Below are positions 1 to 64,000 of a DNA stretch of 64,000 bases, in pieces; position 1 is the first letter of the stretch; each line of letters starts with the position of its first letter. The translations under genes and the position numbers were made by a program. Source of the stretch: Halomarina ordinaria (lineage in GTDB: Archaea; Halobacteriota; Halobacteria; Halobacteriales; Haloarculaceae); assembly GCF_030553305.1 (NCBI RefSeq), contig NZ_JARRAH010000001.1, positions 2,480,001-2,544,000 of the forward strand, in the 5' to 3' direction. A model generated the notes under the pieces. That model saw only the letters and a list, made by a program, of their open reading frames with translations. It searched no databases and was not told the DNA's origin.

Positions 1-246
1 GGGGTGTGCGTCGAAACAGTCCTTCCAGTAGCGCGCGCGGCCCGTCCCCACGTCGGCGTCGATGGCCGCGTCGGGGATGCGCTCCGGTGTGATGCGCGTG
101 CGTGCGGCGAACTCCGGTCCCGGCCGCACGACGACGGTGTCGAGGACGCGCCGCCCGCGCGTCCCGGCACCGAGCTGTCGGCTCACGAGTCGTCCCTCTC
201 CCTCCAGCCGGGCGCACAGCGTCATCTCGAAGGCGAACTCGCGCAC
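1..246 (-). CDS. DUF5787-like haloarchaeal protein, N-terminal part (runs off left edge)
   Basis: An open reading frame runs from a GTG at 246 to the left edge without a stop (82 codons seen). It begins VREFAFEMTLCARLEGEG and continues with a charged, Arg-rich stretch that includes RYWKDCFDAHP. The start resembles the haloarchaeal family named DUF5787, of unknown function; this is recalled family knowledge, not a search result. The GTG is the only plausible start, because no in-frame ATG lies just upstream. The rest of the gene is outside the window. Confidence 0.6.
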   Translation of the reverse strand, partial: MREFAFEMTLCARLEGEGRLVSRQLGAGTRGRRVLDTVVVRPGPEFAARTRITPERIPDAAIDADVGTGRARYWKDCFDAHP

Positions 247-387
247 GTGACGAGTTAGTCCGGCGGCGACAAAAGCGGCGCGCTCACCCGGCGGGAGCGT
301 GTCCGTCCGCGTCAAATCCCGGACGTCGACGCGTCGCTCCGCCGGGGTCGCAGTGGTCCCGGGGTCGAACGCGCGCGGCGCGCCCCG

Positions 388-501
388 TCACTCCTCGGTG
401 ACGGGAATCTCGTAGCCAGCGAGGGGTTCTCGCTCCTGATGGCGAGACGGGCCGGCGAGGTTCGCGGTGAGCAGCGTGCCGAGCTGTCGCAGTCCTGGCA
501 T
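388..501 (-). CDS. Small conserved-looking 37-residue protein
   Basis: A 37-codon frame starts at ATG 501 (MPGLRQLGTLLTANLAGP) and ends IPVTEE. The frame stays open for 50 codons upstream, but the ATG at 501 is preceded by a T/A-rich, promoter-like stretch (around 520-530) and a purine-rich run, so I prefer it. No domain is recognised. It lies in the gap upstream of aif2g and is transcribed divergently from it. The case for coding is the acidic C-terminus and the fit of the promoter; it could still be spurious. Confidence 0.45.
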   Translation of the reverse strand: MPGLRQLGTLLTANLAGPSRHQEREPLAGYEIPVTEE

Positions 502-614
502 GAGGAACACCTCTCGGAGAACTCCTAAAGCCGTTTCGCAGGTGTCTGACGGCCGTTCGACGCGCGTCTGCCGGCGGCCGCGTGGTGTGGTGCGCCGGGG
601 CGTCAGGGACCGTG

Positions 615-662
615 AACCGCCAAGGTTAAATCCGCCACGCGGCGATATCACGCTATTACTTC
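615..662 (+). promoter_or_regulatory. Promoter of aif2g
   Basis: An AT-rich island (GGTTAAATCC, about 623-632) stands out in very GC-rich DNA about 35 bases before the aif2g ATG at 663. The spacing fits an archaeal TATA box with a short leader. No Shine-Dalgarno sequence is evident. Confidence 0.5.
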
Positions 663-1892
663 ATGACAGGGAACCACCGTCAACCGGAGGTGAATATCGG
701 ACTCGTCGGCCACGTCGACCACGGAAAGACGACGCTGGTCCAGGCACTCAGTGGCGAGTGGACCGACCAGCACTCCGAGGAGATGAAGCGAGGTATCTCG
801 ATTCGTCTCGGATACGCCGACGCGACGTTCCGACGGTGCCCTGGCATGGACGCGCCGGAGGGGTACACCGTCGAGGAGACGTGTCCCGACGGCGGCGAGA
901 GCGAGGTCCTCCGTACGGTCTCGTTCGTCGACGCCCCCGGCCACGAGACGCTGATGGCGACCATGCTCTCGGGTGCCTCGATGATGGACGGCGCCGTCCT
1001 CCTCGTCGCGGCCAACGAGCCGGTCCCGCAGGCACAGACCGCAGAACACCTGATGGCGCTCGACATCATCGGTATCGAGAACATCGTCATCGCGCAGAAC
1101 AAGGTCGACCTCGTCGACGCCGACCGCGCCCGCGAGAACTACCGCGAGATACAGGAGTTCGTCGAGGGCACCGTCGCCGAGGGGGCGCCGGTCGTCCCCA
1201 TCTCGGCCCAGCAGGAGGTCAACATGGACCTCCTCATCGGGGCCATCGAGGAGCACATCCCGACGCCCGAGCGCGCCGACGGCGACGACGCGCGGATGCA
1301 GGTCGCGCGCAGTTTCGACATCAACCGACCGGGGACCACGTTCGACGGCCTGACCGGCGGCGTCCTCGGCGGGAGCCTGACGCAGGGTCGCCTCCGCGTC
1401 GGCGACGACCTGGAGATACGTCCCGGGCGTCGCGTCGAGGACGGCGGTCAGGCCGAGTACCAGCCCGTGAGCACGTCCGTCCGGTCGCTACAGGCCGGCG
1501 GTGCGACCGTCGACGAGGTGACCCCCGGCGGACTCCTCGGCGTCGGCACGGGCCTCGACCCCTCGCTGACGAAGGGCGACTCGCTGGCCGGGCAGGTCGC
1601 CGGGCCGCCGGGGAGCCTCCCGCCGACGTGGGAGCAGTTCACCATGGACGTCGAACTGCTCGACCGCCTCGTCGGGAGCGAGGAGGACATCGACCCCGTG
1701 AACACGGGCGAACCGCTCATGCTCACGGTCGGGACGGCCACCACCGTCGGCGCGGTGACGAGCGCCCGCGAGGGCGAGTGTGAGGTGAAACTGAAGCGCC
1801 CCGTCTGCGCCGAACCGGGGGCGAAGATCGCCATCAACCGGCGGGTCGGCACCCGCTGGCGGCTCATCGGTATCGGGACGCTCACCGAATGA
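663..1892 (+). CDS. eif2g: Translation initiation factor aIF2 subunit gamma
   Basis: GTP-binding core of the archaeal aIF2 complex, which delivers initiator Met-tRNA to the small ribosomal subunit. At 409 residues it has the usual family length. The G domain shows GHVDHGKT (residues 16-23), DAPGH (90-94) and an NKVD motif near residue 146, followed by the two beta-barrel domains expected of the EF-Tu superfamily. The zinc-knuckle region keeps only Cys59 and Cys74 (CPGMD and CPDGG), so the usual four-cysteine pattern is incomplete. The stop overlaps the start of the next gene by four bases, which suggests co-transcription with the PIN gene and probably rpo7. Confidence 0.97.
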
Positions 1893-2251
1893 GGGTCGCC
1901 CTGGACACCAGCGCGCTGATGATGCCGGTCGAGTGTGACGTCCGCGTCTTCGACGAACTCGACCGCCTGCTGACGGAGTACGACTGCATCACGCCGCGCC
2001 CGGTGCTCCGGGAACTCGACAAACTCGCCGAGGGACGGGGGACGGAGGCGACCGCCGCCGCCGTCGGCCGCGACCTCGCGGCGCGGTGTGCGACGGTCGA
2101 GACGGAGGCGACGTACGCCGACGACGCGCTCGTCGAACTCGCCGAGCGCGGCGCGTGCGACTACGTGGTCACGAACGACGGCCCCCTGCGTGACCGCCTC
2201 TCGGTCGGGGTAATCGGTATAAGGGGGCGAAACAAACTCGCAATCCACTAA
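1889..2251 (+). CDS. PIN-domain ribonuclease, Fcf1/Nob1-like
   Basis: A 120-residue single PIN domain. Conserved acidic positions are visible: Asp6 (VALDTSAL), Glu42 (VLRELDKL), Asp91 and Asp97 ([11 protein letters not shown]), which would bind the catalytic Mg/Mn ions of a single-strand RNA nuclease. It overlaps aif2g by four bases (ATGA) and is followed two bases later by rpo7. This position among translation and transcription genes favours an rRNA-maturation or RNA-quality role over a VapC toxin; no antitoxin gene is next to it. The exact substrate cannot be read from sequence. Confidence 0.85.
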
Positions 2252-2253
2252 CT

Positions 2254-2817
2254 ATGTACAAGAGGGTCAGACTACGCGATACGGTCGAGGTGCCCCCCCG
2301 GTTCCTCGACAACGTCTCGGAACAGCTCGTGAAGGAACTCCTGCAGGACAAACTCGAGGGGCGCATGGACGCCTCCGTCGGGTCGGTCGTCAGCGTCGTC
2401 GACGTCGTCGACATCGGCGAGGGCACCGTCCTCCCCAACCGCCCCGGCGTCTACTACGAGGCGGAGTTCGACGCGGTCACGTTCGACCCGGAGATGCAGG
2501 AGGTCATCGACGGCGAGGTGGTCGAGGTGGTGAACTTCGGCGCGTTCGTCGGCATCGGCCCCGTCGACGGCCTGCTGCACGTCTCGCAGATCTCCGACGA
2601 GTACCTCGCGTTCGACGAGGAGGGCCAGCAACTCGCCTCCCGGGAGTCCAACCAGGCGCTCGGCGTCGGCGACGCGGTCCGCGCCCGCATCGTCACCAAG
2701 AGCATCGACGAGCGCAACCCCCGGGACTCGAAGATCGGCCTGACGGCGAAACAGCCGGGCCTCGGCAAGCACGGCTGGCTCCGCGAGGAACACGAACAGG
2801 CCGCGGCGGGTGAGTGA
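2254..2817 (+). CDS. rpo7: DNA-directed RNA polymerase subunit Rpo7 (E', RpoE1)
   Basis: Stalk subunit of archaeal RNA polymerase, which with Rpo4 binds nascent RNA and assists open-complex formation. At 187 residues it is of standard length. The N-terminal RNP-like half starts MYKRVRLRDTVEVPP. The C-terminal half is an S1/OB domain recognisable from GEVVEVVNFGAFVGIGPVDG and LLHVSQISDEYL (about residues 85-115). The ATG is two bases after the PIN gene stop. The gene ends two bases before the preferred spt4 start, as in the conserved archaeal rpoE1-spt4 pair. Confidence 0.96.
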   Translation: MYKRVRLRDTVEVPPRFLDNVSEQLVKELLQDKLEGRMDASVGSVVSVVDVVDIGEGTVLPNRPGVYYEAEFDAVTFDPEMQEVIDGEVVEVVNFGAFVGIGPVDGLLHVSQISDEYLAFDEEGQQLASRESNQALGVGDAVRARIVTKSIDERNPRDSKIGLTAKQPGLGKHGWLREEHEQAAAGE

Positions 2818-2819
2818 GG

Positions 2820-3017
2820 ATGGCGAAGCGACTCGTCTGCCGCGAGTGTCACCGCGTGCAGGAGGCCGGCGAGGAACAGTCCTGCGTCATCTGCGGGTCC
2901 ACCTCGCTCACCGAGGACTGGGCGGGGTACGTCGTCATCGCCCACCCGGAGCGAAGCGAGATCGCCCAGGAGATGGACGTGACCGAACCCGGCGCCTACG
3001 CGCTGAAGGTCCGCTGA
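2820..3017 (+). CDS. spt4: Transcription elongation factor Spt4 (RpoE'')
   Basis: A 65-residue zinc protein that partners Spt5 to keep RNA polymerase processive. A zinc ribbon is clear: Cys7 and Cys10 (VCRECH) with Cys22 and Cys25 (SCVICGS). The C-terminal part AGYVVIAHPERSEIA is typical of archaeal Spt4. I use the ATG at 2820 (MAKRLVCREC). A GTG two codons upstream at 2814 would overlap the rpo7 stop and is a possible alternative. It sits directly behind rpo7. Confidence 0.94.
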   Translation: MAKRLVCRECHRVQEAGEEQSCVICGSTSLTEDWAGYVVIAHPERSEIAQEMDVTEPGAYALKVR

Positions 3018-3024
3018 CGGCTCG

Positions 3025-3573
3025 ATGCTCCGCCTCCCGGACGCGCTGCGCGCCGACCTGAAAGACCCCGTCGGCCCGCTCTACACCGACCCCGCGGCGC
3101 TGCTCGCGGCGGCCGGCGACGGACCGCTCGTGACCGTCGGCGACGTCGTCACCGACTACCTCCTGCGCGAGACGGTCCCGGACGTGGCGCTGGTCGACGA
3201 CCGGACCAAGCGCGCGCCCCTCGAAGAGCGCGTCGACCGCTCGCCGTTCGACCGCACGGTACACGTCGAGAACCCCGCGGCGACCCTCTCGCGGGACCTG
3301 CTCGCCGCGCTCCGGGACGCGCTCGCGAGCGAGGCGACGACCGTCCTCGAGGTCGACGGCGAGGAGGACCTCGCGGCGGTGCCGGCCATCGCCATCGCGC
3401 CCGACGGCGCGACGGTCGTCTACGGGCAACCGGACGAGGGGATGGTGTGCGTCGTCGTCGACGCGGAGACGCGCGCGGCGATGCGGGCGTTCCTCGCGGA
3501 GATGGACGGCGAGCGCGAGGCGGCGGCGGCGCTGCTCGACCTCGACCTCGACCTCGACTCCGCCGGCGACTGA
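3025..3573 (+). CDS. GTP-dependent dephospho-CoA kinase (DUF359 family)
   Basis: Last step of archaeal coenzyme A synthesis, phosphorylating dephospho-CoA with GTP. The 182-residue protein matches the DUF359 family in layout: N-terminal MLRLPDALRADLKDPVGPLY, then VTVGDVVTDYLL and LVDDRTKRAP (about 37-66), VENPAATLSRDL (about 82-93), and EVDGEEDL with a GATVVYGQPDEGMV stretch further on. These are the conserved Asp-rich motifs of the family. It starts eight bases after spt4, in the same operon-like run. The C-terminus ends in an acidic Leu-Asp repeat. Confidence 0.9.
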   Translation: MLRLPDALRADLKDPVGPLYTDPAALLAAAGDGPLVTVGDVVTDYLLRETVPDVALVDDRTKRAPLEERVDRSPFDRTVHVENPAATLSRDLLAALRDALASEATTVLEVDGEEDLAAVPAIAIAPDGATVVYGQPDEGMVCVVVDAETRAAMRAFLAEMDGEREAAAALLDLDLDLDSAGD

Positions 3574-3639
3574 CGACGCGCCGGCCGTCGCCTCCCGTCG
3601 ACGCACCGATTCAACCCCACGCGTCGCATCTATCGCTTC

Positions 3640-3683
3640 GAAATCCTTTTAGCCGACTCGGGAGGAATTACGCACAACGAACC
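3640..3683 (+). promoter_or_regulatory. Promoter and leader of rps24e-rps27ae
   Basis: CGAAATCCTTTTAGCC at about 3639-3654 has a TATA-like core (CTTTTAG) some 30-35 bases before the rps24e ATG. GGAGG at 3661-3665 lies about 20 bases upstream of the ATG, too far for a typical Shine-Dalgarno sequence. Confidence 0.5.
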
Positions 3684-3998
3684 ATGGACATCGAAATCAT
3701 CGAGGAGGTCGAGAACCCCATGTTGCACCGGTCCGACGTGCGGTTCCAGGTCGTCCACGACGAGGCGACCCCCTCCCGACTCTCCGTTCGCGACAGTCTC
3801 GCCGCGAAGTTGAACAAGGACGCGGACGAAGTGGTCCTCCACTCGCTCGACACGAAGTACGGCATGCGAAAGACCCTCGGCTACGCGAAGGTCTACGACA
3901 CCTCCGAGGACGCCCAGGCGGTCGAACAGGAGTACATGCTCGAACGCAACAAGATCGGTGTCGACGAGGACGCCGACGCCGAGGCGGAGGAGGCCTGA
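3684..3998 (+). CDS. rps24e: 30S ribosomal protein S24e
   Basis: A 104-residue ribosomal protein of the archaeal/eukaryotic S24e family. Visible family features are [21 protein letters not shown] at the start, [15 protein letters not shown], and [16 protein letters not shown] (about 57-72). It has the acidic tail common in haloarchaea ([11 protein letters not shown]). I choose the ATG at 3684 over the longer upstream frame because homologues begin at this motif and a promoter sits about 35 bases before it. The next gene, rps27ae, begins one base after the stop codon. Confidence 0.96.
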
Positions 3999-3999
3999 G

Positions 4000-4134
4000 A
4001 TGGCGCGCCACGAGTACTACGACGAGGACGGCACGACCTCGAAGGAGCAGTGTCCCCGCTGTGGCGACACCTTCCTCGCGGAGCACGACGACCGCAAACA
4101 CTGCGGCAAGTGCGGCTACACCGAGTGGCTCTGA
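4000..4134 (+). CDS. rps27ae: 30S ribosomal protein S27ae (zinc-ribbon)
   Basis: A 44-residue zinc-binding ribosomal protein beginning [21 protein letters not shown]. Four zinc ligands are visible: Cys18 and Cys21 (CPRC) and Cys35 and Cys38 (CGKC), followed by GYTEWL. This is the archaeal S27ae pattern. The start ATG is one base after the S24e stop, the arrangement expected for this conserved gene pair, which is often followed by kae1-bud32 as here. Confidence 0.96.
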
Positions 4135-4143
4135 ACTGAGCAC

Positions 4144-5715
4144 GTGCGCGTTCTCGGTATCGAGGGGACGGCGTGGGCGGCCTCGGCGGCCGTCTACGAC
4201 ACCGAAACCGACGAGACGACGATTTTCACCGACGCCTACCAGCCCGAGAGCGGCGGCATCCACCCGCGCGAGGCGGCCGAACACATGCGTTCCGCGATTC
4301 CGGCCGTCGTCTGGCGCGCGCGCGACCACGCCGGCGACGACGTCGACGCCGTCGCGTTCTCTCGCGGCCCCGGCCTCGGGCCGTGTCTCCGCATCGTCGG
4401 CACCGCCGCGCGGGCCGTCGCGGGCGGCCTCGGCGTGCCGCTGGTCGGCGTCAACCACATGCTCGCACACCTCGAGATCGGCCGTCACCGCTCGGGGTTC
4501 GACTCGCCGGTCTGCCTGAACGCGAGCGGCGCGAACGCCCACCTGCTCGGGTTCCACGGCGGGCGCTACCGCGTCCTCGGCGAGACGATGGACACCGGCG
4601 TCGGCAACGCCATCGACAAGTTCACGCGCCACGTCGGCTGGTCGCACCCCGGCGGCCCGAAGGTCGAGGCGCGGGCGAAGGACGGCGAGTACGTCGACCT
4701 GCCCTACGTCGTCAAGGGGATGGACTTCTCGTTCTCGGGCATCATGAGCGCCGCCAAGGAGGCCGTCGACGACGGCGAGCGGGTCGAAGACGTCTGCTTC
4801 TCGCTGCAGGAGCACGTCTTCGCGATGCTCTGTGAGGTGTCCGAACGCGCGCTCTCGCTGACGGGCAACGACGAACTCGTCCTCGGCGGCGGCGTCGGGC
4901 AGAACGCTCGGCTCCGGGCGATGCTCGGGGAGATGTGCGCCCAGCGCGGCGCGCGCTTTCACGCGCCCGAACCGCGCTTCCTGCGCGACAACGCCGGCAT
5001 GATAGCGGTGCTGGGCGCGAAGATGGCCGACGCCGGCGACACCGTCGCCATCGAGGACTCGCGGGTCCGCCCCGACTTCCGCCCCGACGACGTGCCCGTC
5101 ACCTGGCGGGCGGGCGAGGACGTCGCCCGCGGCGGCGACGACGCGGGCACCCAGCGCGGCGCGGAGGCGACCGTCTCGCTCGACGACCGGGTGGCGAAGG
5201 CGCGCGAGCCGAAGGGGTACCGCCACCCCGCGCTCGACGCCCGACTCCGCCGCGAGCGTACGCGCGGCGAGGCGCGACTCCTGCGCGACGCGCGACGCCT
5301 CGGCGTCCCGACGCCCGTCCTCTCGGACGTCGACCCCCGCGAGGCGACGCTCACCATGGAGCGCGTCGGCGACTGCGACCTGCGCGAGCGACTCACCGAG
5401 GAGGGCGTCCGGTCGGTGGGTCGCCACCTCGCCACCCTGCACGGGGCGGGCATCGTCCACGGCGACCCGACGACGCGGAACGTCCGGGTGGGGCGCAGGA
5501 CGTGGCTCATCGACTTCGGCCTCGGGTACCACTCCCGGCACGTCGAGGACTACGCGATGGACCTCCACGTGTTCGAGGGGTCGCTCGGGGGGACGGCCGA
5601 CGACCCCGTCCCCCTCATCGCGGCGTTCGAGGACGCCTACGCCGACGCCGGCGACCCCGCCGTCGTCGAGCAGTTGCGCGAGGTCGAGCGCCGGGGGCGC
5701 TACCGGTCGGAGTGA
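4144..5715 (+). CDS. Kae1-Bud32 fusion, KEOPS tRNA t6A transferase and kinase
   Basis: A bifunctional 523-residue protein of the KEOPS complex, which adds threonylcarbamoyl to A37 of ANN-decoding tRNAs. Residues 1 to about 325 are the Kae1 ASKHA-fold enzyme (starts VRVLGIEGTAW); the metal-binding His pair is His105 and His109 in NHMLAHLE. A linker of about 25 residues leads to the Bud32 RIO-type kinase. Its KGYRHPALDARLRRERT segment, catalytic HGD (Asp441) and metal-binding DFG (Asp457) are intact. The fusion is common in euryarchaea. A GTG start nine bases after rps27ae is used. Confidence 0.97.
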   Translation: MRVLGIEGTAWAASAAVYDTETDETTIFTDAYQPESGGIHPREAAEHMRSAIPAVVWRARDHAGDDVDAVAFSRGPGLGPCLRIVGTAARAVAGGLGVPLVGVNHMLAHLEIGRHRSGFDSPVCLNASGANAHLLGFHGGRYRVLGETMDTGVGNAIDKFTRHVGWSHPGGPKVEARAKDGEYVDLPYVVKGMDFSFSGIMSAAKEAVDDGERVEDVCFSLQEHVFAMLCEVSERALSLTGNDELVLGGGVGQNARLRAMLGEMCAQRGARFHAPEPRFLRDNAGMIAVLGAKMADAGDTVAIEDSRVRPDFRPDDVPVTWRAGEDVARGGDDAGTQRGAEATVSLDDRVAKAREPKGYRHPALDARLRRERTRGEARLLRDARRLGVPTPVLSDVDPREATLTMERVGDCDLRERLTEEGVRSVGRHLATLHGAGIVHGDPTTRNVRVGRRTWLIDFGLGYHSRHVEDYAMDLHVFEGSLGGTADDPVPLIAAFEDAYADAGDPAVVEQLREVERRGRYRSE

Positions 5716-5758
5716 CGCGGTGGTAAACGACTTAACGACCCCGGCCGTATCGGGTGCC

Positions 5759-6028
5759 ATGGCAGACAAGCCCCAGTCCGGCGAACTGTTCGGCGTCCCG
5801 TACAACTTCGAGCGACCCAGCATCGGCCGGATGCTCTCCTCGTACTGGCGGCCCGACGAGGGGATGCTCGTCGAGAAGCCGTTCGGCATCGGCTACACGC
5901 TCAACCTCGCCAACTGGCGCTCGTGGGTCGTCCTGGCCATCGCGGGCGCGCTGGTCTACCAGGAGCGCAGCGGGAGCGACCCCGACGAGTTCGCCGAGGA
6001 CGAACCCGTCGAGGTCATCGTCGACTGA
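5759..6028 (+). CDS. DUF5808-type small protein with one membrane segment
   Basis: An 89-residue haloarchaeal protein. The N-terminal half (GELFGVPYNFERPS, WRPDEGMLVEKPFGIGYTLNLANW) matches the DUF5808 signature as I know it. It is followed by a short hydrophobic segment (SWVVLAIAGALVYQ, about 60-73) and an acidic tail. The function is unknown; it is probably anchored to the membrane. The ATG at 5759 follows an AT-containing stretch (GTAAACGACTTAACG) that may be its promoter, so it need not be co-transcribed with kae1-bud32. Confidence 0.75.
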   Translation: MADKPQSGELFGVPYNFERPSIGRMLSSYWRPDEGMLVEKPFGIGYTLNLANWRSWVVLAIAGALVYQERSGSDPDEFAEDEPVEVIVD

Positions 6029-6090
6029 CGGCGTCGCCCCGCCCCGCTCCGAACCGACGCCTCTTTTCTCGGGCCGCACCCACCGCCGGT

Positions 6091-6750
6091 ATGCTCAGCT
6101 ACGTCACGACCAACCCGGGGAAGGTCCGGGAGGCCCGCGAGTACCTCTCGGCGGTCGAGTCGGTCGACTTCGACTACACGGAGATACAGGCCGACGCGCT
6201 CGGACCCATCGCCGCCCGGGGCGCCCGCGAGGCCTACGAGTACGTCGGCGGCCCCGTCCTCGTCGACGACGCGGGCCTGTTCGTCGAGGCGCTCGACGGC
6301 TTCCCGGGACCGTACTCCGCCTACGTGGAACACACGGTGGGTGTCGAGCGCGTCGGTCGGCTGGCGCGCGACGCCGTCGACCCGGAGACGCCCGCGCGGG
6401 CGCACTTCCGGTGCGTCCTCGCCTACTGCGACGGGGGGACGTTCGAGGCGACGCCCGAACCCGTCGACCACGGCGACCGGCGGGGCCACGACCTCGCGGC
6501 GGCCGAGCGCGCCACCGCCGAGACCGACGACAGCGTCGTGGGCGGTGACCTCCCGGTGAAACTGTTCGAGGGGTCGGTTCCCGGGCGCATCGTCGAACCG
6601 CGCGGTGAGGGGGGATTCGGCTACGACCCCGTCTTCGAACACGACGGGACGACGCTCGCCGAGATGAGTACCGAGGAGAAGAACGCCGTCTCCCACCGCG
6701 GCCGGGCGCTCGCGCGCTTCGCCGAGTGGTACCGCGGGCGCGAGGAGTGA
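6091..6750 (+). CDS. XTP/dITP diphosphatase (RdgB/HAM1 family)
   Basis: House-cleaning pyrophosphatase that hydrolyses dITP, XTP and ITP. The 219-residue protein starts MLSYVTTNPGKVREAREYL, the substrate-binding start motif, and has VLVDDAGLFVEALDGFPGPYS (about 55-75) and GEGGFGYDPVFEHDG near residue 176, all hallmark motifs of the family. Between ATPEP and LFEGSVPGRIV lies an extra, polar and acidic stretch of about 35 residues not present in the minimal enzyme, probably a surface loop. The ATG at 6091 is the family start; the longer upstream frame is not supported. Confidence 0.93.
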   Translation: MLSYVTTNPGKVREAREYLSAVESVDFDYTEIQADALGPIAARGAREAYEYVGGPVLVDDAGLFVEALDGFPGPYSAYVEHTVGVERVGRLARDAVDPETPARAHFRCVLAYCDGGTFEATPEPVDHGDRRGHDLAAAERATAETDDSVVGGDLPVKLFEGSVPGRIVEPRGEGGFGYDPVFEHDGTTLAEMSTEEKNAVSHRGRALARFAEWYRGREE

Positions 6751-6785
6751 GGGGTTATCCACCGACTACCGTCGTCCTGCCCCGT

Positions 6786-6831
6786 CGAACGGCCGATTAC
6801 GCTCCTCGGACGAGGGACGAACGGCCGATTA
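6786..6831 (+). repeat. Pair of 14-bp direct repeats
   Basis: CGAACGGCCGATTA occurs at 6786-6799 and again at 6818-6831, 32 bases apart, in the gap before the RecA-like gene. The second copy overlaps the left arm of the inverted repeat described next. The two together may form a regulatory region. Confidence 0.8.
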
Positions 6832-6886
6832 GTCACGCTATCGAGACGTTGTCCGGACGATAACTAAGGTCCGTTCGTCCCTCGTC
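6809..6886 (+). repeat. 16-bp perfect inverted repeat upstream of the RecA-like gene
   Basis: GACGAGGGACGAACGG (6809-6824) is exactly reverse-complemented at 6871-6886 (CCGTTCGTCCCTCGTC) with 46 bases between. The right arm ends seven bases before the ATG at 6893. It could be an operator pair, or, if transcription starts further upstream, a hairpin masking the start. A weak TATA-like ATAACTAAG lies between the arms near 6860. Confidence 0.8.
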
Positions 6887-6892
6887 GGGGTG

Positions 6893-7516
6893 ATGAAGTC
6901 GCGTCCCGTTCGGCCCCTGACGACGGGTGTGTCCACGCTCGACCGCCTCCTCGGCGGCGGCTTCGCGCCGGGGTCCGTCGTCGCGCTGGTGACGCCCGCC
7001 GCCGCGCAGGTCGACCCGCTGCTCGCCGCGTTCGTCGCCGACCGCGACGTCTGCTACCTCTCGACCGAGCGGCCGGCCGGCGAACTGCGCCGGCAGTACG
7101 ACACCGCCCGGGGGCGATTCGACGTGGGGCGCACGAGCGCGGACGACCTGCTCGCGGCACCCGAGGCTGCCCTCGACTCCGCCGCGCAGGAACTGGTCGT
7201 CGTCGACCCCGTGAACGCCCTGGAGGGGACGGGCGACGAGGCGCGGTACCGCGCGTTCCTCGACGCGGTGAAGCGACGCGTCGACGAGACCGGCGGTATC
7301 GCGCTCCTCCACTGCGTCGAGATGGGGTCGCCCGACCTGCGCGACCGGACGCTCTACCGGGCGGACGCCGTCTGTCACCTCGTCCAGACCGTCGACGCGA
7401 CGGCCGTCACCACCTCGCTCGTCGTCCCGAAACACCGCGGCGGTCGACCGCTCCTCGACCCGGTCAAACTCGACCTCACCGACCGCGTCCGCGTCGACAC
7501 CAGTCGGGACATCTGA
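6893..7516 (+). CDS. RecA/KaiC-like (RAD55-type) protein with degenerate P-loop
   Basis: A 207-residue single RecA-fold domain of the haloarchaeal RAD55-like group. TTGVSTLDRLLGGGFAPGSVVAL (about 12-34) is the typical entry to a KaiC/RadA ATPase. Where the Walker A GxxGxGKT should follow, there is VTPAAAQVDPLL, with no Lys-Thr/Ser. A Walker B-like strand (LVVVDPVNAL, about 101-110) remains. It is thus likely unable to hydrolyse ATP by the normal mechanism and may be a structural or regulatory relative. GTG at 6890 is an alternative start one codon upstream. The start is preceded by a striking inverted repeat. Confidence 0.75.
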   Translation: MKSRPVRPLTTGVSTLDRLLGGGFAPGSVVALVTPAAAQVDPLLAAFVADRDVCYLSTERPAGELRRQYDTARGRFDVGRTSADDLLAAPEAALDSAAQELVVVDPVNALEGTGDEARYRAFLDAVKRRVDETGGIALLHCVEMGSPDLRDRTLYRADAVCHLVQTVDATAVTTSLVVPKHRGGRPLLDPVKLDLTDRVRVDTSRDI

Positions 7517-7653
7517 CGGACGGGGCCGACCGGCCCGAGAATCGCCGGGACCTCCGTCGAGACGTCGATGGGTGAGATATCCGTTCTCCGACTCGCTCGC
7601 GCGTCCCGTCCCGCCACGAGGACGCGCCGTCCGGCGGTCGAGTTCCCTCCCAC

Positions 7654-8127
7654 CTACGCGCGTGGGTCGCGGTCCGGGCCCGGATACGGTTCGTCGAACG
7701 TCGCCTCGTACATCGTCTCGGGGTCGAACAGGCGGGCGAACGACCGCGGTTCCTTGACGCTCGTCTCGACGCGCGCCCGGAGGGCGGCGCCGGCCGTCGC
7801 GCCGAGCAGTCGGTCGTCGAGCGAGAGGACGTGTGCGGCCTCCCCGCGGTAGGCGGCGGCGAGCGCGGGGTGGTCCTCGGGTGGGTGGTCGACGAGCGTA
7901 GCCTCGGCCTCGACGCGCTCGCGCCAGTCGGCCGCGAGGGTGGCGTCCGCGAGCGTCTCGATGACCCCTGCCGCGTCGTCGAGCAGCGGGTCGCTGGCGA
8001 CGAGCGTCACCCAGGCGTGTGCCCGGACCACGTCGAGGGCGTCGCGTGCGAGTCCACCACAGAGCAGGTCGGCCGCGAGGACGTCCGCGTCGGCGACGAC
8101 CCGGACGGCGCGCTCTGTCGGCGTCAT
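7654..8127 (-). CDS. PIN-like haloarchaeal protein, second gene of a two-gene module
   Basis: A 157-residue protein starting MTPTERAVRVVADADVLAADLL. The early VVADADVLAADLL (Asp residues about 13-15) and later VLSLDDRLLGATAGA (about 103-117) resemble the acidic motifs of a PIN-type nuclease fold. The match is weak, so the assignment rests partly on layout. The ATG at 8127 overlaps the stop of a 31-codon upstream gene by four bases, an arrangement like a toxin-antitoxin pair. The protein ends with the Arg/Asp/Pro-rich segment PGPDRDPRA. Confidence 0.6.
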   Translation of the reverse strand: MTPTERAVRVVADADVLAADLLCGGLARDALDVVRAHAWVTLVASDPLLDDAAGVIETLADATLAADWRERVEAEATLVDHPPEDHPALAAAYRGEAAHVLSLDDRLLGATAGAALRARVETSVKEPRSFARLFDPETMYEATFDEPYPGPDRDPRA

Positions 8128-8219
8128 CCCGCCCGTCGCTCCGCGAGGGCGCGCTCCACCTCGTCGAGCGGCACGTCGTACTCGGCGGCGCGCTCGAACA
8201 GCCGGTCCCACGTGTCCAT
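8124..8219 (-). CDS. 31-residue partner of the PIN-like protein
   Basis: A very short frame, MDTWDRLFERAAEYDV followed by a predicted amphipathic helix rich in Glu, Leu and Arg. The stop overlaps the start of the PIN-like gene (ATGA at 8127-8124), which argues that it is translated and coupled. ATG 8219 is chosen because the frame upstream of it is Arg/Thr-rich shadow sequence. Its size and helical nature fit a mini-antitoxin or a translational leader, but no known family is recognised. Confidence 0.55.
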   Translation of the reverse strand: MDTWDRLFERAAEYDVPLDEVERALAERRAG

Positions 8220-8515
8220 ACCGGGGGTGGGGTCCGTCCGGGCAAAGGCGTGCTGGTGTCGTGCGGTGCTCTCCGTCCGCCGTCGCCCAGTCGCTCGGGG
8301 GCGTGCCACGCCAGCGCGCCGTCATCGTCGAAGCGGGTCGCGGGCGGGACGCCGGCCGTGGACACCACTCTCTCACGGGGAGGGGGAGACGAGTCTGAGG
8401 CCGTCACACGTCCGTCTGACGCGGATTTAAGTCGGAACGAGAAGACCACACTGGTGGGCGCGCGCTGCGGTCTCGTCCCCATCCTCCCCACCGCGCGCCC
8501 GGCTTTTCACACCTC
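8220..8515. other. Intergenic region, no gene seen
   Basis: About 300 bases between the convergent end of the trkA-like gene and the start of the 31-residue gene. All frames here have shadow-type composition. A single AT-richer spot (GCGGATTTAAGTCGG near 8420-8434) could be a promoter or part of a terminator. Nothing else was recognised. Confidence 0.5.
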
Positions 8516-9187
8516 TCAGCTCGTCGCCCGTGCCGTCCCGTCGAGTCGGGAGCGGAGCGTCTCGACGAGGTCCGGTTCGACGATGAACGCGAGTTCGTCG
8601 CCCGGTTGGATGTCCGTCTGTGGGAGGGGAATCGTCATCGGCTCGTTCGAGCGGCCGTGGGCGTAGACGAGCGCTCCCTCCGGGAGGTCCAGTTCGACGA
8701 CGCGCTGACCGACGACGGGCGCGTCCTCGGAGACCACCAGACTGACCGCCGACAGCCCCGTCGTGAGTTCCCCGAGTGCGTCGAAGTCGCCGCCGAGCAG
8801 GGCGGTCTTCGCCCCCGCCGCGCCGAGGCGTTCGGGGTAGACCACCTCGTCGACCTCCGCGGCGTACTTCTCGTAGATGTCGGCGTGGTAGTCGTCGTCG
8901 ATACGCATGACCGTCCGACAGCCGTGGGCGTCGCCGATGACGCACGCACCGAGGTTCACGCCTAGGTCGCCGGTGAGCCCCGCCAGCGCGTCGGCGTCCT
9001 CGACGCCCGCGGCGAGCAGGACGGACTCCTCGTCGCCGTCGCCCTCGTGGGCCTCGAAGCCGGCGTCGGCCGCGCGCTCGACCTTCTCGGGTTCGATGTC
9101 GACGACCACCACCTCGTGGCCCTCCGACTCGAGGATGTCGGCCGTGCGAATCCCGACCCGACCGTACCCCACGATAACGAACTTCAT
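8516..9187 (-). CDS. TrkA-type NAD-binding K+ transport regulator (TrkA-N + TrkA-C)
   Basis: A cytoplasmic RCK-type regulatory protein of 223 residues. The Rossmann fold starts MKFVIVGYGRVG with Gly7-x-Gly9-x2-Gly12 and Asp30 at the end of beta-2 (VVVVDIEPEK), which indicates NAD(H) rather than NADP binding. The TrkA-C domain occupies roughly residues 140-215 (SLVVSEDAPVVGQRV, TDIQPGDELAFIVEP). No membrane segments are seen, so it must act with a separate K+ channel or transporter not found beside it. A short AT-rich promoter precedes the ATG (GTTTTTAACG in the minus sense, near 9210). Confidence 0.88.
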   Translation of the reverse strand: MKFVIVGYGRVGIRTADILESEGHEVVVVDIEPEKVERAADAGFEAHEGDGDEESVLLAAGVEDADALAGLTGDLGVNLGACVIGDAHGCRTVMRIDDDYHADIYEKYAAEVDEVVYPERLGAAGAKTALLGGDFDALGELTTGLSAVSLVVSEDAPVVGQRVVELDLPEGALVYAHGRSNEPMTIPLPQTDIQPGDELAFIVEPDLVETLRSRLDGTARATS

Positions 9188-9250
9188 GGCTACCTAATGT
9201 CGCACACACGTTAAAAATGGTTCCCCGGCCGCGAGGGGACGCGGTCGCCC

Positions 9251-9637
9251 TCAGTCGGTCACGACGGCGTCGGCCTCTATCTCGACGCGGAGCACCGGGT
9301 CGACGAGCGCGCTCACCTCGACCATCGTCGCCGCCGGTCGGACCGACCCGAACGCCTCGCCGTGTGCCCGACCGACCGCCTCCCAGTCCCCGATGTCGGT
9401 GACGTACAGTCGGGTCCGGACCACGTCGTCGAGCGTCGCGCCGACGGCCTCCAGCGCCGCCCCGACCTGCTCGATGGCGCGTCGCGTCTGTGCCTCGGCT
9501 GAGGCGTCGTACGGGTCGCCGTGGTCGTCGGTCGCGGTCGTCCCGGCGACGTGGACCGTCTCGCCGACCCGGACCGCCCGCGAGTACCCGACGGTCGCCT
9601 CCCACTCGGTGCCGGTCCCGACGCGCTGTCGTTCCAT
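9251..9637 (-). CDS. RidA/YjgF-family deaminase-like protein
   Basis: A 128-residue Rid protein. VHVAGTTATDDHGDPYDASAEAQTRRAIEQVGAALEA is typical, as are DDVVRTRLYVTDIGDWEAVGRAH and SVRPAATMVEVSALVDP, which carries the Arg used to bind the substrate carboxylate in RidA (RPAATMVEV, about Arg100). RidA proteins hydrolyse reactive enamines and imines; more distant Rid members have other roles. I chose the ATG at 9637 (MERQRVGTG), because the long frame upstream is Arg-rich shadow sequence. Confidence 0.88.
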   Translation of the reverse strand: MERQRVGTGTEWEATVGYSRAVRVGETVHVAGTTATDDHGDPYDASAEAQTRRAIEQVGAALEAVGATLDDVVRTRLYVTDIGDWEAVGRAHGEAFGSVRPAATMVEVSALVDPVLRVEIEADAVVTD

Positions 9638-9726
9638 GCGCTCCGCTCGTCGACCGGCGTGATAGCTCTCTGGTGTCGGAGGAGGGAGTCGGGTCGTCGA
9701 GCGAGACGCGACGAGCGCGAGGGGGG

Positions 9727-10779
9727 CTACCGGCCGGCGTACTGCTTGCCGGTGCCCTCGAGGTCGCGGCCGTCGACGGACGACCGGAGGCTGTCCATGC
9801 CGTCGGAGCGCTCGACGCCGAAGTTCGTCCGCGAGAGTTCCTCGACGCGCTCGACCTCGGCGGGCGAGAGCGGGGGCGTGTCGCTCGCGGCGGCCCACTC
9901 GCGGATGTCCGTCTTCGAGTGGAACGTGGGCGTGACGGTCGCCACCTCGTCGTGGCTGAGCAGCCACTGGATGGCCGCCTGTGCCATCGTCCGCTCGCCG
10001 TCCCGCTCGAGGAAGCGAAGCGTCTCCAGTTTCTCCCAGCCCGTCTCGTACCAGGCGTCGGGGCGGAAGCCGCGGTGGTCACCCTCCTCGAGTTCCGTCT
10101 CGGGGCGCACCTGCTCGTTCAGCAGGCCCGAGGAGTGGGGGACCCGGGCGACGACGCTCGTGTCGGCGTCCGCCTCCCGGATGGCCTCGATGACGTGGCG
10201 GCCGGGCAGTTGCTCGAAGAGGTTGAACACGGTCTGGACGGCGTCGAACTCCAGTTCGACGGCCCGTTCGTGTTCCGCGAGCCAGCCGATGGAGGGGCCC
10301 ATCGCCCAGCCGACGGCCTTCACGCGGTCCTCCTCGCGCAGTTCGTCGAACACCTCGAGGACGTCGGGGGTGACCTCGTCGACGTTCGCGTTGTGCAACT
10401 GGAGGACGTCGACGTAGTCGGTGTCGAGGCGGTCGAGGGACTTGTCGACGGCCTCGCGGAGGTACTCCGGACTCAGCTCCTTCGGGAGTTCGCCGTGGCC
10501 GGCCTGCGGGTTGTTGTAGAAGTCGTAGCCGACCTTCGTCGCCAGCGTCACCTCGTCGCGGACGTCCGCGAGCGCCCGACCGACGAGTTCCTCGCTGCGG
10601 CCGTGGCCGTAGACGTCGCCCGTGTCGAAGTACGTGATGCCCGCGTCGAGGGCGTGCTGGAGCATCTCCGCCGCCTCCGCCTCGCTGCGGTCGCCCCACC
10701 AGTCGGTGCCGACGACCCAGGCCCCGAAGCCGACCTCGCTGACCTCGACGCCGCTGTCGCCGAGCGTTCGGTAGTGCAT
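9727..10779 (-). CDS. Aldo/keto reductase
   Basis: A 350-residue NADPH-dependent oxidoreductase with the TIM-barrel pattern of the family: MHYRTLGDSGVEVSEVGFGAW at the start, ITYFDTGDVYGHGRSEELVGRAL with the catalytic Asp/Tyr (about 48-70), LATKVGYDF, and LDTDYVDVLQLHN (about 123-135). The missing His-box is replaced by the usual LHN. The C-terminal SHDEVATVTPTFHSKTDIREW resembles the cofactor-binding end. The ATG at 10779 fits homologues; a GTG-initiated extension upstream is unlikely. The substrate is unknown. Confidence 0.9.
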   Translation of the reverse strand: MHYRTLGDSGVEVSEVGFGAWVVGTDWWGDRSEAEAAEMLQHALDAGITYFDTGDVYGHGRSEELVGRALADVRDEVTLATKVGYDFYNNPQAGHGELPKELSPEYLREAVDKSLDRLDTDYVDVLQLHNANVDEVTPDVLEVFDELREEDRVKAVGWAMGPSIGWLAEHERAVELEFDAVQTVFNLFEQLPGRHVIEAIREADADTSVVARVPHSSGLLNEQVRPETELEEGDHRGFRPDAWYETGWEKLETLRFLERDGERTMAQAAIQWLLSHDEVATVTPTFHSKTDIREWAAASDTPPLSPAEVERVEELSRTNFGVERSDGMDSLRSSVDGRDLEGTGKQYAGR

Positions 10780-10902
10780 ACCGACGGTTACGACCACGAC
10801 CACTTATGGGGCGCGATTGCGCGCCCCCCGGTCCCCGCGCCGTCACCGTCCCCGCCGGCCGCCGCTTCGCAAGACCCTTTTCGTCCCCCGTGAACCGTGG
10901 GT

Positions 10903-11091
10903 ATGGACCAGTCGCTCCGGATTCGCATCGACGTGCTCATCGCACTCGCGGTCGCGATCCTCGGATTCGAACTGACCGAGATGCTGTTCGCGGGGTCGCT
11001 CGAGTCGCTCCTCGCCGTCATCTTCTTCACCGTCATCGTCACGCTCCTCGTCGTCTACGCCATACGGGTCCTCGACACGCGGCGCGTCTGA
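10903..11091 (+). CDS. Small two-segment membrane protein
   Basis: A 62-residue protein with two predicted membrane helices, about residues 11-25 (VLIALAVAILGFELT) and 34-54 (LLAVIFFTVIVTLLVVYAIRV), and a short basic tail DTRRV. No family function is recognised. It has its own likely promoter (AGACCCTTTTCG near 10872). ATG 10903 is preferred over GTG 10897. Confidence 0.65.
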   Translation: MDQSLRIRIDVLIALAVAILGFELTEMLFAGSLESLLAVIFFTVIVTLLVVYAIRVLDTRRV

Positions 11092-11205
11092 GGTCCGACG
11101 CCGGGGTCCTCTCTCCTTCGACGCCGTCGCGCGCTCGCGACTGTCGCTTCCGGTAGCAGGTGTTCCGAACGGAAATCCTATCTTCGACCCGGGAGAACGA
11201 CGGGT

Positions 11206-12093
11206 ATGACGAAACGTCACGTCTCGCTTCCTGCGGACGCCGAGGCGGGGTTACAGGCGTTCATCGCTGAAGTCGACGACCGACTGTCCGGGCCGGAGGA
11301 CACCTGCGATGTGGTCCGGGACGTCCTCGTCGACCTCTACGGCGACCGCGAGGCGTGGGAGCGCTGGCAGGACGGGGGGGACGTCTCGGCCGCGGAACGC
11401 GTCCGCCTGCAGGGGTACGACCCCTGCAACTCGACGCTCGAATCGGAGTACTACGCCGAGAAGGACGAGGAGTGCTTCCGGCGCTCGAAGCACCTCCAGT
11501 GGCTCTGGCGGCAGTTCGACGCCACGCCGATGGCCGACAACGTCGAGTTCGCCCTGCGCTTCCGGCAGATGCTCGCGAACCACCTCTTCGAGGAGGCCGG
11601 CGAGAACCTCCGCATCTTCAAGGGCGTCACCTTCTCGTACGGCCACAACATCACCGTCGGAGACAACACCGTCATCCACGACGACGTCCACCTCGACGAC
11701 CGGGGGCGCCTCACCATCGGCGACCGCGTCTCCATCTCCGACGACGCTCACGTCTACAGCCACGACCACGACGTCGTCGACCAGACCGCGGTCCGGAACT
11801 TCCACACCGTCGTCGAGGACGACGTGCGCATCACCTACGACTCGATGGTCCGGGCGGGCGTCCGCGTCGGCGAGGACAGCATCGTCGGCGCGAAGAGCAT
11901 CGTCCAGCGCGACGTCCCGGCACACCACATCGTCGCCGGCACGCCCGCGAAGAGCATCGGCGTCAAGCCCGGCCACGAGGAGTCGGCCGCGCCGCTCGAC
12001 GCCGACGGCCTCGACAACCGCGACGACCGCGAGATACCCTACGACCTGCCGGACGACCTCGACGTCTTCGACGAGTTCGAGCGCGACCGGTAG
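11206..12093 (+). CDS. Hexapeptide-repeat acyltransferase (maltose/galactoside O-acetyltransferase-like)
   Basis: A 295-residue protein with an N-terminal helical part of about 130 residues that includes RQMLANHLFEEAGENLRIFKGV, the lead-in of the LacA/Maa group. A left-handed beta-helix of hexapeptide repeats follows (VTFSYGHNITVGDNTVIHDDVHLDD, then LTIGDRVSISDDAHVYSHDHDV, then VRVGEDSIVGAKSIVQRDVPAHHIVAGTPAKSIG). The His in SHDHDV is the expected catalytic base. The first 70 residues look like a haloarchaeal extension. It likely transfers an acetyl group to a sugar or related acceptor; the substrate cannot be inferred from the neighbours. Confidence 0.85.
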   Translation: MTKRHVSLPADAEAGLQAFIAEVDDRLSGPEDTCDVVRDVLVDLYGDREAWERWQDGGDVSAAERVRLQGYDPCNSTLESEYYAEKDEECFRRSKHLQWLWRQFDATPMADNVEFALRFRQMLANHLFEEAGENLRIFKGVTFSYGHNITVGDNTVIHDDVHLDDRGRLTIGDRVSISDDAHVYSHDHDVVDQTAVRNFHTVVEDDVRITYDSMVRAGVRVGEDSIVGAKSIVQRDVPAHHIVAGTPAKSIGVKPGHEESAAPLDADGLDNRDDREIPYDLPDDLDVFDEFERDR

Positions 12094-12149
12094 TCCCACG
12101 ACCGTCGCTCAGCCCTCCAACGACCCGTCCCCCGACGCGCGCACCGTCC

Positions 12150-12980
12150 TCACCCCTCGAGCGCACGCAGGTCGATGCGCCCGTTCGTGGTCTCGACGGA
12201 GAGGGCGTGCTCGCCCTCCCCGAGACGCCCCGACAGTTCCGTCCGCGACCCCGATTCCTCCTCGAAGCGCACCCCCTCGACGTCTACCGCTCCGTTCGAG
12301 GTGCGGGCGGTGACCACCGCGCTCAGGTCGGCCGCGAGCGCGAGGTCGACGCTCCCGTTCGAGGTGCGTACCGCCGCGTCCCGTCTGAGCGCCCGGACGT
12401 CGAGGTCGACGCTCCCGTTCGCGGTGGTCGCGCCGTCGATGCCGGCGACGTCGCGCGCCTCGACGCTCCCGTTGCTCGTCTCGAGGGTGACGTAGCCGTC
12501 GACGGCCTCGACCTCGATACCCCCGTTGGCCGTCCGGACGACGGTGTCGCCGGTCGTCCCGGAGAGTTCGACCGGGCCGTTCGCCGTCGTCACCTCCTCG
12601 ACCCACACGGCCGACGGGACCGTGAGGGTGAGGTCGACGGTGACGCGCCCCCGCGCCCGCTCCGAGTCGGCCGTCGTCTCGACGAGGACGCGGTCGCCGT
12701 CCGTCCGGACGTCGACGGTGACGGCCGCCAGCGCCTCGCGGTCGAGGGTCGTCCGCTCGACCACGTCGAGGACCAGTTCGTCCCCGTCGCCGGCCTCGAC
12801 GGTCACGGGGCCGTTCGTGTTCGACACCGCGACGGCGGCGTTCGCCGGCGGGTCGTACTCCTCGCTTCGCTCGTCGGTCACCTCGTCGTCGCCGCCGAAC
12901 CGGTCGAGACAGCCGGCGAGGCTCGCCGTCGTCGCCACCGCGCCGAGGCGGAGCCAGGTCCGTCGTCTCACGCGAACCAC
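12150..12980 (-). CDS. DUF4097-type beta-helix lipoprotein
   Basis: A 276-residue exported lipoprotein with a twin-arginine-like start (VRVRRRTWLRLGAVATTASLAGCLDRF) and lipobox LAGC. The rest is built from repeating short beta-strand units such as NGPVELSG, NGGIEVEAV, NGSVEARDV, NGSVDLDV, NGSVDLAL, NGAVDVEGV and NGRIDLRA. This is the DUF4097 (adhesin-like right-handed beta-helix) pattern. The repeats also show as repeated DNA. The start is probably the GTG at 12980; GTG 12971 is equally possible. The function is unknown and the protein should sit on the outer face of the membrane. Confidence 0.8.
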   Translation of the reverse strand: MVRVRRRTWLRLGAVATTASLAGCLDRFGGDDEVTDERSEEYDPPANAAVAVSNTNGPVTVEAGDGDELVLDVVERTTLDREALAAVTVDVRTDGDRVLVETTADSERARGRVTVDLTLTVPSAVWVEEVTTANGPVELSGTTGDTVVRTANGGIEVEAVDGYVTLETSNGSVEARDVAGIDGATTANGSVDLDVRALRRDAAVRTSNGSVDLALAADLSAVVTARTSNGAVDVEGVRFEEESGSRTELSGRLGEGEHALSVETTNGRIDLRALEG

Positions 12981-13104
12981 CTGCCGATGTGGAGGACCAT
13001 GCCGGCGTGTCGACAGCGCCCGTGATAGTTCTACCGCCGAGGTTACACGTTCGGACGGGTGCGCGCGACGAACGGCTTTTCGCCGTCCGGCCCCAGGAGC
13101 GGGC

Positions 13105-14235
13105 GTGCAGCGACGCGCGTACCTCACCACCGTCGGGGGGGCCGCCGCCGCCCTCGCGGGGTGTCTCGACGCCGGCCGGGAATCGGGTGGCGGCGGCGCG
13201 AGTGGCGACGACGGCGCGAGCGACGGGGACGGCCCCCGTGACGCCACTCGGTCCGCGACCGCCGAGTCGGTCGTCGAGGACCTCGAGGTGCCGTGGGGGA
13301 TGGCCTTCCGCGACGAGACGCTCTACCTCACCGAGCGACCGGGCCGGGTCGTCCGCGTCGGCGACGGCGGGTCGGCGGTCGGCGCCGACCTGACCGACTC
13401 GACGGCCGCCCGCGGGGAGGGCGGCCTGCTCGGCCTCGCCTTCCACCCCGACGACCCGGACGTCGCGTTCACCTACCAGACGACCGACGCGGGGGGCGAG
13501 TCGACGAACCGCGTCCTGCGACACGACCCCACCGACGACTGGTCGTTCGAGACGGTCCTCGACGGTATCCCGGCCGGACAGATACACGACGGCGGGCGAC
13601 TGCTCGTCCGCCCGGAGGAGGACGCCCTGTACGCGACGGCGGGCGACGCCGGCGACGCCGAGACGGCGCAGGACCCGTCGACCCTCGCGGGGTCGGTCCT
13701 CCGCCTGACGCTCGACGGCGACCCGCACCCGGACAACCCCGGGGGGAGTGCAGTGTTCTCCTACGGTCACCGCAACCCGCAGGGCCTCGCCGTGCGGGAC
13801 GGCGTGCTCTACGCGACCGAACACGGCCCCGACACCGACGACGAGGTGAACCGCCTGGTGGCGGGCGAGAACTACGGCTGGCCGGCGGTGACCGGCGAGA
13901 GCGACGACGAGGCGTACGTCGACCCGCTGGTGAGCTACACCCCGACCATCGCACCCGGCGGCGCGGCGTTCTACCCCGACGACGGCCCCGTCGAGGCGTG
14001 GCGCGGCGACCTCCTGTTCGGGACGCTCGTCGGGGAACACCTCCACCGGGTCCGCATCCGCGACGGCGCCGTCGAGGCGGACGAACGGCTGTTCGAGGGG
14101 GGATTCGGTCGCCTGCGGACGACGCTCGTCGGTCCCGACGGGCACCTCTACGCGGCGACGAGCAACCGCGACGGCCGGGGCGACCCCCGGGCGGGCGACG
14201 ACCGGGTCCTCCGGTTACGGCCCGACGCCGGGTAG
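13105..14235 (+). CDS. Exported PQQ-type glucose/sorbosone dehydrogenase-like lipoprotein
   Basis: A 376-residue beta-propeller enzyme-like protein. It has a Tat-like start with lipobox (VQRRAYLTTVGGAAAALAGC), then an acidic linker. The catalytic domain follows, with VEDLEVPWGMAFRDETLYLTER, GEGGLLGLAFHPD, YGHRNPQGLAVRDGVLYATEHGPD (about 217-240, with the His-Arg-Asn catalytic and PQQ-contact region) and ENYGWPAVTG. These match the soluble aldose dehydrogenase family. A GTG start at 13105 is required to include the signal. It is transcribed divergently from the DUF4097 lipoprotein. Confidence 0.87.
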   Translation: MQRRAYLTTVGGAAAALAGCLDAGRESGGGGASGDDGASDGDGPRDATRSATAESVVEDLEVPWGMAFRDETLYLTERPGRVVRVGDGGSAVGADLTDSTAARGEGGLLGLAFHPDDPDVAFTYQTTDAGGESTNRVLRHDPTDDWSFETVLDGIPAGQIHDGGRLLVRPEEDALYATAGDAGDAETAQDPSTLAGSVLRLTLDGDPHPDNPGGSAVFSYGHRNPQGLAVRDGVLYATEHGPDTDDEVNRLVAGENYGWPAVTGESDDEAYVDPLVSYTPTIAPGGAAFYPDDGPVEAWRGDLLFGTLVGEHLHRVRIRDGAVEADERLFEGGFGRLRTTLVGPDGHLYAATSNRDGRGDPRAGDDRVLRLRPDAG

Positions 14236-14291
14236 GGGCGGCCGAGGCCGGCACCGGCAACGCCTTTTCGCCTCGCACCCCTCTCCGAATC

Positions 14292-15011
14292 ATGCCACGC
14301 GCGGTCGCCATCAACGTCGCCGCCAACACCAACCAGCCGGGGGTCCGCGGGCCCATCCACCCCGACGGCCGCTTCGAGTACGTCCCCATCCCGGAGGCGA
14401 AGCCGACGCGCGAACCGGTTCCGACCTACGCCGACCTCGACCTGGAGACCGACCTCCCGGAGGACGTCCGCGACGCCCCGGTCCACTTCGACCCCGAGTT
14501 CCCCGAGGCGGGCGGCGAGCGCTACACCTACGGCGACGACCACGGCGTGAAGGCGCGGCCCATCGGCGCGCTCTCGGCGGGCGACTACCTCCTGTTCTAC
14601 GCGACGCTCTCGCAGGTGGGTGACCCAGCGCCCTGGCAGGCGCCGCGCTGGGGGGCCTACCTCGTCGGGGCGTTCCGCCTCGCGCGCGACCCCGTGACCG
14701 GCGAGGCGTACCGCGACCTGCCGGCCGACGAGCGCGCGCCGTTCCGGAACAACGCCCACGTCAAGCGCGAGACGTTCGACGCGCGCGTCCTCGTCCTCGG
14801 CGACCCCGGGGCGTCGCGGCTGTTCGAGCGGGGCGTCCCGCTGTCGAGCCGCGAGGCGGGGACGGAGGCGAACCGACTGGTCACCGACCTCTCGGCCGAC
14901 TCCGGGCGCGGACCGTGGTGGCGCCGGCCGCTCCGCTTCGACGCCGACGCGACCGACGACCTGCTCGCCGTCGTCGACGACCACGCCGTCGAGCGGTGTT
15001 TCCGGCCGTAG
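14292..15011 (+). CDS. Nmad3-like putative nucleotide-modification protein
   Basis: A 239-residue protein beginning MPRAVAINVAANTNQPGVRG, with PDGRFEYVPIPE soon after (about 27-38). This is the start I associate with the Nmad3 family, named for a predicted role in DNA-base modification. Later motifs are LSAGDYLLFYATL and WGAYLVGAFRLARDP. The assignment rests on recalled similarity and the biochemical activity is unproven. The ATG at 14292 follows a promoter-like CCTTTTCGCC. No restriction partner is adjacent, so a housekeeping role is also possible. Confidence 0.6.
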   Translation: MPRAVAINVAANTNQPGVRGPIHPDGRFEYVPIPEAKPTREPVPTYADLDLETDLPEDVRDAPVHFDPEFPEAGGERYTYGDDHGVKARPIGALSAGDYLLFYATLSQVGDPAPWQAPRWGAYLVGAFRLARDPVTGEAYRDLPADERAPFRNNAHVKRETFDARVLVLGDPGASRLFERGVPLSSREAGTEANRLVTDLSADSGRGPWWRRPLRFDADATDDLLAVVDDHAVERCFRP

Positions 15012-15081
15012 ACGGGGACGGGATTGTGGGGCCCCGGCGTTCGCCTCCGCGAGAGTCACTCTCTGCCCCCGACGCACGGGG

Positions 15082-15996
15082 CTACGGGAGCGTGTCGGCC
15101 GACTGGCGGTGTGCCGTCCGGCCGTCGAAGACGACGCCCGCGAAGAGCGCGCCGGCGAGTTGCTGGACGACGTAGTAGGTGACCACCGCGACGACCGTCC
15201 CCGAGAGGGGGACGTACGCGGCGAGGAGGAGGCCGACGCCGAGGTTGCGGAGCGTCGCCGAGAACAGCAGTGCCGGGACGACGCGGCGGTCGAGGTCGAC
15301 CACCCGCCCGGCGAGGAGGAGGCCGGCGAAGACGGCCGCGACGACCCCGGCGACGACGACGGCGACCGGGAGGACCGTCGCCAGGTCGCTCCCCGCGGGG
15401 TCGGCGGTGGCGACGCTGACGTAGACGAGCAGGGCGATGGCGACGAGCGACCCCGAGCGGACCGTCCGGTCGGAGGGCACGTCGTCCGGGAGGACGACGG
15501 CGAGGGCGACCCCGCCGCCGACGATGGTCAGGAGGTCGACGAGGATGGCCGTCGCGGAGAGTTCGATGCTGAACGACGCGACGACCGACAGCACGGCGGG
15601 CGTCACCACCGGCGAGAGCGCGATGGTGACGACGGCGATGATGGCCGCGAGGCTCGCCTTCCCGCCGGCGAGGCGGGTCCAGACGATGGCGCTCCCGGCG
15701 GTCGACGGGGCGGCGACCATGACGAGGACGCCGGTGAGCGGTTCGGGGTCGAGCAGGAGCGTCCCGAACGCGAGCGCGAGCGCCGGGACGACGAGGTAGG
15801 TGAGCCCGAACGCCGCGGCGAGGGGTCGGGCGTCGCTGCGCAGCGAGTCGAGTTCGAAGTCGCGGATCGAGGCGAAGACGAGCGCCGCGACGATGGGGGC
15901 GGTGAGCGGTTCGAGCAGCGGTCCGAGCTGTGGCACGGCGAGCGCGAGCGCCGTCGCCCCGACGATGCCGACCAGACTGGTGTATCTCCCTTGCAT
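15082..15996 (-). CDS. Bile acid:sodium symporter (BASS) family transporter
   Basis: A 304-residue, highly hydrophobic protein with about nine to ten membrane segments, starting MQGRYTSLVGIVGATALALA. Features of the BASS/ACR3 fold are the broken-helix motifs LVMVAAPSTAGSAIVWTRLAGG (about 90-111) and SATLRNLGVGLLLAAYVP (about 248-265). The substrate is unclear; haloarchaeal members are annotated as Na+-dependent organic-acid transporters. It stands alone and reads toward the Nmad3-like gene. An AT-containing stretch upstream near 16100 could be its promoter. Confidence 0.85.
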   Translation of the reverse strand: MQGRYTSLVGIVGATALALAVPQLGPLLEPLTAPIVAALVFASIRDFELDSLRSDARPLAAAFGLTYLVVPALALAFGTLLLDPEPLTGVLVMVAAPSTAGSAIVWTRLAGGKASLAAIIAVVTIALSPVVTPAVLSVVASFSIELSATAILVDLLTIVGGGVALAVVLPDDVPSDRTVRSGSLVAIALLVYVSVATADPAGSDLATVLPVAVVVAGVVAAVFAGLLLAGRVVDLDRRVVPALLFSATLRNLGVGLLLAAYVPLSGTVVAVVTYYVVQQLAGALFAGVVFDGRTAHRQSADTLP

Positions 15997-16179
15997 GTGA
16001 CGACCTTCCCTCCCGACGGTGCCGACGGAGGCCGTCCTCGGGGGACGGCGTCCGGGGCGCGACCCGCGCGGCGCGTTCCGGGGATAGCCCCCCGTACTTC
16101 CTCCCTCCTTATCAGTGGTCGGGCCGCGGCGCTCGGAGCGGTTCCGGAGTGGTAGAACGCGACGCGGGTGTCCGTGCCG

Positions 16180-16590
16180 TCAGTCCCGGAGGATTCGGTC
16201 GACGGTGACGTCGGCGCCGGCGGCGGCCGGGTAGACGACGCTGTCGACGTCGCTCAGGTACTGGTACTGCTGTTCGCCGTCCTCGGCGACGCGCGCGAGG
16301 GTCTCGACCTCGGGGGAGAGTTCGCGCGCCAGGCCGCAGACGATGACGTTCGCGGAGGTGTCGTCCGTCAGCGCGGCGACGATGTTCGCCTCGGCGGCGC
16401 CGGCCTCGCGGAGCGTCTCGCGGTCCGTCCCGTCGCCCTCGACGACGGTCCCGACCCGGCGGCTCGACAGCGCTTCGACCTTCTCGGCGTCGCGCTCGAC
16501 GATGGTGACCGAGTACCCGTGTTCGATGAGCTGTTCGGCCGTGTGACGGCCCACGCGCCCACCACCGACGATGACGGCTCGCTCGTTCAT
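16180..16590 (-). CDS. TrkA-N domain protein (single Rossmann domain)
   Basis: A 136-residue NAD-binding domain: MNERAVIVGGGRVGRHTAEQL with a GGGRVG glycine motif (9-14) and Glu32 at the end of beta-2 (VTIVERD), which suggests NAD+ binding. It lacks the TrkA-C domain found in the longer paralogue at 8516-9187, so it is a truncated-type regulator that may assemble with a channel. ATG 16590 is preferred; an upstream start adding ten residues is possible. It sits 55 bases beyond the 3' stop end of cbiA's frame and is not obviously part of the B12 operon. Confidence 0.83.
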   Translation of the reverse strand: MNERAVIVGGGRVGRHTAEQLIEHGYSVTIVERDAEKVEALSSRRVGTVVEGDGTDRETLREAGAAEANIVAALTDDTSANVIVCGLARELSPEVETLARVAEDGEQQYQYLSDVDSVVYPAAAGADVTVDRILRD

Positions 16591-16645
16591 GGGCCGGTAT
16601 TGTCCCACGGCCGGCTTCATACCTCCGGTCGACGCGAGTGCCGGG

Positions 16646-17944
16646 TCACGTCGCGTCGACGAACGCGTCGAAGGCCCCGCTCTCGGGGTGGACGTGGCAG
16701 TACGTCCCGAGCGTCGCGTACTCGGAGAGGCCGTCCCGACCGTCCGCGACGCCGGTCCCGCGCTCGACGTCGAACGCGAACCGGGCGTCGGCCGCGACGT
16801 CGGCGCTGGAGTAGTGGAACTCGTGGCCGCGTAGCCGGTCGCCCGTACCGGCGGTGAGCGCGTCCGTCCGCGCGCGGAGTTCGACGTGGTCGAGCGCCTG
16901 GTACCGGCCGTGCATCCGGACGTCGGCGGGGAGGACGCCCGCCATGCGGTGGGTGTCGCCGTCCTCGGTGGTCAGCGTCTCGGCGAGCGCCATCAGCCCG
17001 CCGCACTCGCCGTAGACGGGGCGTCCGTCGGCCGCCTCGGCGGCGAGCCGTCGTATCGCGGGGCTCTCCGCCAGCGCCTCGGCGTGCAGTTCGGGATAGC
17101 CGCCGGGGAGGTAGACGCCGTCGCAGTCGGGCAGGTCGTCCCCCGCCGTCGGCGCGAACGTGACCAGTTCCGCGCGCTCGCGGAGGCGCTCGACGGTCGC
17201 CGGATAGCAGAAGCGGAAGGCGTCGTCGCGAGCGAGCGCGATTCGCCGGTCCGTCCGCGGGCGCGACGCGTCCGGTTCGGGTCGCGGGGGCGTCCGCGCG
17301 AGGTCGACGAGTCGCTCCACGCGCAGGTGTTCGGCCGCGGCGTCGAGGGCGTCGGGAGCGAGCGGTGCCTCGTCGCCCATGTGCAGTCCGAGGTGACGGT
17401 CGGGTATCTCGAAGTCCTCGCGCGGGGGGACCCGACCCAGGTACGCCAGGTCGTCGGGGAGGGCCTCGCGGATGCCGCGTTCGTGGCGCCCGCCGTGGGC
17501 GCGCTGGGCGACGACGCCGGCGACGTCGCAGTCGACGCCGGCGTGTTCGGCGTAGCGCCGGAACCCGAGGGCGGTCGCGGCGACGCTCTCCATGGCGGCG
17601 CTCGCGTCGACGACGAGGACGACGGGCAGGTCGAGCGACGCGGCGACCATCGCGGTGCTGGAGCCGTCGCCGTCGTAGAGGCCCATCACCCCCTCGACGA
17701 CGCAGACGTCGCCCTCGCCGCGGTGGTAGTTCCGTCGCAGCCCCTCCTCCCCCTGGAGCCAGCGGTCGAGCGTCCGGGACGGCCGCCCGGCCACGCGCTC
17801 GTGGTGGCTGGGGTCGATGAAGTCGGGGCCGGCCTTGGCGGGCTGGACGGTGTATCCCGCCCCTTCGAGGGCGTGGACGACGGCGAGCGTGGCCACGGTC
17901 TTGCCGACGCCGGAGCGGGTCCCGCCGACGACGAATCCGTTCAT
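16646..17944 (-). CDS. cbiA: Cobyrinate a,c-diamide synthase
   Basis: Amidates the a and c side chains of cobyrinate using glutamine and ATP. The 432-residue protein has an N-terminal dethiobiotin-synthase-like ATPase domain with P-loop GTRSGVGKT (residues 8-16). KAGPDFIDPSHHERV follows, then the VEGVMGLYDG motif. The C-terminal class I glutaminase domain has PVYGECGGLMALAE with the nucleophilic Cys near residue 314, and ends with EYATLGTYCHVHPES carrying the catalytic His. It is on the same strand as cbiX/cbiE/cbiC/cobN and 85 bases after the CbiX-like gene. Confidence 0.95.
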   Translation of the reverse strand: MNGFVVGGTRSGVGKTVATLAVVHALEGAGYTVQPAKAGPDFIDPSHHERVAGRPSRTLDRWLQGEEGLRRNYHRGEGDVCVVEGVMGLYDGDGSSTAMVAASLDLPVVLVVDASAAMESVAATALGFRRYAEHAGVDCDVAGVVAQRAHGGRHERGIREALPDDLAYLGRVPPREDFEIPDRHLGLHMGDEAPLAPDALDAAAEHLRVERLVDLARTPPRPEPDASRPRTDRRIALARDDAFRFCYPATVERLRERAELVTFAPTAGDDLPDCDGVYLPGGYPELHAEALAESPAIRRLAAEAADGRPVYGECGGLMALAETLTTEDGDTHRMAGVLPADVRMHGRYQALDHVELRARTDALTAGTGDRLRGHEFHYSSADVAADARFAFDVERGTGVADGRDGLSEYATLGTYCHVHPESGAFDAFVDAT

Positions 17945-18029
17945 GGTTCGAGAGAGGAGCCCTCGCCTACGAACCTGTCGACCCCGGCGGTCGGACGCGA
18001 GGGACCCGTCGCTGTCACCGACGCCGTCG

Positions 18030-18818
18030 TCACCGTCGTCCCCCGTCCCCGTCGGTCGCGACCGGGCGTCGCGTCCGGGTCAGCCGCGCCTCGAACGAGG
18101 CCGCGGGGGCGCTGCCGTCGGCCGCGAGCGCGCGCTGTTTCTCGACCTCGGCGTGGACGGCGTCCGTTATCCGCGGGTGGGTCCCGAACGGGTCGGCGTA
18201 CGCCACGCCGCCGCGCGCGAGTTCGAGCCTCTCGGGAATCCGGCGTTCGGTCGCTTCGGTCCGCGAGAGGAACAGCGGCACCGCCACCGACCGCGCTCCC
18301 GTCGCGTTGTACCGGACGCACTCGACCGCGGGGTTCTGGAGGAGATAACAGGTCAGCACCTCGCCGTACCCCGACTGCTCGCGGAGCCGGGCCGCGTGGT
18401 AGTCCGTCGTCTGTCGGTGGTACGGTTTCGAACTGCTCCCGAAGCCGACGAGGACGAGCGACACGTCCTCGGCCGCCGGGAGACGCTCCCCCGCTCGCTC
18501 CGCGATCACCTCCGTGACGGCGGGGCTCCCTCCGACCGGTTCGCAGTAGCGGACGTCCCCGGGGACGTACGAGAGCGCGGCGGGTATCGCGCCCGTCGTG
18601 TCGTGCGTGTGGGCGGCGCACATCGGGACCGCGTACACCGTCTCGGCCGACAGGCGCGCGAACGTCCCCCGGAGTTCGCGGACCGGTTCGCTCCCGTACG
18701 TCGCCACCCCGACGTCGTCGGCGACGGCGCGCCGGTCGAGGCGGTCGGCGTGTTCTTCGAGCACTTCTCGAGCGTTTCGCGTGTCGCGGCCGACGAGCAG
18801 GATCGTTTCTGATGTCAT
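18030..18818 (-). CDS. CbiX-like chelatase-family protein
   Basis: A 262-residue protein of the CbiX/SirB class-II chelatase superfamily. It has two related halves. The first is ETILLVGRDTRNAREVLEEHADRL with YAVPMCAAHTHDTTGA (His around 68-72). The second is DVSLVLVGFGSSSKPYHRQTTDYHAARL, AVPLFLSRTEATERRIPERLEL and DPFGTHPRITDAV. The first half lacks the usual GHGS signature (VGRDT), so it is a divergent member that may be a chelatase, a cobalt chaperone or a regulator. A longer, more typical CbiX lies at 29914-31152. A 71-bp upstream region carries an operator-like repeat. Confidence 0.75.
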   Translation of the reverse strand: MTSETILLVGRDTRNAREVLEEHADRLDRRAVADDVGVATYGSEPVRELRGTFARLSAETVYAVPMCAAHTHDTTGAIPAALSYVPGDVRYCEPVGGSPAVTEVIAERAGERLPAAEDVSLVLVGFGSSSKPYHRQTTDYHAARLREQSGYGEVLTCYLLQNPAVECVRYNATGARSVAVPLFLSRTEATERRIPERLELARGGVAYADPFGTHPRITDAVHAEVEKQRALAADGSAPAASFEARLTRTRRPVATDGDGGRR

Positions 18819-18832
18819 GGTGTCGCCCAGTC

Positions 18833-18870
18833 GAACAAATAAATCTTAGATAACCCAAGTGGGCTTGTTC
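18833..18870. promoter_or_regulatory. Promoter/operator of the CbiX-like gene
   Basis: This AT-rich gap holds CAAG-TGGG-CTTG (18856-18867), a perfect inverted repeat with a 4-base spacer. It also has GAACAA (18833-18838) mirrored as TTGTTC (18865-18870). AAATAAATCTTAGATAA lies between and offers a TATA element for the minus-strand gene. A related CAAG-N4-CTTG stands before cbtB. Confidence 0.55.
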
Positions 18871-18889
18871 TACGGGTTGTGACGGATTC

Positions 18890-19675
18890 TCAAATACGTT
18901 TCGGTGAGGTGGTTCGGCCGGACCGAACGGCGAGCACGGAGAGGTCGGAGAACGGCGACGTCCCGTCGTCCGACTCCGTCTCGAGCGCCGCGAGGTCGCC
19001 GAGGGTCGTCCGCGTCACCGTCTCGTCGTCGTGGGTCAACCGCTCCATGACGAGCGCGTCCAGCGACGGCGACGCGCCGGCGGCGAGCAGGTCGGCGGCG
19101 ACGTCCTCCGGCATCCAGTCGAAGGGGCGCGGGAGCACGAGGAGGTGGCGTTCGCCGACGGCGGCGCGGAGTCGACGGCGGTCGTCCCCGATGTCGCCGC
19201 TCCTGTGGAGCGTCACGAAGTCGGTCCCCTCCATCGGCGTCCGCGCCCTGCTCGCGGCCACCTGGAGCGAGGAGATGCCCGGTATCACCCGGACCGGCGG
19301 GTCGACGGCGGCCTGGACCTTCCCGACGAACTGGTAGCCCGAGTGGTTCGGGTCGCCCATGAGGGCGGCCGTCCCGCGCTCCCCGTCGGCGACGCGGGCG
19401 GCGAACGTCGCGAGCGTCTCGCCCTCGTCGCGGTAGCCGCAGGTGAGCAGGTCGGCGTCCGTCGTCCCGCGAACGAAGTCGACGACCGTCTCGAACCCCA
19501 CGACGACGTCGGCCTCGCGTATCGCGCGCTCGCCTCTGGGCGTCAGGTACTCGGGGTTCCCGGGGCCGATGCCGACGGCGTACACCGGGTCCGCTGTGAC
19601 CGACTCGGGTTCCGGTTCCGCCGCGGCGACAGCCGCCGGGTCGGGACCGGCGTCCAGGTCGTACGCGTCGCTCAC
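18890..19675 (-). CDS. cbiE: Cobalt-precorrin-7 C5-methyltransferase
   Basis: SAM-dependent methylase of the corrin ring, methylating C5 of precorrin-7. The 261-residue protein has an unusual acidic N-terminal extension of about 30 residues before VYAVGIGPGNPEYLTPRGERAI, the tetrapyrrole-methylase start motif (GIGPGN at 35-40). GDPNHSGYQFVGKV (about 107-120) and VIPGISSLQVAASRA (about 130-144) follow. The GTG start at 19675 overlaps the cbiC stop by four bases (GTGA), showing translational coupling. The separate C15-methyltransferase/decarboxylase, CbiT, is encoded at 36675-37247. Confidence 0.92.
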   Translation of the reverse strand: MSDAYDLDAGPDPAAVAAAEPEPESVTADPVYAVGIGPGNPEYLTPRGERAIREADVVVGFETVVDFVRGTTDADLLTCGYRDEGETLATFAARVADGERGTAALMGDPNHSGYQFVGKVQAAVDPPVRVIPGISSLQVAASRARTPMEGTDFVTLHRSGDIGDDRRRLRAAVGERHLLVLPRPFDWMPEDVAADLLAAGASPSLDALVMERLTHDDETVTRTTLGDLAALETESDDGTSPFSDLSVLAVRSGRTTSPKRI

Positions 19676-20385
19676 GGGAGGTCGACCTCCCCGTCCCGGG
19701 CGTCGCTCGCCACGTGGACGAGTTCGTTCGTCAGGCCGGCGGCGAGGCCGCTCCCGCCGCGACGGCCGACGTTCGTTATCGCGGGGACCCCGTGCGCCCC
19801 CGCGACGTCCCGGAGTCGCCGACGGCTCTCGGCGGCCCTGACGAACCCGACCGGGGTGGCGACCACGACGGCCGGCCGCGTCCCCGCGGCGATGCAGTCC
19901 GCGAGGGCGAGCGCCGCCGTCGGCGCGTTCCCGACCACGGCGACGCCCCCCTCGTAGACGTCCCGCCGGTCGAGTTCGAGCACGGAGGCGGCCGTCCGCG
20001 TCATCCCCGTCCGTTCGGCGAGGTCGGCGCCGTTCCCGATGGCCTTCCGGACGGGACAGTCGTGCCCGCGGCCGGTGACGCCCGCCTTCACCATCGTGAT
20101 GTCGGTGACGATGGGGCGCCCGTCGAGGACCGCCCGCGCCCCGGCGACGACCGGTTCGTCCTCGGTCTCGCCGGTGAACCGCACGAGGTGCTGGAACTCG
20201 GGGTCGCCCGTCGCGTGGACGCTCTTCTGGCGGACGCGGTCGGCCAGCGTCTCGTCCGGGACGAGTTCGCGCACCCGGTCCATGCTCGTCTCGGCGATGG
20301 CCATCGCGTCCTCGGTGGTCGCGCCGAGGTCGGCGTACGCCTCGAAGGCGTCCGCGCCGTCCGCCCGCCCGTCGTCGGTCGTCAC
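19672..20385 (-). CDS. cbiC: Cobalt-precorrin-8 methylmutase
   Basis: Moves the C11 methyl to C12 to give cobyrinate. The 237-residue protein has the hallmark VRQKSVHATGDPEFQHLVRF with catalytic His57. GRPIVTDITMVKAGVTGRG (about 88-106) and ALADCIAAGTRPAVVVATPVGFVRAAESR (about 160-188) follow. It overlaps genes on both sides by four bases: cbiE downstream and the orphan GluTR-like gene upstream. This marks a single operon that starts at cobN. Confidence 0.94.
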   Translation of the reverse strand: MTTDDGRADGADAFEAYADLGATTEDAMAIAETSMDRVRELVPDETLADRVRQKSVHATGDPEFQHLVRFTGETEDEPVVAGARAVLDGRPIVTDITMVKAGVTGRGHDCPVRKAIGNGADLAERTGMTRTAASVLELDRRDVYEGGVAVVGNAPTAALALADCIAAGTRPAVVVATPVGFVRAAESRRRLRDVAGAHGVPAITNVGRRGGSGLAAGLTNELVHVASDARDGEVDLP

Positions 20386-20756
20386 CGTCCACCCCCGGGC
20401 GGTTCGACCCGCCCACGCGCGCGCCTCTCGGTCGTCCCGCCGGGGACGAACAGCCGACGCGCGGTGCGGGCGGTCGTCCGGTCGGCCGTCCCGCGGACGG
20501 TCGCGAGGGGTGCCGCGAGGACCCGTCCGACGATGGCGTCGGCCATCCGCTCGACGGCGTCGCGCTGTCCGTCGCCGAGGCCGCCGTGCGCTTCGAGTTC
20601 GTCGAGCGCCGTCGCGACCTCGCGTCGCTTGCGTCGCTGCGCGTCCGCGACGATGGCGGTGACGACGGTCTCGGCGCGCTTGTATCGGGCGCGGCCGACG
20701 CCCCCGCGCTCGTACTCGCCGGTCGGCTCGACCTCCTCGACCGCCTCAGTCGTCAT
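20382..20756 (-). CDS. Orphan protein resembling the GluTR dimerization domain
   Basis: A 124-residue, mostly helical protein. RYKRAETVVTAIVADAQRRKRREVATALDELEAHGGLGDGQRDAVERMADAIVGRVLAAPLATVR resembles the C-terminal dimerization helix bundle of glutamyl-tRNA reductase (HemA). No reductase domain precedes it. It lies between cobN and cbiC with overlaps at both ends, so it is probably made together with CobN. The role is unknown; a scaffold for tetrapyrrole enzymes or a regulator of HemA are inferences. ATG 20756 (MTTEAVEEV) is preferred over a longer frame running into cobN. Confidence 0.7.
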   Translation of the reverse strand: MTTEAVEEVEPTGEYERGGVGRARYKRAETVVTAIVADAQRRKRREVATALDELEAHGGLGDGQRDAVERMADAIVGRVLAAPLATVRGTADRTTARTARRLFVPGGTTERRARGRVEPPGGGR

Positions 20757-23700
20757 CGCTCGACACCTCCGGGGCGTCCGCGCTCCCGGCACGTGCTTCG
20801 ATGTCGCCGTCGACCCGGAGGGTGATGTCGCGGAGTCGGTCGGCCGTCCCGTCGTCGGCGTCCCACAGACCGCGGTCGATGGCCTCGAGCAGCGTGTCGC
20901 CGATGCTCTCGACGGCCCACGGGTTCACCTCGCGCATCCACTCGCGGCGCTCGTCGTCGAGGGCGTACTTCTCGGCGACGTCGTTCCAGAGCGTGTCGCT
21001 GACGACGCCGGTGGTCGCGTCCCAGCCGAGGACGACGTCGACGGTGGTCGACAGGTCGCCGGCACCCTTGTAGCCGTGGTCCTCCATGCTGTCGAGCCAG
21101 TCGGGGTTGAGCACCCGCGCGCGCATCGCCTTGCGGACCTTCTCCTCGTTCGTGTAGACGGAGACGTCGTCTGGGTCGCTGGAGTCGCCGACGTAGGAGG
21201 CCGGCTCCTCGCCGGCTATCTCGGCGACGGCGGTGATGAACCCGCCGTGGAACGCGTACCAGTCGGAGCTGTCGAACTCGTCCTGCTCGGCGGTGTCCTC
21301 CAACTTGACCGTCGCTTCCACGCCCTCGAGGCGGCGCTCGAAGGCCTCGTGGGCCGTCGAGACGCGCCCGCGCTTCCCGAGCGCGTAGCCGCCCCACTGG
21401 ACGTACACGTCGGCGAGGTCGGCGCGGTCCTCCCAGTTCCCTTCGTCGACGGCCTTGTTCGTCCCCGCGCCGTACCCGCCGGGGCGCGTCGTGAACACCC
21501 GGTGTCTGGCCGCCGCCTCGGGGTCGTCGACGCCCTCCGCTTCGAGTCGGTCGGTCTCCTCCTCGACGTGCTTCTTCACGTAGTTCCACTCGTGTGGCTC
21601 GTCGAGGGCGACGACGGCGTCGACGGCGTCGTGGACGACGCCCGCCGCCTGCGGGAAGGCGTCGCGGAACAGCCCCGAGACGCGCGTGGTGACGTCGATG
21701 CGGGGACGCCCGAGGTCATCCAGGGGGACGGGGGCGACGCCGTCGACCCGACCGGCGTCGGTCCAGACGGGTTCGACGCCCATCAGCGCGAGCACCTGCG
21801 CGATGGTCTCGCCGCGCGTCCGGACGGTCGGCGTCCCCCACGCGACGACGCCGACCTCCTCGGGGTACTCCCCCCGGTCGTCGGCGTGCCGCTCCGCGAC
21901 CCCCTCGGCGACCTCCCGCCCGACGCGCCAGGCGCTCCTGGCGGGGACCTTCCGCGGGTCCAGGGTGTAGAAGTTCCGGGCCGTCGGGAGCAGGTCGACG
22001 CCGCCTCTCGTCGGCGCGCCGCTTCCGCCCGGCGGGACGTAGGCGCCGGCCAGCGCGTCCGCGGTCCGGGGGACCTCGTCTTCGGCCCCCCGGACGCGGG
22101 GGGCCGCCTCCTCGCAGACGAACGCGAGCGCCTCGCGGAGGTCGTCGTGCGCGCCCGACCTCGCGCGTGCGTCCCCGAGGGGGTCGACGTCGACCACGAG
22201 CAGGTTCATGTTCACCTCGTCGTCGGGGGCCGCCTCCGACTCGGAGCGCGGGACGTCGAAGTCGTTCGCCGCGAGCGTCGCCACGAGGTCGAGGCTCGTC
22301 TCGTAGACGGCGTCGGCCGCCTGCGAGAGCGTCGTTCCCAGCGACTCGTCGTACGCCCCCGGTTCGTCGAGCATCCGTCGGTAGTCGACGCCGAGCACGC
22401 CGGCGACGCTCTCCCGGAGGCTCGGCCCGCCGGGGTTCTCCAGTCGGGTGAGCGCGACGAGGTACTCCACGAGGCGGTCGCCGGTCGGCGGTTCGCCCAT
22501 CGTGTGGAGCCCCAGCCGTATCTGGGTCGTCTTCACGTCCGTGAGGTAGGCGTGGACGCGCTCGACGAGTTCGTCGACGTCCACCTCGTCGCCGTCGACG
22601 GTCCCCTCGGCGAGCGTCGTCCCGGCCTCCTCGGGTCCTCTGACGTCGACCCGCTCCTCGACGTCGCCCGCGATACCGAGTTCGACCGCGAGGTCGAGGT
22701 CGTCGACCGTCTCGCGGATGAGCCGTTCGAGGTGTTCGCCGTCGTCGCTCCGGGCGTCCTCCATGCCGGCCTCGCGGTACTGGTCGGCCAGGTCCTCGAG
22801 TGCCGCCAGTTCGTCGTAGGTGCCGGCGTTGCGCATCACCGGCGTCAGGTAGTCGACGACGGCCGCGTACGAGCGCCGCTTGGCCTGCGTCCCCTCCCCC
22901 GGGTTGTTCACGATGTAGGGGTAGACGTTCGGCAGGTCGTCTATCAGCCGGTCGGGGGCGCTCTCGCCGTTCAGGCCGACCGTCTTGCCGGGGAGCCACT
23001 CCAGGCTCCCGTGCGTGCCGAGGTGGACCACCGCGTCGGCCTCGAAGGCGTTCCGGAGCCAGCCGTAGAACGCCACGTAGTCGTGGGGCGGCTGGAGGTC
23101 CGAGTCGTGGTAGACCTTCGAGGGGTCCATCCCGAAGCCGCGGGGCGGCTGGACGGTGACGAGGACGTTCCCGAACTCGACGCCGGGGATGGCGAACGGC
23201 CGGTCCGGCGGGTCGCCCCACTCCGCCTCGACGTTCTCGCGGAAGCGCTCGTCGGCGGCGGCGAACCACTCGCGGTACCGGTCGGGTGAGACGACGTCGA
23301 CGCTCAGGTCGCGCACGTCCTCGGGGGCGACCCAGCGGTCGTCGAGCGTGAGCTGGGCCGTCAGGCGCTCGACCAGGGCCTGCCCGTCCTCGACCCGTTC
23401 GCCGCCCAGGTCGTACCCCCGCTCGCCCAGTTCGTCGAGCAGGTTGACGGTACTCTCGGGGCTGTCGAGGCCGAAGGCGGTGCCGATGCCGTCGTCGCTC
23501 GGCGGGTAGTTGTGCAGGACGACGGCCACGCGCTTCTCCTCGTTCGGCGTGTGGCGCAGTCGCGCCCAGTTGACCGTGAGTCGTGCGGCGTGGTCCACCC
23601 GGTCGTCGATGGGGAAGTGCTGCTTCGGCGCGCTCCCGATGCCGGCGTCGTCGTCGGTGCGCTCCTTGCCGCTGATGGGGTGAGTGATGACGGTGCCGTC

Positions 23701-24627
23701 GAACTCCGGGAGCGCGACCGAGAGGGCGAGTTCGAACCCCATCACCCCCGTGTCGCTCGCCTCGTACCGGGCGCGCGAGCGCATCGTCGTCACGGTCTGG
23801 ACGACGGGGACGCCGAGTCGGTCGAGGAAGACGGCCTCCGCGCCCTCACCCTCGTCGTCGGCCGCCCGCCCGCGCTCGTCCATCGACAGCGAGAACATGA
23901 ACGACGAGAGGACGGCGTCGACGACGGGGTCCCCGTCCTCGAGGAGCCACTCCTCGGTCACTCGCTCCGCGTCCCACTGCCCGTCGGTGTCCGTCGCGGG
24001 GTTGCAGAAGACGGGAAGCGCGTCCGCCCCCTGCGCCTCGACGGCGCGCACCTGTGCGTCGACGTAGCGCGTGTTCTCGTGCGTCCAGTGCGACTCGTAG
24101 AACCAGACGGCGACGGTCGGCGTCCCGGGGTCGAACGTCGCCAGCAGTTCGTCGTACGACGCCCCCGGGTGGTCCGGGTGGTAGACGCCCTCCGTCGGGA
24201 GGTGGACGGGGTCGTCGTACGCGCGGTCGGCGTCGCCGTACTCGTCGACGAGGAACCGGGCGCAGTTCGCGACGTTGCTCGTCCCTCCCCTGTCCAGGTA
24301 CTCGTACACCCGCTCGCGGGCCGCCGCGGGGACGGACGTGTCCTCGAGCGCGTAGGCGTCGCCGGTGGACTTGACGACCAGCGGGACGCCGGCCTCGTCG
24401 AGGCGGTCGACGGCGCGGTCGTACCCCGGCATGCTCTCCTCGGCGCCGTGGAGCCAGAAGAGCGCCGCCGTCGCGCCGTCGAGGTCGTCGAGGAACGCGT
24501 CGACGTCGCCCGGGCCGTCGAGGTCGCTCTCCGAGCGGACGACCCAGTCGACGTCCGTCCGGGCCGCCGCCCGCTGGACGGCCCCCAGTTCGTTCTCCGT
24601 CGCGGTGTATAGACCGATGGTTGGCAT
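20746..24627 (-). CDS. cobN: Cobaltochelatase large subunit CobN
   Basis: ATP-dependent metal chelatase catalytic subunit, 1293 residues, starting MPTIGLYTATENELGAVQ. Family blocks visible are TPTVAVWFYESHWTHENTRYVDAQV, EEKRVAVVLHNYPPSDDGIGTAFGLDSPES, and DAVVHLGTHGSLEWLPGKTVGLN with its conserved His. Later blocks are YPYIVNNPGEGTQAKRRSYA and VMEDHGYKGAGDLSTTVDVVLGWDA-like sequence near the C-terminus. Its length fits CobN/BchH. The partner ATPase (ChlI/ChlD fusion) is divergently encoded 34 bases away. In aerobic organisms CobN inserts cobalt late; here it coexists with CbiX (early insertion), as known for haloarchaea. Confidence 0.96.
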   Translation of the reverse strand: MPTIGLYTATENELGAVQRAAARTDVDWVVRSESDLDGPGDVDAFLDDLDGATAALFWLHGAEESMPGYDRAVDRLDEAGVPLVVKSTGDAYALEDTSVPAAARERVYEYLDRGGTSNVANCARFLVDEYGDADRAYDDPVHLPTEGVYHPDHPGASYDELLATFDPGTPTVAVWFYESHWTHENTRYVDAQVRAVEAQGADALPVFCNPATDTDGQWDAERVTEEWLLEDGDPVVDAVLSSFMFSLSMDERGRAADDEGEGAEAVFLDRLGVPVVQTVTTMRSRARYEASDTGVMGFELALSVALPEFDGTVITHPISGKERTDDDAGIGSAPKQHFPIDDRVDHAARLTVNWARLRHTPNEEKRVAVVLHNYPPSDDGIGTAFGLDSPESTVNLLDELGERGYDLGGERVEDGQALVERLTAQLTLDDRWVAPEDVRDLSVDVVSPDRYREWFAAADERFRENVEAEWGDPPDRPFAIPGVEFGNVLVTVQPPRGFGMDPSKVYHDSDLQPPHDYVAFYGWLRNAFEADAVVHLGTHGSLEWLPGKTVGLNGESAPDRLIDDLPNVYPYIVNNPGEGTQAKRRSYAAVVDYLTPVMRNAGTYDELAALEDLADQYREAGMEDARSDDGEHLERLIRETVDDLDLAVELGIAGDVEERVDVRGPEEAGTTLAEGTVDGDEVDVDELVERVHAYLTDVKTTQIRLGLHTMGEPPTGDRLVEYLVALTRLENPGGPSLRESVAGVLGVDYRRMLDEPGAYDESLGTTLSQAADAVYETSLDLVATLAANDFDVPRSESEAAPDDEVNMNLLVVDVDPLGDARARSGAHDDLREALAFVCEEAAPRVRGAEDEVPRTADALAGAYVPPGGSGAPTRGGVDLLPTARNFYTLDPRKVPARSAWRVGREVAEGVAERHADDRGEYPEEVGVVAWGTPTVRTRGETIAQVLALMGVEPVWTDAGRVDGVAPVPLDDLGRPRIDVTTRVSGLFRDAFPQAAGVVHDAVDAVVALDEPHEWNYVKKHVEEETDRLEAEGVDDPEAAARHRVFTTRPGGYGAGTNKAVDEGNWEDRADLADVYVQWGGYALGKRGRVSTAHEAFERRLEGVEATVKLEDTAEQDEFDSSDWYAFHGGFITAVAEIAGEEPASYVGDSSDPDDVSVYTNEEKVRKAMRARVLNPDWLDSMEDHGYKGAGDLSTTVDVVLGWDATTGVVSDTLWNDVAEKYALDDERREWMREVNPWAVESIGDTLLEAIDRGLWDADDGTADRLRDITLRVDGDIEARAGSADAPEVSSDDD

Positions 24628-24661
24628 AACGTTGTTAAACCTCTATTGTGCTAATACAAGT
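24628..24661. promoter_or_regulatory. 34-bp divergent promoter, cobN / chlI-chlD
   Basis: Only 34 bases separate the two start codons, so both transcripts must be near leaderless or overlap at their 5' ends. The region has GTTAAAC (about 24634-24640) and TTGT-GCTAAT-ACAA (24646-24659), an imperfectly placed inverted repeat that spans the chelatase gene start. A shared regulator could act on both genes. Confidence 0.5.
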
Positions 24662-26851
24662 ATGATTGACTACGGTGGAGGCAAAAAAGCTTCGCACGCC
24701 CGGGGGACGACGCCGTCGTTCCCGGACATCGTCGGTCAGGAGGGGCTCAAGGAGGCGTTGCAGGTCGTCGCGGCGAACGACGACCTGAGCGGGCTCCTCG
24801 TACAGGGCGAGAAGGGGACGGCGAAATCCACGGCGGTGCGGGCGCTGACCGACCTCCTGCCCGAGCAGAGGGTGGTCGCGGACTGTCCCTACGGCTGTCC
24901 GCCGGCGGCCTCCGGACGCCAGTGCGAGGACTGTCGCGAGCGGACCGACCCGCCGACGACCGAGCGGTCGGTCCCCCTCGTGACCCTGCCGCTGGGGGCG
25001 ACCCGCGAGCGCGTCGTCGGGACGCTCTCGGTGGCCGACGCCCTGGCCGGCGCGTTCGAGTTCGACCCCGGATTGCTCGCTCGCGCCAACCGGGGCATCC
25101 TCTACGTCGACGAGGTGAACCTCCTCGACGACCACCTCGTCGACGTGCTGCTCGACGCGGCGGCGAGCGGGGTCAACCGGGTCGAACGCGACGGCGTGAG
25201 CGTCTCCCACCCGGCCGCGTTCACGCTCGTCGGGACGATGAACCCCGAGGAGGGCGACCTCAGGCCGCAGTTGCGCGACCGCTTCGCGCTCCAGACGACG
25301 GTCGCGGCCTGCGACGACCTCGACCGGCGCGTCAGCATCATCGACCGCGCGCTCGGACGGACCGACCGCACCGCGGCGCCCGCCGAGGAGCGCCCGACGG
25401 TCGACGACCTCCGGCGGCGGTTGCGGCGCGCGCGCGGCCGACTCGCCGACGTCGACCTCCCGACGCGCCTCGCCAGGGACGTCGCGGAGCTGTGTCGCGA
25501 CGCCGGGGCCGACGGGCACCGCGGCGACATCGCCACGGCGCGCGCCGCCACGACGCTCGCGGCCCTCGACGGGCGGACGACCGTCGCCGAGGCCGACGTC
25601 CGACGGGCGGCTGAACTCGCCCTCCCCCACCGACTCCGGGCGCGCCCGTTCGAGGACGCGCCCGACCCCGACGACCTCATCGACGAGCACTTCGAGGGCG
25701 GGGGGGACGAGGGTGACGAGCGCGACGGCGCTCGGGAGGATGGCGACGGCGACGGGGAGGCGGAACGAGACGAGGGGGCCCGACCCGACGCCGAGGACGG
25801 GGACGCCGGCGGGACGAGTGAGCCCGACGGCTCGACGACGCCCGACGCGCCGGAGGAACCGGCGGGCGCCGACTCGACTGCCCCCGAACCGTCCGAGGCG
25901 GACGGCGACCGCGACGGCGCCACGGCTCCCGCTCCCCCGAGCGGCGGCGGAGGAGCCGACGGGGACGACGGTGCCGACGCACCGACCGACGGGGGAGCGC
26001 GTGAGGCGTCCCCCCGCGAGGACGCGACGGAGGGGCCGCCCGTCGTCCCGGGTCAGTCCCGCGTCGGCGTCGGCGCGGGGGCCACCCCCGACCTCGGCGT
26101 CCCGGACGCCCTGGACCGGGGGCGAGCGGGCGGCGGGACCCGTTCGCGGGCGCGCCCCGACGCCGAGAGCGAGGGAGTACGGGTGCGGAGTCGGCGCGCG
26201 GGGACGCACGAGCGTATCGACGCCGCGGCCTCGGTCCGGGCGGCGAGCGCCCGTGGCGGCTCGTCGGTGGAGTCGCGCGACCTGCGTCGTTCGGTCCGTC
26301 GGGGCCGGGCCACCGCGCTGGTGCTCTTCGTCGTGGACGCGAGCGCGTCGATGCGCCCCGCGATGCGCGCGGCGAAGGGGACGGTCATCGAACTCCTGAA
26401 GGACGCCTACCAGCAGCGCGACGAGGTCGCGTTCGTCGCGTTCGCCGGCGACGGGGCGGACGTCCTCCTGCCCCCGACGAACAGCGTCACCCTCGCCGCC
26501 CGCCACCTGAAGGGCCTCCCGACCGGCGACCGGACCCCGCTCCCCGCCGGCCTCCGGACCGCCCACGAGGTGCTCGACCGGGCCGACCCGGACACGGGCG
26601 TCGTCGTCCTGGTCACCGACGGCCGGGCGAACGTCGCCGACGGGAGCCCGGTGCGCGAGACCCGCGCGGCGGCACGCCGACTGGCCGACGACGGCGCGCA
26701 CGTGGTCGTCGTCGACGCGGGCGACGACGACAGGGCCGGGCTGACGCGCCTCGTCGCCGAGGAGACGGACGGCGAACGCGTCCCGCTCGCCGCGCTGTCC
26801 GCCGGACGGGTCGACGCGGCCGTCGGGGCCGCCCGCGAGAACGGACGGTAG
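24662..26851 (+). CDS. Fused ChlI-ChlD-type AAA+/VWA chelatase subunit
   Basis: A 729-residue motor and coupling subunit for CobN. Residues 20-340 are the AAA+ domain (PDIVGQEGLKEAL; Walker A GEKGTAKST 49-57; GILYVDEVNLLDDHLV Walker B). A Cys cluster (75, 79, 88, 91) sits after Walker A as in ChlI-type proteins of this group. A long acidic Asp/Glu/Gly/Pro linker (about 341-480) follows, then a VWA domain with MIDAS motif DASAS (VLFVVDASASMRPAMRAAKG, about 550-570). Fusion of I and D subunits is typical of archaea and some bacteria. The ATG at 24662 opens on the divergent promoter with cobN. Confidence 0.94.
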   Translation: MIDYGGGKKASHARGTTPSFPDIVGQEGLKEALQVVAANDDLSGLLVQGEKGTAKSTAVRALTDLLPEQRVVADCPYGCPPAASGRQCEDCRERTDPPTTERSVPLVTLPLGATRERVVGTLSVADALAGAFEFDPGLLARANRGILYVDEVNLLDDHLVDVLLDAAASGVNRVERDGVSVSHPAAFTLVGTMNPEEGDLRPQLRDRFALQTTVAACDDLDRRVSIIDRALGRTDRTAAPAEERPTVDDLRRRLRRARGRLADVDLPTRLARDVAELCRDAGADGHRGDIATARAATTLAALDGRTTVAEADVRRAAELALPHRLRARPFEDAPDPDDLIDEHFEGGGDEGDERDGAREDGDGDGEAERDEGARPDAEDGDAGGTSEPDGSTTPDAPEEPAGADSTAPEPSEADGDRDGATAPAPPSGGGGADGDDGADAPTDGGAREASPREDATEGPPVVPGQSRVGVGAGATPDLGVPDALDRGRAGGGTRSRARPDAESEGVRVRSRRAGTHERIDAAASVRAASARGGSSVESRDLRRSVRRGRATALVLFVVDASASMRPAMRAAKGTVIELLKDAYQQRDEVAFVAFAGDGADVLLPPTNSVTLAARHLKGLPTGDRTPLPAGLRTAHEVLDRADPDTGVVVLVTDGRANVADGSPVRETRAAARRLADDGAHVVVVDAGDDDRAGLTRLVAEETDGERVPLAALSAGRVDAAVGAARENGR

Positions 26852-26868
26852 CCCGCCCGGAAGTTTTA

Positions 26869-26904
26869 CAAGCTAACTTGATATTATACAACTGTGATTT
26901 AGAA
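26869..26904 (+). promoter_or_regulatory. Promoter/operator of cbtB-cbtA
   Basis: CAAG-CTAA-CTTG (26869-26880) is a perfect inverted repeat of the same form as the site before the CbiX-like gene. It is followed by TATTATACAAC (about 26882-26892), a TATA-like stretch. The cbtB ATG is at 26905. The spacing suggests that a repressor could block the promoter when B12 or cobalt is sufficient. Confidence 0.55.
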
Positions 26905-27093
26905 ATGGTAACCGCCAACGACACCGTACACGGTCGAATCGGACGGGCTCGGACGGAACTGACGACGGCGCAGGTGGCCGTCGGCCTCGCGTTCGTCGCC
27001 GCGCTCGGGTTCGCGCTCCTGTTCGTCCAGGAGCCGACGCTGCACGACTCGATGCACAACTTCCGGCACGCGGCGGGGATCACCTGCCACTGA
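26905..27093 (+). CDS. cbtB: Cobalt transporter subunit CbtB
   Basis: A 62-residue membrane protein, MVTANDTVHGRIGRARTEL, with one membrane helix (VAVGLAFVAALGFALLFVQ, about 24-42) and a His-rich C-terminus (HDSMHNFRHAAGITCH) that can bind a metal ion. This is the CbtB signature. It is directly followed by cbtA, two bases after the stop. ATG 26905 is preferred to the longer frame because it lies just behind the operator-like repeat and TATA. Confidence 0.88.
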   Translation: MVTANDTVHGRIGRARTELTTAQVAVGLAFVAALGFALLFVQEPTLHDSMHNFRHAAGITCH

Positions 27094-27095
27094 CC

Positions 27096-27881
27096 GTGTT
27101 CTTCGCGTACCTGCGACGGGGGGTGACCGCGGGCGTGGTCGCCGGCCTCGCGTTCGGCCTGCTCCTCGCGCTCGTCGCCAACCCGTTCGTCGCGTTCGCC
27201 GACGAACTCGGACACGGGGAGGGACACGCTGTCGACCACGGTCACGGCCACGACGACGCGGCCGCCGACCACGGCCACGACCACCACGGGAGCGCCGTCT
27301 CGTCGGCGGTCACGAACGGCGTGAGCGTCGTCTCGGGCGTCCTCTGGGGCGTCCTGCTGGGCGGGGTGGTGTTCGGCATCGCCTTCTCCCTCCTCGAACC
27401 CGCGATTCCGGGCGTCGGCGCGACGAAGAGCTACGTCCTCGCCGCGGCGGGGTTCGTCACCGTCTCGGGGGCGCCCTGGCTCGTGCTCCCGCCGGTGCCC
27501 CCGGGCGCCGAGCAGGCGCTCCCGCCGGACACCCGCCTCGTCGTCTACGGCGGGATGATGGTCGCGGGCGGCCTCGTCTGCCTGCTCGCGGGCGTCGCCT
27601 ACGAACGGCTCCGCGCGGCGCGCGGTCGGGGCGCAGGCGCCGTCGCCGCGCTCCTCTCGCTCTCCGTGCTCGCGGTTCCGGTCCTCCTCTCGCCGGTCCC
27701 TTCGGGGGGGAGTTCGCTCCCCAGCGACCTCGCGACCGGGCTGACGGGGATGGTCGTGTTCGGACAGGCGCTGCTCTGGGTGCTCCTCGCGGGGACCCAC
27801 GCTCGACTCCACCGTCGCTCGATGGACGGCCGGGCCACGGGCGATGCGACCGCACGCGCCGACCCAGTCGGCGCCGACTGA
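27096..27881 (+). CDS. cbtA: Cobalt transporter subunit CbtA
   Basis: A 261-residue membrane protein with about five to six membrane segments, starting VFFAYLRRGVTAGVVAGLAFGLLLALVANP. Between the first and second segments is an external His-rich metal-binding loop (HGEGHAVDHGHGHDD...DHGHDHHG, about 44-70). These are CbtA family features; CbtA works with CbtB in cobalt uptake. A GTG start at 27096 is used. The stop overlaps the next gene (TGATG). Confidence 0.9.
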   Translation: MFFAYLRRGVTAGVVAGLAFGLLLALVANPFVAFADELGHGEGHAVDHGHGHDDAAADHGHDHHGSAVSSAVTNGVSVVSGVLWGVLLGGVVFGIAFSLLEPAIPGVGATKSYVLAAAGFVTVSGAPWLVLPPVPPGAEQALPPDTRLVVYGGMMVAGGLVCLLAGVAYERLRAARGRGAGAVAALLSLSVLAVPVLLSPVPSGGSSLPSDLATGLTGMVVFGQALLWVLLAGTHARLHRRSMDGRATGDATARADPVGAD

Positions 27882-28225
27882 TGCGGGAGCGAACCGGGGC
27901 CGTCCTCGAGAACGGCTTCTCCGACCACGTGCTGGTCTGCACGCACGAGCGGGACTCGGAGTACGCCTGCTGTGCCGACGCGCACGGCCGTGACGTGTCC
28001 GAGGCGGTGCGGACGTGGCTCCGCGACCGCGGCGTCTTCTGGTCGCGCGTCCACGTCGCCGAGACGAGCTGTCTCGGGCTGTGTAGCGCCGAGGGGACCG
28101 CGATAGCCATCCACCCCCGCAACCGGTGGTACTCGGACGTGGTCCCGGCGGACGTGCCGGACCTCCTCGCGGCCGAGTTCGGGCCCGAGGCGACGCGGCT
28201 GGGCGTCGAGGGGACTCCCCCGTAA
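27881..28225 (+). CDS. Thioredoxin-like [2Fe-2S] ferredoxin domain protein
   Basis: A 114-residue protein with DHVLVCTHERDSEYACCAD (Cys about 20 and 30-31) and VAETSCLGLCSAEGTAIAIHPRNRWYSDV (Cys about 64 and 68). This fits the C-x8-12-C ... C-x3-C ligands of the thioredoxin-like [2Fe-2S] ferredoxins. The same domain ends the CbiX protein at 29914-31152. It is the third gene of the cbtB-cbtA operon, overlapping cbtA by one base, so an electron-transfer or cobalt-reduction role in B12 synthesis is plausible, though not shown. Confidence 0.85.
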   Translation: MRERTGAVLENGFSDHVLVCTHERDSEYACCADAHGRDVSEAVRTWLRDRGVFWSRVHVAETSCLGLCSAEGTAIAIHPRNRWYSDVVPADVPDLLAAEFGPEATRLGVEGTPP

Positions 28226-28314
28226 GCGACTGCGAACGAGGGCGATTCCCGGAGCGCGACGTCCGCGCCCCGGCCGGACGGCCGTCCACCGGTCGCCGGT
28301 GACGCCGCCGAACC

Positions 28315-29550
28315 CTACTCCCGACCCGTCGTTCCGACCAGCAGCCGGTAGCTCCCCCGCTCCGTCCCGTCGTCGTGGTAGACGACGGGTTCCTCGACCG
28401 CGGCGAACGCGTCGCCGTCGAGTCCGACCGCCGTGACGACACCGTCGGTTTCGAGGCTCGTCACGGCACCGCTGGCCGTCTCGAAGAGCCGCAGACCGTG
28501 GCCGTCCGCGTCGCGCGTCCGGAAGTGCTGTGCGCCCGGCACCGCGACGCGGGTGCCACAGCCGCCGAGTTCTCCCGCGAAGCCGCCGACCGCGGCCGTC
28601 CAGACGCGCTCGCCGTCGGGGGCGTAGCCGAAGGCGGTGTGCTCGCGGGGGTGCAGCGACCGGGTCTCGCGGCCGTCCGTCGAGTAGGTGTTCCCGGTGA
28701 CCAACACCACGCCGTCGGGCGTCGCGCGGACGTGGTTCGGGTAGGCGTACAGCGTCTCGCCGTCGACACGCTGCGGGCGGGCCAGGTCGACGCGCCACCG
28801 CTCGGCGCCGCCGTCGTCGAGGCGGTACCCCCGGTAGTCGCCGTGGGAGGCGACGACGACCCCACCATCGACCAGCGAGACGTCGCCGACGCGTCGCTGT
28901 CCGTCGGTTCCGGGGTCCCAGTCGTAGCGCACCGCGCCCGTCTCGCCGTCGAGGACGACGAGCCCCTTCTGGTGCGCCCCGGGACAGCGGTTGTACGCTA
29001 CCGCGACGAGGCGGCCGTCGGCGTCCAGCCCGATGGGGGAGGCGTCAGCCTCGTACGTCCAGACGACGTCGCCCCCGCCGTCGACGGCGTAGACGACGCC
29101 CGTGAACGAGCGGTGCTCGCCGTCGCGCTCGTACCGCCGCGCCGCGACGTAGAGGCGGTCCTCGTCGCTCCGGACGTCGACGACGAAGGGGAGGAAGAAC
29201 CGGGAGGGTTTCTGTGGCGGTCCGACGTCCGTCGCGGTGGCGTACCGCCACCGGAGCGCGCCGGTGTCGGCGTCGTGGAATCGGACGGTCCCCTGGGGAC
29301 CGCGCTCGCCGACCGCGACGCCGTCGCCGAACGGTTCGACCGAGACGGCGGCCGTCCGCTCGGTGTCCGCCCCGGCCCGCCAGCGCTCGTCGAGCGTGGG
29401 TCGGTCGAGCGCGACCACGTCGCCGTCGGCGGTCCCGACGACGACCGCGTCGTCGACCAGCGCGACGCACGACCGGCGACCCGCGTGGCGGGTCCGCGCC
29501 GGCGTCACCGTGCCGAGGTCGACCGTCCGGGGGACAGGCGCGCTACTCAT
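28315..29550 (-). CDS. PQQ-like beta-propeller protein, last gene of the cbi operon
   Basis: A 411-residue repeat protein without a signal peptide. Repeated units such as VVGTADGDVVALDRPTLDERW, GTVRFHDADTGALRWRYAT, GVVYAVDGGGDVVWTYEAD, KGLVVLDGETGAVRYDWDP and YRLDDGGAERWRVDL mark a beta-propeller of the PQQ/WD type. Catalytic PQQ residues are not recognisable, so it may be a scaffold or sensor. It is the final gene of the operon, overlapping the DUF3209 gene by eight bases, which links it to B12 metabolism. The reaction is unknown. Confidence 0.78.
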   Translation of the reverse strand: MSSAPVPRTVDLGTVTPARTRHAGRRSCVALVDDAVVVGTADGDVVALDRPTLDERWRAGADTERTAAVSVEPFGDGVAVGERGPQGTVRFHDADTGALRWRYATATDVGPPQKPSRFFLPFVVDVRSDEDRLYVAARRYERDGEHRSFTGVVYAVDGGGDVVWTYEADASPIGLDADGRLVAVAYNRCPGAHQKGLVVLDGETGAVRYDWDPGTDGQRRVGDVSLVDGGVVVASHGDYRGYRLDDGGAERWRVDLARPQRVDGETLYAYPNHVRATPDGVVLVTGNTYSTDGRETRSLHPREHTAFGYAPDGERVWTAAVGGFAGELGGCGTRVAVPGAQHFRTRDADGHGLRLFETASGAVTSLETDGVVTAVGLDGDAFAAVEEPVVYHDDGTERGSYRLLVGTTGRE

Positions 29551-29914
29551 CGACGGGGAACGTCTCGTGGAGGACGTCGTGTGCCTCCCCCAGCCCCCCG
29601 AGGACGCTCTCGCCCTGGTCGGCCAGTCGGCCGACGGCGCGCTCGGCGTCGCGGACGGCCACCAGCCGCCCGCGCAGGTAGTCGTACGCCGGGTCGTCGT
29701 CGTCGGTCGCGGCCACCGTCGACTCGAGGTCGACGAGCGCCGCGTCGAGGTGCCGCCGGAGGTCCGAGAGCGTCGTCGCGTTCGCCAGGGCCTCGACGGG
29801 ACCGTCGAGGTGTCCCTCCAGTTCCCGTTCGGCGTGTTCGCGCGCGCTCCGGTCGTCGGTTCCGAGGACGTTCATCAGTCCGAGTCGTAGTGCTTCGAGT
29901 TCGTAACAGCTCAT
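29543..29914 (-). CDS. DUF3209 protein in the cobalamin operon
   Basis: A 123-residue, all-helical acidic protein: MSCYELEALRLGLMNVLGT, then VEALANATTLSDLRRHLDAAL and GESVLGGLGEAHDVLHETFP. I recognise the DUF3209 family, which occurs in haloarchaeal and some bacterial cobalamin clusters next to CbiX. Its stop overlaps the beta-propeller start and its start overlaps the CbiX stop (TAATG), so it is strictly co-translated. The function is unknown; it is a candidate for a missing B12 step or for assisting CbiX. Confidence 0.83.
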   Translation of the reverse strand: MSCYELEALRLGLMNVLGTDDRSAREHAERELEGHLDGPVEALANATTLSDLRRHLDAALVDLESTVAATDDDDPAYDYLRGRLVAVRDAERAVGRLADQGESVLGGLGEAHDVLHETFPVDE

Positions 29915-31152
29915 TAGAGTATCTGGTCGACGATGTCCGAGACGATTCGGTCCCGTTCGAGGTGGGACGAGACGATTCGCTCCGCGTCGGTCGGGTCGAC
30001 GCCGCCGTACCAGACGCCGTCGGGGTAGACAGCGACCATGGGACCGTCGCCGCAGCGGCCGAGACACGACGAGCGCGTGATGCGGGCGTCGCAGGCGTCG
30101 GAGTCGCGCGCCGCCTGGCGCACCCGTTCGAGGACGGCCGGCGCGCCGTCGGCCGCGCAGGTCCGGTTCGTGCAGACCGCGACGTGGCTCGCCGGCGCGT
30201 CGTGCGCGTGGGGGTCGTCGGCCACGTCGTCGCGGTCGGCGTGGGCGTCGCGGTGCGTCAGCGCCCGGAGCATCGCCCGCGCACCGCCGACGTCCCCCTC
30301 GTAGCCGTCGAGGCCGACCTTGTACTTGCAGGTGTCACAGGACATCTCGACGCTCCCGGTTCGAGCCTCCTGCCAGCGGTCGCCGAGGACCGCCAGCAGT
30401 CGGTCGTCGGTCCCGAGCGGGTCGGCGGCGGCCGCGTCGACGTACGGGTAGTCGTCGTCGAACTCGGCGGCGCCGTCGCGGATACGACCCGTGAGGACGC
30501 CGTCGCCGAGCATGTACGGGAGGACGACGACGGCGTCCGGGCGGTGTCTGGCCACCGCGTGGAGGGTCTCGCGGAGACGTGGGTCGGTGACGCCGACGAA
30601 CGACGCCTCGACGCGGTCGAAGGCCCGCCCCTCGTACAGCAGTCGGGCGAGTTTGTGGACGTCGCCGTTCGCGTCCGGGTCGCTGGAGCCGCGCGCGCAG
30701 AGGACGACCGCGACGTCGTCCGCCTCGCGGTCGACGCCCAGTGCCGCCTCGACGGCCGACGCTCGGTCGTCGAGCAGGTCGACGAGCGCGGGGTGGACGC
30801 CGAGGTGGGCGCCGTTGTGTATCGTGAGCCCGGGGTGGTCGCGTCTCGCCCGTCCGACCGCGAGGGGGACGTCGTTCTTGACGTGGCTCGCGGCGAACAG
30901 CGAGAGGTGGACGACGCTGACGCGCGAGGCGCTCGACGCCAGACCGTCGATGGCGTCGGCTATCGACGGGGTCGCGAGTTCGAGGAAGCCCGCGTCGACC
31001 GGGACGCCCAGTCGCCCCTCCAGGTCGGCGGCGAGGGTGCGGACCTGTTCGTTCGACTGCTCGCGGCGCGAGCCGTGGCCGACGAGGAGTACCGCCTCGT
31101 CGTCGAGTTCGGCTTGCGTGACCGTCGCGTCCGGGGGCGCGTTCGCGGTCAT
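29914..31152 (-). CDS. cbiX: Sirohydrochlorin cobaltochelatase CbiX with C-terminal ferredoxin domain
   Basis: Inserts cobalt into sirohydrochlorin, the early (anaerobic) route. The 412-residue protein has two CbiX domains. The first shows AVLLVGHGSRREQSNEQV (metal-binding His) and VHLSLFAASHVKNDVPLA; the second shows VAVVLCARGSSDPDANGDV and VVVLPYMLGDGVLTGRI. A SCDTCKYK motif follows, then a thioredoxin-like [2Fe-2S] domain with CTNRTC, SDACDARITRSSCLGRCGDG and YPDGVWYGGV. An Asp/His-rich segment (THRDAHADRDDVADDPHAHD) may bind metal. It overlaps both neighbours by a few bases. Confidence 0.93.
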   Translation of the reverse strand: MTANAPPDATVTQAELDDEAVLLVGHGSRREQSNEQVRTLAADLEGRLGVPVDAGFLELATPSIADAIDGLASSASRVSVVHLSLFAASHVKNDVPLAVGRARRDHPGLTIHNGAHLGVHPALVDLLDDRASAVEAALGVDREADDVAVVLCARGSSDPDANGDVHKLARLLYEGRAFDRVEASFVGVTDPRLRETLHAVARHRPDAVVVLPYMLGDGVLTGRIRDGAAEFDDDYPYVDAAAADPLGTDDRLLAVLGDRWQEARTGSVEMSCDTCKYKVGLDGYEGDVGGARAMLRALTHRDAHADRDDVADDPHAHDAPASHVAVCTNRTCAADGAPAVLERVRQAARDSDACDARITRSSCLGRCGDGPMVAVYPDGVWYGGVDPTDAERIVSSHLERDRIVSDIVDQIL

Positions 31153-31865
31153 CGCGAGAGGTCGCCCACCCCACGGCCGGTCGCGCGCTCGACGCTCCGG
31201 CGGAGTTTCCGCCGTCGCTCGGCCGAGTACAGCCCGGAGTCGTCGCTCCCCGCGTACACCCACCGCGCGAACGCCGCGACGTCCGCGTCCTCGGCCAGCC
31301 CGAACCAGTACCCCCCCGAGGAAGTCGCGGAGAGGTCGTCGGTCGGTGCGTGGGGGTCGGCCGCGGCGAGGAGCGACCGGACCGTCCGGAGCAGGGCCTC
31401 GTCGTCGTGGACGAACGACACCCCGACCGACCCCGACGACTCCCGGAAGCAGACGGTACCGCACGCTTCGAGCACCCCGCGAACCAGTTGTGGGCGGTCG
31501 TCGGCGAACGCGTCGAACCGATAGCCCCCCGGGTGCCCGTCGACCGGGAGGCCGAGGGCGGCGCCGGCGCGGTCGGCCGGCGCGCCGACCACCCGGAGTT
31601 CGAACTCGTCCTCGAACCGGACGACCGAGGCGTCGTGTGACGACTCCCGCGGGGCGACCCGGTGGTCGTGGTCGGCCCGGTCGGTCCCGGCGACGGCCGC
31701 CAGCGCGTCCGCCGCCGTCTCGTCGCCCGTCCGCACGGTCACGCACTCGCGCGTCAGTTCGCCGTCGCCGGCGACGCGCCCCCAGAAGTACGCCGTCCCG
31801 GGCGTCGCCGCGAGCAGGTCGTCGGCCGGGGCCGGCGTCGCGGCCCCGCGCTCGGCGTCACTCAT
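31149..31865 (-). CDS. LAGLIDADG-like protein inside the cobalamin operon
   Basis: A 238-residue protein whose second half reads like a LAGLIDADG DNA-binding domain: GGYRFDAFADDRPQLVRGVLEACGTV, then SGSVGVSFVHDDEALLRTVRSLL, GYWFGLAEDADVAAFARWVY and a lysine/arginine tail RRRKLRRSVERA. The N-terminal half has a similar lead, YFWGRVAGDGELTRECVTVRTGD. The catalytic acids of active homing endonucleases are not convincingly retained. It is coupled by four-base overlaps to cbiX, so it is not a free intein or intron product. It may be a repurposed DNA-binding regulator (as in WhiA) or a B12 enzyme of unknown type. Confidence 0.65.
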   Translation of the reverse strand: MSDAERGAATPAPADDLLAATPGTAYFWGRVAGDGELTRECVTVRTGDETAADALAAVAGTDRADHDHRVAPRESSHDASVVRFEDEFELRVVGAPADRAGAALGLPVDGHPGGYRFDAFADDRPQLVRGVLEACGTVCFRESSGSVGVSFVHDDEALLRTVRSLLAAADPHAPTDDLSATSSGGYWFGLAEDADVAAFARWVYAGSDDSGLYSAERRRKLRRSVERATGRGVGDLSR

Positions 31866-32109
31866 CGTCCTCCTCTCGCTGCACGTCGATGGCGTCGAGC
31901 GGACAGGCGCGGGCGGCCTGTCTGGCGTCGGCCAGTCGGTCGTCCGCGAAGGCGACGACGAGTTCGCCGTCCTCGTCGCGCACCCGCCGACCGCCGTCGA
32001 CCGTCGCCAGGCCGCCCGCCGCCTCGACGAAGCGGTCGTCCCGCACGAGGCAGGCGAAGACGCCGTCACAGGCGCGCCTGTCGAGGCGAACGCGGTACTC
32101 AGTAGTCAT
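31858..32109 (-). CDS. Small ferredoxin (single Fe-S cluster)
   Basis: An 83-residue protein starting MTTEYRVRLDRRACDGVFAC with Cys14 and Cys20, a central basic/acidic stretch, and ARACPLDAIDV near the C-terminus (Cys about 69). Three cysteines in this layout fit a [3Fe-4S] or incomplete [4Fe-4S] ferredoxin. It lies between cbiH2 and the LAGLIDADG-like gene with short overlaps on both sides. A reductive step of corrin synthesis (for example, ring contraction or cobalt reduction) is a plausible partner reaction. Confidence 0.8.
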   Translation of the reverse strand: MTTEYRVRLDRRACDGVFACLVRDDRFVEAAGGLATVDGGRRVRDEDGELVVAFADDRLADARQAARACPLDAIDVQREEDDE

Positions 32110-33091
32110 ACTTGGACTCGTAGCCCCGCGGCGTCACCATCCGGCCGTCCCAGACGTACGTCTCCTCGTTGCCGACGATGATAGTCGTGGTCATGTCCAC
32201 GAGCTCCGTCTCGCCGAGCGCTTCCAGCTCCCGGAGTTCGACGACCTCGACCCGTTCGTCGTCGCGCCCCGCGCCGTGGACGACTCCCACGGGGGTCTCG
32301 GGCGCGCGGTGTTCGAGGAGTATCTCGCAGCACGTCCGGAAGTTCTCCCGGCGCTTGCGGCTCCAGGGGTTGTAGATGGCGACGGTGAACCCCTCAGACG
32401 CGACCGCGTGCAGGCGCGACTCGATGGTCGCCATCGACGTCAGGTGGTCCGACAGCGAGATGCTGACGGTGTCGTTCACGAGCGGCGCGCCCAGGCGCGC
32501 GCCGCAGGACTGGGCGGCCGGCACGCCCGGGACCACCTCGAAGTCGACGGCCTCCGCGCTCGCACCCTTCGACTCGAGTATCTCGAGGGTCAGCCCGGCC
32601 AGCGCGTAGACGTTCGGGTCGCCGCTCCCGACGATGGCGACGTCGTGGCCGGCGAGCGCGCGGTCGACCGCCTCCTCCGTGCGCGACACCTCGCCGCACA
32701 TCGGCGTGTCGTACAGTTCCTCGGCGGACTCCGTGACCTCCTCCGGCAGGAGGTCGACGTACGTCGTGTAGCCGACGACGTGCTCCGCCTCCAGGAGCGC
32801 CCCGCGGGCGCGCTGGGTCATCCCCTCCGGCTGTCCCGGTCCGAGGCCGACCGCGACGAGTCGTCCGGGGTCGGCGTCGAAGTCGGCGACTGTCGAGCCG
32901 ACTCGCTCGTCGGTCGCCGCCTTCTTCGACCCGCAGCGCGACCCGGACGACGAGGTGGACCCGCCGCAGGCGGACGTGCCCTCGTCGGCGTCCGTCGCGG
33001 TGTCGGTCGCGTCCGCGTTCGCGGCGTCGCTCGCGCCGCAACTGGTCTCGGTGTCTGTGCTCGTCTCGGTGGTGGTGTCGTCGGTGCTCAT
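32099..33091 (-). CDS. cbiH: Precorrin-3B C17-methyltransferase (CbiH/CobJ), Cys-rich N-terminus
   Basis: A 330-residue SAM-dependent ring-contraction methylase. The core starts at about residue 77 with RLVAVGLGPGQPEGMTQRARGAL and contains VAIVGSGDPNVYALAGLTLE and VPGVPAAQSCGARLGAPLVNDTVSISLSD. It has a Thr/Asp/Ala-rich N-terminal extension of about 75 residues with several cysteines (CGAS, ACGGS, SRCGSKK), unusual for the family and possibly a metal or Fe-S site. A paralogue lies upstream (33094-33993), so one may have diverged. It ends a few bases into the ferredoxin gene. Confidence 0.92.
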   Translation of the reverse strand: MSTDDTTTETSTDTETSCGASDAANADATDTATDADEGTSACGGSTSSSGSRCGSKKAATDERVGSTVADFDADPGRLVAVGLGPGQPEGMTQRARGALLEAEHVVGYTTYVDLLPEEVTESAEELYDTPMCGEVSRTEEAVDRALAGHDVAIVGSGDPNVYALAGLTLEILESKGASAEAVDFEVVPGVPAAQSCGARLGAPLVNDTVSISLSDHLTSMATIESRLHAVASEGFTVAIYNPWSRKRRENFRTCCEILLEHRAPETPVGVVHGAGRDDERVEVVELRELEALGETELVDMTTTIIVGNEETYVWDGRMVTPRGYESKYDY

Positions 33092-33093
33092 TC

Positions 33094-33993
33094 TCAGAAG
33101 TCGTCGACGTCACGCCCGCCGCGCGGGGTGACGAGGTATTCGCCGTGGTCGTTCTCCCAGACCGCCGTCTCGTGGGTGCCGACGAGGATGGAGGTGCCCA
33201 TCCCGCCGACGTCGTCGTCGTGGTCGGTCGCCTCGCCGAGGGTGGTGATGGTGTGCGTCTCGTCGTCCAGGTTCCGGCCCGCGTCGCCCCGGCCGGCGTC
33301 GTTGAAGATACCGACCGGGACGTCGTCGGCGCGCTCCTCGCGGACGACGGCGATGGCACGCTCGTAGTCGCGCCAGCAGTTGTAGAGGACGATGACGAAG
33401 CCGCTGATGGCCGCGGCGCGCAGTTTCTCCGCTATCTCGTCCCACCCGCGCCACTTGTCGGACAGCGAGACGGTGCAGAAGTCGTTCGACAGCGGCGCCC
33501 CGAGGTTCGCCGCCCCGCCGAGGGCCGCCGTCACGCCGGGGACCACCTCGATGGGGACGTCGTAGGCTCCCTCGGCCTCCGCCATCGTGAACAGGAGGTC
33601 GCTCTTGCCGTAGACGTTCGGGTCGCCGCCCGAGACGTGCGCGACGTCCTCGCCGGCCCGGACGCGCGCGAACGCCTCGCGGGCCAGTTCGACCTGTCGA
33701 CCCATCGTCGAGCGGACGACCGTCTGTCGCGTCCCGTCGGGCCGTTCGAGGACGGTGCCGGACGCCTCCCCCGCCGTCGTCCCGCCGTCGGGCGCGGCGT
33801 CGACCTCGGCGCTCTCGGGCGGGAGCGTCCCGTCGCGCCGGAGGAACTCCTGGTAGAGGGTCGACGCCACGACGCAGTCGGCGGTGGCGACGACGTCCGT
33901 GGCTCGCTGGGTCATCGCGTGCGGGAGGCCGGGGCCGATGCCGACGACGTAGAGGGTGCCCGTCGCGTCGTCCGGGGTGTCCGTGTCGACCAT
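33094..33993 (-). CDS. cbiH: Precorrin-3B C17-methyltransferase paralogue (CbiH)
   Basis: A 299-residue tetrapyrrole methylase with LYVVGIGPGLPHAMTQRATDVV (about 13-34), VAHVSGGDPNVYGKSDLLF, and VVPGVTAALGGAANLGAPLSNDFCTVSLSDKW. It carries an insertion of about 25 residues (SAEVDAAPDGGTTAGEASG) compared with the paralogue at 32099-33091. Both copies are immediately adjacent (two bases apart). Haloarchaea commonly carry two cbiH-like genes; which one catalyses C17 methylation and ring contraction is not decidable here. Confidence 0.92.
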   Translation of the reverse strand: MVDTDTPDDATGTLYVVGIGPGLPHAMTQRATDVVATADCVVASTLYQEFLRRDGTLPPESAEVDAAPDGGTTAGEASGTVLERPDGTRQTVVRSTMGRQVELAREAFARVRAGEDVAHVSGGDPNVYGKSDLLFTMAEAEGAYDVPIEVVPGVTAALGGAANLGAPLSNDFCTVSLSDKWRGWDEIAEKLRAAAISGFVIVLYNCWRDYERAIAVVREERADDVPVGIFNDAGRGDAGRNLDDETHTITTLGEATDHDDDVGGMGTSILVGTHETAVWENDHGEYLVTPRGGRDVDDF

Positions 33994-33994
33994 C

Positions 33995-34984
33995 CTATCG
34001 CCCCACCGCGACGGTGACGGCGTCGTCGAACCGCTCTTTCTCCCGGAGGAGGTCGTGCTCGCGCCCCCCGGCGATGGCCGACGCCTCGGCGACGCCCGGC
34101 CAGCCGATGAGTTCCTTCGAGCGCGAGGGGGAGGGCCCCTCGAACGCCTCCAGCGTGGTCTTCTCGAAGAGGACGACGCCGGCCCCGATTTCGCGGGCGG
34201 CGTCGTACAGGCCCTTCTCGCCCTCCTTTCGGGTGCCGGTGGCGACGAAGTCCACGGCCGTGAGGTCGAGGTCGAGGTCGTCGAGGGCGGCCGTCCAGGC
34301 GTCGAGCACCTGTCGTTTCTCCACCCCCGAGACGGTCCCCGTCCCGAGGACGACGCCGTCGTCCGCGTTGCGCCGGAGGACGGTCACGTCGTCGCCGACG
34401 AGGACGGCCCGGGGGCCGTCGAGGCGCGCGACGGGGCCGAGGTCGTCGTTCAGGACGGCGAGGTTCGTCGCGACCGTGGAGTCACCGTTGACGACGTGGG
34501 CGTCGAGCGCCTTCGCCTTGCTCTCGACGCCCTGCTTGCCCGCGGCCTCGCTGGCGGTCGTCATCGCGGGGACCGCGCCCAGCCGTGCGAGGTCGCCCGC
34601 GACCTGGTTCGCGCCGTGGTGACCGCCCGTGATGGGGATGGCCCACGTGAGTTCCTCGTCGACGACCACGATGGCGGGGTCGTCCCACTTGTCGTCGAGC
34701 AGCGGCGCGGTCTTGCGCATCGCGATACCCGAGGCCATCAGCCCGACGAAGCAGTCGTACTCGCCCCAGTGCTCCGCGAAGACGTCGCCGTGGTACTCGA
34801 CGATGTCGACGCGCGCGTAGCCGTCGCCGATGCCGTCGCGGATCTCGCGGGCGGTGTCGAGCTTTCGCTCGAAGCTGATTATCGCTATCTCCTCGGCCAC
34901 CTCCCCGTCGGAGTCGGGGGTCGCGCAGTGGCCGGCCGATTCGTCCGCGTCCGTCTCGTCCGTCTCGTTCGTGTTCGTACTCAT
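33995..34984 (-). CDS. cbiG: Cobalt-precorrin-5A hydrolase CbiG
   Basis: Opens the delta-lactone of cobalt-precorrin-5A, releasing acetaldehyde. The 329-residue protein has an N-terminal acidic extension, then AIISFERKLDTAREI, a YDCFVGLMASGIAMRKTAPLLDDKWDDPAIVVVDEE block and WAIPITGGHHGANQVAGDLA (about 107-128), the CbiG signature. The C-terminal domain has LGTGTVSGVEKRQVLDAW and VDFVATGTRKEGEKGLYDAA. It fits tightly between cbiF and the upstream cbiH copy. Confidence 0.94.
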   Translation of the reverse strand: MSTNTNETDETDADESAGHCATPDSDGEVAEEIAIISFERKLDTAREIRDGIGDGYARVDIVEYHGDVFAEHWGEYDCFVGLMASGIAMRKTAPLLDDKWDDPAIVVVDEELTWAIPITGGHHGANQVAGDLARLGAVPAMTTASEAAGKQGVESKAKALDAHVVNGDSTVATNLAVLNDDLGPVARLDGPRAVLVGDDVTVLRRNADDGVVLGTGTVSGVEKRQVLDAWTAALDDLDLDLTAVDFVATGTRKEGEKGLYDAAREIGAGVVLFEKTTLEAFEGPSPSRSKELIGWPGVAEASAIAGGREHDLLREKERFDDAVTVAVGR

Positions 34985-34987
34985 GGT

Positions 34988-35854
34988 TCAGTCGTCCGCC
35001 TCGCCCTCGTCCGGGCCGCGGTTCGCCCAGTCGCCGTAGAGGTAGGAGCGCTCGTAGCCCGCCTTCCGCGCCGCGTCCCCGATGACGACCATCGCGGAGG
35101 CGCGATAGCCCGCCGTCTCCAGTCGCTCGCCGATGGTCTCGATGGTGCCCTCGACGACGTCCTCGTCCGGCCACGACGCGTGGTAGACGACCGCGACCGG
35201 CGTCTCCGGGTCGTGCCCGTCCGCGAGGAGGCGGTCCATCGTCTCGCCGACCGCGTGCGTCCCGAGGTAGAGACAGGTCGTAACGTCGCCCATCCCGACG
35301 AACGCGCCGACGTGGTCGTCGTCGGGGTCGAGGGTCTTCCCCTGCGGGCGAGTGAACGCGACGTGGTTGGCCACGCCGTTCAGCGTGAGTTGCGTCCGGA
35401 GCGTCGCGCTCGCCGCGAACGCCGAGGTGACGCCCGGGACGAGGTAGGTCGGCACGCCCTCGTGTTCGAGCGCGTCCATCTGCTCGACCGCCGCGCCGTA
35501 TATCGCGGGGTCGCCGCTGTGGAGGCGTGCGACGGTCCGCCCGGCCTCGTAGGTGTCCCGCATCAGCGGGACCAGTTCCTCGAGGTCCCTGCCGACGCTC
35601 GACACCTGCTCGGCGTCGGCGCAGTACGCCTCGAGGAGGTCGCTGTTGACCAGCGAGCCGGCGTGGACGACGAGGTCGGCCGCCTCCACCAGCCGCCTGC
35701 CGGTGACCGTGAGCAGGCCGGGGTCGCCGGGACCGGCGCCGATGAAGGGGATGCCCTCCTGGACCTCGCCGGCCGTCCGCTCCTCGATTCGGGGGTCGCG
35801 CTCCGTCGCCCGGGCGGCCGCCGTCGCGTCGATGGCTTCCTGCGGGTCGGTCAT
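34988..35854 (-). CDS. cbiF: Cobalt-precorrin-4 C11-methyltransferase
   Basis: A SAM-dependent methylase acting on C11. The 288-residue protein has IPFIGAGPGDPGLLTVTGRRLVEAADLVVHAGSLV (about 35-70), VARLHSGDPAIYGAAVEQMDAL with the GDPAxYG motif, and VPGVTSAFAASATLRTQLTLNGVANHVAFTR. The ATG at 35854 overlaps the cbiL stop by four bases; the longer upstream frame is Arg-rich shadow sequence. It precedes cbiG by three bases. Confidence 0.94.
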   Translation of the reverse strand: MTDPQEAIDATAAARATERDPRIEERTAGEVQEGIPFIGAGPGDPGLLTVTGRRLVEAADLVVHAGSLVNSDLLEAYCADAEQVSSVGRDLEELVPLMRDTYEAGRTVARLHSGDPAIYGAAVEQMDALEHEGVPTYLVPGVTSAFAASATLRTQLTLNGVANHVAFTRPQGKTLDPDDDHVGAFVGMGDVTTCLYLGTHAVGETMDRLLADGHDPETPVAVVYHASWPDEDVVEGTIETIGERLETAGYRASAMVVIGDAARKAGYERSYLYGDWANRGPDEGEADD

Positions 35855-36678
35855 CGCGACCACCCGCCGGGGCGTTCGTCGCCGCAGGCCTCGCCCTCGG
35901 CGCACTCCTCCCTGGCGACGTCGGCCGTCGCGCCCGACCGGCGTCGAACCGTCGGTCGGGGTCCGCCGTCGGTCTTCGTCACCGACTCGGCGTCGCTGGC
36001 GAAGGCCGCGGTCGCGACGTCCGAGTCGAGCCCGCGCTTCTCGGCGTAGGCCAGCGTGTAGTAGTCGCGGTCGGTCAGGTCGTCGGGGTCGTCAGTCACG
36101 ACCGTCTCGCCCGCGTCCATGTAGAGGCGACGACCGTACACGACGTCGTAGCCGGCGTCGACGAGTCGCTCGTGGGTCGCCGGCACGTCGGTGACCTTGA
36201 ACAGCACCAGCCGGTCCGGCCCCGTCGGGGCCGCTCCACGCGGGGCCTCGCGGAGCGTGAGGCTCGCGCCGGACGCCACCTCGACGCCGAGCGCCGTCGT
36301 GAAGGCGGTGACGGCGCTCACCCCCGGGACGACGTCGACGTCGACGTCCGGGTGGAAGGCCGCGAGCGTCCGCCGCAGGTGGCCGAACGTCGAGTAGACG
36401 TTCGGGTCGCCGAGCGTGACGAACGCGACGGTCCCGTCGCGGGCCTCCGGTGCGATTTCGGCGGCGGCCGCCCGCCAGGCCCGCCGGAGTTCGTCCTCGT
36501 CGCGGGTCATGGGGAAGTCGACGTCGCCGATGCGGTCCGGCGACACGTACTCGGTCGCCACCGACCGCGAGAGGCGTCCCGGCGAGTACACCACGTCCGC
36601 GGTCTCGAGGACGCGCCGCCCGCGGACCGTCACGAGGTCCGCGTCCCCCGGGCCGAGGCCGACGCCGTAGAGGCTCAT
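35851..36678 (-). CDS. cbiL: Cobalt-precorrin-2 C20-methyltransferase
   Basis: Methylates C20 of cobalt-precorrin-2. The 275-residue protein starts MSLYGVGLGPGDADLVTVRGRRVLETADVV, a standard CbiL/CobI start, and has VAFVTLGDPNVYSTFGHLRRTL (about 98-119) and VVPGVSAVTAFTTALGVEVA. It carries a C-terminal extension rich in Cys/Glu/Arg (VAREECAEGEACGDERPGG). It overlaps cbiT by four bases upstream and cbiF by four bases downstream. Confidence 0.94.
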   Translation of the reverse strand: MSLYGVGLGPGDADLVTVRGRRVLETADVVYSPGRLSRSVATEYVSPDRIGDVDFPMTRDEDELRRAWRAAAAEIAPEARDGTVAFVTLGDPNVYSTFGHLRRTLAAFHPDVDVDVVPGVSAVTAFTTALGVEVASGASLTLREAPRGAAPTGPDRLVLFKVTDVPATHERLVDAGYDVVYGRRLYMDAGETVVTDDPDDLTDRDYYTLAYAEKRGLDSDVATAAFASDAESVTKTDGGPRPTVRRRSGATADVAREECAEGEACGDERPGGWSR

Positions 36679-37247
36679 CGGCCCCTCCCGCCGTCGGTCG
36701 CCCCCTCGTCGGCCCCGCCGACCAGCATGTAGACGGGGTTGTCCGAGTCGAAACTCGTCGCGCCGGCGAGGTCGTACCCGTGGCTCACCTGGAACTGGAC
36801 GACCTCGTCGAGGAGTCCCCGTTCGCGGAACGCCTCGGTGGCGCGTCCCGCGACTTCGAGGCGTGACACGTTCATCACGACGCGGGCGACCCCGGTCTCG
36901 ACCGCGTGGTCGAGGACCGCCTCGTAGTTCCGACTCCCGCCGAGGAACAGGACGTCCGCGTCGTCCGGCAGTCCCTCCGGGGCTTCGGTCGCCCAGAGGG
37001 TCACGTTGCCGCCGGCGTCGTTGGCGGCGAGGTTCTTTCTGGTGGTCTCGATTCGTCCCGGCTTTCGTTCCAGCGCGGTCACCCGACCGGCCCGCCGCGC
37101 CGCCTCGACGGTGACGGCGCCGGTGCACGAACCGACCTCCACGAGGTGGTCGGCCGGACCGATGTCGAGTTTACCGAGAAGGACGGCCCTGACCTCCGGT
37201 TTCGTCGGCCCGGCCTTCGCGTCGTGTGGAAGCGATACCTGCGCCAT
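36675..37247 (-). CDS. cbiT: Cobalt-precorrin-6B C15-methyltransferase (decarboxylating)
   Basis: A class I SAM-dependent enzyme that methylates C15 and removes the C12 acetate carboxyl. The 190-residue protein has LVEVGSCTGAVTVEAAR (about 36-51), LERKPGRIETTRKNLAAND, and DADVLFLGGSRNYEAVLDHAV. These are CbiT features. It is the first gene of the eleven-gene operon that ends at 28315. ATG 37247 is chosen over a TTG four codons upstream. It lacks the CbiE half found in bacterial CobL; CbiE is encoded separately at 18890-19675. Confidence 0.92.
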   Translation of the reverse strand: MAQVSLPHDAKAGPTKPEVRAVLLGKLDIGPADHLVEVGSCTGAVTVEAARRAGRVTALERKPGRIETTRKNLAANDAGGNVTLWATEAPEGLPDDADVLFLGGSRNYEAVLDHAVETGVARVVMNVSRLEVAGRATEAFRERGLLDEVVQFQVSHGYDLAGATSFDSDNPVYMLVGGADEGATDGGRGR

Positions 37248-37272
37248 GAGGCAACACAACTACCGTGGGACG

Positions 37273-37317
37273 TAAAACAATTTTGGTTGTTTTAGAAAAA
37301 GCTCACTTGGGGAAGTG
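37273..37317. promoter_or_regulatory. Operator region upstream of cbiT
   Basis: Two inverted repeats lie here, just before the eleven-gene cbi operon. TAAAACAA-TTTTGG-TTGTTTTA (37273-37294) has perfect 8-base arms. CACTT-GGGG-AAGTG (37304-37317) is a perfect 5-base-arm repeat. TTTTGGTTGTTTTAGAAAA supplies a TATA-like element for the minus-strand cbiT. A COG1497-type wHTH regulator is encoded divergently at 37396 and is an obvious candidate to bind. Confidence 0.6.
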
Positions 37318-37354
37318 GGCGAGAACGACGCCGTATCGAAACCACACACGAGCT

Positions 37355-37395
37355 AAGGCAAAATTACTTTAATTGCCGGCTCGGATTGGGGGTCA
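37355..37395 (+). promoter_or_regulatory. Promoter of the wHTH regulator
   Basis: GCAAAATTACTTTAATTGCC at 37358-37377 is an AT-rich island containing TTACTTTAATT, about 20-30 bases before the ATG at 37396. It fits an archaeal TATA box with a near-leaderless transcript. Confidence 0.5.
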
Positions 37396-38211
37396 ATGGC
37401 GATGGACGCGGACGAGTCCGACGAGTTCGGCGTTCTCCGGAGCAAACGGAACGCGACCAGATACCAGATTCTGGTCCAGATAGCGGACCGCCAGCCGGCC
37501 GTCAACCAGCGGGAGATAGCCGACGCGATCGGTATCACCGCCCAGGCCGTGAGCGACTACCTCCGGGGACTGGTCGAGCAGGGCTACGTCGAGAAACACG
37601 GTCGCGGGCGCTACGAGGTGACGAAGGAGGGCGTCGACTGGCTCATCTCACAGACCGACGAGCTACGTCACTTCGTCCAGCACGTCTCCGAGGACGTCCT
37701 CGGCCAGGTGGAGATAGAGACGGCCGTCGCCACGACGGCCGTCGCGGAGGGACAGACCGTCTCGGTGACGATGCGCGACGGCGTGCTCCGGGCGATGGCC
37801 GGCGACACCGGGAACGCAACCGCAGTTGCGGTGACGACCGCGGACGCCGGCCAGGACGTGGGCGTCACGGACTTCGAGGGCGTCGTCGAGTACGACCTCG
37901 GGACGGTGACGGTCGTCTCGGTCCCGGCGGTCCAGGACGGCGGAAGTGCGGCGGTCGACCCCGATGGCGTCACGGCGCTGGCCGAGACGCACGACCTGCT
38001 CGCGGTGGCCGGGACCGAGGCGTTGGTCGCCGCCCGGTCGGCCGCCCTCGAACCGGACGTCCGGTTCGGTAGCCCCGCGGCCGTCGCGGAGGCGGCGACG
38101 AAGGGACTCGACGTCCTGTTGCTCGCGTCGACGGACCTGCTCTCGGCGCACACCGACCGCCTCCGCGACCAGAACCTCGGCTACGAGGTCGTGGACCCCG
38201 CCGAGGAGTAA
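37396..38211 (+). CDS. Winged-HTH transcriptional regulator (COG1497-like)
   Basis: A 271-residue predicted regulator. Residues 12 to about 80 form a winged helix: VLRSKRNATRYQILVQIADRQPAVNQREIADAIGITAQAVSDYLRGLVEQGYVEKHGRGRYEVTKEGVDWL, with the recognition helix near 47-58. The rest is a putative ligand-binding domain including VTTADAGQDVGVTDF and LLLASTDLLSAHTDRL. Archaeal relatives often sit next to metabolic operons. Here it is divergent from the cbiT operon across a region with two palindromes, so it may regulate B12 synthesis; this is inference. Confidence 0.82.
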   Translation: MAMDADESDEFGVLRSKRNATRYQILVQIADRQPAVNQREIADAIGITAQAVSDYLRGLVEQGYVEKHGRGRYEVTKEGVDWLISQTDELRHFVQHVSEDVLGQVEIETAVATTAVAEGQTVSVTMRDGVLRAMAGDTGNATAVAVTTADAGQDVGVTDFEGVVEYDLGTVTVVSVPAVQDGGSAAVDPDGVTALAETHDLLAVAGTEALVAARSAALEPDVRFGSPAAVAEAATKGLDVLLLASTDLLSAHTDRLRDQNLGYEVVDPAEE

Positions 38212-38263
38212 GACCGGTCGACGCTCCGTCGCGCTCTCGTCCTCGCCGTCGCTCGGACAGAAA

Positions 38264-38334
38264 TGCGCCGTCCGGGAATTGAACCCGGGCTATTGGCTTG
38301 GGAAGCCAATGTCCTACCACTGGACCAACGGCGC
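38264..38334 (-). tRNA. tRNA-Gly (anticodon CCC)
   Basis: On the minus strand the molecule starts GCGCCGTTGGTCCAGTGG and ends CCGGACGGCGCA. The acceptor stem GCGCCGT pairs with ACGGCGC; the discriminator base is A. The anticodon arm is TTGGC-TTCCCAA-GCCAA, giving anticodon CCC. The T arm has GGTTCAATTCC. It is 71 bases long and no CCA is encoded, as usual in haloarchaea. Confidence 0.95.
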
Positions 38335-38512
38335 TCGCTCGTTTCGTTCGCCCCGAGCCTCGCAGTCCCTCCGGCACTGCTCGACACCGGCGCTCGCGTA
38401 CGCAGGTTCCGCGCGCCTCCACTTCAACGTAGCGTTTCTCCCTATCGGACGAACGTCCAGAAACCGAGCGACGGAAGGCAGGTATTTGATAGCTCGGTCC
38501 CTGTCTCGGGAC

Positions 38513-39370
38513 ATGAGCGAACTCCGGTCGTACGCCATCGAGGACCTCCCGGTCGACCTCCGCCTCTCCGAGGGCGAACTCGACGCACACCGTGACCACA
38601 TCACGACGTTCATCGCGGACATCGTCGACGACGCGGGCGCGAACGGCGCGGTCCTCGGTCTCTCGGGTGGCATCGACAGCACGCTGACGGCGTACCTCGC
38701 GGTGGAAGCGCTCGGCGCGGCGGGCGTTCGCGGGCTGGTGCTCCCGAGCGACGTCAACACCGACGAGAACATGAGCGACGCCGAGCGCGTCGCGGAGACG
38801 CTCGGCATCGAGTACGACGTCGTCGACATCAACCCCATCGTCGAGGCGTTCTTCGAGGCCTACCCCGAGGAGGGCGTCGACCGACTCGTCGAGACGGACC
38901 CCTACCGGACCGCCGCCGGGAACGTCCGGGTGCGCACCCGCGGCGTGCTCAACTACTTCGTCGCCAACGCCGAGGGCCGCCTCGTCCTCGGGACGGGCAA
39001 CCGCAGCGAGACGCTCACCGGCTACTACACCAAGTACGGCGACCAGGCGGTCGACTGCAACCCCATCGGCAACCTCTACAAACTCCAGGTCCGCCAGCTC
39101 GCGGCCCACGTCGGCGTCCCCGACGACCTCGTCGAGAAGCCACCGAGCGCGGAGATGTGGGTCGGCCAGACCGACGAGGAGGAGATGGGCCTCACCTACG
39201 ACCTGCTCGACGCCATCCTCGCGCTGCACGTCGACGGGCCGCTCTCCGCGACGGCGACGATGCGAACCCTCGGCGTCGACGAGGCGGCCATCGACCGCGT
39301 CGAGGAACTGTACGCCCAGAGCGAACACAAGCGCCACATGCCGCCCGCGCCGACGCCGCTCGGGCTCTGA
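38513..39370 (+). CDS. nadE: NAD+ synthetase
   Basis: Converts deamido-NAD+ to NAD+ with ammonia and ATP. The 285-residue protein has the PP-loop SGGIDST (residues 51-57), LVLPSDVNTDENMSDAERVAETLGI, VLGTGNRSETLTGYYTKYGDQAVDCNPIGNLYK (about 163-195) and LVEKPPSAEMWVGQTDEEEMGLTYDLLD. There is no glutaminase domain, so it uses free ammonia. ATG 38513 is used; the promoter GGTATTTGATAG lies at about 38481-38492. It follows tRNA-Gly on the opposite strand. Confidence 0.96.
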   Translation: MSELRSYAIEDLPVDLRLSEGELDAHRDHITTFIADIVDDAGANGAVLGLSGGIDSTLTAYLAVEALGAAGVRGLVLPSDVNTDENMSDAERVAETLGIEYDVVDINPIVEAFFEAYPEEGVDRLVETDPYRTAAGNVRVRTRGVLNYFVANAEGRLVLGTGNRSETLTGYYTKYGDQAVDCNPIGNLYKLQVRQLAAHVGVPDDLVEKPPSAEMWVGQTDEEEMGLTYDLLDAILALHVDGPLSATATMRTLGVDEAAIDRVEELYAQSEHKRHMPPAPTPLGL

Positions 39371-39445
39371 CGGTCCGGCCCACCCCATCCCTCGTCCATC
39401 CCTCGTCTCGTTCACCGTCCTCGCGGTCGCCCTCGCTATCGCTTG

Positions 39446-40195
39446 CTATCGCTCGTTCTCGGGGTTCCCCTCGCCCTCACGTCCGGTCCCGCCGCCCAGC
39501 GCCGCCGCGTGTTCCTCGACCAGTCGCGCGAACGCCGCACGCTCGCGCTCCTCGCGGTCGGCGACGGACTCGACCGGTCGCATCAGCCGCTTTATCTCGT
39601 CGAGGGCGGGGCCGTCGTTGTCGGCGACTTCGCGTGCGACCACGTGGGGGTCCCGCCGGACGCGCGAGACGAGGCCCATCCGCAGGGCCTCCTCCGCGTC
39701 GACGACCCGCCCCGAGAGCGCGAGGTCGAGCGCGTCGCCGTGGCCCACGACGCGTTCGAGGCGGTGGGTACCCCCCCAGGCACCGAAGAGACCGAAGGTG
39801 GCGCCGGGTTCGGCGAAGGTGGCCTCGGGCGTCGCCACCCGGAGGTCGCAGGCGAGCGCGAGTTCGACCCCACCCCCGCGGGCGGCGCCGTCGATACCGG
39901 CGACGACGACGGCGGGAGACTCCTCGATGGCCCGGGCGACCCGCTGGCCGAGGCGGGCGAACTCGGCGGCCGCACTCGGGTCCGTCTCGCTCTCGCGGGC
40001 GACGGCGCCCACCGCGTCGAGGTCGGCGCCGGCACAGAACGCCGCCCCCGCCCCGTGGAGGTAGACGACGGGGGTCGGGGGGTCGGTCACGGCGTCGTCG
40101 AGCGCGTCGAGGCCCTCGGGCGTCAGTGCGTTGCGTCGGTCCGGTCGGTCGAGGGTGACGGTGCGGACCCGGTCCGCGTCGCGTGTCCGTATCAC
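39446..40195 (-). CDS. Enoyl-CoA hydratase/isomerase family protein
   Basis: A 249-residue crotonase-fold protein: VRTVTLDRPDRRNALTPEGLDALDDAV at the start, AAFCAGADLDAVGAVA (oxyanion-hole residues), VVAGIDGAARGGGVELALACDLRVA (about 98-122) and FAEPGATFGLFGAWGGTHRLERVVG. The glutamate pair typical of enoyl-CoA hydratase is only partly clear, so it may be an isomerase or another crotonase member. The start is most likely the GTG at 40195. It is transcribed divergently from the next gene. Confidence 0.87.
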   Translation of the reverse strand: MIRTRDADRVRTVTLDRPDRRNALTPEGLDALDDAVTDPPTPVVYLHGAGAAFCAGADLDAVGAVARESETDPSAAAEFARLGQRVARAIEESPAVVVAGIDGAARGGGVELALACDLRVATPEATFAEPGATFGLFGAWGGTHRLERVVGHGDALDLALSGRVVDAEEALRMGLVSRVRRDPHVVAREVADNDGPALDEIKRLMRPVESVADREERERAAFARLVEEHAAALGGGTGREGEGNPENER

Positions 40196-40255
40196 GGTTG
40201 TGGCTGGTCGGACGTTTCCAAAGGTCTTTGCCCGTCCCACGGCTATCTCGTGGCG

Positions 40256-40867
40256 ATGGAGGAAGCCGACGCCGTCCGGCGGGCCGCCCGCGCGTCCGTG
40301 GACGATATCGACCCCACTGCCCTCCGCGACGCGCTCTGGGCGGTCATCGACGGCGGTTCGACCCTCCCCGGGGCGCTCGCGCTCCTCACCGCGAGCGCGT
40401 GTGACGCCGACGTCGGCGAGGGACTCGTCGAACGCGCCGCCGGCGTCCAACTCATCTACGACGGCCTCCGACTCACGCGACGACTCGCCGTCGAGGAACC
40501 CTGGGCGACGGGTGAACGCGCGACCGGCGACATGGAGATACTCGCCGCCGACGTGCTCGTCGCACGGGGGTTCTACCTGCTCGCGCGTACCGAGGCCGCC
40601 GTCGCCGCCGTCGAGGTGGTCCGGGCGTTCGGCCGCGACCGCACCCGCGGCGACCCACCCGAGACCCTGGAGGCGGACGTCCTCGACCTCGCGGTCGTCG
40701 TCGGCGCGACCGCCGGCGGTATCGACCCCACGCCGGAACTCCGGGCCGTCGCCGCCGATGTCGCCGCCGATTACGGCGTCGACCTCCCCCGAACCGAGAC
40801 GCTCGACGCGGACACGCTTCGAACCCGTCTCGTCGGATGTGTCGACGGGGCACTCGCCGACCTCTGA
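40256..40867 (+). CDS. Conserved haloarchaeal protein (DUF7114-like)
   Basis: A 203-residue helical protein starting MEEADAVRRAARASVDDID. The mid-part includes ERAAGVQLIYDGLRLTRRLAVEEP and GDMEILAADVLVARGFYLLARTEAAVAAVEVVRAFG, an all-alpha pattern that loosely recalls polyprenyl-synthase folds but lacks DDxxD motifs. I recall the family as DUF7114, of unknown function. It has its own promoter (AAAGGTCTTTGC near 40220). GTG 40250 two codons upstream is an alternative start. Confidence 0.7.
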   Translation: MEEADAVRRAARASVDDIDPTALRDALWAVIDGGSTLPGALALLTASACDADVGEGLVERAAGVQLIYDGLRLTRRLAVEEPWATGERATGDMEILAADVLVARGFYLLARTEAAVAAVEVVRAFGRDRTRGDPPETLEADVLDLAVVVGATAGGIDPTPELRAVAADVAADYGVDLPRTETLDADTLRTRLVGCVDGALADL

Positions 40868-40915
40868 ATCGAAACGCCTAAACGCGATTCGGGGTTCCTA
40901 CAGAATGCGCAGCGC

Positions 40916-40987
40916 GCCTGGGTAGCTTAGCGGTAAAGCGCGTCCTTGGTAAGGACGAGAGCCCGGGTTCAAATCCCGGCCTAGGCT
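40916..40987 (+). tRNA. tRNA-Thr (anticodon GGT)
   Basis: The molecule begins GCCTGGGTAGCTTAGCGGTA and ends CCCGGCCTAGGCT. Acceptor stem GCCTGGG pairs with CCTAGGC with one G-T pair. The anticodon arm is CGTCC-TTGGTAA-GGACG, giving anticodon GGT; the T arm carries GGTTCAAATCC. It is 72 bases, with T as discriminator and no CCA. The mobile element begins immediately after it, so its 3' end is the likely attachment site. Confidence 0.95.
40965..40987 (+). other. Probable attachment site (attL) at the tRNA-Thr 3' end
   Basis: The T-arm and acceptor 3' half (GGGTTCAAATCCCGG, then CCTAGGCT) is the usual core for tyrosine-recombinase integration into archaeal tRNA genes. Gene content and GC change right after it. 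I looked for a second copy downstream and did not find one, so the other end of the element probably lies beyond 64000. Confidence 0.45.
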
Positions 40988-40994
40988 TACTGTA

Positions 40995-41059
40995 CTTTGG
41001 TTAAATCCTGCGTATAAAAAGCCCCACAGTGGCGATACCGTCGGTCTGGGGGTGGTCGC
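40995..41059 (+). promoter_or_regulatory. Promoter of the primase/helicase gene
   Basis: GCGTATAAAAAGCC (about 41010-41023) is a near-consensus archaeal TATA box in the 72-base gap between tRNA-Thr and the GTG start. It gives a leader of roughly 15-25 bases. Confidence 0.7.
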
Positions 41060-44000
41060 GTGAGGCGCACCGTCCCTGCGGACCAGCAGTGCTCGATGCC
41101 GTCGTGCGAGCAGGAAGCCACGACCACCGTCGGCGCTGGTTCGCTCTGCGACCACCACGTCAAGCGACTAGGCGTGGACACCGGAGACTCGAACTCCGAC
41201 GAGACGGAAACCTCTCAGGACCCTTCGTCCGTGGCGTCTCCGACACCTCAAGTAGAGGGAGCTACGTACGCAGACCGGGTCACTAACGGCCGACAAGACG
41301 ATTCGGCGGTCGACTTCCACGGCGTCGAGCCCAACACCTTCCCCACCGATCTCGCCGAACATGGCTCCCGCTGGTTGCTCTGGCAGTACAGCGACGACCG
41401 AAAGGTCCCCCGAAACCCCAGCTGGGGGTACTCCAACCAAGCCGTCGGCTACGCGTTCGTCGGTGCGAAGGACCCCAACGCCTGGTTCGACTTCGAGACT
41501 GCCAGCAACTGGGTCGACCACGACGACGACCTCGGGTTCGCGTACTACCTCACTGGTCCCGACCGTGACGACTGGGACGACGACGAGAAGTACGCCTGGG
41601 TCGATCCCGAGGAAGACGTGCCCAGTGAACCGCATGTTGGCCTCCTCGACTTCGACGACATCCGCGATCCAGAGACCGGCGACATCGCCCCAGGCGCGAT
41701 CAATCTCCTGGAGCAGCTGGCCGGGACGTTCTGCGAGTGGTCTCCATCCGGGACTGGCGCGCACGCACTCGGTGGCTTCCGTCTCCCGGAGGGCGTGACG
41801 ACGCTCACGATCGACCTCTCATCCCCGGAATGGCCGGATGCCGAACTCGAGATGTACCCCGGTCATCGGTACACCACGGTCACTGGTGACCACATCCCCG
41901 GTACCGAGACGTCCACGAGAGACATCCAGGGGATCGTCGACGACATCGTCGCCACCCATCCAGGTGCCCTCGACGCAGCGCGTGCTACCACCCCCAGTGA
42001 TCGGCCGGACGAACTCGACTGCACACCCGACCTGTCGAAGGCCGAACTCGCCGACATCGAGACCACGTCCGACATCCAGGACGTGTTCGACGCCATCCAG
42101 CACACCGGACCGGCCGACATCCAGCTCCGGTCGACCGTCACCCACGAACGGAGCGACGGGAGTCTCGATCTCGATCCGAGCTGGGCGCAGTCGAAGAGCG
42201 GTACGCGCCTCGCACAGGTTGACAGTGGTTGGGTTTACCGCAAGGGAATGCACGGCCTCGATGCGCTCCAGGTCGTCGCGCTTGAGGAGAGAATCATCTC
42301 CTCGGAAACCGAGTACCCGAGCGACGAGGACTTCTGGGCTGCCGTCGACGCACTCCGCGACCGCGGTGCCCACATTCCGGAGTACGAGCCCGACGGTGCC
42401 GACCCAGTGAGCACGCTCCCACTCGCGAAACTCGACGCCCTCGATGACGACGAGCGACAACGTGCTGCGGCGGCTCAAGATATCGAATGGCCGTCGACCG
42501 ACGAGGCACGCGAGCGTCTTTGGAACCGTCTGCTCGATGCTGTTCGGCACCAGGAGGAGGTCGTCATCGACGCCCCGACGGGACTCGGCAAGAGCTACAC
42601 CGTTGCAACCGAGCCCTGGCTTCGCCATGCGGACTGTACCGGTGAACAGCCGGTCGTCCACTTCAGTCCGACGCGAGATGCTCGTGATGCTGCCATCGAA
42701 CACAGTCGAGAAGCCAGCGGTGTGACACACGCAGTCCTCCGGGGACGAAAAGAAGCGTGCCCCGTGGCCCACGGGATCCACGATCCGTCGGAGGAAGACG
42801 AGAAGGATGAAACCGTCGAGATCACGATGAATCGGACGCCCGCCTCTCAGTGGTTCGACGCCGTCTGTGACGGTCGCGGTGTCCCCTTCTCGACGGCCCA
42901 CGCCTATCTCGCCGAGCACAACGACCAAGACATCGAACTGCCGTGCTCGCGCGGAGACGATCCGTGCCCCGCAATCGGCCAGTGGGACGGACTCCCGCGA
43001 ACGGAAGAAGGTGACCCTGCCGTGGACGTCATCCACGCCACGCACCAGTTCGCGTACGTCCCCGGGCTTACGCAGTCGTGTAACGTCATCTTCGACGAGC
43101 GGCCGGATTTCGCCGTCGACGGCGAACACCTCACGAACGACCGCATCCAGCGCGCCGTTACGGCGTTCCTCGAAGCGGCGGGCGCGCCGGTGACAACCTG
43201 GGAGTCGTTCGTCCAATTAGCACGGAGTGCGTACGGACAGGACGTCCACGGTGACGTCCTTCGAGAAGCGAACGCGACGGCGGCCGTGTTCAATTACGAA
43301 CCGGATCGGGAGTGGTATCTCGAACATCCCGACGCCCACACGCTCGCCCCTGCATTGGCGGATGCTATCTGGTCCGCGTTGGCGCAGGGTTTCGACGAGA
43401 ACGGGCGCAGCGTGGGTACCGTCACTCACGACCCGCCCCGACTCGATGCTAACGCTCGCGACGACGACGGCTGGTCGCGGACGTGGGTCTCGGTCGTCGT
43501 CGACGACAACAATCGCGTGCGTACCGTTCGGAACGTTCCTGACCTCTCGACGGCGCGGTGCGTGGTCGGCCTCGACGCCCATCCCAGCGTCCCGCTGTGG
43601 CAACGCAACACCACCACGGACATCGTCCCCGACCGCGTCCTCGACGTCGACGAGCGCCGACTCTGGCGGCGATACGAGCGCGGCCTCAAGGTCGTCCAAG
43701 TTGGCGAAGCCGTCCGACCGCTTGCCAGCGGCGAGTACTTCAATCCCGATGCGACGCACGTGCTCTTGGATCACCTCGAGCATCACTTCGGCGACGCGTT
43801 TGACACCTGCATCACTGCCGCGAGCGTCGAGCGTGAGGTCGAACAGCTGATGCGAGACGTCGGTATCGACGAGCCCGAAACGATGCACTTCGGCGAGGAG
43901 CGATCCCGCGACGAGTTCGGCGATCGTGACGTGGGACTCGTTCACGGCTCAATCGACCCGGGCGACGACTACGTGCTGAACCTCCTCGCCGAGTGCGACC

Positions 44001-44644
44001 TCCACGCTAAGCCAGAAACCGTGGAGTCAGCGGACGGCGACCAGCAACGCGCACATGGACGTGGCTTCGTCGGTCCCGATGCCGACACGGCCAGCGAGAT
44101 CCTGGCTTCCGTTCGCGAGAATCACGTCGCGCAATCCGCTGGTCGATACGCACGAGACGCCGACGACCCCGACAACACAGCCACCGTCTTCGTCCATACC
44201 AGTGCCGTGCCGGCTGGGTTCGCGGACTGTCGAGTCTCTGGCGTTGAGTGGGTTGCGACCGACGTGCAGCAGACCATCATAGAAGCTCTCCGGTCGCGGC
44301 AGTCAGCTACCGCCCGAGAGCTCGCGGAGGCGACGGACGTGTCGAAGCGGCACGTCGCCAAGACTCTCTCTCGGCTCCTCGACGACGACCTCGTCAGCTG
44401 CCGTAAGGGCGAAGGGGCATACGGTGCGGACGTGTTCCACGCTGAAGACGCTCCGACGAGTGGTGTAGTCGACCTGGGCGCGGAGGAGATCGCTAACAGT
44501 GCCGTATGGGGCTCCAATACGTGGTCGTTCGTGATCGAAGCCGTCGAGGCACCACGAGAAGAACTCACTAGACCCAGCGACACTCCAACCACGACACGGG
44601 CCGTGTCACTAGCAGCGTTCCAAGACGGCCCACCGCCGGAGTAG
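41060..44644 (+). CDS. Large primase/helicase-type replication protein of the element
   Basis: A 1194-residue multidomain protein. The N-terminus holds CSMPSCEQEATTTVGAGSLCDHH, a zinc-finger-like Cys/His motif. Residues 85-300 resemble a prim-pol/PriCT-type primase domain (GVEPNTFPTDLAEHGSRWLLW, VGLLDFDDIRDPETGDIAPG, CEWSPSGTGAHALGG, YPGHRYTTVTGDH). Residues about 480-1000 form an SF2-like ATPase with Walker A APTGLGKSYTVATEP (near 504-510) and IFDERPDF (near 675) as a DEAD-like motif. The C-terminus has a winged helix (ARELAEATDVSKRHVAKTLSRLLDDDLVSC). The GTG start at 41060 follows a clear TATA. It probably initiates element replication. Confidence 0.78.
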   Translation: MRRTVPADQQCSMPSCEQEATTTVGAGSLCDHHVKRLGVDTGDSNSDETETSQDPSSVASPTPQVEGATYADRVTNGRQDDSAVDFHGVEPNTFPTDLAEHGSRWLLWQYSDDRKVPRNPSWGYSNQAVGYAFVGAKDPNAWFDFETASNWVDHDDDLGFAYYLTGPDRDDWDDDEKYAWVDPEEDVPSEPHVGLLDFDDIRDPETGDIAPGAINLLEQLAGTFCEWSPSGTGAHALGGFRLPEGVTTLTIDLSSPEWPDAELEMYPGHRYTTVTGDHIPGTETSTRDIQGIVDDIVATHPGALDAARATTPSDRPDELDCTPDLSKAELADIETTSDIQDVFDAIQHTGPADIQLRSTVTHERSDGSLDLDPSWAQSKSGTRLAQVDSGWVYRKGMHGLDALQVVALEERIISSETEYPSDEDFWAAVDALRDRGAHIPEYEPDGADPVSTLPLAKLDALDDDERQRAAAAQDIEWPSTDEARERLWNRLLDAVRHQEEVVIDAPTGLGKSYTVATEPWLRHADCTGEQPVVHFSPTRDARDAAIEHSREASGVTHAVLRGRKEACPVAHGIHDPSEEDEKDETVEITMNRTPASQWFDAVCDGRGVPFSTAHAYLAEHNDQDIELPCSRGDDPCPAIGQWDGLPRTEEGDPAVDVIHATHQFAYVPGLTQSCNVIFDERPDFAVDGEHLTNDRIQRAVTAFLEAAGAPVTTWESFVQLARSAYGQDVHGDVLREANATAAVFNYEPDREWYLEHPDAHTLAPALADAIWSALAQGFDENGRSVGTVTHDPPRLDANARDDDGWSRTWVSVVVDDNNRVRTVRNVPDLSTARCVVGLDAHPSVPLWQRNTTTDIVPDRVLDVDERRLWRRYERGLKVVQVGEAVRPLASGEYFNPDATHVLLDHLEHHFGDAFDTCITAASVEREVEQLMRDVGIDEPETMHFGEERSRDEFGDRDVGLVHGSIDPGDDYVLNLLAECDLHAKPETVESADGDQQRAHGRGFVGPDADTASEILASVRENHVAQSAGRYARDADDPDNTATVFVHTSAVPAGFADCRVSGVEWVATDVQQTIIEALRSRQSATARELAEATDVSKRHVAKTLSRLLDDDLVSCRKGEGAYGADVFHAEDAPTSGVVDLGAEEIANSAVWGSNTWSFVIEAVEAPREELTRPSDTPTTTRAVSLAAFQDGPPPE

Positions 44645-44797
44645 GCGGCTGCTCTCCGGTCTGTTCGCCTCCTTTTGTGAGCGACAGCACTACGATTTCC
44701 GGTTCGTCGTCCTCAGTCAGGCGAAGCCTTCGCATCACCGCAACCGCTTATAGTACGGTGATGCTCTGTTGCACGATCTTCCATAGCAATTCTCTAC

Positions 44798-45988
44798 TTA
44801 TCCTCCCATCAGAACGATAGAATGGTCGTCTATGTTCTCTTGGTCATCATGCCTGACTGAGCAATTCACTCGGAAATCCTCTGTGTCACCGGGTTCTAAT
44901 TTCAGACTGGTGTCATCAGCACCAATTACAACACCATCCTTATCTAACCATTTCACAATGACGCGTACTCCACGGCTCGTTCCTGCATTCAGATTTTCCA
45001 AGCGTCCAAAGGCCTTGGGTATCGAATGAGAATCATCGGGGATTTCTGCGCCTGAATCAACTAGCTTGACCCGCTCCCATCCATTCCTAAGATGGTTTGT
45101 ATTGGCCGAGAGAGAATAGTCTATAGAAATATCCTCCTTTGACAATGTTGGCTCGTTCACATCGAACTCAAAGTCAAACTTCCAGAACTCACCTGGGTCT
45201 AATCCCCAGATTTTAACGGGGATGCTCGTCCAGTAATCTTCTGATCTGACCTCACCAATGAATAAATCAAACCTCACTTCAGCGATCCGGAGGCGAACTG
45301 AACTCGTATTTTTCAATAACGCTTCCACATTTGCTGTACTATCGGACTCCCAATCGACTTCCCATTTGAGCAACTCAATCTTTACTTCGGTTAAATCCGG
45401 ATTGGAAAGGAATTTTCGAAACGCGATTAAGTACTTACGACGACGTTTCGGATAATTGTTCTCTATCGTGACCTCGTGATGACCAACATGGAATTTTATA
45501 CTGCCCTCCCGGGGTCCATGAGAGCGACAAGATATCGTATAGTTGAGTTCATAGCGCCGGTTTCTTTCCAACTCGGCACCGCCGAAGAACATCTTATACT
45601 TCTCCCGTGGTTGTATCGGTTTGTTAACAGTGACTTGATATAATCGACGAGGCGAACCAAGATATCCAGTTCGGCCATCAGTCACATCAAGAAACGTAGA
45701 TATGTTTTCATCGTCTTCTTGTTCAAAATCCCAGTCTGGAAGGTCCATCTCGAGATAAGCATCCTCAGCAAAATCTCTCCCTTCGTTAGACAAAAACAGT
45801 GTCGGAGTAGTATGGACGGTATGGAAGGGCCTATCGGCGGATGTTGATTTTACATCGGCTTCCAGTACTAATGCCGGTTGCTTTATGAAAAATCGATAGA
45901 TAGCGATTATCGCTGCGATTGCACCCGCGATTGGGGCAACTGCTACCAGAAAATCAGATAATTGCTGGAGTGCGGCTATCGCATTCAT
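44798..45988 (-). CDS. AT-rich membrane-anchored protein of unknown function
   Basis: A 396-residue protein encoded in markedly AT-richer DNA than its neighbours. One membrane helix lies near the N-terminus (FLVAVAPIAGAIAAIIAIYRFF, about 13-34). The rest is a soluble beta-rich region with LVLEADVKSTSADRPFHTVHTTPTLFLSN, a second half containing VDWESDSTANVEALLKNTSSVRLRIAEVRFDLFIG, and DSGAEIPDDSHSIPKAFGRLENLNAG. The repeated LEPGDTEDFRVNCSV-like and LDPGEFWKFDFEFD motifs suggest two related beta-sandwich domains. No family is recognised. It stands between replication and TA genes, so a cargo or defence role is possible. Confidence 0.65.
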   Translation of the reverse strand: MNAIAALQQLSDFLVAVAPIAGAIAAIIAIYRFFIKQPALVLEADVKSTSADRPFHTVHTTPTLFLSNEGRDFAEDAYLEMDLPDWDFEQEDDENISTFLDVTDGRTGYLGSPRRLYQVTVNKPIQPREKYKMFFGGAELERNRRYELNYTISCRSHGPREGSIKFHVGHHEVTIENNYPKRRRKYLIAFRKFLSNPDLTEVKIELLKWEVDWESDSTANVEALLKNTSSVRLRIAEVRFDLFIGEVRSEDYWTSIPVKIWGLDPGEFWKFDFEFDVNEPTLSKEDISIDYSLSANTNHLRNGWERVKLVDSGAEIPDDSHSIPKAFGRLENLNAGTSRGVRVIVKWLDKDGVVIGADDTSLKLEPGDTEDFRVNCSVRHDDQENIDDHSIVLMGG

Positions 45989-46231
45989 GAGCTAGACCAT
46001 ACTGGGTTTCTCACCCAAGCAATATCTGGAAAGCCATTCGCGTACCAGTTCCCTTGTAACATCCTCTAATGAAGACCCTGATGGCAGGTAAGTTAAGCCA
46101 TTTCACCCGATATATCAATCTGATAATATACTACGATATGCAGGCAGTCCCAACGCGCTATTCGTCCGCAGGCGGACTGTACGACTCGCGCTGTGTATTC
46201 AGCAGAGCCTCTGAAACCTATCCTCTACTGA

Positions 46232-46247
46232 GGATTTCAACAAAGCC
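46232..46247 (-). mobile_element. Solo IS/MITE terminal repeat
   Basis: GGATTTCAACAAAGCC, which reads GGCTTTGTTGAAATCC on the minus strand, matches the left end of the 125-bp element at 63825 at 15 of 16 positions. Reading into the element (to lower coordinates) no transposase frame and no partner end could be found, so this is a remnant of one end of an IS or MITE. Confidence 0.65.
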
Positions 46248-46261
46248 GAAAGCTGTTTTGT

Positions 46262-46366
46262 TTAGTCGCGGAGCTCTGCGATCGACCGACCGACCTCTCG
46301 GACGTGGTCACTTCGCTCGAGATCGAGTTCCTCAGCGAGGTAATCCACCGTCTCTTCGAGGCTCAT
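46262..46366 (-). pseudogene. 34-codon gene fragment beside the IS end
   Basis: An ATG at 46366 opens a 34-codon frame, MSLEETVDYLAEELDLERS, ending VGRSIAELRD and a TAA. Codon use and the acidic helical sequence are haloarchaeal in style. Its stop is 15 bases from the IS end, so the gene was probably cut short by the insertion; it could instead be an intact tiny gene. The parent gene is not recognised. Confidence 0.4.
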
Positions 46367-46589
46367 ACCCGAAAGAACTCTTCCGAGCAGATATACCTAG
46401 TGAACTCAATCAAAATCCTCATCAACTGACAGACACGGCGGGCAAGATATCTCCTCAGTATCTGCCACTGAATGAAGAGTACTCGTACAATGCTGTGAAA
46501 CGCTCTGATAATCCCTATAAGTAGCAGACTTCGCTGCATTTCTCTGCACCTTCCCCCCAGCTGAACTCAGTAATGTGCTTCGCGAAGGA

Positions 46590-46630
46590 TTAACCAACAA
46601 TTGCGAGTTTCATACGAATCTGTTGGTTAA
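46590..46630. repeat. Perfect 10-bp inverted repeat
   Basis: TTAACCAACA (46590-46599) is mirrored as TGTTGGTTAA (46621-46630) with a 21-base spacer. It lies about 90 bases beyond the 3' end of the toxin gene. It could be a terminator-type hairpin, a recombination site, or a remnant of inserted DNA. Confidence 0.7.
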
Positions 46631-46717
46631 GTTGGATCGTGAGAACACCTTCCGACCTAGACGCTACCCCCATATTCAGTCCACTGGCGTGCCGATGCCG
46701 ATAGTTGCGATGAGCTG

Positions 46718-47071
46718 CTACAAGAGTTCGTCAATCAGAGCTTCGATGCTAGCTTCAAGTAAACTGTGAGCGACGCGTCCCTGCCAGAAATCGATATCCT
46801 CGCTTTCGAGCGACTGGACGCCCCACGGGACGATTCGACTCTCCTCTGGCGTTCCACCACGCACCCAGTCCTCTGCAGCAATCTCGATGAGTCCGTCTAA
46901 CCACGATTTCGTCGTCAACGTGAGTGCGATGTACTGCTCGCCGTGGAACGGTCGAGTATCGTGGTTCGAGATAATGAGCCACGGGCGCGCTTCTTCCTCC
47001 CCCTTGAACGGGTCGTCACCATACACGATGTCGCCAGGTTCGTAGATTGGAGTACTGTCCTCGTCCGTCAC
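46718..47071 (-). CDS. PemK/MazF-like toxin
   Basis: A 117-residue protein of the PemK/MazF type: IYEPGDIVYGDDPFKGEEEARPWLIISNHDTRPFHGEQYIALTLTT (about 8-53) has the GD(I/V)V...RPxLIIS pattern of the fold. MazF-type toxins are endoribonucleases, though haloarchaeal members may differ. The gene starts on the stop of the upstream wHTH gene (4-base overlap, 47068-47071), the typical antitoxin-toxin order. The acidic N-terminus is a haloarchaeal feature. Confidence 0.75.
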   Translation of the reverse strand: MTDEDSTPIYEPGDIVYGDDPFKGEEEARPWLIISNHDTRPFHGEQYIALTLTTKSWLDGLIEIAAEDWVRGGTPEESRIVPWGVQSLESEDIDFWQGRVAHSLLEASIEALIDELL

Positions 47072-47439
47072 GATTCGTCCTCGAGACTCGGATGTCGTTC
47101 GTCCGGCGAGTGCGCTCGCCAGGCCTCCTTGTCCTCTTCACCCAGCTGCTCGTTGAACAGCGCCGTTGCTCGTTCGTAGCCACTATACCCGTCAAGACGG
47201 TCCTCATCGTCGGTAACCGCCCAGTACGTTGCCTTGTGTTCGACGAGTTCGCGGTCCTTCAACCGAGAGAGAGCTGTGCTGACCGCTCCTTCGTCGAGCC
47301 CGATCTGCGAGGCAATTTCACGAGCCTTGAACGCCCGATCGTCGTTTGCAGCCAAGAACCCGAGTACTTGGTCCGGGACGGAGAGCCCCTCAAGCTCGTC
47401 CTCACTCGCGTTCTTGAACGTCTCCCTATCGATCGACAT
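47068..47439 (-). CDS. Winged-HTH protein, probable antitoxin partner
   Basis: A 123-residue protein with a MarR-like winged helix: MSIDRETFKNASEDELEGLSVPDQVLGFL, then FKAREIASQIGLDEGAVSTALSRLKDRELVEHKATYWAVTDDEDR. The recognition helix is GAVSTALSRLKD. It precedes and overlaps the PemK-type gene, so it is likely the DNA-binding antitoxin that autoregulates the pair. ATG 47439 is preferred; the frame extends 35 codons upstream to another ATG (47544). The C-terminus (GYSGYERATALFNEQLGEEDKEAWRAH) may contact the toxin. Confidence 0.75.
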   Translation of the reverse strand: MSIDRETFKNASEDELEGLSVPDQVLGFLAANDDRAFKAREIASQIGLDEGAVSTALSRLKDRELVEHKATYWAVTDDEDRLDGYSGYERATALFNEQLGEEDKEAWRAHSPDERHPSLEDES

Positions 47440-47674
47440 CCTTGAGAGGAGGATAGGGATTCCAACGATAAGAGTGTTAGCTATGAAAGCTTCGAAATGT
47501 TCGTAGGATACGAGATGGGCGAGAGACAATCGTAGTTCATACACACGATGTTGTCCAGATCTCAGAGCCAGATTGACCGGTCGCTAAGACCGACCATGGT
47601 AGCTAAGAGCTACCGTCTGGTGTGCGAGAACTCACAATTCAGAGGCACTCACACCGGATTCGCAGACTCAAACT

Positions 47675-48154
47675 CTATTTGCGCGCGTCAGATGCGTCTA
47701 TCTCCGGTTCGTCGAAATCAAGGGCTTCGATGACTGCGACGGGAAGCGCTGGTCGTGGCGCATTTTCGTGACGCAGCACACGCTCTGACTTCCGCGTCTT
47801 CTCGTAGATAGCACGCGCAACCGGGACACCACGTAGGAATTTGTGCTCGTAGAGAATTTCGACCCCGCGCTCAGTCGGTCCCCAGAACTTCGATGGGAGA
47901 TCTCGGGTCGACGCGTTCGGCTCATGCACATAGACTTCGAGAATCTCTGCCTCTTGTAGCGTCTCGAGGTGGTCGAGAATGGCCGCCTTGTTCTTTGGAA
48001 TCATATACTCAAACTCGGCTACCGACACGAGGTGAGCCGGATGGCCGAGGATTAGCTGCAGAATTAGATGCCGAGTCTCCTGGGAGAGCAGCTCACGCAT
48101 TCGCTGACGTTCTTCAATGGGATCCTCGATTCCCTCCGTCACCCTGTCCTTCAT
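47675..48154 (-). CDS. Winged-HTH regulator (ArsR-like)
   Basis: A 159-residue haloarchaeal regulator. LLSQETRHLILQLILGHPAHLVSVAEFEYMIPKNKAAILDHLETLQEAEILEVYVHEPN (about 22-80) is a winged helix with PKNKAAILDHLETL as the recognition helix. A C-terminal part follows with WGPTERGVEILYEHKFLRGVPVARAIYEKTRKSERVLRHE. Such proteins are common on haloarchaeal plasmids and elements. Its target is unknown; it is separated from the next wHTH gene by about 90 bases on the same strand. Confidence 0.75.
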   Translation of the reverse strand: MKDRVTEGIEDPIEERQRMRELLSQETRHLILQLILGHPAHLVSVAEFEYMIPKNKAAILDHLETLQEAEILEVYVHEPNASTRDLPSKFWGPTERGVEILYEHKFLRGVPVARAIYEKTRKSERVLRHENAPRPALPVAVIEALDFDEPEIDASDARK

Positions 48155-48245
48155 GCTTCACAGTAGCGTTCTCACCCGCATAATCGTCGGGGGTCCATTG
48201 ACTCGAGCCCGTGGATTTGACTGTTCAACTTGCGCTGTCACAGTA

Positions 48246-48458
48246 TCAGCTCTCACCATCGCTCCGCGGATCGGTTCGCAGTTCGTAGAGTGCCGTGTTC
48301 TCGTGGATATTTTCGATGTGGCCTGCGGCAACTAGCAGCTTCAGTCGCTCGTGTACCTTGTATCGCGGTTCCCCCGTTGCGTCGACGAGAAACCCTTGCG
48401 TCCGGGCACCCTCGTTGAGTTCGTCCAGGATCGCTTCGTCGAGGGCGGTTAATTCCAT
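48246..48458 (-). CDS. Small winged-HTH repressor, divergent from the conjugation operon
   Basis: A 70-residue protein, essentially one winged helix: MELTALDEAILDELNEGARTQGFLVDATGEPRYKVHERLKLLVAAGHIENIHENTALYELR. It is encoded head-to-head with the VirB2-like gene across a 148-base region carrying two palindromes. Its size and position fit a repressor that controls its own gene and the transfer operon. Related small wHTH proteins occur widely in haloarchaeal viruses and plasmids. Confidence 0.78.
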   Translation of the reverse strand: MELTALDEAILDELNEGARTQGFLVDATGEPRYKVHERLKLLVAAGHIENIHENTALYELRTDPRSDGES

Positions 48459-48527
48459 TTCCCCAATCTGGAGTCGCTTCCCATATCATTGTGCATACTT
48501 TGCGACGATTAGTGGGTCGTCCTGGTG

Positions 48528-48600
48528 TACGAATCGTAGTAAACTCTATTCAACGATACCAAGAATATAAGTCACTAAGATTCGTACTACGATTCGTAGT
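48528..48600. promoter_or_regulatory. Divergent promoter with two palindromic operators
   Basis: TACGA-A-TCGTA (48528-48538) is an 11-base palindrome. ACTACGA-T-TCGTAGT (48586-48600) is a 15-base palindrome. The 13-base core TACGAATCGTAGT is shared in opposite orientation. A TATA element, AATATAAG (48564-48571), lies between them, about 36 bases before the VirB2-like ATG, so the second site covers the likely transcription start. Confidence 0.75.
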
Positions 48601-48606
48601 CAAGCC

Positions 48607-49053
48607 ATGAGATCCAGCATTGACGACGACTCCGCGACGTCTGCCTGGGCAACTCGTGTTCGGGACCACATCGAACACAACCTCGCCGGGAGCGTTCGAG
48701 TCTTGACGCCAGCTGTGACTGCTCTCTTGACCCTCGCTGCAATGACCGGGCTCGCAGCTGCCCAGTCAAGTAGCGGCGGTCTGTGTGGAACGCCTGCAAT
48801 CGCCCTGTTCGAGTGGGCGGCGCAAACCGGGGCAGGAGTCCTGTTCCTCGGTGGCCTGCTCTACGGCGGGTTCAAGCACGCCCGTGCTGGGATGTCCCGC
48901 AACCCGGAACGGTCCAGTGAGCATCGTCGCACCGGTACTATGGCGATGGTCTCCGGGCCGATCTTCGGCCTCATCATCGTTCTCGGCGAACAGGCCGCCG
49001 GCGCTGCTGGCTTCAACGCCGCACAGTGTGCCCAACTGACGCCGTGGTTCTGA
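48607..49053 (+). CDS. VirB2/TrbC-like pilin-type protein
   Basis: A 148-residue membrane protein with a hydrophobic first segment (VTALLTLAAMTGLAAAQ, about 38-54) like a signal or first helix. Two more hydrophobic segments follow, TGAGVLFLGGLLYGGFKHA (about 74-92) and GTMAMVSGPIFGLIIVLGEQAAGAAG (about 109-134). This two-helix layout behind a cleavable segment fits VirB2-type pilins, and it is the first gene of the transfer operon. The assignment depends on context as much as sequence. Confidence 0.6.
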   Translation: MRSSIDDDSATSAWATRVRDHIEHNLAGSVRVLTPAVTALLTLAAMTGLAAAQSSSGGLCGTPAIALFEWAAQTGAGVLFLGGLLYGGFKHARAGMSRNPERSSEHRRTGTMAMVSGPIFGLIIVLGEQAAGAAGFNAAQCAQLTPWF

Positions 49054-49119
49054 CACAGGGAGACGTTCCGAACTGGTCCCGCAGAGGCACGGCAGACACC
49101 AACGCCACCGATCATTCTC

Positions 49120-50991
49120 ATGCTTTCCACGACCGATATCGGCGCCGTACCCCATCCCCGAGTCAGCAGCCGTATTGCTGTGGTTCTCGCCATCGCGCTT
49201 CTCCTGACCGGGTTCGTAGCGCCTGCGTTCGCCGCCGATCCCGGGAGGGCTCCTCGCGATCCTCCGGCCAACACAACCACGTCGACGTCCTCGAATGAGA
49301 GTTCGACAGCAACGCCCTCGAATTATCCCATCCCGGGAGTCAATGGTTCGGCGAACGCGTCCCAGAATGCGACCTCGTACGCTCCCTGTGCCGGCAAAGA
49401 TCCAATTCGAGGTGCAATCTGCAACGTCATCGAGAACGCCAAGCGAAGCATCCTCGGCGGCGCGCTCGACGTAACGCAGAAAGTCGCGCGTAGCACGGTC
49501 GAACTGATCCTCCGCCGACCAGTGCCGATGCGCGGCAGCGAGATCGTGGTCTTCAGGCCCCCGACGAACCAGCCACTGGCCGGCGCGTACAACGGGTGGA
49601 CGTCGGTTGGCCTGCCGCTCGGGTTCCTGGTGTGGATCGTCGGTGCCGGCGTTGCACTCGCGAGTCGGTTTCGGCCGGAGGCCACGTTCGCCACACAGGG
49701 CTTTCTGATCGAACAGAATCTCGTCCGAAACCTCCTGCTCACTCTCGGTTCGTGGTGGGTCGGGGCGTTTATCCTCCACCTCGCGAACGGGCTGATCCTC
49801 GCCGTCGCACCGCGCGGTGATCAGCTCGTGATGGGTCCACAGTCCGGCATCGGGACTCTCCTCGGGACGGGCCTGCTCGCAGGGTTGCTCTGGGTTGCGA
49901 CGGCGGCGATCGTAACTATCCTCCTCATTTCGACCCTTCTCGCGTACTTCCTCTGTCTCACGTTCATGGTCTTCCTGCCGGTGTTCTCGGCGCTCATGCT
50001 GTTCGACACCGGCGGCGTGATGCAGACGATCGGACACTTCGGTCAGAAAGGGTGGAGCATCTTCATCCGCGCGGCGTTCTTCCCGCTCCCGGCGGCGCTC
50101 GTCCTCGGTGCGGGGGCGTACATCGCGACCGGGACGATGGGCTTCGTCGAAAGTGCGGTCGGAGTTGCTGGCTTCAGTACGGTGGCCGGTACGATCGCGT
50201 TTGCCGTCGTCACCTTCGTGACTCAGCTCGCGGCGCTGGTTGCGACCCTCTGGATGCTCTTGGGGTCACGAGCGGCCAGGACGGCCGGCGGCATCATGGC
50301 CGGCATCGGTGGTGCTGCCATGTACTCACGAGCTAAATCCGGCGCAAAGACACTCGCTGGCAAAGCGTCGATGCCGAACGTCGGCGGCGCGAGTTCAGCC
50401 GCCAGTGCGGCCGCCAGCAGTGGTATTCCCAGCGATCTGTTTGATCGAGTGACGTCCAGTCATAACGGAAATGGAAGCGGTGCCGCACTCGGAGCCGAGA
50501 GTGGGGGCAGCGATGCTGCTGGCGCGCTCGATTCTGGGACGAGTGGTAGTAGCGGTGGTCTCGCAGCTGTAGGAACACCCACCGGTGGCCGTCCTAGTTC
50601 AGGTGCTACTACGACCGGCAACGGCACTGCTGCCGGAACTGACGTGAGTACTGATGCTATCGATGGATTCGACTTCGTCGTCGTCGAGGGAGAGGGAGAT
50701 CTATCTGATGGGCAACGATACCAACCCGGATACGTCTCTGACGGCGAATTCCGGCCAATTAAACCTCAGGGACGGAGTCGGGATTTCATTGTTCGAAACC
50801 ACGAACGGTTCGCGTCAGCGTTTGACTCAAACGGGGACCATCCAGGTGTCTTCCACCGAGGTGAGGAGGATGGCATCTTGTACGACACGAAACCGGTCGC
50901 CGGCGAGGACTGGGGTGTTAGTGCGGCTGAGGAGACGAAGATCAGTCGTGATTCGGTATTTGACGCTCGCGGTGAAGGAGGGTCGCAATGA
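49120..50991 (+). CDS. VirB6/TrbL-like conjugation channel membrane protein
   Basis: A 623-residue protein: signal-like N-terminus (VVLAIALLLTGFVAPAFAADPG, about 21-42), then a polar Ser/Thr/Asn-rich segment. About six to seven membrane helices follow (for example LGFLVWIVGAGVALASRF, LLLTLGSWWVGAFILHLANG, VATAAIVTILLISTLLAYFLCLTFMVF). A soluble Gly/Ser/Ala-rich linker and a polar C-terminal domain (about 510-623) complete it. This is the layout of VirB6/TrbL channel components. It overlaps the next gene by four bases. Confidence 0.7.
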   Translation: MLSTTDIGAVPHPRVSSRIAVVLAIALLLTGFVAPAFAADPGRAPRDPPANTTTSTSSNESSTATPSNYPIPGVNGSANASQNATSYAPCAGKDPIRGAICNVIENAKRSILGGALDVTQKVARSTVELILRRPVPMRGSEIVVFRPPTNQPLAGAYNGWTSVGLPLGFLVWIVGAGVALASRFRPEATFATQGFLIEQNLVRNLLLTLGSWWVGAFILHLANGLILAVAPRGDQLVMGPQSGIGTLLGTGLLAGLLWVATAAIVTILLISTLLAYFLCLTFMVFLPVFSALMLFDTGGVMQTIGHFGQKGWSIFIRAAFFPLPAALVLGAGAYIATGTMGFVESAVGVAGFSTVAGTIAFAVVTFVTQLAALVATLWMLLGSRAARTAGGIMAGIGGAAMYSRAKSGAKTLAGKASMPNVGGASSAASAAASSGIPSDLFDRVTSSHNGNGSGAALGAESGGSDAAGALDSGTSGSSGGLAAVGTPTGGRPSSGATTTGNGTAAGTDVSTDAIDGFDFVVVEGEGDLSDGQRYQPGYVSDGEFRPIKPQGRSRDFIVRNHERFASAFDSNGDHPGVFHRGEEDGILYDTKPVAGEDWGVSAAEETKISRDSVFDARGEGGSQ

Positions 50992-52121
50992 GGGGCCTTG
51001 GTCCAGGAGGCGACGGTCCAGAACGCCGGATTCTCGATGACGTTGGCTCCGACTCGGGATTCCTTGCGTTCACTGATGTGTCGAATGCCGACCTCCTGTT
51101 TCTCGCGCCAGCGCTCATCGTCGCGATGGTCACGCTCGAAATCGTCGTCTTCGTGACCGGCCGGTTCTTCGTTGGCGTCGCGCTCGCGCTCGCCGTTCTC
51201 GGTCTCGCTGGCTTGTATGTGCACGTCTGTCCCGACCACCGAACTCCAGTCGGCCTCATCACCGCGTTCGTCACCCATCATCGACGAGAGAATACTATGA
51301 CCTTCACCAACACAACCGCTGAGACAAGTACCGAGACGCCACCGGATGCACGGGAGCTGACCCACGTCCGCGCGGTCGAACCAGAAGCCAATGCGATTCG
51401 TCGCCAGGACGAAACCCTTGTCGGTGCCGTCCGCATCGACCCAGCAAACCTCGCGCTCGCTGACCAAGCCAAATGGAACAGGGCGGCCCGAGGACTTGGC
51501 GCGGTCTTGAATGCACTCGACTATCCGGTGCAGATACACTCGTCGGCGCGGCGCGTCGACCCAGCTCGGATGACCGCTACGTACGACAACCGCCGGACGG
51601 ACCCTGACGTCAAGTCGACGCCAGCACTCTCCGAAATCGTCGAGGTGTACCGACGGCGTCGCCCGCAGGAGTTCCACCAACGCGGAACGAGTGTCCGCCA
51701 GTACCACGCCATCGTCCCGGTCGGGATTCAGGAGGTCAGCCTCGAGGACAATGCGTGGGTTAGCCGCCTGCAGAGTCTTCCGCTCATCGGGAGGTACCTA
51801 GGTTCAGTGGTCGCCGATGTGTTGCTGCGAGACGAGCGTCGCGAAGCGATTGAGGAGCGGCAACGTACGATCCTGCGTGACCGGCGCACCCACCTCACGG
51901 AGCAATTGACGAGCATCGAAGGCGTCTCCGCCCATCCCGTTACTGCGGCAGACCTCGCCACGCTCGTCGAGGAATACTGGTCCGGCAGCCGGACCGAGTA
52001 CCCTGACGACGGTCCTCACCTTCGCACGACGCCCGTCATCATGAGCGAACAGGATACCAAAGAATCGCATTCATCGAACGACACCAAGGGTTTCACTACA
52101 ACGGATGGTGGCCGGCTATGA
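50988..52121 (+). CDS. VirB3-like/PrgI-type transfer protein
   Basis: A 377-residue protein with two membrane helices near the N-terminus (LLFLAPALIVAMVTLEIVVFVTGRF and FVGVALALAVLGLAGLYVHV, about 36-82), then a long soluble part including VRAVEPEANAIRRQDETLVGAVRIDPANLALADQAKW and SVRQYHAIVPVGIQEV. This arrangement, directly before VirB4 with a four-base overlap, matches VirB3/PrgI fused to the N-terminal domain that precedes the VirB4 ATPase in archaeal and Gram-positive systems. Confidence 0.68.
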   Translation: MRGLGPGGDGPERRILDDVGSDSGFLAFTDVSNADLLFLAPALIVAMVTLEIVVFVTGRFFVGVALALAVLGLAGLYVHVCPDHRTPVGLITAFVTHHRRENTMTFTNTTAETSTETPPDARELTHVRAVEPEANAIRRQDETLVGAVRIDPANLALADQAKWNRAARGLGAVLNALDYPVQIHSSARRVDPARMTATYDNRRTDPDVKSTPALSEIVEVYRRRRPQEFHQRGTSVRQYHAIVPVGIQEVSLEDNAWVSRLQSLPLIGRYLGSVVADVLLRDERREAIEERQRTILRDRRTHLTEQLTSIEGVSAHPVTAADLATLVEEYWSGSRTEYPDDGPHLRTTPVIMSEQDTKESHSSNDTKGFTTTDGGRL

Positions 52122-54064
52122 GCGTGTTCTCTCAACTAGGTGCACTCATTCCGGGAGTCAGTACCGAAACGACAGCAGACGACGGGACTGAAGACGTACC
52201 TACTGACGTTGGGACTCATCCCCACCGGGAAAGGATGCACGCGACACGAGTCGCACCCTCCGGTATCCGTTTGGAGACCGACACGGCACGAACGGGTGAG
52301 CGGTGGGTCAAGGTTCTGTTCGTGACGGGATTCCCGGAGACTGCGTCGCCAGGGTTGCTTGACCGTATCTGCACCCATCCCAGCGCGGATGTCGATGTGA
52401 CGATCTACGCCGATCCGGAGGATCCTCGCACGTCGCTCCTGCGGTTTGAGAGCGCAATCAAGTCGCTCAAAGTGGATCACATCGAGGCGCAGGATCGCGG
52501 CTCAGCAAAGGCCACAGTGACGGAGCGCCGTATCCGAGACCACGAAGCAGTGTACACACAGCTGCAGGAGAACGCCCAGCGTATCCTCAATGTCGGTGTC
52601 TATCTGACCATTCGCGGTGACTCGAAAGAACAGGTCGAGACCACTGTTTCCAGTATTCGTGGTGAACTGCAGCGTCAGCGATTGACGACGAAGTCCGCAG
52701 CGTATCGACAGGGCGATTCGCTGGTGACGGGAAGCCCGGTCGCGAAGGACGACCTCGGACAGACGACGCCCATGCTCGGGCAAGCCGCCGGTGCGTTGTT
52801 CCCATTCGCTGCGAGCACTACGATCGAAGAGAGCGGCGTTCTCTACGGCTATCATGCAACGACCGATGCCCCCGTCTATCTCGATCGGTTCTGCCGTGAG
52901 AACGGTTACAACGTGCTGGTCGCCGGTGAGATCGGATCGGGGAAGTCGTACGACACCAAACGACTCCTACTTCGCCGCGTAGCGAAGGACCGCGACACAG
53001 ACATCGTCATGATCGACCCGGTCGGTGGGTTTGCGAGTCTGGCAGCTGGTCTCGACGCTGAGCACTACGTCATCGGTGGCACCCGGACAGTCAACCCACT
53101 CGAGATCCGGCCGACACCGGACTACCTCCTCGAACAGGAAAACGTCAGTCCGTTTATCGAGCGCATTAGCGCCGTGATGGCCTTCTTCGAATCGTTCTTC
53201 GGGTACGTCGGTGCTCCACTCGGCGACCGACGGCAGGTTCTTGAGCGGTGTATTCGGGAAGCGTACGCCCAGAACGGTATCACAGCCGACCCGACGACCC
53301 ACCATCACGAGAGTCCCGAGGTGGGAGACGTGCGGGCTGTCCTCGGTGACGTCGCTGCCGACCCAACCGAGGTCCTCAACGGTGACGATTACTCAGACGG
53401 CGAACTCGACAAGTGGCAGAGCCACGCCGAGGATCTCCGCCTGAACTTGGAGCCATTCACGTCCGGCGGTCAGTTTGCGTTCCTGAACGGGCAGACCGAG
53501 GTGGACCTCACGGGTAGCCGCGTCATCTATCTCGACTTGAAGCAGTTCGGCGGTGGCTCCGACGAAGCACTCGCAGGACTCGTGATGCAACCGATGTACG
53601 ACGCCGTCTACGAGCGCCTCAAGGCCGAATCAGGCAATACTATCATCGCCATCGACGAGGCCCACTACCTCGTCGAGTCACCGGGGAGCGTCGAGTGGCT
53701 CAAACGGACGACTCGCCATTCTCGCCACCTCAACCTGTCGCTGCATTTCGTCACCCAGGAACTCACCGACTTCTACGATACCGACGGAGCCGAGACGTTC
53801 ATCAACCAGTCATCGATCAAGCTCCTCCACCGCCAGGGGAACCTCACTTCCGAACACGCCGACGCGCTTGGTCTGACCGACGCACAGGCCACGTTCGTCC
53901 GTGACGCTGTTGTCGGCAAGGAAGGTCTCGGGTTCAGCACTGCCCTCCTAGACATCGACGAGGGCGGGACCTACCCACTTCGTGTCACCGCACTTCCCGA
54001 GGAGGAGGCAATCATCGAAGCGGACGGTACTCCCAGTAGCCGAAATGGAGGTTCGGCGCAATGA
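52118..54064 (+). CDS. VirB4-family conjugation ATPase
   Basis: Motor ATPase of a type IV secretion/conjugation system, 648 residues. The Walker A motif is AGEIGSGKSYDTKRLLL (about 268-284), and Walker B is IIAIDEAHYLVESPGS (about 508-523). The VirB4-like segment HSRHLNLSLHFVTQELTDF follows, and AETFINQSSIKLLHRQ marks the sensor region. An N-terminal domain of about 230 residues precedes the motor. It is coupled by overlaps to both neighbours. No signal or membrane helix is seen, as expected for the peripheral cytoplasmic ATPase. Confidence 0.93.
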   Translation: MSVFSQLGALIPGVSTETTADDGTEDVPTDVGTHPHRERMHATRVAPSGIRLETDTARTGERWVKVLFVTGFPETASPGLLDRICTHPSADVDVTIYADPEDPRTSLLRFESAIKSLKVDHIEAQDRGSAKATVTERRIRDHEAVYTQLQENAQRILNVGVYLTIRGDSKEQVETTVSSIRGELQRQRLTTKSAAYRQGDSLVTGSPVAKDDLGQTTPMLGQAAGALFPFAASTTIEESGVLYGYHATTDAPVYLDRFCRENGYNVLVAGEIGSGKSYDTKRLLLRRVAKDRDTDIVMIDPVGGFASLAAGLDAEHYVIGGTRTVNPLEIRPTPDYLLEQENVSPFIERISAVMAFFESFFGYVGAPLGDRRQVLERCIREAYAQNGITADPTTHHHESPEVGDVRAVLGDVAADPTEVLNGDDYSDGELDKWQSHAEDLRLNLEPFTSGGQFAFLNGQTEVDLTGSRVIYLDLKQFGGGSDEALAGLVMQPMYDAVYERLKAESGNTIIAIDEAHYLVESPGSVEWLKRTTRHSRHLNLSLHFVTQELTDFYDTDGAETFINQSSIKLLHRQGNLTSEHADALGLTDAQATFVRDAVVGKEGLGFSTALLDIDEGGTYPLRVTALPEEEAIIEADGTPSSRNGGSAQ

Positions 54065-55254
54065 GCAGTTTCGCGCTCTTCGATACGGTTCCCGACGGTG
54101 ACCGTCGCGGCATGAGAACCAATACAGCTCGCACGACATGTCCCCACATGGACCCCGACGAGTACACGCCCATCCGGGAGACGCGGCGGACAGCGGATGT
54201 CCGTCCGCCTCTTCCTCTGGGATTTGATCTTCCAGCGGTGATGGAGGAGGTACTTGGACGGGAAAGCGCCACCTGTGAAGCCTGTCAGGAAACAGTCCAT
54301 CACCCCACGGGTGGTGATCTGAAAGATAGCGAGCCGTTCGTCCTTCGAGAAATCGTCGAGAACGTGTACACTATCGAGAACCAAGTTCTACTTTGTCACT
54401 CGTGTGCGAATCGACCGACTGACGCGTGGAAGGCCGACGTCTGCGCCAAGCGAGTTCGTGAGCGCAACCATCCGCCTACGTGGCGTGATTATGTTGCGTA
54501 CTGGCTGTCGGATCCGACCGCGACGTCGCTCTTCGCCCGTCGTATGGCCGGATGTCTCGTCGGACTAGTCGTACTCATTGCCCTCGTCGCCTCCGTAGCC
54601 GGCGTCGTCGGAGCTCTCAGCGCTACCGTCGCTACCGGCTGGGCTTGGGCTCGCGTAGTCGTCACGACTGCCAGTGAAGTCTCTTCCACATTTGTTGCCC
54701 ACCCGTGGATTGTCGGTGGCCTCGTCGGTGTCGGGTATACCACCCATGCGGTCGAGCGCATCCGATACGATCCGCGCGGGTACTGCTCCCGTGAGCGCCG
54801 TCCGTGGGTAGTTCTCCTTCTTGCAGGTGTAACTGCAGGCATCGGTGCACTCGGCCTTCTATCCCTTTCGACAGGCCTGCTTCCAGCAACACCGCTTGCG
54901 CAGCTATTCACGGCAATTGTCTGGCTACTCGGCGCTGCTGGTGTCGCTTGGTATGTCGACCTCGCGATTCGTCACGACCTCGCTATCGGCATCTGGCGAC
55001 CTGCTCGCGGATGGTGGATGATTACTGGTCGAGTTGGACTATTGCCCGGTCTGTTAACCATCGTCGCTGGCATCCCGTTCCCCAGCGTCGTCGCTCCGAC
55101 TACGACAGGAATTCTCGCTGCGATTCCTGCTAGCGTCGCGCTCGCATTCGTGGGATTGCGGCTGCCATACGACTCCCAGGCCCGCGATGCTGTCCTCAAC
55201 GTCCTCCCCGAATGGATGCTCACCGTTCTCACCGATGACCGTCGCCGAGACTAG
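54061..55254 (+). CDS. HNH-like zinc module fused to membrane helices, in the transfer operon
   Basis: A 397-residue protein. An N-terminal domain has ATCEACQETVHHPTGGD, then VENVYTIENQVLLCHSCANRP (about 69-120), i.e. C-x2-C ... HH ... EN-x3-LLC-x2-C-x-N, the layout of an HNH/zinc-finger nuclease fold. The rest has about six membrane helices (for example AGCLVGLVVLIALVASVAGVVGAL and LAQLFTAIVWLLGAAGVAWYVDLAI). It follows VirB4 with a four-base overlap. Active-site residues of HNH are not certain. It might be a membrane-tethered nicking enzyme, or the fold may serve only to bind DNA. Confidence 0.6.
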   Translation: MSSFALFDTVPDGDRRGMRTNTARTTCPHMDPDEYTPIRETRRTADVRPPLPLGFDLPAVMEEVLGRESATCEACQETVHHPTGGDLKDSEPFVLREIVENVYTIENQVLLCHSCANRPTDAWKADVCAKRVRERNHPPTWRDYVAYWLSDPTATSLFARRMAGCLVGLVVLIALVASVAGVVGALSATVATGWAWARVVVTTASEVSSTFVAHPWIVGGLVGVGYTTHAVERIRYDPRGYCSRERRPWVVLLLAGVTAGIGALGLLSLSTGLLPATPLAQLFTAIVWLLGAAGVAWYVDLAIRHDLAIGIWRPARGWWMITGRVGLLPGLLTIVAGIPFPSVVAPTTTGILAAIPASVALAFVGLRLPYDSQARDAVLNVLPEWMLTVLTDDRRRD

Positions 55255-55283
55255 CACGCCAACCACGAACGACCCTTCCGACA

Positions 55284-56510
55284 ATGTTCCCGACCACCAC
55301 GACAGCAAGGCCAACTAGCACCGATCTCACACCAGACCTCATCGAACGCGTCCACGAGGCGGCCGACAGTGAGTCTCTGATCCGTATTCGACCCTATCCC
55401 GAGACCGACGGCATTGCAGCAGGACCGCGATTCCTCCGTGGCTTCCATACCGCTCCCGCCGGGTCGCTCCATCGAGGAGACGCACCGGTCTACGCGGCTG
55501 AAATCTGGTTCACCGATGGGAAGCTCCAGTTCTATCTTCGGGCACCTGATCCGCAGGACGCGATTGCTCTCGTCAACGCACACTACCCCAACAGTGACAC
55601 ACAGCAGGTTACCGGCACTGGGTTTCCGGACGTCTCCCGGGAGCAGTCCGTCGCTGGCTGCCACCTCGAGCTCCGACAAGACGCAACGTATCCAATCAAG
55701 CATCTCGACTCTCGTCCGCCACTCGATGACGACCCGTACCGAACGATCCTCTCCCGCCTCATCGGCGGTGACGACGAGACGACCGTCCTTCAGACCGTGT
55801 TTATGCCAGTCGCCCAGACGTGGACACGGCGAGGGCTGCTCGGTCGGGTCGGAGGCGGCGACGTTACTCACATCGCAAAAGCCCGTCGGCAGGGTACCGT
55901 CGAAGGGTATCTACACCCCCAAGTGTTCCAGTCGAAACGCGACACCCAGGCCGCCGACGATATCGTGGCTCAACTGGGTCGCCCGGCGTTCGCGACGACG
56001 ATCCGTGTCGTGACCATTGCACCGAACGCTTCGACAGCCGAGCACCGACTCAGCCGCGTTGCCGACGCGGTCACCGCACTTGATCACGAGCACACCAACC
56101 AGGGGTTCATCCCTCGATACGCATCTGCATCCCATCTCCCGGCCGTCCTCGAGGCCACCGCGATGCGTGCTCTCACTCCCAACAGCTGGTTCAAACGTGC
56201 GCTGTGGGGACGGATGAACGCCCTCACATTACGTGAGCTCGCTGGACTCGTCCATCTTCCCAACGAGGCTGTCGAGAATCCGACTGTGGACTGGTCACAG
56301 ACAGCCGCTGGGGTCGGCGTCCCCGCTGATGTTCCCGCATTCTCCACACCGACATCCGCCGCTGGAGGTGTTCGATCTGACGACCAGACGCGGGCTGACG
56401 ACCATGGTTCCAAACGGGAATCGACTGACAATCGCGCGTTCAAGCAATCCGTTCCCAGTCGAAACTCCGGTGCGGATGAGATCGGGCAGGGAGACGATGA
56501 TGGTGTTTGA
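55284..56510 (+). CDS. Partner protein of the coupling ATPase
   Basis: A 408-residue soluble protein, LIERVHEAADSESLIRIRPYPETDGIAAGPRFLRGF, with AAEIWFTDGKLQFYLRAPDPQDAIALVNAHYPNSD (about 70-104), TVLQTVFMPVAQTWTRRG and PAFATTIRVVTIAPNASTAEHRLSRVADAV. Such a protein often precedes a VirD4/HerA-like ATPase in archaeal elements and resembles the N-terminal domain of FtsK/HerA-type coupling proteins. Its stop lies 14 bases inside the next gene, so the two are translationally coupled. It is not otherwise recognised. Confidence 0.6.
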   Translation: MFPTTTTARPTSTDLTPDLIERVHEAADSESLIRIRPYPETDGIAAGPRFLRGFHTAPAGSLHRGDAPVYAAEIWFTDGKLQFYLRAPDPQDAIALVNAHYPNSDTQQVTGTGFPDVSREQSVAGCHLELRQDATYPIKHLDSRPPLDDDPYRTILSRLIGGDDETTVLQTVFMPVAQTWTRRGLLGRVGGGDVTHIAKARRQGTVEGYLHPQVFQSKRDTQAADDIVAQLGRPAFATTIRVVTIAPNASTAEHRLSRVADAVTALDHEHTNQGFIPRYASASHLPAVLEATAMRALTPNSWFKRALWGRMNALTLRELAGLVHLPNEAVENPTVDWSQTAAGVGVPADVPAFSTPTSAAGGVRSDDQTRADDHGSKRESTDNRAFKQSVPSRNSGADEIGQGDDDGV

Positions 56511-59500
56511 ACGGCTCTTCGGAAATGACGAATCCACCGAACCGGAGACAGAACCAGCAGACGCAGCTCAGGCGGAGGGCGAGGCCGCGATCTCCGAACT
56601 CGAATCCATGGAAGCGGATTCGATCTCCGGTCCAGATGCATCTCTCCACTCACGATTGGGAGAGTCGTACGATGTCTCAGTCACCGATACGGCCTCCGTC
56701 GGTGGGAAACCCATCATCACCGACACAGCGACTGAGGGCGTCGTCGCTGGCTCCTACGTTCGGGACATGTTCGAGGCAGGTGCCGAGACCGCTCAGGCTC
56801 CCCTCTGGATCGGCTATGACGAGGACGCACACCGCGGGTTCCGCGAGGCTCCCCTCCGCTTCGAATCGCTCTTCCGCCACCTCTGGATCACGGGCACCAC
56901 TGGGTACGGCAAGACCACTGCGTTGCTCAACATGATGGTCCAGTGGGCGTATGCTGGCTACGGATTCGTCTACGTCGACCCGAAGGCCCGTGACTCCCGT
57001 GAACTCCTCCGGATGCTCCCCGAGCACCGCCTCGATGACGTCGTCTGGATCGAACCCGGATCGGTCGAACATGACCGCACGGTCGGACTCAACTTCCTCG
57101 AACTCCCCGACTGCGATACCACGACAGAGCGTGAGAACGAGATCGAGAATCGCATCGAGAACCTGAAAGCGATCTTCGACACGGACGAGTACTGGGGCGT
57201 GAACATGGAGTCGATTACCGAGTCGATGGCGCGCGCCATGATGCAGTCCGACCGGCCGTTCTCGGTGATCGACATGTACTTCACGCTGTTGAACGCCGAG
57301 CGCCGCGAAGAGTTCGCTCTCGACGTCGACGACCCCTACGTGCGTGAGTTCTGTCTCGAAATCGCCCAGATGGACGACGAGACAGTGCGGCCGCTACTCA
57401 AGCGCATCAAGTCGTGGGTCGAGAACGCAGTCATTCGGCGAATCATCGCCCACCGCGAGAGCACGATCGACTTCCGCGACATCGTCGCCAACGACCGGAT
57501 TGTCATCGTCTCGACGCCCGTCGAGAATACGGACATCAAGAAGATGGTCACGCTAGGCGTGATGCGGAACCTCTGGAGCGCCATCCAGCACCGATCCTAT
57601 GGACAGGATGCCGAGCCCGACCCGTACTTCGTCCTCTGTGATGAGTTCGACGACATTGCGAGCGAGAACCTCGACATCGAATCGATGCTCGCCCGTGCCC
57701 GGTCGATGCGCCTCTCGGTCACTCTGGCGTCCCAGTACCCGTCGCAGTTCGACAAAGACACCCTCAAGTCGATGCAGAATAACTGCGACACTCTTCTCTC
57801 CTTCTCAGTAAACGACGTCGAGGACGCACGACTTCTGATGAAACGGTTTCAGGGCTATACGGCCGAGGACCTCATCTCGACTGATCAGTACCAGGCCTGG
57901 ACGAAGCTCCCACTGGGTGGAGGCCAATACTCCGATCCCGTCCTGATTCGTTCGTTCCCACCCTATCCACCGCTCCGATCGGCCGATGCCGTCGACGACA
58001 TTATCGAACAGAGTCTCGCTCGGTACGGGACTGATCCCTTGACCGATGCAGAGATTCTACAGAACCTCCTCTACAGCGACTCGAACGACGCCGCTAATCC
58101 AGAGAAGGTGCTGGCCGAGACGATGGCGGAAGCCATCCGTGCAGTCCAGCTCCGGGAGGGTGTCCGCGAGGAAAACGGCTGGGTGGAAACCACCGCTGTC
58201 GACGACGAACTACTGCAGCGTCTCGATCGTGACGACAGGGCCCATCTCGACATCGAGGTCGACCCCGTCGACCTGCTGGACGTCCGTGACACCTCCCGGT
58301 TGATCGAGGTCGACCTGGACGTGGAGGCCGACATCGTCGTGGCGCGGCTGTCTGAGGACGGCGAGGATGCAATCCGGCCCGAGACGGGGACTGTCCGGGC
58401 AGCTGGTGGGGCGGAACACGACGCCTTACTCACCGACACCGAACGTGCCCTCACCGAACGCGGGTTCAGCGTCAGCATTCTTGAGCAGGATGGGAGTGCA
58501 CAGCCGGACGCAACGGCGACTCACCCCGCGTTCGAGACCACGTTCACCATCGAAGCCGAAACGACGACACCCGACCGGCCCGTGAAGGTTCTCCGGAACC
58601 TCACACGGGCTCGCGAGGCAGGTCGAACGCCGATCTTCGCCGTCCGGCCAGGAGATACGACAGCCCAGACGGCGGCCCGGGTCGAGAACATTTGTTCGCC
58701 ACCCATTCGAGAGATGGCCGACGGTACCGAGCGATTCTACACCTGCGATGAGCGCCTGACGTTCGGTGGCGGCGCGACGACCCGTGGGGGTGTAACGGCT
58801 GTTCGGCCACGGGAAGGGGACTCGAACCGAACGGTCTGGATGCACGATGATGACGAGTACGTCCTCTCGGACGGTGAGACAGAATTCGCTCGCATCCCGG
58901 CAGGCAGCCAACTCTCCAAAGACGCCCTCCCGGCGACGTACAGCTACGACCGAGAGACTGGGAAGTATACAGTGTACGAGCCAGGTGAAACCCACTACTA
59001 CGACTCGAAAGCGGAGTTCCAGGATGCGTGGGTCCCGGTGAAGCGTCCATTCATCCCCGATGACGAACTGCCGGACGGAACGGTGGCCCGGGACGCCTTC
59101 GTCGTCGTAGTTGTCCCTGCAGACGGACAACCGTTGGTCTACCAGAGCGGTCGCACATACGCCCTGTCGGACTGCCTCGATGATGGATCACTCTGGCCGG
59201 CGTCCAAGACAGGTGGAGACGTCCCCGTTGTGGACTCGGCTGCGGGCGACGGTCGTCTCGGTGCTGAAACACCTCCCCCGGTGGCTGCCGATCCGTCGGT
59301 GGACCTCGACGCGCATAGCAATGCCGTCGAAGCGTTCGCCGCCATGTACGTTCGGGAAGCCCCGGACGCGATGGTCTCGGAAGACCGTCTCTTTGAGTCG
59401 TACTCTCACTGGCTCGCCCAGCATGACCTCGACGGGACGACTGACAAAGGGTGGTTCACCCGGAAGCTGGGGAAGGTCGTCGACTTCGAGACCGAACGTG

Positions 59501-59598
59501 CGCGCCAGGATGGGGACCGAGTCCAATTCTACACGGGAATCACCCTGACGCCAGACAGCAAGATGCTCCTCGACTCAGACAACCAACCAGATTCATGA
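56497..59598 (+). CDS. VirD4/HerA-type coupling ATPase with C-terminal extension
   Basis: A 1033-residue DNA-pumping ATPase. Walker A is ITGTTGYGKTTALLNMM (about 132-148) and Walker B is FVLCDEFDDIAS (about 377-388). QYPSQFDKDTLKSMQNNCDTLLSFSVNDVEDARLLMKRF carries the coupling-protein features. After about residue 560 follows an acidic beta-rich region of unknown role. The end (EAFAAMYVREAPDAMVSEDRLFESYSHWL ... RKLGKVVDFETERARQDG) resembles the winged-helix tail of D5-type primases. Alternative ATG at 56500. The fusion of a coupling protein to a primase-like tail is unusual. Confidence 0.87.
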   Translation: MMVFERLFGNDESTEPETEPADAAQAEGEAAISELESMEADSISGPDASLHSRLGESYDVSVTDTASVGGKPIITDTATEGVVAGSYVRDMFEAGAETAQAPLWIGYDEDAHRGFREAPLRFESLFRHLWITGTTGYGKTTALLNMMVQWAYAGYGFVYVDPKARDSRELLRMLPEHRLDDVVWIEPGSVEHDRTVGLNFLELPDCDTTTERENEIENRIENLKAIFDTDEYWGVNMESITESMARAMMQSDRPFSVIDMYFTLLNAERREEFALDVDDPYVREFCLEIAQMDDETVRPLLKRIKSWVENAVIRRIIAHRESTIDFRDIVANDRIVIVSTPVENTDIKKMVTLGVMRNLWSAIQHRSYGQDAEPDPYFVLCDEFDDIASENLDIESMLARARSMRLSVTLASQYPSQFDKDTLKSMQNNCDTLLSFSVNDVEDARLLMKRFQGYTAEDLISTDQYQAWTKLPLGGGQYSDPVLIRSFPPYPPLRSADAVDDIIEQSLARYGTDPLTDAEILQNLLYSDSNDAANPEKVLAETMAEAIRAVQLREGVREENGWVETTAVDDELLQRLDRDDRAHLDIEVDPVDLLDVRDTSRLIEVDLDVEADIVVARLSEDGEDAIRPETGTVRAAGGAEHDALLTDTERALTERGFSVSILEQDGSAQPDATATHPAFETTFTIEAETTTPDRPVKVLRNLTRAREAGRTPIFAVRPGDTTAQTAARVENICSPPIREMADGTERFYTCDERLTFGGGATTRGGVTAVRPREGDSNRTVWMHDDDEYVLSDGETEFARIPAGSQLSKDALPATYSYDRETGKYTVYEPGETHYYDSKAEFQDAWVPVKRPFIPDDELPDGTVARDAFVVVVVPADGQPLVYQSGRTYALSDCLDDGSLWPASKTGGDVPVVDSAAGDGRLGAETPPPVAADPSVDLDAHSNAVEAFAAMYVREAPDAMVSEDRLFESYSHWLAQHDLDGTTDKGWFTRKLGKVVDFETERARQDGDRVQFYTGITLTPDSKMLLDSDNQPDS

Positions 59599-59947
59599 CA
59601 CAGTTCGACCCCCGAGTTTCCAGTGCCGACGGGCAGCAGAAGCGAGCGTGTCCAACCTCGGATTCGTGCCCCGCTCGGGCCACGAATGCTGGCCTCCCCG
59701 CCAGTGTCCAGCCAGAGTGTCCAACCAGCGCATTTGACCAACGATGGGTGTCCATCCAGAACCGCGGTACGGCGTGCCTGTCCAACCAGACGCCTCGTCA
59801 CAACCAACTAGTAAAGACTGAACTGAGGTCTCGAAAGACAGGGGGGCCTAGGGGCTGGCTGCAGCGACCGGGGTACTACCCATCATATCAGAATGAGTAT
59901 ATCATTTTGGGAACGCCGATTGCGGACCGCTGGCAGGGGTGGAACGA
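59599..59947. other. Gap between coupling ATPase and primase-like gene
   Basis: About 350 bases with no convincing gene. The left half holds the five short repeats; the right half has an AT-rich stretch near 59883-59910 (CATATCAGAATGAGTATATCATT) that contains TATA-like motifs and could be the promoter for the primase-like gene that starts at 59948. Confidence 0.6.
59649..59787 (+). repeat. Five TGTCCANCC repeats, iteron-like
   Basis: Copies at 59649 (TGTCCAACC), 59705 (TGTCCAGCC), 59718 (TGTCCAACC), 59749 (TGTCCATCC) and 59779 (TGTCCAACC). Four of the five continue with AG. Spacing is 56, 13, 31 and 30 bases. They lie in a gap of about 350 bases between the coupling ATPase and a primase-like gene. 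A partial copy (GTCCAACCAG) recurs at 61429. They may be an origin of replication or transfer. Confidence 0.7.
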
Positions 59948-61201
59948 ATGACTGCCAAATGCTCAATAGACATCGATGCGATTCCAGCAGCGCTCCGGCA
60001 GCGCGACCAGTGGGTGTGCTGGCGAGCCGAAGAACGGGATGGCAAACAGACGAAGGTTCCGGTGACACCCGAGAAGAAATCGTTCGCATCGGCCACCGAC
60101 CCGGACACGTGGACTGCGTTCGACGCAGCACGCGGCGACGTCGCAGCTGGGAATGCCGACGGCGTCGGGTTCGTCTTTACCGACGACGACCCAATCGTCG
60201 GCGTCGACCTCGACGACTGCCGCGACCCAGAGACCGGCGACGTCGACGACACCGCACGGGATATTATCGAACGGCTTGATTCCTACACGGAGATTTCGCC
60301 GTCCGGAACCGGCTACCATGTGCTGGTCACCGGTGACCTTCCTGACGGCCGGAATCGACGGGGGAGCGTCGAGCTGTACGACACGGCCCGGTTCTTCACC
60401 GTCACCGGCGACCACGTCGACGTCACTCCCAGACGCGTTGCTCGTCGGCAGGATGCCCTCAAGGCAATTCATCGCGAGTACATCCAGGAAACCGAGTCAG
60501 ACAAAACGTCCGAGGCAGACCGTCTCGATCCTGTGGCCGAGGACGCGTCTGAACCGGCAGTCGATGTCGATCTCGAAGACGAGGAACTCTTACAGAAAGC
60601 GCGGAACGCCTCGAACGGAAAGAAATTCGAACGTCTCTGGTCGGGGGATACCACCGGATACGACAGCCATTCGGAGGCCGACATGGCGCTGTGTTATCTC
60701 CTGGCGTTCTGGACTGGCGGCGATCGGATGCGGATAGAGCGGCTATTCCGCCAATCGGGACTCCATCGCGAGAAGTGGGATGATGTCCATTACGCCGATG
60801 GATCGACGTACGGCGAAAAGACAATCGAGCGAGCGATTGCGAACACGTCGGAGTTCTACGACCCGGACGCCGGCAACGAGTCCACACATACGTCCACCAA
60901 TACAGCCGAGTCATCTGTCGATGCCACCCGTGACGAATCAGGTCGGAGTCGTACGTACCTGACTGAGAAAAATCGGTTATTGACTGAACGCGTCGACGAA
61001 CTCGAGGCGACGCTCGAACAGAAAACCGAGCGGATTGGTACCCTCGAAGCAGAGATCAAACGACTCAACGCTGAGCTGGCCGCCCGTGACCGAGAGGCGG
61101 AACATACCCAGGAGGAGCAATCCACTACTACGAGTGAGAACGAGGTTGATTCAGAGGTACCATCTGTATGGAGGCGATTATTCGGAAGTCATTCCAAGTA
61201 A
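59948..61201 (+). CDS. Primase-like protein with coiled-coil C-terminus
   Basis: A 417-residue protein. The N-terminus (about 1-180) is a prim-pol-like domain: IPAALRQRDQWVCWRAEERDGKQTKVP, VGFVFTDDDPIVGVDLDDCRDPETGD, EISPSGTGYHVLVTG and SVELYDTARFFTVTGDHV. These have the motifs also seen in the 1194-residue protein. A PriCT-like helical part follows (SEADMALCYLLAFWTGGDRMRIERLFRQSGLHREKWDD). Residues about 335-395 form a coiled coil (LTEKNRLLTERVDELEATLEQKTER). There is no helicase domain. GTG 59939 is an alternative start. It probably primes element replication near the adjacent repeats. Confidence 0.78.
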   Translation: MTAKCSIDIDAIPAALRQRDQWVCWRAEERDGKQTKVPVTPEKKSFASATDPDTWTAFDAARGDVAAGNADGVGFVFTDDDPIVGVDLDDCRDPETGDVDDTARDIIERLDSYTEISPSGTGYHVLVTGDLPDGRNRRGSVELYDTARFFTVTGDHVDVTPRRVARRQDALKAIHREYIQETESDKTSEADRLDPVAEDASEPAVDVDLEDEELLQKARNASNGKKFERLWSGDTTGYDSHSEADMALCYLLAFWTGGDRMRIERLFRQSGLHREKWDDVHYADGSTYGEKTIERAIANTSEFYDPDAGNESTHTSTNTAESSVDATRDESGRSRTYLTEKNRLLTERVDELEATLEQKTERIGTLEAEIKRLNAELAARDREAEHTQEEQSTTTSENEVDSEVPSVWRRLFGSHSK

Positions 61202-61452
61202 CGGTGTGACCTCAATGGAGCGTCATTCACCCCGATAGGGGGTGACGGGGTTATCGAACTGTTCCGAGCCAAAGTCTGCAATCTGAGTGACAGCGCGACC
61301 GAGACCGCGATATTGATCACCACCCAGCCGAGGCCGACACAGCGACACCGCGGTGAAGTTCTACGAGGATGTTGTACGGTTAATTGACCCAGAGGTGCTA
61401 GCCTACAGTCCCGTATCTGAGGAATGAGTCCAACCAGAAGCGATTGTAGCAG
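61202..61452. other. Gap between primase-like gene and TIR operon, with a frame remnant
   Basis: A region of 250 bases where the plus-strand genes and the minus-strand TIR operon converge. It includes GATAGGGGGTGACGGGG, and a short open frame (61317-61427) reading DTAVKFYEDVVRLIDPEVLA with no start, which looks like the tail of a disrupted gene. A partial TGTCCAACC repeat is at 61429. No complete gene was seen. Confidence 0.5.
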
Positions 61453-62058
61453 TCAGTCCTTCTCGTACATATATAACGCCAGTCCGATGCCAATACTGGC
61501 AACGACCAGACCGAAGAACATCTCTCGCGTCTCGAAGGTTATCGAGTAGAGATCGAGCTGGTAGACGAACACTGGAGCGAAGAACGCAACCGCACAAGGA
61601 GTGAGAACGAGATACCGGTCGACGGTCTGGTTGTATCGGATAATGTCCTTGAGTGAGGTAGCATTGCTGTTCCTCATATTGATGTAGAGTCGGCTGACGA
61701 CTGCAGCGAGGGCCAGTGATTGGGCAGCAACCATGTCACCAGTTATACTCGATACGAACCACTCCAGCGAGTACCCAATCACCACTGCACCGATGGCGTT
61801 CACCATGAACTCGACGTGAGCCGTGTCCCGCTGGCTCGACATGGGGATACCCGATCCCATCTGGGTCCATATTCGCACGAGGACTGCGTAGAAGAAGAGC
61901 GTCATCGCTTGGTCAATGAAGTAGTAGCTGAACCCTGAAACTACGAAGGCGATTAGAATGAGGATGATAGAGGCAGAGAAGATCCACCCGTCATCGGAGA
62001 TATTCTCTAACGATTTTCTAAATTGCTCACCACGTGTGGTCATTTGAAGCTGTCTCAC
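61453..62058 (-). CDS. Polytopic membrane protein, last gene of the TIR operon
   Basis: A 201-residue protein with about five to six membrane helices, for example SASIILILIAFVVSGFSYYFI (about 28-48), MTLFFYAVLVRIWTQMG, VNAIGAVVIGYSLEWFVSSI, YLVLTPCAVAFFAPVFVYQL and FFGLVVASIGIGLALYMY at the C-terminus. It is not homologous by eye to the other membrane partner at 62695. The first start is a GTG at 62058 overlapping the upstream TIR stop (GTGA); ATG 62043 is an alternative. It is a candidate membrane effector for the TIR enzyme upstream. No enzymatic motif is seen. Confidence 0.78.
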   Translation of the reverse strand: MRQLQMTTRGEQFRKSLENISDDGWIFSASIILILIAFVVSGFSYYFIDQAMTLFFYAVLVRIWTQMGSGIPMSSQRDTAHVEFMVNAIGAVVIGYSLEWFVSSITGDMVAAQSLALAAVVSRLYINMRNSNATSLKDIIRYNQTVDRYLVLTPCAVAFFAPVFVYQLDLYSITFETREMFFGLVVASIGIGLALYMYEKD

Positions 62059-62711
62059 CGGAACTGGTTTCGGCGAAGTGCATCACCGACTTCCTGCGCT
62101 GCTTTACCCAGTAACAAAATCCCGCCAATAACCAGTCCACTCTCCACCAGCTGCTCTCCAAGCCCCTTTTTATCCGGCTTATGGTCTAGCGTATCCCGTT
62201 TGCCGGCTGGAATCTCCGAGATACTCTCGATAGCCTCCTCAACCCACTCGGACATGTTCTGCTTCCCATTGTCCTCCTTCCACTGATACGTCGGGAAGAT
62301 TCTCGATAGAGCGACCTCACCAGACCTGGTATCGATGTAGTAGTGGTCCAACGGATTTTCGCCCCAAGACCCACGCTTACCTTGTCTGTTCTTTAGAGAA
62401 TCGATACGGATACCGAGAAGCGCGTTCCCACGCTCGATGCTCTTCTCTATCTCGTACTGGACGAACTCCCGTTCGGCGGTCTTTTCACCGATGAGGATGG
62501 CTGTGACGGATGTATGCTGGAGTTGTCGGTCAATCCATCTCCGAATCGCCTTCTTCGTCTTCAGCTTCACCTCTTCCTGTTCGGCTGCGTCGAAGAACCC
62601 GGCGGCTTCACGGTCCGGGTGAGTGACCCAACTATTCCGGACCTGGTTTGCCCTCCAGACGTCGCGCTGGAAGTGGTAACTGAAGAAAACTCGTCTAGCC
62701 AAGAGCAGCAC
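62055..62711 (-). CDS. TIR-like (ThsB-type) protein with C-terminal hydrophobic tail
   Basis: A 218-residue protein. RRVFFSYHFQRDVWRANQVRNSWVTHPDREAAGFFDAAE (about 6-44) is the start motif of the ThsB-type TIR-like family (PF08937/DUF1863). HTSVTAILIGEKTAEREFVQYEIEKSIERGNALLGIRIDSLKNRQGK contains the likely catalytic Glu87 (VQYEIEKS). Known ThsB proteins make a cyclic ADP-ribose isomer. The C-terminus adds about 60 residues with a hydrophobic segment (LVESGLVIGGILLLGKAAQEV), absent in the sister protein. The GTG start at 62711 overlaps the upstream membrane gene. Confidence 0.85.
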   Translation of the reverse strand: MLLLARRVFFSYHFQRDVWRANQVRNSWVTHPDREAAGFFDAAEQEEVKLKTKKAIRRWIDRQLQHTSVTAILIGEKTAEREFVQYEIEKSIERGNALLGIRIDSLKNRQGKRGSWGENPLDHYYIDTRSGEVALSRIFPTYQWKEDNGKQNMSEWVEEAIESISEIPAGKRDTLDHKPDKKGLGEQLVESGLVIGGILLLGKAAQEVGDALRRNQFR

Positions 62712-63144
62712 CTCCGTTCGTATAGATCGTCACGACACTGAATCCGATGAGGAGCAATGCAATCACACCGTAGAAGAGAACAAGTGTCGTTGAAAACATC
62801 ATCGGGATAAACCCGTCTATGTCGTTTTCGAACCGGGATGCATCGAGGTCGAACAGGTGTTCGTCCGACTCTGGTCGTGCCTGACGGACCCAGTTGTAGA
62901 GTTCTCGGTATTTGCACTCCTGCCGGAGGTAGTACGCGTCGAGACCCCAGAATCCGATAAGTGGGAGCACGGCTCCGAATAGTTGGAAGTTGCTGGTTCG
63001 GAAGAGCAGCGCCACGACGACCAACGTGACGGTCCATCCCTTGATTTTGAAGGAGTTCGATGCCTGCCGGTCGATGATGTTCTGAATCATCTCGAACTCC
63101 TGGTACATGTGCTCGCGGGGGATCGGTTCGTCATCGTCCGGCAA
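62695..63144 (-). CDS. Small membrane partner protein of the TIR operon
   Basis: A 149-residue protein: an N-terminal soluble helix (EHMYQEFEMIQNIIDRQASNSFKIKGW, about 11-37), two helices (TVTLVVVALLF and FGAVLPLIGFWGLDAYYL), a soluble acidic segment with RQECKYRELYNWVRQARPESDEHLFDL, and a final membrane helix (TTLVLFYGVIALLLIGFSVVTI, about 119-140). I recall similar IKGWxVTLVVALL-type proteins beside TIR genes in many prokaryotes, usually annotated as hypothetical. It starts 14 bases inside the end of the TIR gene at 63131. It is a candidate pore-type effector. Confidence 0.8.
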   Translation of the reverse strand: MPDDDEPIPREHMYQEFEMIQNIIDRQASNSFKIKGWTVTLVVVALLFRTSNFQLFGAVLPLIGFWGLDAYYLRQECKYRELYNWVRQARPESDEHLFDLDASRFENDIDGFIPMMFSTTLVLFYGVIALLLIGFSVVTIYTNGGAALG

Positions 63145-63616
63145 TGTTAGCAGCCTCCTCTACCCAGTCGCCGAAGTTGTCGTAGCCTCTGTCCAGCACC
63201 CAGTCGTAGGTGTAGTAGGCGTCCGAGTACCGCCGTCCTGTGTCGGAAAACTGGTGCTGAGTTAGTGGATTAATTCCTCGCGTGTCTCGGAGTCCATTCT
63301 TGCCCTTGATGTTGTCGATGTAGATACCGACGATTCCGTTCCCTTTCTTGACGCTCTCTACAATTTCGTAGTTCACCCACCGTCGTTCCGATGTCTCTTT
63401 CCCGATGAGTACTGCCGTTACTGACGTCCCTTTCAGTTGGTTGTCTATCCACCGTCGGATTGCAGCGTTACCTTGCCGCTCAATCTCCTCCCAATCGCTC
63501 CCCTCAATGAATCCCGCAGACTTGCGGTCTGGCTGGGTAAGCCAGCTATTTCGTACCTGTCCTGCTCGCCACGCGTCTCGTTTGAAATGAAAGCTGAAAA
63601 AGACTGTCCTGACCAT
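63131..63616 (-). CDS. TIR-like (ThsB-type) protein, first gene of the operon
   Basis: A 161-residue single-domain protein. VRTVFFSFHFKRDAWRAGQVRNSWLTQPDRKSAGFIEGSDWEEI (about 2-45) and GTSVTAVLIGKETSERRWVNYEIVESVKKGNGIVGIYIDNIKGKNG are hallmark blocks of the ThsB-type TIR-like family (PF08937). Glu84 in RRWVNYEIVES is the likely catalytic residue. Known homologues sense infection and produce a cADPR-like signal. The ATG at 63616 is preceded by a strong Shine-Dalgarno sequence, unusual here. Sister protein at 62055 is about 40-50 percent similar by eye. Confidence 0.87.
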   Translation of the reverse strand: MVRTVFFSFHFKRDAWRAGQVRNSWLTQPDRKSAGFIEGSDWEEIERQGNAAIRRWIDNQLKGTSVTAVLIGKETSERRWVNYEIVESVKKGNGIVGIYIDNIKGKNGLRDTRGINPLTQHQFSDTGRRYSDAYYTYDWVLDRGYDNFGDWVEEAANIAGR

Positions 63617-63623
63617 CTATTCC

Positions 63624-63680
63624 CCTCCTAGGCGTTTGTTCATGGGGCCACATTTCTCCACGGAAACAAGAATATTAGCA
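63624..63680 (-). promoter_or_regulatory. Shine-Dalgarno and promoter of the TIR operon
   Basis: On the minus strand, TAGGAGGGG (63622-63630) places a GGAGG about eight bases before the ATG at 63616. Further upstream, CTAATATTC near 63668-63678 is a TATA-like element giving a leader of roughly 25-30 bases. Leadered, SD-driven translation differs from most genes in the window. Confidence 0.6.
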
Positions 63681-63824
63681 ATCAGGAGTGAAAGTAGAAA
63701 TGAGTCTTGGTAGGCGACCTCCACAGTCTACTGTCCGCGGTTCTCGCTGTTCGCTATTGGTCACGGTCGCCTCAACACATCCATTCTCTGCCACGCTAGA
63801 AAGTACGAGGATTTACGCTAATTT
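63681..63824. other. AT-richer gap before the MITE, no gene seen
   Basis: Bases 63617-64000 hold no convincing gene. This part has the composition of the element and only shadow frames. The following 125 bases form a MITE-like element, and the last 50 bases of the window (63950-64000) contain AT-rich sequence with no feature recognised. Confidence 0.5.
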
Positions 63825-63949
63825 GGCTCTGTTGAAATCCTTCAGAACTGACAGTGGGGAGAGCGACTCTCCCGACCGGTTTTCGCGTATCCGATGCGAA
63901 ACGAACTTCTCAGCAAACCGCAAGACGGCAAGAGGGTTTCAACAAAGCC
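63825..63949. mobile_element. 125-bp MITE-like element
   Basis: The left end GGCTCTGTTGAAATCC (63825-63840) and right end GGGTTTCAACAAAGCC (63934-63949) are inverted repeats matching at 14 of 16 positions. Inside is a 93-base non-coding core with no transposase. The ends resemble those of haloarchaeal IS elements, and the left end matches the solo end at 46232-46247. I see no clear target-site duplication, so the insertion is either old or flanked by altered sequence. Confidence 0.7.
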
Positions 63950-64000
63950 GGATTATCATTAATCTCCTGCCCAACAAACTGGGTTAATAAGCACCGACAA

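Follow-up and report, generated by a model that had tools for sequence, protein, structure and literature searches.

A homing-endonuclease fold probably turned into a vitamin B12 helper protein: the LAGLIDADG-fold gene of the haloarchaeal cobalamin operon

The cob cluster of Halomarina ordinaria lies in the 64,000-nucleotide stretch of DNA that was analysed (the window) and consists of cbiT, cbiL, cbiF, cbiG, cbiH1, cbiH2, a Fer4_15 ferredoxin gene, the gene considered here, cbiX, a DUF3209 gene and a gene encoding a PQQ-type propeller. The gene (31149..31865, minus strand, with its ATG at 31865) encodes a 238-amino acid protein that is of the HVO_B0055 type by position and is recognized from its open reading frame, a fold model and class-wide homologues. 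CbiH2, a TP_methylase (32099..33091, minus strand), is encoded immediately upstream of the small ferredoxin (31858..32109, minus strand). The ferredoxin gene shares 8 bases (31858-31865) with our gene, which in turn shares 4 bases (31149-31152) with the open reading frame of the CbiX cobaltochelatase (29914..31152, minus strand), whose product contains an MSCDTC motif and a C-terminal thioredoxin-like [2Fe-2S] domain. A conserved palindromic element, TAAAACAACCAAAATTGTTTT, precedes cbiT (37274..37294, minus strand). Both overlaps had been described in a first-pass annotation, which took the gene for a true operon member without an intron or intein, and all of this stands: the gene is free-standing, its neighbours are intact, and its slot is kept across the fetched haloarchaeal loci beyond local chance. 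The order cbiT-L-F-G-H1-H2-fdx-GENE-cbiX-DUF3209-PQQ is nearly invariant in those loci, the ones from Haloferax included. Among 80 loci fetched, 74/77 have a ferredoxin overlap of 4, 8 or 10 bases and 70/77 a cbiX overlap of 1, 4 or 8 bases, although these counts are biased towards overlaps, as the start closest to a coupled start was picked for each locus. Several homologues are annotated "cobalamin biosynthesis protein" in RefSeq.

Two observations on the neighbourhood may be recorded here. The DUF3209 protein (29543..29914, minus strand) has an all-helical model (pLDDT 95) and conserved His and Glu residues that may form a metal site; it is a relative of T. thermophilus TTHB059 (PDB 2ehw, E 4.8e-14), and in a Leptospira B12 cluster DUF3209 follows CbiX, ahead of an FAD oxidoreductase and CbiD. 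A plasmid of Haloarcula rara carries two cbiH1-cbiH2-fdx-gene-cbiX-DUF3209-PQQ blocks (L076, L077), with no cbiT-L-F-G in the flanks that were read.

What kind of protein occupies this slot? Searched with the window protein alone, Pfam and NCBIfam gave no match, and comparison with the sequences of PDB chains turned up chance matches only. Of 22 homologues, 11 match Pfam LAGLIDADG_3, the best at E 2.7e-5; the Halomarina ordinaria copy itself does not. In a 30-sequence set, the family profile matches haloarchaeal intein endonucleases (E 1.5e-5), the two motifs being in line with theirs, and hhalign of the family against intein endonucleases gives E 1.3e-4 at a probability of 54%. The AlphaFold2 model, built from a 22-homologue alignment (pLDDT 87.1, pTM 0.87), has the two-repeat alpha-beta-beta-alpha-beta-beta-alpha saddle fold. 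In a Foldseek search of the PDB, the first 18 matches are all LAGLIDADG endonucleases, inteins, a maturase or WhiA (best E 7.7e-6), the bI3 maturase being a strong fold match, and VIA-align gives Z scores of 13.8 for PI-PfuI, 13.5 for I-Tsp061I and I-DmoI, and 12.2 and 10.5 for WhiA. The LAGLIDADG-like fold claimed from the sequence is therefore borne out by the model, Foldseek, VIA-align, Pfam LAGLIDADG_3 and the intein-endonuclease profile alike. The check proposed with that claim, structure prediction and comparison with LAGLIDADG proteins and WhiA, matched both, and because the structure and profile matches are to LAGLIDADG proteins an unrelated fold is ruled out.

The two motifs that give the fold its name are degenerate. 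Motif 1, FWGRVAGDG (residues 27-35; 31761..31787, minus strand), retains Asp34 in the catalytic place, which holds Asp in 44, Ser in 8, Asn in 6, Gly in 4 and Glu in 1 of 63 non-redundant homologues (less than 85% identity). Motif 2, LVRGVLEACG (residues 127-136; 31458..31487, minus strand), has Cys135 in the place of the catalytic acid, and an acid is found there in 0/63 homologues (Cys in 62, Ala in 1). When the family is aligned with intein endonucleases, YFWGRVAGDG lies opposite YLLGLVFGDG, and LVRGVLEACG lies opposite either FLRGLMDADG or FLRGLYDADG of those enzymes. The first-pass view that active-site acids are lacking is correct for motif 2 but not for motif 1. Since the second catalytic acid is missing from all 63 homologues, the two-site cleavage of known enzymes would not be expected, and DNA cleavage appears from the sequences to have been lost. 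Four residues past Cys135 is Cys139 (31449..31451, minus strand), identified in alignment and model; it is invariant (63/63), as are Ser150, His77, Ser182, Phe188, Arg217 and Lys220. A hairpin of the second repeat, SSGGYWFG (residues 182-189; 31299..31322, minus strand), is also conserved, as seen in the model and the alignment. Strand alternation in LAGLIDADG enzymes tells which residues face DNA, and this pattern would place Cys139 and Ser150 on the concave side, where DNA was once bound. The protein belongs to the LAGLIDADG fold superfamily, and is neither an active homing endonuclease nor WhiA.

The gene is distributed as part of the corrin pathway. It is present in 145 of 292 sampled Halobacteria genomes, and a named genome collection yielded 148 candidate homologue places. 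Across 247 genomes sampled from the whole phylum, 21/21 matches fall within the window's own order and no homologues were found outside the Halobacteria. CbiG, taken as the mark of de novo corrin synthesis, is present in 150/292 Halobacteria genomes, including 145/145 of those that bear the gene; the gene occurs in none that lack CbiG (Fisher p 1.6e-78, a statistic that ignores phylogeny). In G044 there is a divergent homologue of 198 amino acids (L141:8826-9422, minus strand), on another contig than the cob cluster of that genome (L140). The proposal of a WhiA-style domestication, made before any of these comparisons, is upheld by the degenerate active site together with class-wide co-inheritance with corrin synthesis. 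Domestication of a homing-endonuclease fold is well supported, and we regard the fold and its domestication, taken together, as very probable. The origin was probably a monomeric LAGLIDADG endonuclease of the archaeal intein or intron type.

Only five of the 150 CbiG genomes are without the gene (G043, G045, G060, G294 and G094), and their clusters are informative. The clusters of the first four (L135-L138) are without the ferredoxin, the LAGLIDADG gene, DUF3209 and the propeller, and their cbiX, which directly follows cbiH2, encodes a His-rich C-terminal tail. Together they make up one branch of a deep split in the cob-cluster tree, in which the cluster of G044 is sister to the gene-bearing side and G094 represents a secondary loss. 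In G094 (L139), a second, His-tailed CbiX occupies the slot of the gene between the ferredoxin and cbiX, so that this locus has both tail types, [2Fe-2S] and His-rich. Gene-bearing loci readable to the end of cbiX have the [2Fe-2S] tail except L068, where the gene and a His-tailed CbiX occur together, so that neither strictly shuts out the other. The link of the gene to the tail type rests on one deep cob-cluster split and one secondary loss. The type of CbiX tail, [2Fe-2S] or His-rich, mostly tracks the deep split of haloarchaeal cob clusters. A haem-copper oxidase is encoded in 85/85 gene-bearing genomes checked and is missing from three of the five gene-lacking ones, G043, G045 and G060 (Fisher p 8.5e-5), which suggests an anaerobic life for these three, although confounded with phylogeny. 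A link of the gene to oxygen was set aside, the pattern being essentially one deep split, with G294 and G094 oxidase-positive.

Could the protein be a regulator, as the first-pass annotation suggested? A WhiA-like regulator of the cob operon would be a dead endonuclease that has kept its binding to a DNA site and governs transcription of the cob genes; the neighbouring Fe-S ferredoxin might serve as its sensor. LAGLIDADG is a DNA-binding fold, WhiA is among the best structural matches, and WhiA acts with WhiB, a parallel for the gene product and the ferredoxin, which adjoins the gene in nearly all syntenic loci. Nor does acidity speak against it: the 26 K+R and 40 D+E residues of the protein are no worse than those of haloarchaeal intein endonuclease domains (29/38 and 30/41), and because these real endonucleases are equally acidic, net charge says nothing on DNA binding. 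There is also a strongly conserved operator. Of the palindromes pointed out in the first-pass annotation, one strong conserved element was found, that before cbiT, and no other conserved one. The palindrome, TAnnnCAAnCAnAATTGTTTT, is present in 67/70 haloarchaeal cob clusters, but these include the gene-lacking clusters L135-L138, and it occurs once in the Halomarina ordinaria genome. As gene-lacking clusters conserve it too, its binder is probably some other protein, and it is probably the operator of a different, putative cob regulator. Furthermore, the gene product is without the HTH domain that is the DNA-binding part of WhiA (PMC3781837). No C-terminal HTH was found in the protein or its model, both of which stop after the second repeat, with a last helix at residues 215-229 of 238. 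A mid-operon place among enzymes with overlapping genes fits an accessory better, and the regulator role is unlikely.

A second possibility is that the gene encodes the enzyme missing at one of the two gaps in the haloarchaeal pathway, as a non-orthologous replacement of CbiD (EC 2.1.1.195) or CbiJ (EC 1.3.1.106). Neither CbiD nor CbiJ was found above cut-off in the 292 Halobacteria genomes, whereas the gene is present in 145 of the 150 that have CbiG, and an active site could be built from its invariant Cys, His and Ser residues. We know of no precedent, however, for SAM or NAD(P)H binding by the LAGLIDADG fold. Both gaps were already published, in agreement with our searches, in PMC8305020, PMC3403918 and PMC6719526. 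PMC8305020 lists HVO_B0055 of Haloferax volcanii as "function unassigned" and proposes four unassigned cluster genes, this one included, as fillers of the two gaps. The five genomes with a cob cluster but no gene still have no CbiD or CbiJ, and the clusters of G043, G045, G060 and G294 are without all four unassigned genes. As the gene-lacking genomes share both gaps, the gene is unlikely to replace CbiD or CbiJ, provided that their pathway works, and we consider this role rather improbable. The gap fillers should therefore be sought among genes common to all clusters, CbiH1 first: it is present in all gene-lacking clusters and is a better candidate for the methylation, and it is also flagged in PMC8305020.

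A maturase-like, RNA-binding factor would bind cob mRNA and control the translation or stability of the overlapping genes. LAGLIDADG maturases exist, that of bI3 matches strongly in fold, and the gene overlaps are conserved, but the operon contains no intron and nothing specific favours this role, which is very unlikely. That the gene is a still-mobile, free-standing homing endonuclease sitting in the operon by chance is scarcely credible, even with Asp34 kept in 44/63 homologues and many related inteins in haloarchaea, given the motif-2 acid missing in 63/63, one slot held throughout a whole class, the strict co-occurrence with CbiG and a pattern of presence and absence that is not that of a mobile insert.

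The remaining association of the gene is with the chelatase step: it overlaps cbiX and the ferredoxin gene, it accompanies the [2Fe-2S]-tailed CbiX, and one genome has a His-tailed CbiX in its place. For this reason we propose that the protein acts not as a nuclease but as an accessory in cobalt insertion or the early corrin pathway, a reading to which we give a probability of roughly 0.4. The features behind it are the LAGLIDADG fold, the loss of the motif-2 acid, the fixed cob-operon slot and the strict co-occurrence with CbiG, and of the earlier suggestions a "structural factor for B12 synthesis" comes closest. The complex, the ligand and the pathway step are what we infer as follows. Coupled translation would produce the protein alongside the ferredoxin and the CbiX cobaltochelatase, and its old DNA-binding saddle, with Cys135, Cys139 and other invariant residues, would hold either a protein partner (CbiX or the ferredoxin) or a smaller one (cobalt or a corrinoid intermediate). 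It could in this way stand in for the cobalt-storing His-rich CbiX tail of the gene-lacking clusters. The tail of B. megaterium CbiX-L has a 4Fe-4S centre and a His-rich region for which metal storage and delivery were proposed, and the MSCDTC motif of the window CbiX fits the MXCXXC motif reported in the same paper (PMC7689651). More tentatively, Cys135, in the former catalytic-acid place, and Cys139 might be ligands of cobalt, of an Fe-S cluster or of a corrinoid, in which case the saddle would have become a metabolic site. Against the accessory role, binding to a fixed DNA site could also explain why residues of the concave face are conserved, and the divergent copy in G044 sits outside the cob cluster.

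How does the protein compare with known members of its superfamily? Like WhiA (DUF199) of Gram-positive bacteria, it is a single-chain, two-repeat LAGLIDADG protein with a degenerate active site, domesticated and vertically conserved. Unlike WhiA, it has no C-terminal HTH, is archaeal, is encoded in a vitamin B12 operon and has an invariant Cys pair in its second repeat. It resembles I-DmoI, I-Tsp061I, PI-PfuI and the haloarchaeal intein endonucleases in fold, both motif positions, length and repeat spacing, but unlike archaeal LAGLIDADG and intein endonucleases it is a fixed operon gene without an intron or intein and has no second catalytic acid. The HO endonuclease of yeast is a domesticated LAGLIDADG element (PMC7282813) that still cuts DNA, unlike what is expected of a protein without that acid. 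HVO_B0055 lies in the same cob-cluster slot, between cbiX1 (B0054) and B0056/cbiH2, and is on account of this position presumably the orthologue of the window gene.

Of the four genes in the haloarchaeal cobalamin cluster that lack an assignment, one can now be given a fold; in its passages on HVO_B0055, PMC8305020 makes the gap-filler proposal and no LAGLIDADG assignment. The gene-lacking genomes bear on that published CbiD/CbiJ proposal, and their clusters argue against it. Domesticated LAGLIDADG proteins that have become fixed as cellular genes are few (WhiA, HO). The haloarchaeal protein would add a case from the archaea and from cofactor biosynthesis, in which a catalytic acid has given way to a near-invariant cysteine (62/63), and in which the fold of a selfish element probably came to serve B12 synthesis as a helper protein. 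If Cys135 and Cys139 do form such a site, it would be an instance of the LAGLIDADG fold serving metal insertion or corrin chemistry rather than nucleic acid.
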